A DNA stretch of 12,776 bases. Origin: Pavlovales sp. CCMP2436. Taxonomy: Eukaryota; Haptophyta; Pavlovophyceae; Pavlovales. Below are positions 1-12,776 of the stretch, one piece after another. A program made the translations under genes and the position numbers. Below the pieces are notes generated by a model. It saw only the letters and a list, made by a program, of their open reading frames with translations, was not told where the DNA came from and did no database searches. Location of the stretch: positions 51,832-64,607 of the forward strand of contig MU631814.1 in the NCBI GenBank assembly GCA_026770615.1, read 5' to 3'. How positions within the stretch are numbered: position 1 is the stretch's first letter; each line of letters opens with the position of its first letter.

Positions 1-47
1 AAGGGATCAAAAGCGACTCCAAGGGATAAGGGATCACAAGCGACTCC
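1..47. repeat. Direct repeat of AAGGGAT-containing 20-mer
   Basis: Positions 1-20 (aagggatcaaaagcgactcc) recur at 28-47 with one mismatch, separated by an extra aagggat at 21-27. The same aagggat word closes the window at its right end. This looks like dispersed or tandem flanking repeat DNA rather than coding sequence. Confidence 0.85.
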
Positions 48-110
48 TCGAATAATGCCATTGGTTTTCGGTTATAAATGTTTCTCGGACGAAAAAAAAT
101 AAAACAAATT

Positions 111-167
111 TCCTAAGGGGGATAGATTTTGGGGAGGGATCATTATCCCTCATTTTATCCCTTGCGG
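111..167 (+). repeat. Left copy of terminal inverted repeat
   Basis: This stretch is a diverged inverted copy of 12633-12688. The shared core is GGATAGATTTT(T)GGGGAGGGAT, then a short AT step, then ATCCCT and a second ATCCCTTG. An A-rich tract lies on the outer side of both copies. The arrangement fits the ends of a mobile or integrated element, but a dispersed host repeat present twice in opposite orientation would look the same. Confidence 0.7.
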
Positions 168-187
168 TAAATAGGCACGGCCTAATA

Positions 188-198
188 CCCCCCCCCCC
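188..198. repeat. Poly-C run of 11 bases
   Basis: Eleven C residues lie in the non-coding stretch left of the first gene, with further C runs at 240-253. Such homopolymers are prone to length errors in sequencing. Confidence 0.8.
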
Positions 199-255
199 GT
201 CTGAGCGAGTCATTTGTCGGTTGCGGATACGGTCCGCACCCCCAGCCCCCCCCAC

Positions 256-618
256 CTATGCCGCCACGGTCGGCACCACGCCGTTGCCGAACCGCTCGAA
301 CACGAACTTGGCGATCTGCAGCTTGAGCTCGTTGATGGTGTCGGCGAACGCGCAGTCCACCGGGAGCGCGAGCGCGAGGAGGGGCGCGAGCAGCTCGCAG
401 AGGGGGCGCACGATGCCGGTCGGAGCGATGCAGATGCTCGGCACGCCCGCGACGAGTTGCACGTCGCGCTTGATGCTCTCTAGGCAGTGCTGCAGCACGC
501 GCGCGAAGAGCGCAAACTTGGCGTCTGCGTGCTGCTCCTCGTCTGCCGCGTGCGCGCCGAGGAAGAAGTCCGCGTAGTTGATGCTCGCATCTGCGCACGC
601 GGCCAGCCGCACCGCGAG
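256..618 (-). pseudogene. Unknown protein, 5'-truncated
   Basis: Protein-like sequence on the minus strand starts near LAVRLAACADASINYADFF and runs to a TAG at 256-258, about 110-120 residues. It is mostly helical and hydrophobic, with motifs such as CIAPTGIVRPLCELLAPLL. No start codon or upstream motif fits. Around 600-640 the minus frame loses protein character and a plus-strand fragment begins, so the two appear to be cut gene pieces placed head to head. The open frame continues to 822, but that part is an antisense shadow of the plus-strand fragment. I do not recognise the family. Confidence 0.45.
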
Positions 619-633
619 GCGTGCGCGCCTGCT

Positions 634-864
634 GCGGCGCGCTCGGACATCGACGAATGGACGGTCGTGACGAGGGCGAGCGTCGAGTTCAGCGAGACCG
701 AGCTGGCGTCGATGTCGCGCCGCTACCTGAAGGTCGGCCGCGCGCTCGAGCCCACGTTCATCGTGTGCGGCCTGCTGTAGCCGGGCGGGCTCCTGCGTGA
801 TATCTATCTCAAGGCGGTGCACGGCAACATCGGCGGGGTGGACACCATCGTGATCGCCGACTGA
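634..864 (+). pseudogene. Unknown protein 3' fragment with internal TAG
   Basis: The plus-strand frame reads as plausible protein: DIDEWTVVTRASVEFSETEL, then RRYLKVGRALEPTFIVCGLL. A TAG follows at 778-780, then PGGLLRDIYLKAVHGNIGG, ending VDTIVIAD and TGA at 862-864. Amino acid composition stays protein-like on both sides of the TAG, so this looks like one reading frame broken by a nonsense change. No start is visible; the 5' end meets the minus-strand fragment around 618-634. The family is not recognised. Readthrough of the TAG cannot be excluded. Confidence 0.45.
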
Positions 865-916
865 GTGCGCCGCGCGCCGCGCCTGAGCTCAGACAGACGA
901 CGTCCGTATGAAAACT

Positions 917-928
917 AATTTTCGCGCG
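917..928 (+). promoter_or_regulatory. Shared upstream motif (aattttcgcgcg)
   Basis: An A/T run followed by TCGCGCG lies about 25 bases before the ATG at 949, then an AT-rich stretch (tagtataataatag). It matches the motif before at least eight other genes here. Confidence 0.6.
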
Positions 929-948
929 CATAGTATAATAATAGGCAG

Positions 949-1320
949 ATGAGTATCGCGCTGTCTGCGACCTACAGTCTGACGCAGGCGACCGGCGGGC
1001 TCGTCCTGGGGACCCTACTGAACCAGGCTATCCCTAAATTCAGCGACAACGAACCGCTCGAGCAGACGATCGCGCTGCTTTCGCTGCAGGCGGTAATTAA
1101 CGGCGGCGCCGTGGCTACCGGCATGTACTTGTTTAACCGCGGGGGTGCCGACCCGACCGGCGGGCTCTTATTTATCTGGAGTCTAATCATGACCCAACCG
1201 GGTGTCTCTGACCGGATTAGCTTGCTCTCGAGCGCGCTCGGACAGCACGCGAAACAGCTAGCGCCGAGCGCGGTCGCTGCTGTCCTTTCGGGTGCCGGCG
1301 CGCGTTGTCCAGCTGAATAG
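949..1320 (+). CDS. Small hydrophobic membrane protein, unknown
   Basis: A 123-residue ORF starts with ATG just after the shared upstream motif, which supports the start. It has hydrophobic segments near residues 15-27, 40-60 and 70-82, a DPTGG motif around residue 68, and a Q-P-G-V-S-D-R-I turn. It looks like a small multi-span virion or host-membrane protein. I do not recognise the family. The last 10-15 residues (from about 1285) look unlike the rest and overlap the minus-strand ORF ending at 1217, so the 3' end may be cut and replaced. Confidence 0.6.
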   Translation: MSIALSATYSLTQATGGLVLGTLLNQAIPKFSDNEPLEQTIALLSLQAVINGGAVATGMYLFNRGGADPTGGLLFIWSLIMTQPGVSDRISLLSSALGQHAKQLAPSAVAAVLSGAGARCPAE

Positions 1321-1513
1321 ACCGGAGGCGGGCTTGGTCGTCTTTTACACGGCCCATCTCGCGCAGCAGGCGCCGGTCGGAGTACCCGGGCTGGCGCGCG
1401 CCACGCGTCCGGCGCTGCAGCTCGGACGCCGCGTCCTCGCTCTCGAGTGCGGCCCACGCCGCGCGCAGCAGCTCCGCCTCTAGGCGCGGCCACGTCTCCG
1501 GCCCCAGCTCCAC
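1217..1513 (-). CDS. Charged helical protein, hypothetical or fragment
   Basis: A 98-residue frame rich in Arg, Glu and Ala begins ELGPETWPRLEAELLRAAWA, with GTG as the only start candidate. It lies 6 bases downstream of the VLTF3-like gene's TGA and in the same frame, so it could be a readthrough extension, a GTG-initiated gene or a fragment. It has no upstream motif. Beyond about position 1285 (RSIQLDNARR) the frame is antisense to the membrane protein at 949-1320 and is probably not real coding. The family is not recognised. Confidence 0.4.
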   Translation of the reverse strand: MELGPETWPRLEAELLRAAWAALESEDAASELQRRTRGARQPGYSDRRLLREMGRVKDDQARLRSIQLDNARRHPKGQQRPRSALAVSRAVRARSRAS

Positions 1514-1519
1514 GCTCAG

Positions 1520-1888
1520 TCACTTGAAGTTTGAAATGTCCATCGGCGGGTGGTCCCAGCCGTTGAACTCGCATACGGACCCCCAGACGCGGTCGAGCTC
1601 CTGCAGCTTGGCCTGTGTCTTGAGTTGGGGAAAGTGCCTGAGCGTGTCCTCGCGGCCGATCAGCTGTAGCAGGCGGAATAGCAGGAAATTGTAGTTCAGT
1701 AGATTCTTCCGAGACGAGTGTTTAAATAGCCGAAACGGCTCCTGCACGCCTTCGAATATGCGGGCGAGGAGCAGCGTCTCGCTCTGCGAAATCGGCGGCG
1801 GGCGGTACTTGGTCACCCGGTTGATCACTTGCAGCCAGGATTCGTTGTAGCGCTGCAGGGCGCCACCATCAAGGCTGCGCGCTTCCAC
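1520..1888 (-). CDS. VLTF3-like late transcription factor, C-terminal part
   Basis: VLTF3 (poxvirus A2-type) proteins drive late viral transcription and are a core marker of nucleocytoplasmic large DNA viruses. Visible C-terminal hallmarks in order are YNESWLQVINRVT, PPPIS, IFEGVQEPF, SRKNLLNYNFLLFRLLQLIG, FPQLKTQAKLQELDRVW and VCEFNGW. These match the family pattern INR(I/V)T, PPP, EIQEPF, RKNFLSYSYVLYKF, FPLLKSREKL, D..W..IC...GW. The only start is GTG at 1888; an in-frame TAG lies three codons upstream and there is no shared upstream motif. At 122 residues it is much shorter than usual family members, so the N-terminal part, including any zinc-binding region, is missing or has moved. It ends with TGA at 1520-1522. 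Confidence 0.8.
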   Translation of the reverse strand: MEARSLDGGALQRYNESWLQVINRVTKYRPPPISQSETLLLARIFEGVQEPFRLFKHSSRKNLLNYNFLLFRLLQLIGREDTLRHFPQLKTQAKLQELDRVWGSVCEFNGWDHPPMDISNFK

Positions 1889-1896
1889 ATGTGGCT
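1887..1896. repeat. Inverted 10-mer pair around the 58-residue ORF
   Basis: agccacatgt reads on the minus strand at 1887-1896 and on the plus strand at 2127-2136. The first copy lies inside the palindrome ccacatgtgg (1885-1894). The pair brackets the plus-strand ORF at 1962-2138 and its upstream motif, a possible inversion footprint, although 10 bases could arise by chance. Confidence 0.5.
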
Positions 1897-1930
1897 ACGA
1901 GCCGTGCGCTTCTAACAACAATAACAAAAA

Positions 1931-1949
1931 AAAATATTCGGGTGCGCGC
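1931..1949 (+). promoter_or_regulatory. Shared upstream motif (aatattcgggtgcgcgc)
   Basis: A long A run leads into ATATTCGGGTGCGCGC, with the TCG about 22 bases before the ATG at 1962. It has the same layout as the other sites: A/T run, TCGG, then a CG-rich stretch. Confidence 0.55.
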
Positions 1950-1961
1950 AGCAATAGAGAT

Positions 1962-2138
1962 ATGGACTTCACGAAGGCTCTCGACCGCGCACGCACGCAC
2001 AAGGGGGCCGTGACTGCCGTGCTCGACAAGCTAACCGTCGCAGAGGTGCCTGGGCTGCGCACCTACGAGCCGAGCACCGACGACTTTGACCGCGCGAAGA
2101 CCGTGGTCAAGGCGCGCTTCAACAGCAGCCACATGTAG
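1962..2138 (+). CDS. 58-residue ORF, unknown
   Basis: An ATG lies 22 bases after the shared upstream motif and opens a 58-residue frame, MDFTKALDRARTHKGAVTAV onwards, ending NSSHM and TAG. It is hydrophilic and probably helical, with no membrane segment. The good start context and composition suggest a real gene or the true 5' part of a longer one cut at about 2136. Its neighbour on the left is the 5'-truncated VLTF3 gene on the other strand. I tested whether it could be the missing VLTF3 N-terminus, but the frames do not join. The family is not recognised. Confidence 0.45.
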   Translation: MDFTKALDRARTHKGAVTAVLDKLTVAEVPGLRTYEPSTDDFDRAKTVVKARFNSSHM

Positions 2139-2163
2139 ATGACGGCAGAAACTCGAGTATAAT

Positions 2164-2511
2164 TCAAAAGAGCGATCTAGTTATAATCTGCGCCGCCGAC
2201 CTCCGGAGTGCGCGAGGCAGTGCTGCGGGCGGCTCCGACGGCTTATGCGGGGCAGCGGCCGCGGTGGGCGCGCTCGCCTCTGGCACCGCGTTCTGCTCCT
2301 CGCTCACGAGCCCTATCTCAAACATGCCGCACCGCAGCCGTGCCTCTCGGCGGCGGCGCCAGTGGCGCTGTATGGTCGTGGCGCCGGCGACCCGCTCTGA
2401 GGTGGCCGCCGCGCGCGCCTGCAGTAGCTGCACGAGGTTCCTTATTAGAGCCGCTCCGAGCGGGCTGACGAAAGCCGCGGTGAGCGCGATGATGAGCTCG
2501 AGTACTGGCAT
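2164..2511 (-). CDS. Membrane-anchored protein with IQ-like motif
   Basis: This 115-residue frame starts at the ATG at 2511 (MPVLELIIALTAAFVSPLGA). A hydrophobic segment spans about residues 4-28, so it is probably anchored by its N-terminus. Residues 45-58 (TTIQRHWRRRREAR) resemble an IQ calmodulin-binding motif (IQxxxRxxxxR pattern with basic residues). The C-terminal half is rich in Ala and Pro, ending RRSAAQIITRSLF. The frame stays open upstream through a CT/AG microsatellite coding Glu-Arg repeats, but that stretch has only a GTG start and lies between the upstream motif and the ATG, so I treat it as leader. Calmodulin binding is inference. Confidence 0.55.
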   Translation of the reverse strand: MPVLELIIALTAAFVSPLGAALIRNLVQLLQARAAATSERVAGATTIQRHWRRRREARLRCGMFEIGLVSEEQNAVPEASAPTAAAAPHKPSEPPAALPRALRRSAAQIITRSLF

Positions 2512-2526
2512 GCGAGCGTCTGCGTG

Positions 2527-2549
2527 CTCTCTCTCTCTCTCTCTCTCTC
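2527..2549. repeat. CT/AG dinucleotide microsatellite
   Basis: Twenty-three bases of perfect CT repeat lie between the upstream motif at 2559-2571 and the ATG at 2511. It stretches the motif-to-start distance to about 52 bases, against 17-30 elsewhere, as expected if the repeat expanded inside a promoter. Confidence 0.9.
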
Positions 2550-2558
2550 GTTCTCTTT

Positions 2559-2571
2559 CCACCGAAAAAAC
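2559..2571 (-). promoter_or_regulatory. Shared upstream motif (gttttttcggtgg)
   Basis: The minus strand reads GTTTTTTCGGTGG, about 52 bases before the ATG at 2511. It overlaps the stop of the upstream 78-residue gene (TGA at 2572-2574). Confidence 0.55.
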
Positions 2572-2808
2572 TCAGCTCGAGCGGAACGCCAGCGCGCAGA
2601 AGCTCTCAAAGTCGAGCCGCGTGAGCAGCCCGTTCCCCCTCGCCTTGTGCTTCAAGTCGCTCCACAGCACGAGCAGATCGCTCAGGTAGAGGGAGGCGAA
2701 CTCGCGCTCGCGCCAGGGGCCGCTGCGGTCGACGGGTCGACGGTCGCACACGCAGGCATAGCCGCACGCGTCGCAGTACGAGCCGGGCTCGGGCTGCTGC
2801 GCTTGCAT
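2572..2808 (-). CDS. 78-residue Cys-rich protein, unknown
   Basis: It starts at the ATG at 2808, 18 bases after a shared upstream motif. The N-terminal part has a cysteine cluster (YCDACGYACVCD, residues 11-22; C-x2-C-x3-C-x-C), which could bind a metal. A hydrophobic/aromatic helix follows (FASLYLSDLLVLWSDLKHKA, about residues 37-56), then LLTRLDFESFCALAF. It overlaps the 3' end of the resolvase frame by 127 bases in another frame; its own composition there is better than the resolvase tail. The family is not recognised. Confidence 0.55.
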   Translation of the reverse strand: MQAQQPEPGSYCDACGYACVCDRRPVDRSGPWREREFASLYLSDLLVLWSDLKHKARGNGLLTRLDFESFCALAFRSS

Positions 2809-3281
2809 CCTACAACTCGAGTTCCGAAAAAATGGGCGATCAGGAAGCTGTCCGCCAGGTCGTCGCGCTTGCGGCTCGCCTCGTAGCGCGCGCGCCACGG
2901 GTCGTCGTCGGCCTCGAGGCGCTTCGAGACCCACTCGACCGCGGCCGCCTTGTTGAGGCGGTAGTCGCCGCGGCTCAGCCCAAAGGCAGCCTTCACCGTG
3001 CGCGCGTGCACGACCGTGCACTTCGTGTAGAAGCTCAGATGGAGCAGCGCCTCTATGATTCGCATGTTCGCGCTCATCTGCTTCTCGATGACCACGTGGT
3101 CTGCCTCTCTGAACAGCTTCGCGTGCTTGTCCACGAAGGTCTTCACGAGGCGCACGTTGCTCGCCGGCTCGTACTTAGCATCCTCGCATAGCGCCTCATT
3201 GGCCCACTCCTCGATCTGCCCGTCGATTATAGCGCAGTAGGCGATATTGCGGACGCCCACGTCCACGGCGACCACGAGCAT
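2682..3281 (-). CDS. RuvC-like Holliday junction resolvase (poxvirus A22 type)
   Basis: This RNase H-fold endonuclease would resolve four-way junctions in replicated viral DNA before packaging. The ATG at 3281, 23 bases after a shared upstream motif, gives 199 residues; an in-frame GTG lies two codons earlier. Strand 1 is LVVAVDVGVRNIAYC (Asp7). HVVIEKQMSANMRIIEALL carries the second acidic residue (Glu66). KRDDLADSFLIAHFF (residues 138-152) carries the last acidic pair (Asp141/Asp144). All four acidic positions typical of RuvC/A22 enzymes are present, so it should be active if expressed. The fold ends near residue 152; the Ser/Pro/Ala-rich tail overlaps the next gene and may be an unselected extension or follow a frameshift. 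Confidence 0.85.
   Translation of the reverse strand: MLVVAVDVGVRNIAYCAIIDGQIEEWANEALCEDAKYEPASNVRLVKTFVDKHAKLFREADHVVIEKQMSANMRIIEALLHLSFYTKCTVVHARTVKAAFGLSRGDYRLNKAAAVEWVSKRLEADDDPWRARYEASRKRDDLADSFLIAHFFGTRVVGCKRSSPSPARTATRAAMPACATVDPSTAAAPGASASSPPST
2822..2832 (-). promoter_or_regulatory. Shared upstream motif (ttttttcggaa)
   Basis: The minus strand reads TTTTTTCGGAA about 18 bases before the ATG at 2808. It lies inside the 3' part of the resolvase frame. Confidence 0.55.
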
Positions 3282-3296
3282 GAGCACGCCACACGG

Positions 3297-3309
3297 CGCG
3301 CCCGAAAAT
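3297..3309 (-). promoter_or_regulatory. Shared upstream motif (attttcgggcgcg)
   Basis: The minus strand reads ATTTTCGGGCGCGC, 23 bases before the resolvase ATG at 3281, just after the stop of the upstream membrane-protein gene (TAG at 3313-3315). It favours the ATG over the nearby GTG at 3287. Confidence 0.6.
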
Positions 3310-3312
3310 CAG

Positions 3313-3597
3313 CTAGAGGAAAAGGTACCCTGCCACCGCTCCCAGCACGGGCACGAGCACGAAGTGGACCTGCGTCTTCTCGTGTAGCTCGTCCTCGTCC
3401 GGGTCGACCTGGAACGTCTTGATCGCGCCATGCTCCGTGAAGAACGCCGCGGGCCACTTGGTCGCGTAGCAGACTAGCGTGGCCAGCGCGCCGACGATGA
3501 AGCCCCGCTTGAGGGGGGTGCCCGCGCCGACGAAACCGAGGAACTCCTCCACCGTCTGCGGGGCTCTGCGGACCGTCTCAAAGGAGAGCGCCTCCAT
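3313..3597 (-). CDS. Two-span small membrane protein, unknown
   Basis: I place the start at the ATG at 3597 (MEALSFETVRR...), giving 94 residues, because the shared motif TTTTTTCGGACGCGCGAC lies 27 bases upstream; the longer frame from 3639 would have the motif inside its coding sequence. Hydrophobic segments are GFIVGALATLVCYATKW and FVLVPVLGAVAGYLFL at the C-terminus, joined by an acidic linker (DPDEDELHEK). The shape fits a small virion membrane protein. It is followed directly by the resolvase. The family is not recognised. Confidence 0.6.
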   Translation of the reverse strand: MEALSFETVRRAPQTVEEFLGFVGAGTPLKRGFIVGALATLVCYATKWPAAFFTEHGAIKTFQVDPDEDELHEKTQVHFVLVPVLGAVAGYLFL

Positions 3598-3613
3598 CTG
3601 GTTCGGCTCTCGG

Positions 3614-3630
3614 TCGCGCGTCCGAAAAAA
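3614..3630 (-). promoter_or_regulatory. Shared upstream motif (ttttttcggacgcgcga)
   Basis: The minus strand reads TTTTTTCGGACGCGCGA, 27 bases before the ATG at 3597. This is one of the clearest examples of the motif, with a full T run, TCGG and CGCG. Confidence 0.65.
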
Positions 3631-3688
3631 GTAGCTCATTAAACAGAGAGAGGGGCAGCGCCAGAACCTATATTGATTGATGCAAGGA

Positions 3689-4197
3689 CTAAGAAGAGTC
3701 GATGATGGTGTTGGCGGCCCCGGTCGCGACGGACGCCATGGAGAGCAGCTTGCCCACGGTTCGGTTGCCGGCGCCTAAGGTCACTGCCCCGGACGCCACC
3801 ACCGTCCCGTAGAAGGTGTTGCCTGCGCCCATCGCGACGGTCCCGAGAACATGCCAAAAAATGTTTTTCGCCTGGGGCCCAACGCCGCCGTCGATCGGGA
3901 TCAGAATGATGTTCGCCATCGCACTGATACGCAGGTTCCCGCTCTCGCTGAATACGAACACGTCGATCGCCGTGCCGAGGAGCGCGACGGAGGTCGCCAC
4001 CGAAACGGCCGTGCTCCACTTGTACACTCCGGGGTAGAACGCGCGCCCGCCGATGACCCCCCCGGCCACATTGGTCTTTTCGGGAAGCGCCACGAGATTA
4101 ACGGTCGTGTTAATCGCCGCTTGCAAGTCCGCCAGTGCACCCTGTATAAACAGGGGGGTCGGCTGTGCGAGCCCTGTAGCATACACGAAGCCGCTGG
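3689..4197 (-). pseudogene. Ice-binding protein domain (DUF3494), C-terminal part of a split gene
   Basis: DUF3494 proteins fold as a beta-helix and bind ice crystals. The frame shows the family's second half: FVYATGLAQPTP, an amphipathic helix (LADLQAAINTT), GGRAFYPGVYKW, IDVFVFSESGNLRISAMANI, NIFWHVLGTVAMGAGNTFYG and VVASGAVTLGAGNRTVGKLL. It ends with TAG at 3689-3691. The first half of the same domain lies at 7692-7900 on the same strand, and the halves join in frame through a shared CTGG (4194-4197 and 7688-7691). No proper start or upstream motif belongs to this half; the ATG at 4186 is internal. Ice binding by the viral product is inference. Confidence 0.85.
4194..4197. other. Left breakpoint of split ice-binding gene (CTGG)
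   Basis: The CTGG at 4194-4197 matches the CTGG at 7688-7691. Removing 4198-7691 restores an uninterrupted ice-binding reading frame (…ALTS-GFVYATG…). It is either a 4-base target duplication or microhomology at a rearrangement. Confidence 0.75.
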
Positions 4198-5002
4198 AAG
4201 GCCGGTGTGGCCTGCTTGAGCGCTTCGTTCTGCAGATTGCCTAGGTTTAACCAGTAGAGCACTTGGTCGGATCTGGCCTTCTGCTCGGCGTCGAGCGGCA
4301 AAAGGTCGGAAATGGTGCCACCGATGCCAGTCAGTGTGTCGCTCGCCATGTTGAGCGGAGCCAGAATCGCCAGGGTGTTCGCCGTGTCCTGGTTGTACTG
4401 CGCGGCGTTTGACAAGTTGCGCGACGTTTGCATCGTGGCGGCCGAGTCCAGCATGGCCGCTATCTCCACGGGCGCCGTAACGATGCTGCCCACGCTCTGC
4501 AACACGCCGTCCGCGAGCGCCTTCTCGGCCGAGCCGGGCTTGAGGTCGGCAGTCGCCTGCGTGAGCGGATCGTCTATTTCAGCCGCCGCGGCATCGTACC
4601 CGCTCTGCCGCGCAACGTACTTCTCGAGCTCTGCGCTCTGCCCCGCAGTCTTGAGTTTGTCTTCGGTGCGCTGCTGCAGCTGGCCCTCGTTTACCATCTG
4701 GCTCAGGTCGCCAGCCATGCCGAGGATGCCCAGTCCGCTTCCCAGGTTGCCAATGCCACTCATCGCCAGCCTGCTCGGAAGTGCCAACTGCACGGCCTTG
4801 AACGTGCCCACTACCGCGAGATCGAATCCGACCGACCCAATGGCCATGGGCACGAGTTCCTTCATGACGCCCGCGATCTGCTCGCGCTGGCTCGGCGCCG
4901 GCGGCTCGCCCTCGGCTACCTGCTCGAGTAGTTCACCGTTGTTGCTCAAGGCGAGGTCTGGTGCGACGGTGGCGAGCGGTGCCGCTGCCTGCGTGCCGTC
5001 GG

Positions 5003-5031
5003 CGTTCTGCGCGTTCTGCGCGTTCTGCGCG
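5003..5031. repeat. 9-base tandem repeat (NAQ codons)
   Basis: About three copies of ttctgcgcg encode the Asn-Ala-Gln repeats at the N-terminus of the minus-strand gene starting at 5039. Confidence 0.75.
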
Positions 5032-5047
5032 TTGAGCATGAGCGTGA

Positions 5048-5170
5048 CACCCAGGCACGAAGCCGCCCAACCCCAGCTCGGTGGTCCTGCCGCTGGTGCG
5101 CGAGTGGATCGCGGCGGACGCGTCGCTGGTCGAGCTCCCCACGCGGCTCCCGAGCCACCAGCTGGAATAG
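5048..5170 (+). pseudogene. Unknown protein, 3' fragment
   Basis: The plus-strand frame reads PNPSSVVLPLVREWIAADAS and then LVELPTRLPSHQLE with TAG at 5168-5170. It looks like the natural C-terminus of a longer protein; an in-frame TGA at 5045-5047 and the start of the minus gene at 5039 mark the cut. The next plus-strand gene starts 37 bases later with its own upstream motif, as in a compact viral genome. The piece is too short to assign. Confidence 0.4.
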
Positions 5171-5172
5171 CG

Positions 5173-5188
5173 AAAATTCGGTGGCGCC
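5173..5188 (+). promoter_or_regulatory. Shared upstream motif (aaaattcggtggcgcc)
   Basis: AAAATTCGGTGGCGCC begins right after the TAG at 5168-5170 and lies about 28 bases before the ATG at 5208. Confidence 0.55.
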
Positions 5189-5207
5189 TCTCGAGACGCG
5201 CCGCCAG

Positions 5208-5531
5208 ATGTTCAAGCTCCTTGGAAAGCTGGTGCCCCCGCCCGCCGTGGTCAAGAAAGCCGTGCCCGCGGTGACGAGGCAGGCGCCTTCCAAGGCGCTC
5301 AAGGCGGTGCCGGCGCCGGCGGTGCTGAAGGGGCCGGCCGCCAATCTGGCCGACGCGCTCCCGACGTAGAAGCTCGTGAGCGCGAAGACCGCGGCGGTCG
5401 GCCTGGCGGTCGCAGGCGGCGCGACGCTGCTGCTCGGCGGCAAGCAGTTGCGCGGCGCGATTGCCGAGGCAACCGGCCTGGACCCGGCGGTGGTGCCATC
5501 ACCCAGGGCGGCCTTGGAGCCTCCTCGATAG
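5208..5531 (+). pseudogene. Small Ala/Val/Lys-rich membrane protein, internal TAG, 3' cut
   Basis: The ATG at 5208 follows the shared motif. The frame reads MFKLLGKLVPPPAVVKKAVP, Ala/Pro/Lys-rich repeats and PAANLADALPT, then TAG at 5367-5369. It continues in frame as KLVSAKTAAVGLAVAGGATL plus LLGGKQLRGAIAEATGLDP, giving a hydrophobic span after the stop. The even composition suggests one protein of about 100 residues interrupted by a nonsense change. From about 5505 the frame turns into antisense of the neighbouring minus-strand gene and ends at 5531, so its 3' end is lost. The basic N-terminus and single span would suit a virion protein, but I do not recognise it. Confidence 0.5.
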
Positions 5532-5652
5532 CCTCCGGCTCCTCCGCCGCCGCCGCCTCCAGCTGGTGCGTGGACCAGGCCATGTGCAGCAAGCACACGA
5601 TGAACAGCGCACTGCCGACCTCCGCAAGCACGTTCTCGGACGAGAACTGCAT
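5299..5652 (-). pseudogene. Short N-terminal membrane-anchor protein, 3'-truncated
   Basis: The ATG at 5652 opens MQFSSENVLAEVGSALFIVC, LLHMAWSTHQLE and an acidic Ala/Glu stretch (EAAAAEEPEAIEEA). This suggests an N-terminal membrane span near residues 10-26 and a cytoplasmic tail. Protein character stops after about residue 48 (position 5505); the remaining Arg/Pro-rich frame to 5299 is antisense of the plus-strand gene at 5208. It sits 25 bases after the stop of the upstream minus gene (5678) with no motif of its own, so it may share that gene's transcript. The family is not recognised. Confidence 0.4.
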
Positions 5653-5677
5653 CGGCGGACACCAAGTACTCTAGCGC

Positions 5678-5923
5678 TCAGATAATTTTCGGCTCGGCCG
5701 TCCTATACTGATCAAACGAGTCGCTAGAGTCGAAACGAATGGCCACTGGGTCGAAGCGGGGCGCCCCCTCGAGGCCCCCCGGCCCCTTGGCGACGGCCGC
5801 ACCCGCAATCGAGGCCACCGCCTCCGAATGCAGCTTGGCGTCGCGCTCGAGCGCGTGCCACGCGCTCGGCTCTAAGAGGTTGTACTTGCCGCGCATCCGC
5901 CCCTCGAACGCGTGGCTGAGCAT
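5678..5923 (-). CDS. 81-residue hydrophilic protein, unknown
   Basis: The ATG at 5923 lies 30 bases after the motif AAAATCGGACGC on the minus strand, supporting the start. The protein (MLSHAFEGRMRGKYNLLEPS..., ending DSFDQYRTAEPKII with TGA) is soluble, with a helical middle (HALERDAKLHSEAVASIAGA) and an Asp/Ser-rich tail. The opposite strand is also open, but its composition is poorer. The next minus-strand ORF begins 25 bases downstream. The family is not recognised. Confidence 0.5.
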   Translation of the reverse strand: MLSHAFEGRMRGKYNLLEPSAWHALERDAKLHSEAVASIAGAAVAKGPGGLEGAPRFDPVAIRFDSSDSFDQYRTAEPKII

Positions 5924-5946
5924 GGGAGACCGCTAATGTACATGCG

Positions 5947-5958
5947 GCGTCCGATTTT
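5947..5958 (-). promoter_or_regulatory. Shared upstream motif (aaaatcggacgc)
   Basis: The minus strand reads AAAATCGGACGCC, 30 bases before the ATG at 5923. The A/T run is A-type here, but TCGGACGC matches the site before the gene at 3597. Confidence 0.5.
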
Positions 5959-5983
5959 GTTGTTGTTTGCGGCTAACTAGAGA

Positions 5984-6523
5984 CTAGAGGCCCTCCCCCA
6001 TCTTGGCGAGCGCCGGGTCGAGCCTCTGCAGCAGGCCGCCCTGCCCGGTGTTCGCCAGGTGGACGGTCGTCACCGTGGTGACGACCAGCATCACGATTCG
6101 GAGCTCCACGCTCGCGGACACGTCCATGTTGTGCTTGATCATAAACTCGTTCAGCAGCGGCTCGAACGTCTTGAGCGACGCCTGCACCGTCTGCCCCAGG
6201 CCCCGCACCTGCAGGTTGAGCGGGTTGTACGCCTGCACGCCGTACTCGATCCCGTACATGGCCGCCAGGAAGGCCAGGTTGCCGGGCTTCAGCGAGCCCG
6301 CGGGCCCCGAATCCTCGCGCCCCAGCTGCTGCTCCACATAGTGCACCTCGTCGTGCAGCTCCATGAGGCTCGACTTGATCGAGAGCGTCCCGTTGCGCTT
6401 CTTCAGCTTGGGGAAGCGCTCGCGGTACTTGCCGATCCGGTCGAGGAGCGACTGGCGCTCCTCGAACTCGAGCAGCTCGCGGTCCGCCGCGCTCTCGGCC
6501 TTGGGCTTCGGCGCGGGCGGAAC
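5984..6523 (-). pseudogene. NCLDV structural-type protein resembling DUF5767, no start
   Basis: The frame reads PPAPKPKAESAADRELLEFE, RQSLLDRIGKYRERFPKLKK, an ELHDEVHYVEQQLG helix, KPGNLAFLAAMYGIEYGV, NPLNLQVRGLGQ, FEPLLNEFMIKHN, then SVELRIVMLVVTTVTTVHLA near the C-terminus. The order (paired helices, NPL..L..G, FEPLL..., S/PEL..., hydrophobic segment, H.AN) resembles the DUF5767-type virion proteins of NCLDVs from memory; this is tentative. Without readthrough there is no start: the frame opens directly after the TAG (6524-6526) of the discoidin-like gene and in the same frame. An internal ATG at 6362-6364 would give 126 residues but would drop conserved N-terminal sequence. Confidence 0.5.
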
Positions 6524-7549
6524 CTAGACCCCTTCCGGCTCGCCGATCGTCGCGACGCAGCCGAACGAGTTTTCGATGTAGTCGAACTGCACAGCGACGC
6601 TGCTAAGATCGTAACTCTGCATCATCCTACCGGTGCTGTCTTTCAGTGTGCACACCGCGGAGTCCAGGGGGTACTCATAGATGATTGGAGTCGTGTTCAG
6701 AGTCCACTCCGGCAGTAAGGCGACACCCGCAAAGAATGGGTTCCCTCCGCTGACTTCTTTGACCGAAAGCCGCCAGAACCTGTACGCCGAGTGCGCCTTG
6801 GTGATCGTAGATGTGTGCACTGCGGGCCAGCTGTAGAGCTCGACGGTCTGGATGATTTCAAACGGGCCTGCACTTTCGTTGGAGGCCGAGATGGTCCACT
6901 TTGTCATCTGAGACTCAGCGGTTGGCGCAGAAACGAGCGTGTACGACCTGAGCAGCACGCGACCTGGGTACTGTATCTGCACCCAGTCGAGGTCCAACGA
7001 CGGAGAGGTGCGGGGAGCAGGTGACGAGGCCCAGAACGTCCCGGTTGAGTCATATGCCGAGTTCCCGTCGAACGCCCTCCACTGTGTGTATTCGTTCGGC
7101 GCGATGCCAGTCCAGGCGTCTTTCTCGGCATCTGCGTTGCCACCCGTGATCGCCCACCCCTCATCGGGCCAGGCTGCATTGGGGGTGATCGTCGTGTACG
7201 AGGTGAACGCCGGGCTCGACACTGTCAGACTCTCGTCCGTGGGGGTATAATCGATGCCCGGGTAGGGGATTGCGTAGGCACTGCCCTTGGCGTCCGCGTC
7301 GCTGGAGCCGTCGCGCCACGCACGGTTCCGGAGGCTGCCCCACGCGAACAAGGCCACGCCCTCTGTGCCGTCGGCGGCGATGCCGGCGTTTCCGGCGTTT
7401 CCGGTGATCACGTCGGCGGAGAGCGAGGCCTTCTTGCGCACAACGAGCGCAGCTGTGTCGGCCGTCTCGGCCTTGACCGCGAACACATCGGAGACGTTCT
7501 GATGGACGTTTGCAAACTTGCGCGCGTACGGGCGCAGGATCGTGTACAT
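6524..7549 (-). CDS. Discoidin/F5-8C-like domain surface protein
   Basis: It has 341 residues from the ATG at 7549, which follows the shared upstream motif by 25 bases; the frame is open further upstream but that part lies over the divergent gene. The middle (about residues 140-255) resembles a galactose-binding-like F5/8 type C fold: WRAFDGNSAYDSTGTFWAS, LDWVQIQYPGRVLLRSYTLV, TKWTISASNESAGPFEII, YRFWRLSVKEVSGG. Such domains bind glycans or surfaces, so a virion attachment or decoration role is likely. A short NAGNAG repeat lies near residues 52-57. It ends with TAG at 6524-6526, after which the frame runs on into the DUF5767-like protein. The rest of the protein is not recognised. Confidence 0.65.
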   Translation of the reverse strand: MYTILRPYARKFANVHQNVSDVFAVKAETADTAALVVRKKASLSADVITGNAGNAGIAADGTEGVALFAWGSLRNRAWRDGSSDADAKGSAYAIPYPGIDYTPTDESLTVSSPAFTSYTTITPNAAWPDEGWAITGGNADAEKDAWTGIAPNEYTQWRAFDGNSAYDSTGTFWASSPAPRTSPSLDLDWVQIQYPGRVLLRSYTLVSAPTAESQMTKWTISASNESAGPFEIIQTVELYSWPAVHTSTITKAHSAYRFWRLSVKEVSGGNPFFAGVALLPEWTLNTTPIIYEYPLDSAVCTLKDSTGRMMQSYDLSSVAVQFDYIENSFGCVATIGEPEGV

Positions 7550-7570
7550 GCGCGCGCTCTGTTCGCCGGC

Positions 7571-7585
7571 CGCGAATTTTTTTTT
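7571..7585 (-). promoter_or_regulatory. Shared upstream motif (aaaaaaaaattcgcg), divergent region
   Basis: The minus strand reads AAAAAAAAATTCGCGG, 25 bases before the ATG at 7549. The same T/A run is seen from the plus strand as a T run followed by CTGTGCG before the ATG at 7620, so one 70-base spacer may serve both divergent genes. Confidence 0.55.
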
Positions 7586-7619
7586 CTGTGCGTACAGATA
7601 GCTAGCTATAGCTACCCAA

Positions 7620-7694
7620 ATGGACGTCGTCGAGTTGCCGCGCGAGGACGGCCCGCACCGGCCCGTCAAGGTCAAGGACTACATGTACTGGTGA
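7620..7694 (+). pseudogene. 5' fragment of an unknown gene
   Basis: The ATG at 7620 follows an AT-rich spacer with a T run. It encodes MDVVELPREDGPHRPVKVKD then YMYW, and meets TGA only because the sequence switches to the antisense of the ice-binding gene at 7688-7691. It reads like a genuine N-terminus cut at the breakpoint. It is divergent from the discoidin-like gene. I do not see its continuation elsewhere in the window. Confidence 0.45.
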
Positions 7695-8948
7695 GCGCGG
7701 TCGACGTGTAGTATTGGCCGTTCGCGGAGAGGACGAGCGGGCCCAACCCGGTGATAGCCGCCGACCCCATGTTCAGGCCGACGTCGCCCTTTAGGGGGAC
7801 TGCCGGTGTGATCGCGATGGACGTGCTCGCGAGCACGGCGAACTCCCCGGCGTTACCGAGGTTGACCAGGACAGGGACGATGACCGGCGCGACAACGGGC
7901 GGGCCTAACTGCGTGCTCGATAACTCCTCGCGGATCGTGATACTGGTATCCTCACCGGTGTAGAGCTCGAAGCCAGGTGACGCGAACGTCCCACTTGCGT
8001 ACGCTTCCATGTAGAAGTAATCGTTGGGCGCGCAGATGAACAGGCCCGTCGAGCTGAGCGTGTGGCCAAAGAGCCCATCCCTGACGGTGCCGTCGCCGAC
8101 AGCGTTGTCCAACCCTTCGAAGACGCGATAATTGCGCCGGACTGGCTCTTCACCGTGTTCCACCATTGCGATTGGCCGCGCATATGGGCGAGCGCGTGCA
8201 GGTTGACGGTGATGGCCAACGTGACCGAGGAGTCGTTGTAGAACCGCCCGGCTGTGTGCCTCAGCCGAGACGTTCCGTGGCTGGTAATGGCGCCCCCCCA
8301 GACCAGCGTGAAGTGCTCTCTGGTATTGCCTCCGACCGGGAAAGGCGATACGGGCAACGTGCGTCGAGTGATCGCAACCGCGCTCTCCAGCTTGCCGAGC
8401 GTACTCGAAATCTCTAATCGGGACAGTCCGAGTGCCAACGCCTCCGCGGTCGCCAGCTCGCCGAGCAGCTCGCTGAGTGAGACGCCGCCCACCTTCACGG
8501 CGCTCGCCACGGGCAGGCCGACCGCCCCCGCGAACTGCGATGCGCCGCGCACATGCAGGTCGTTTTCCAGCTGCACGGCGCCGCCCAGTTCCATGTCGGG
8601 CGCGAGGCGCGAGGCGTGCTCGGCGGCGGCGACTGCCGCGGGGAGGAGCTTCGGCCCACCAACCGGCGAGATGTGCACGTGCAACGAGTTGAAGGGGGCC
8701 GCCACGCTCAGGAAGGGGCCGTATGTGCCCGTGCCGGATGTGCCCACGGGCAACGCGCCGAGCCGCAGCGGCACCATCCCATTCGCATCTAGGTTGAGTC
8801 GATAGTACGCCAAAGTGGAAAATGGCGGGGGATTTGCCGGGAACGCGATGGTCGGCGAGAGCGAAACGTCGCCGTAGTAGCAGAGCGGGCAGTTTCTCTC
8901 GAAGACTACCGTGATCAGCTCCCCCGTCGATGCGTCGACTGGCAGCAG
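7672..8948 (-). pseudogene. Fibre-like protein with C1q-like jelly roll and N-terminal half of DUF3494 domain
   Basis: The frame is open from 8948 with no start: a TAG at 8949-8951 and foreign-looking DNA lie upstream. It reads ELITVVFERNCPLCYYGDVS, tail-fibre-like sequence (GTGTYGPFLSVAAPFNSLHV), a helical stretch, then FYNDSSVTLAITVNLHALAH, which resembles the start of a C1q/TNF-type jelly roll. Around 8115-8140 coding shifts by -1 and continues as GLFICAPNDYFYMEAYASGT and SITIREEL, matching the end of that fold. Next come a Val/Pro linker and DUF3494 strands: VNLGNAGEFAVLASTSIAIT, GDVGLNMGSAAITGLGPLVL, GQYYTSTALTS. The domain breaks at CTGG (7688-7691) and resumes at 4197. The role is probably a virion spike; binding to ice is inference. 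Confidence 0.7.
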
Positions 8949-9380
8949 CTATATATGAATGGATGAACAACAACATGATACACAGCATAGCCACCATCCT
9001 CCGCATTGACATAGCAGTAGCCACACACCTCGCCGACGGAAAGAAAGTTCACCGAACTCTAGATCTCTACCGCGCAGGCCCGCCCTGGCCACCCACCAAC
9101 GACACACCGCCACCCAAAGGAGCCTCACTGCCACCCACAGGGAGCTGCCCGTGGACACAAGAAGCACCAAGAACCGGAACCACACCGGGAGGAAGACCAC
9201 GCAAACCGCCAACATGCTATAACCAGACTAATGCGCACACCCAGAATGGCAGGCACAGAACCAATCAAAATTCGAGTTATACACAGCAACATCGCTTCCC
9301 ACTTTCGAGGAACTCTCGCACACACCATCACTCACCAGCAGACATAATGAAGTATAGAAAAGAAAGTTTATTCAGCTAAG
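8949..9380. other. A/C-skewed non-viral-looking block, no convincing gene
   Basis: From about 8950 the plus strand becomes rich in A and C and poor in G and T (for example cacccaccaacgacacaccg), unlike the GC-balanced flanks. A 149-residue plus frame (8930-9379) is Thr/Pro/His/Asn-rich without structure, and a minus frame gives a Val/Leu/Cys/Trp-rich string; both look like products of skewed composition. The left edge coincides with the 5' cut of the fibre gene. It could be host DNA or part of a transposon. Confidence 0.45.
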
Positions 9381-10640
9381 AGGAGGATTATTGAAGTCAC
9401 CCTGTCCCGCCGGCTAGAGACCCCTTGTTGGGAATCGTGGCCGGGGGAAGGCGATCGTCGCCATCGCATAAGAGGGCCGGTCTGGCGAGCTGTGCAGAGC
9501 GCACGTCATTCCGCCTTAATATTATTATATAATCGACTCAATAAAGAGGCCCAATTCAGGCTTTTGCCTACGTGACAGGCGCTTCCGGGCCCGCTCTCTC
9601 TCGAGCCCCCCCCCCAAAAAACCTACTTTCGTCCCGCCCAGACCTCCCTCCCCCGGCACCCCCCAAACCTATAATAACCTATAATGATGATGATGATGAT
9701 GTTGACCCTTCTGACACACCCCCTAGCTCTAGGCTAGTTGGGGAGGTGGCTTTCATGTTATCTGCAGTGGGAGGGGGCGCTCAGCCCCCCTGTGCAGCAA
9801 TCAGCTTTGGCGAAGATGGCTACACTGTGTGTGTGCTCGACGGGTAGCCACACGACGACGCGGCCCACGATGCGTCGCCCGGCGGTGAGTGTTCTGGGTG
9901 GGATGCGACCCCCGTTGATGCACCTGAATGCGGTCCCCAAGTCTCGCGAGCAGGCTGGACGACTCGCTGTAGCAGCGTGCCGTACATCGGCATTCACCGG
10001 ACAAGCCCGGTGATTCGTCGGTGGTCGAGTGCCGTTAATTTGACACGCTGTCAATTGGCAGCACTGGGCCCGGGATCCGGAGTGGCTCCGGCTTCGGTGG
10101 CTTCGACGATGGCGCAGATGATGCGCTCGCCTCGGCGGCCGGCTTCGACGTCATCTTCTGTCGGAAGCACGTGCGGCTTCTCTTGCTGCGCGTGCGAGTG
10201 GTGCTGCTGTGTCGGCCTGGCGGATAGCGCGGACTGCAAAGCCCGATTCTGCGCGGCGTTCCAGCACCAGATCGGTCAACGAGGGATCCGTTGACGGCGG
10301 ATCGGGCCGTCGACGTGGGTTGGATTGGTACTCCTCCGTCCCCATCTCGTTGTTCCTAAACTGCGGCGGCTGCGGCTGCGGCTGCGAGCAAGGTGCCTGG
10401 GCCATCGAGGTCCAGGCAGGTCGCGCGCGTGGTGCCGCTGAAGCGCCGGGGTCGTCTTTGTCTGCTTCATCACCTGGACAACCTAAAACCTAGTAAAACT
10501 GCAACTACATGATTTTCTTCTTCAAAAAACCTAACTATCTCAGAAGCCCTGGCAGCGAGCTTTGAAACCCCGGCGACGAGGAAGACTGTAAATATTAACC
10601 TCGAAGATCCGTCACTGATTCAATTTCAACTTAATTTGAC
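9381..10640. other. Gene-poor region with weak frames
   Basis: No recognisable gene. An AATAAA word (9539-9545 region) might be a polyadenylation signal. The plus frame from 9572 to 10294 is open except for a TAG at 9845-9847. Overlapping minus frames include a Gln/Pro-rich one (10151-10405, MAQAPCSQPQPQPPQFRNNE) that could join by frameshift to 10051-10239 (DVEAGRRGERIICAIVEATE). Neither strand shows a known domain. The 10440-10640 part is AT-richer and holds nothing visible. Confidence 0.35.
9684..9701. repeat. ATG/GAT trinucleotide microsatellite
   Basis: Six tandem copies of the triplet follow two copies of cctataat. This is typical of eukaryotic nuclear DNA. Confidence 0.85.
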
Positions 10641-10650
10641 CACTGCACGC

Positions 10651-10700
10651 CTTATCCTGCCCGGAAGAGGCCAATCTTATCCTGCCCGGAAGAGGCCAAT
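10651..10700. repeat. 25-base perfect tandem duplication
   Basis: The 25-base unit starting cttatcctgcccggaagagg occupies 10651-10675 and is repeated exactly at 10676-10700. It is non-coding and probably a recent duplication. Confidence 0.9.
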
Positions 10701-10987
10701 GCCAGTGCACGCCGCTGCGCCCGGCGAGGGCAAATGCAGCACCTGGCCTCGCCCTCACCCCCACTCCCAGCCGAGCGCGAGCAGGTGCTCCGGAAGGATA
10801 TCTCCATACATGTATCGGTATGGACGAGACGAGCTGCTGCTCCGGAAGAGCTGGACGTGCCAGCTCCCTTGCGAGCCCACCCAGCGGAGCAGGGGCACCT
10901 TGCGCCAGCTCGACCGACTCCCACTCGCCCGAGACGGCCGTGACGACGCCCTAACGCCCGTAGAGATCGCCGCCCTCACGCCTTGCG
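10701..10987. other. Spacer before ankyrin gene with 19-base direct repeat
   Basis: cgctgcgcccggcgagggc occurs at 10713-10731 and again at 11007-11025, the second copy inside the 3' end of the ankyrin frame. Open frames here on both strands (for example YMYRYGRDELLLRKSW, plus) have no recognisable domain or start. Confidence 0.5.
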
Positions 10988-12250
10988 TCATGCGAGGTGG
11001 TCCTGGCGCTGCGCCCGGCGAGGGCCGCGTGCCGCGTGCAGGACGAGGCGCGCCGGCATGCTGCGGCCGAGCGCGTGCGCCATCACGACCGGCCACGCGT
11101 CGAGCAGCGCGCCCTCAACGCCCGCGAAGCGCGCCTCCCGAACGAGCAGCTGGCCGAGCCGCAGCAGCTCGGCCGCGCGAGCGCGCACGTGCGCGGGGAA
11201 GAGCGCGTGGTTCTCGCGCGACCAGGGGGCCGCCGCCGCCACCACCAGAGAAGCGCCCTCGTGCGCCGGGTCGCGCGCGAGCAGCGCGTGCGCGAGCCCG
11301 AGCGGCGTGGGCGCGCCGTCGCCGCCGCCGCCGCTCGCGTCGTCTTCGCTGCCGTAGCTCAACAAATCGTAAGCGTCGCCGCTCGCGTGCACGTCCGCCC
11401 CGCCCACGAGGAGCTGGCGCACGCGCGCTGGCGTGAGGAACTCGAGGTGGTGCAGCTGCGTGCTCCAGCGTCTCGTCTCGCGCACCCACGCGTGGCAATC
11501 GGCGGGCGCGTATTCATTGCTCAGCTTACCGCGCCACGCGCCGTAGGCGCAGAGCAGCTGCACCACGCAGAGCCGGCCGCTTCCCCATGTGAGCGCGGTG
11601 TTCTTCTCATCAAATTCATTGTCATCCGCTTCCACGTCAGCGCCCGCCTCGAGCAGGACGGTCAAAAGGTCGATGCGCGCGCAGGCGGGCGCTGACGTGC
11701 GTGCGACATATGCGCCGGGGAAATCGGTGTCAGCTTCGTCGCACCTTGCGCTCGCTATCATCAGCGCAGTGCAGCCATGCACCCCGGCGTAGTTCACGTC
11801 GGCGCCGGCTGCGAGCAGGAGGCGCGCGCACTCGACGTGGCCCCCGAGACTCGCCGCTAGCAGCGCGCTGCTGCACCTCATACCGGCGAGGTTCACGTCG
11901 GCGCCGGCCTCGAGCAGGAGGCGCGCGCACTCGGCGTGGCCATTGCCGCTCGCCACCACCAGCGAGGTGTATGTCCCCCCGGTAGAGACATCCACCACGG
12001 CGTGGTTCACGTCGGCGCCCGCCTCGATCAGGGCGCGCGCACGGCCCACGTCCCCAGCGTCGCACGCCGCGTGGAGCTCCTCGTCTCGCCCACGATCATC
12101 GACGCCGTCGAGCAGGATCGTGCCGCTGCGGCCCACGGCGAAGTCAGGCTCGGCCTCAAGCGTCAGGTCGATCTCGATCGGGAGTGCGCGAGGGGAGGGC
12201 GGCTCCAGCCCGCGGCCCGGGTCCAGAGCCGCCATCGGCCCAAGGCACAC
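10988..12250 (-). CDS. Ankyrin-repeat protein
   Basis: This 420-residue frame starts at 12250; an in-frame ATG at 12235 (MAALDPG) is an alternative. Residues 1-55 are a non-repeat leader. Ankyrin repeats follow: ELHAACDAGDVGRARALIEA-GADVN, SLVVASGNGHAECARLLLEA-GADVN, ALLAASLGGHVECARLLLAA-GADVN, ALMIASA, LLTVLLEAGADVEA, and weaker ones ending at LLVGGADVHA. The C-terminal part has a distinct segment, PWSRENHALFPAHVRARAAE, LLRLGQLLVRE, LLDAWPVVMAHALG, which recalls a tail found on many algal and giant-virus ankyrin proteins (from memory, not checked). The last 20 or so Arg-rich residues are doubtful. It probably mediates host protein binding. There is no shared upstream motif, so it may be host-derived or under other control. 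Confidence 0.8.
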   Translation of the reverse strand: MCLGPMAALDPGRGLEPPSPRALPIEIDLTLEAEPDFAVGRSGTILLDGVDDRGRDEELHAACDAGDVGRARALIEAGADVNHAVVDVSTGGTYTSLVVASGNGHAECARLLLEAGADVNLAGMRCSSALLAASLGGHVECARLLLAAGADVNYAGVHGCTALMIASARCDEADTDFPGAYVARTSAPACARIDLLTVLLEAGADVEADDNEFDEKNTALTWGSGRLCVVQLLCAYGAWRGKLSNEYAPADCHAWVRETRRWSTQLHHLEFLTPARVRQLLVGGADVHASGDAYDLLSYGSEDDASGGGGDGAPTPLGLAHALLARDPAHEGASLVVAAAAPWSRENHALFPAHVRARAAELLRLGQLLVREARFAGVEGALLDAWPVVMAHALGRSMPARLVLHAARGPRRAQRQDHLA

Positions 12251-12448
12251 ACCCGATCCAGCTATAGGTCTACTGTATCTAGCACATCGAGAGCGCGGGC
12301 TTCTGTATCCAGCACATCGCTTGACCGAGACCCCCCCCTCCTACGCTCCATTAAATATTAAATATTAAATAATATTTATGAATGAACTACGTCTTAATCT
12401 AGACCCTGAACGGTCCGCCCATGCACCTGGGCACCGTCACTCCAGCTG
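12251..12448. other. Non-coding spacer with short repeats
   Basis: The 17-mer at 12273-12289 (ctgtatctagcacatcg) recurs with one change at 12303-12319. Three copies of the 7-mer attaaat (12350-12370) are followed by aatatttatg, an AT-rich inverted step. No gene is seen. Confidence 0.6.
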
Positions 12449-12586
12449 CTAGCTTCGCGTCCAAAAGTGAGCAACGGGTCGCGCATACCGATTAGTCAAG
12501 GGCTGGGAAGGCCAGTTAGGGCGGGGGCTACTAGGGCTGGGGTCGCGGTAGATGACGTAGGCCGTGACGGCGGCGAGGGCAATCAT
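12449..12586 (-). CDS. 45-residue ORF with N-terminal membrane segment
   Basis: The ATG at 12586 lies 17 bases after a strong copy of the shared motif (GTTTTTCGCGCGCG). The product begins MIALAAVTAYVIYRDPSPSS, a short hydrophobic anchor followed by a Pro/Ser-rich tail, and ends at TAG 12449-12451. Start context and N-terminus look genuine; the second half is less protein-like and may lie beyond a junction. The family is not recognised. Confidence 0.35.
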   Translation of the reverse strand: MIALAAVTAYVIYRDPSPSSPRPNWPSQPLTNRYARPVAHFWTRS

Positions 12587-12596
12587 CCCTGCGCGC

Positions 12597-12608
12597 GCGC
12601 GCGAAAAA
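12597..12608 (-). promoter_or_regulatory. Shared upstream motif (tttttcgcgcgc)
   Basis: The minus strand reads TTTTTCGCGCGCGCG, 17 bases before the ATG at 12586. The CG run is extended to a (CG)n tract. Confidence 0.5.
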
Positions 12609-12615
12609 CGCACTC

Positions 12616-12776
12616 GGGCTACCGTATCTAGTCAAGGGATCAAACAAGGGATATATCCCTCCCCAAAAATCTATCCTCCTAGAAAGCTAGTTTTTTTTTT
12701 TTGCTGGTTCCCCAACATCTGAATTTTTAAAATCGGCGTGGGCTACTGTACCTATCCAAGGGATCAAACAAGGGAT
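12616..12776. repeat. 37-base direct repeat, two copies
   Basis: gggctaccgtatctagtcaa (12616 onward) continuing through gggatcaaacaagggat to 12652 recurs at 12740-12776 with four mismatches. The second copy runs off the window. Each contains two aagggat words. Confidence 0.85.
12633..12688 (-). repeat. Right copy of terminal inverted repeat
   Basis: Read on the minus strand, this matches 111-167: TAGGAGGATAGATTTTTGGGG, then AGGGATATATCCCT and a second ATCCCTTG. An A-rich tract (T run on the plus strand, 12691-12702) lies on the outer side, as at the left end. Confidence 0.7.

What the first reader, a model, noticed from the sequence alone, without database searches (positions are those of the whole stretch)
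4194..7691. Ice-binding gene split by a 3.49-kb block, precise to the base
The C-terminal half of a DUF3494 domain (3689-4197) and its N-terminal half (7692-7900) are on the same strand in the right order. They rejoin in frame when 4198-7691 is removed, and both edges carry CTGG. The block's two ends lie inside other genes (a minus gene losing its 3' end, a plus gene losing all but 24 codons). So it is a captured piece of viral-type DNA rather than a normal transposon with its own ends; I see no inverted repeats at its edges.
Basis: partly seen in the sequence, partly recalled or inferred. Interest (0 to 1): 0.8.

Follow-up and report, generated by a model that had tools for sequence, protein, structure and literature searches.

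The report
Scrambled algal provirus splits its fibre
The split ice-binding gene is the broken tip of a virus's own fibre gene in a decayed provirus of an alga, and the block that splits it is a patchwork of at least four rearranged pieces of the same kind of virus.

Summary
In detail: the two DUF3494 halves lie at 4197-3689 and about 7900-7692 (minus strand), in phase, 3,494 bp apart, with CTGG at both edges. Compared separately with relatives, 12 of 12 place them end to end within a residue or two. The interpretation changes. The flanks are viral too (VLTF3 part, A22-type resolvase, fibre), in a genome with many related, mriyavirus-like proviruses. The DUF3494 gene is the 3' end of a viral fibre gene: the next gene downstream (TM) follows the fibre directly in 8 of 13 other TM places. 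The block is at least four viral pieces: X | YqaJ tail + P | DUF5767 | fibre N-part + start of a small gene; six of the eight piece ends lie inside genes. Matches to a ~96% identical provirus (C246) stop at or beside four of the five junctions. The fibre N-part (Z, in the block) and fibre stem (F, outside) are complementary parts of one gene in six other proviruses, in the opposite order. Most likely viral DNA was broken and its fragments joined by end-joining; the number of events is open. An assembly chimera cannot be excluded without reads. The DUF3494-tipped viral fibre is the most novel part.

The parts
1520..1888 (-). C-terminal part of VLTF3 (late transcription factor), start missing
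   Evidence: PF04947 match at C480:53384-53686 = window 1553-1855, profile 66-167 of 168
2682..3287 (-). A22/RuvC-type Holliday junction resolvase
   Evidence: Pox_A22 E 9.2e-09, above cut-off; 3088-3649 is 96% to C246:128765-129326
3313..3639 (-). TM, small membrane-protein gene that follows the viral fibre in relatives
   Evidence: 8 of 13 other TM matches have a fibre match within 1 kb upstream on the same strand
3689..4197 (-). C-terminal part of the DUF3494 (ice-binding) domain, end of the fibre gene
   Evidence: PF11999 E 7.9e-29; abuts the N part in 12 of 12 relatives
4194..4197 (.). CTGG, left edge of the block (J1)
4198..5053 (-). block piece 1: gene X, 3' end missing, 5' end probably cut
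   Evidence: 42-45% to four relatives whose frames run on by 120-194 residues; right limit set by the C246 match starting at 5054
5054..5485 (+). block piece 2: end of YqaJ nuclease gene and start of P gene, both cut; P has an in-frame stop at about 5367
   Evidence: 97% to C246:31530-31963; C246 has a 410-aa YqaJ-P frame
5483..6530 (-). block piece 3: small ORFs and DUF5767 gene without its start
   Evidence: 95% to C246:29227-30263; PF19071 E 5.8e-10; C246 frame is 231 aa
6531..7575 (-). block piece 4a: Z, N-terminal part of a viral fibre with a discoidin-like stretch, 3' part missing
   Evidence: 46-58% to fibre N parts of six proviruses; ends where relatives run on into the stem
7576..7689 (+). 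block piece 4b: start of a small viral gene (ATG at 7620), cut at 7689
   Evidence: 80% to C246:129441-129558, which departs after 7689
7688..7691 (.). CTGG, right edge of the block (J5)
7692..7900 (-). N-terminal part of the DUF3494 domain
   Evidence: matches DUF3494 ORFs of 12 loci that also match the C part
7901..8948 (-). F, fibre stem, 5' part missing; the reading frame changes between stem and DUF3494 part
   Evidence: 37-43% to fibre stems of six proviruses; frames

Best explanation
The window holds a decayed, rearranged provirus of a small, mriyavirus-like DNA virus in an alga close to Pavlovales sp. CCMP2436. The DUF3494 domain was the C-terminal tip of the virus's fibre: it follows the stem on the same strand and stands directly before TM, where other proviruses have their fibre's end (shown). 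Viral DNA was broken at several places. At the DUF3494 cut both ends were kept and 2-4 bp (GG to CTGG) seem duplicated, as after filling-in of a staggered break. At least four viral fragments, mostly cut inside genes, were joined into that cut in new order and orientation with about 2 bp of overlap where this can be measured, as end-joining does. Shown: junctions, cut genes, changed order. Inferred: end-joining, whether it was one event or several, and that Z and F come from one gene copy.
For: Flank and block pieces match one provirus lineage (C246) at 95-97%. Those matches stop at or beside J2 (5054), J3 (5483-5487), J4 (6530) and J5 (7689). Six of eight piece ends lie inside genes: X 3', YqaJ, P, DUF5767, Z, small gene. 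Z and F are parts of one gene, Z first, in six other proviruses (one frame in C52, C62, C210; neighbouring frames in C84, C377, C536), with 45-53 residues absent between them here in the four measured. X is divergent from the fibre at 10 of 14 other places, but not here. A 42-bp DUF3494 tail beside TM in C246 shows the same tip in a second copy.
Confidence: 0.58

Rival explanations
1. Stepwise decay: the mosaic arose from several separate insertions, inversions and deletions among proviral copies over a long time, not from one break-and-join episode.
For: The genome holds many related copies (14 other X matches; 12 other contigs with DUF5767), and C246 has its own loss of nearly the whole fibre gene.
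Against: No gene of the block is present twice in the window, which is easier with pieces of one copy (weak).
Confidence: 0.4
2. The virus genome was already rearranged before integration (a defective or recombinant viral genome).
For: All pieces are viral and of similar identity to C246; the viruses carry a YqaJ nuclease and a resolvase.
Against: No other locus of the genome shares the junctions (where only the best candidates are scored).
Confidence: 0.12
3. Assembly or library chimera.
For: The window lies between a 16.7-kb run of N and the scaffold end; no junction is seen twice.
Against: Overlaps at the measurable junctions are about 2 bp, too short for ordinary overlap-based misassembly; five joins within 3.5 kb would be needed.
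Confidence: 0.15
4. One reading: one captured piece of viral-type DNA in an ice-binding gene.
For: Cut genes at both edges, clean DUF3494 halves.
Against: Pieces 2 and 3 have opposite relative orientation in C246 and lie 1.3 kb apart there; the flanks are viral too.
Confidence: 0.05

Closest known systems
Mriyaviruses, candidate family Gamadviridae (Yutin et al. 2024, PMC11253617; passages read)
   Same: MCP of the large-DNA-virus type, A32-like ATPase, A22-type resolvase and VLTF3 occur in the window or its relatives in this genome; a haptophyte host is known for the group (Pleurochrysis from memory; Phaeocystis antarctica in passages of PMC13335480)
   Different: Integrated, cut up and decayed; a YqaJ-type nuclease, which the paper calls not orthologous to the mriyavirus enzyme; VLTF2 and HUH not tested; no match of the C84 MCP in viral contigs
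Endogenous polinton-like and giant-virus elements of Phaeocystis (PMC12480563; passages read)
   Same: Integrated small DNA viruses in a haptophyte, many copies truncated
   Different: The passages do not describe a mosaic inside a fibre gene or a DUF3494 tip
DUF3494 ice-binding proteins of Arctic algae (PMC9756366; passages read)
   Same: Same domain family; 31 PF11999 matches in this genome
   Different: Here it is the end of a viral fibre gene, and broken

Membership tests
Mriyavirus-like (Gamadviridae) provirus | Nucleocytoviricota-type MCP | tested here: met
   Relatives C84 and C246: Capsid_N 42.6 and 29.8 bits, cut-off 24; Capsid_NCLDV 31.3 bits in C84, below its cut-off 34.8. None in the window itself
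Mriyavirus-like (Gamadviridae) provirus | VLTF3 | tested here: met
   Window 1553-1855, 70.9 bits, cut-off 25, start missing
Mriyavirus-like (Gamadviridae) provirus | RuvC-like resolvase of the A22 type | tested here: met
   Window 2682-3287, Pox_A22 36 bits, cut-off 22
Mriyavirus-like (Gamadviridae) provirus | A32-type packaging ATPase | tested here: inconclusive
   C246 protein, Pox_A32 20.8 bits, cut-off 22.8
Mriyavirus-like (Gamadviridae) provirus | VLTF2, HUH endonuclease, 35-45 kb genome | not tested
   No search made; the copies seen are partial
Transposon insertion | Inverted repeats or other element ends at 4198 and 7691 | tested here: not met
   None among the 25 longest of 234 inverted pairs joins the two edges; shorter pairs not listed
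Transposon insertion | Short target duplication | tested here: inconclusive
   CTGG at both edges; 2.0% by chance; GG at least belongs to the fibre side at J5
DUF3494 ice-binding domain | Pfam PF11999 match above cut-off | tested here: met
   101.2 bits, cut-off 28.7, C part only; ice binding itself not testable here

The most novel reading that the evidence does not exclude
A polar algal mriyavirus carried a DUF3494 domain as the working tip of its fibre, gained by exchange of tip domains (relatives have a discoidin-like tip), perhaps to hold on to ice or to ice-associated hosts; its provirus was then shattered and rejoined in one episode that left the fibre gene in three pieces.
Probability: 0.3. 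Interest if true: 0.65.

Novelty: new variant of a known kind. Interest (0 to 1): 0.4.

Why it matters
Decayed proviruses are common, so a split viral gene is in itself ordinary. Two things are less so: a viral fibre that ends in an ice-binding-type domain, in a genome rich in such domains, which bears on how these genes move among polar algae and what viral fibres bind; and a set of well-marked junctions from which the repair of broken proviral DNA in a haptophyte can be read.

Tried and rejected
Transposon with its own ends: no inverted repeats join the two edges among the 25 longest listed of 234 pairs. RNA families at gathering score and tRNAs: none in the window. The inverted repeat near the window ends (93-140 and 12655-12702) as element ends: a similar stretch occurs twice, 110 bp apart, in C294; not pursued. 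Viral contigs: no pattern match for the C84 MCP; 3 pattern matches for the L049 protein and 8 for the DUF3494 C half, none confirmed. Protein collection: the C210 fibre (L027) finds 2 proteins, both Pavlovales sp. CCMP2436, with only the 7,995 best candidates scored; the DUF3494 C half finds 5 proteins at 30-36%. C139 (L049) as a second viral DUF3494 fibre: three neighbouring ORFs gave no Pfam hit, and eight viral proteins no match at E below 0.4; open. Print: ice-binding with polinton-like virus (2 papers), DUF3494 with virus (6 papers), two of three of ice-binding protein, viral genome, algal virus (262 papers, only 15 listed), and searches listed nothing on an ice-binding fibre tip; I saw listings and, for four papers, passages.

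Full report
WHERE IT LIES. The window is G000:C480:51832-64607 of a 119.35-Mb genome in 703 contigs. C480 is 64,607 bases long, so the window ends at the scaffold end. To its left C480:35156-51831 reads N; whether this is an assembly gap or a withheld stretch I cannot tell. A protein of Pavlovales sp. CCMP2436 (P0001) matches C536 at 83-99% over its longest stretches, so the alga is that strain or a near relative (inference); the published assembly of that strain is 165.4 Mb in 2,243 scaffolds (passages of PMC9756366), which does not equal G000.

OBSERVATION. The C part of DUF3494 is at 4197-3689 (PF11999, profile 48-201, E 7.9e-29). The N part ends at 7692 and has no Pfam hit by itself. The spare bases of the two halves add up to one codon. 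Compared apart with ORFs of 19 other DUF3494 loci, 18 ORFs matched the C half, 12 of these also the N half; in all 12 the subject residues between the halves were -1, 0 or +1. So the cut lost nothing, within a residue or two. CTGG stands at both edges; an edge repeat of 4 or more bases arises for 2.0% of random blocks.

THE FLANKS ARE VIRAL. The window holds an A22-type resolvase, the C-terminal part of VLTF3 and TM (3313-3639). TM has 13 other matches in the genome (found with the fused protein P0001); at 8 (C536, C103, C377, C446, C52, C84, C95, C210) a fibre match lies within 1 kb upstream on the same strand; at 5 it does not (C423, C62 and C72 are further apart, C246 has no fibre match, C134 is a short partial match). 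In the window the DUF3494 C part takes that place. Relatives carry an MCP (C84, C246), an A32-like ATPase below its cut-off (C246) and YqaJ (C246); C84 shows the same genes by eye. With VLTF3 this points to a mriyavirus-like virus (passages of PMC11253617); VLTF2 and HUH were not tested.

THE BLOCK IS A MOSAIC. (1) 4198 to about 5053: gene X, 3' end missing, since four relatives' frames run on by 120-194 residues. (2) 5054-5485: end of YqaJ and start of P, 97% to C246:31530-31963. (3) 5483-6530: 95% to C246:29227-30263, with DUF5767 lacking its start. In C246 pieces 2 and 3 have the opposite relative orientation and lie 1.3 kb apart. (4) 6531-7689: Z and the start of the small gene. Six of the eight piece ends are inside genes; for the 5' end of X and the 5483 end this is not shown. 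Whether Z and the small gene were neighbours before is uncertain: C246, where the small gene stands next to a 42-bp DUF3494 remnant beside TM, speaks for it; the usual X-fibre neighbourhood (10 of 14 other X matches; none found at C114, C663, C6, C281) speaks against. At J3 and J5 the overlap between the two sides is about 2 bp; C246 departs after 7689, so GG (7690-7691), perhaps all of CTGG, belongs to the fibre gene and is present twice. The X side of J1 has no close relative, so that side is open.

MECHANISM. Viral fragments mostly cut inside genes, joined in new order and orientation with little homology, around a cut that kept both ends and seems to repeat 2-4 bp, fit break repair by end-joining (established knowledge, not tested here). 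Shown: junctions, cut genes, changed order. Inferred: end-joining, the number of events, one copy. Against: no reads; no second copy of any junction, which scores only the best candidates.

WHAT IS NEW. Truncated endogenous small DNA viruses in haptophytes are known (passages of PMC12480563), and erosion of giant-virus elements in Euglena (start of abstract, PMC12455990). A DUF3494-tipped viral fibre was not met in the listings (15 of 262 listed) or in the passages read; a review notes antifreeze homologues in polar giant viruses (passage of PMC13335480). C246's remnant shows the tip in a second copy, also broken. A 583-aa protein at C139 (L049) with a DUF3494 C part is the nearest relative of the N half; a CCMP2436 protein 67% identical to its N part also bears PF11999, but whether it is viral is open.

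Noticed in passing
window 8958-9533: Dispersed repeat; three other copies (L005, L007, L008) share further sequence on the 8958 side and differ after the 9533 side, which ends in an AT-rich tail. It looks like a truncated retroelement abutting the cut 5' end of the fibre stem.
   Followed up: partly
L003 1501-3359 (C246:128765-130623): A ~96% identical provirus has lost nearly the whole fibre-DUF3494 gene, leaving a 42-bp remnant between TM and the small gene; its TM has a stop.
   Followed up: yes
L049 397-2145 (C139): 583-aa protein with a non-DUF3494 N part and a DUF3494 C part; nearest relative of the window's DUF3494 N half.
   Followed up: partly
window 1844-2135: A stretch that in C84 lies beyond the 949-1320 gene stands here next to the cut start of VLTF3, so the left part of the window is probably rearranged too.
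   Followed up: partly
window 93-140 and 12655-12702: Inverted repeat near both window ends (73% over 48 nt); a similar stretch occurs twice in C294.
   Followed up: partly
window 10988-12250: Ankyrin-repeat gene of a multi-copy family, 72-78% DNA identity to other loci.
   Followed up: no
window 6521-6530: Z and the DUF5767 frame share one reading frame, separated by a stop codon next to junction J4.
   Followed up: no
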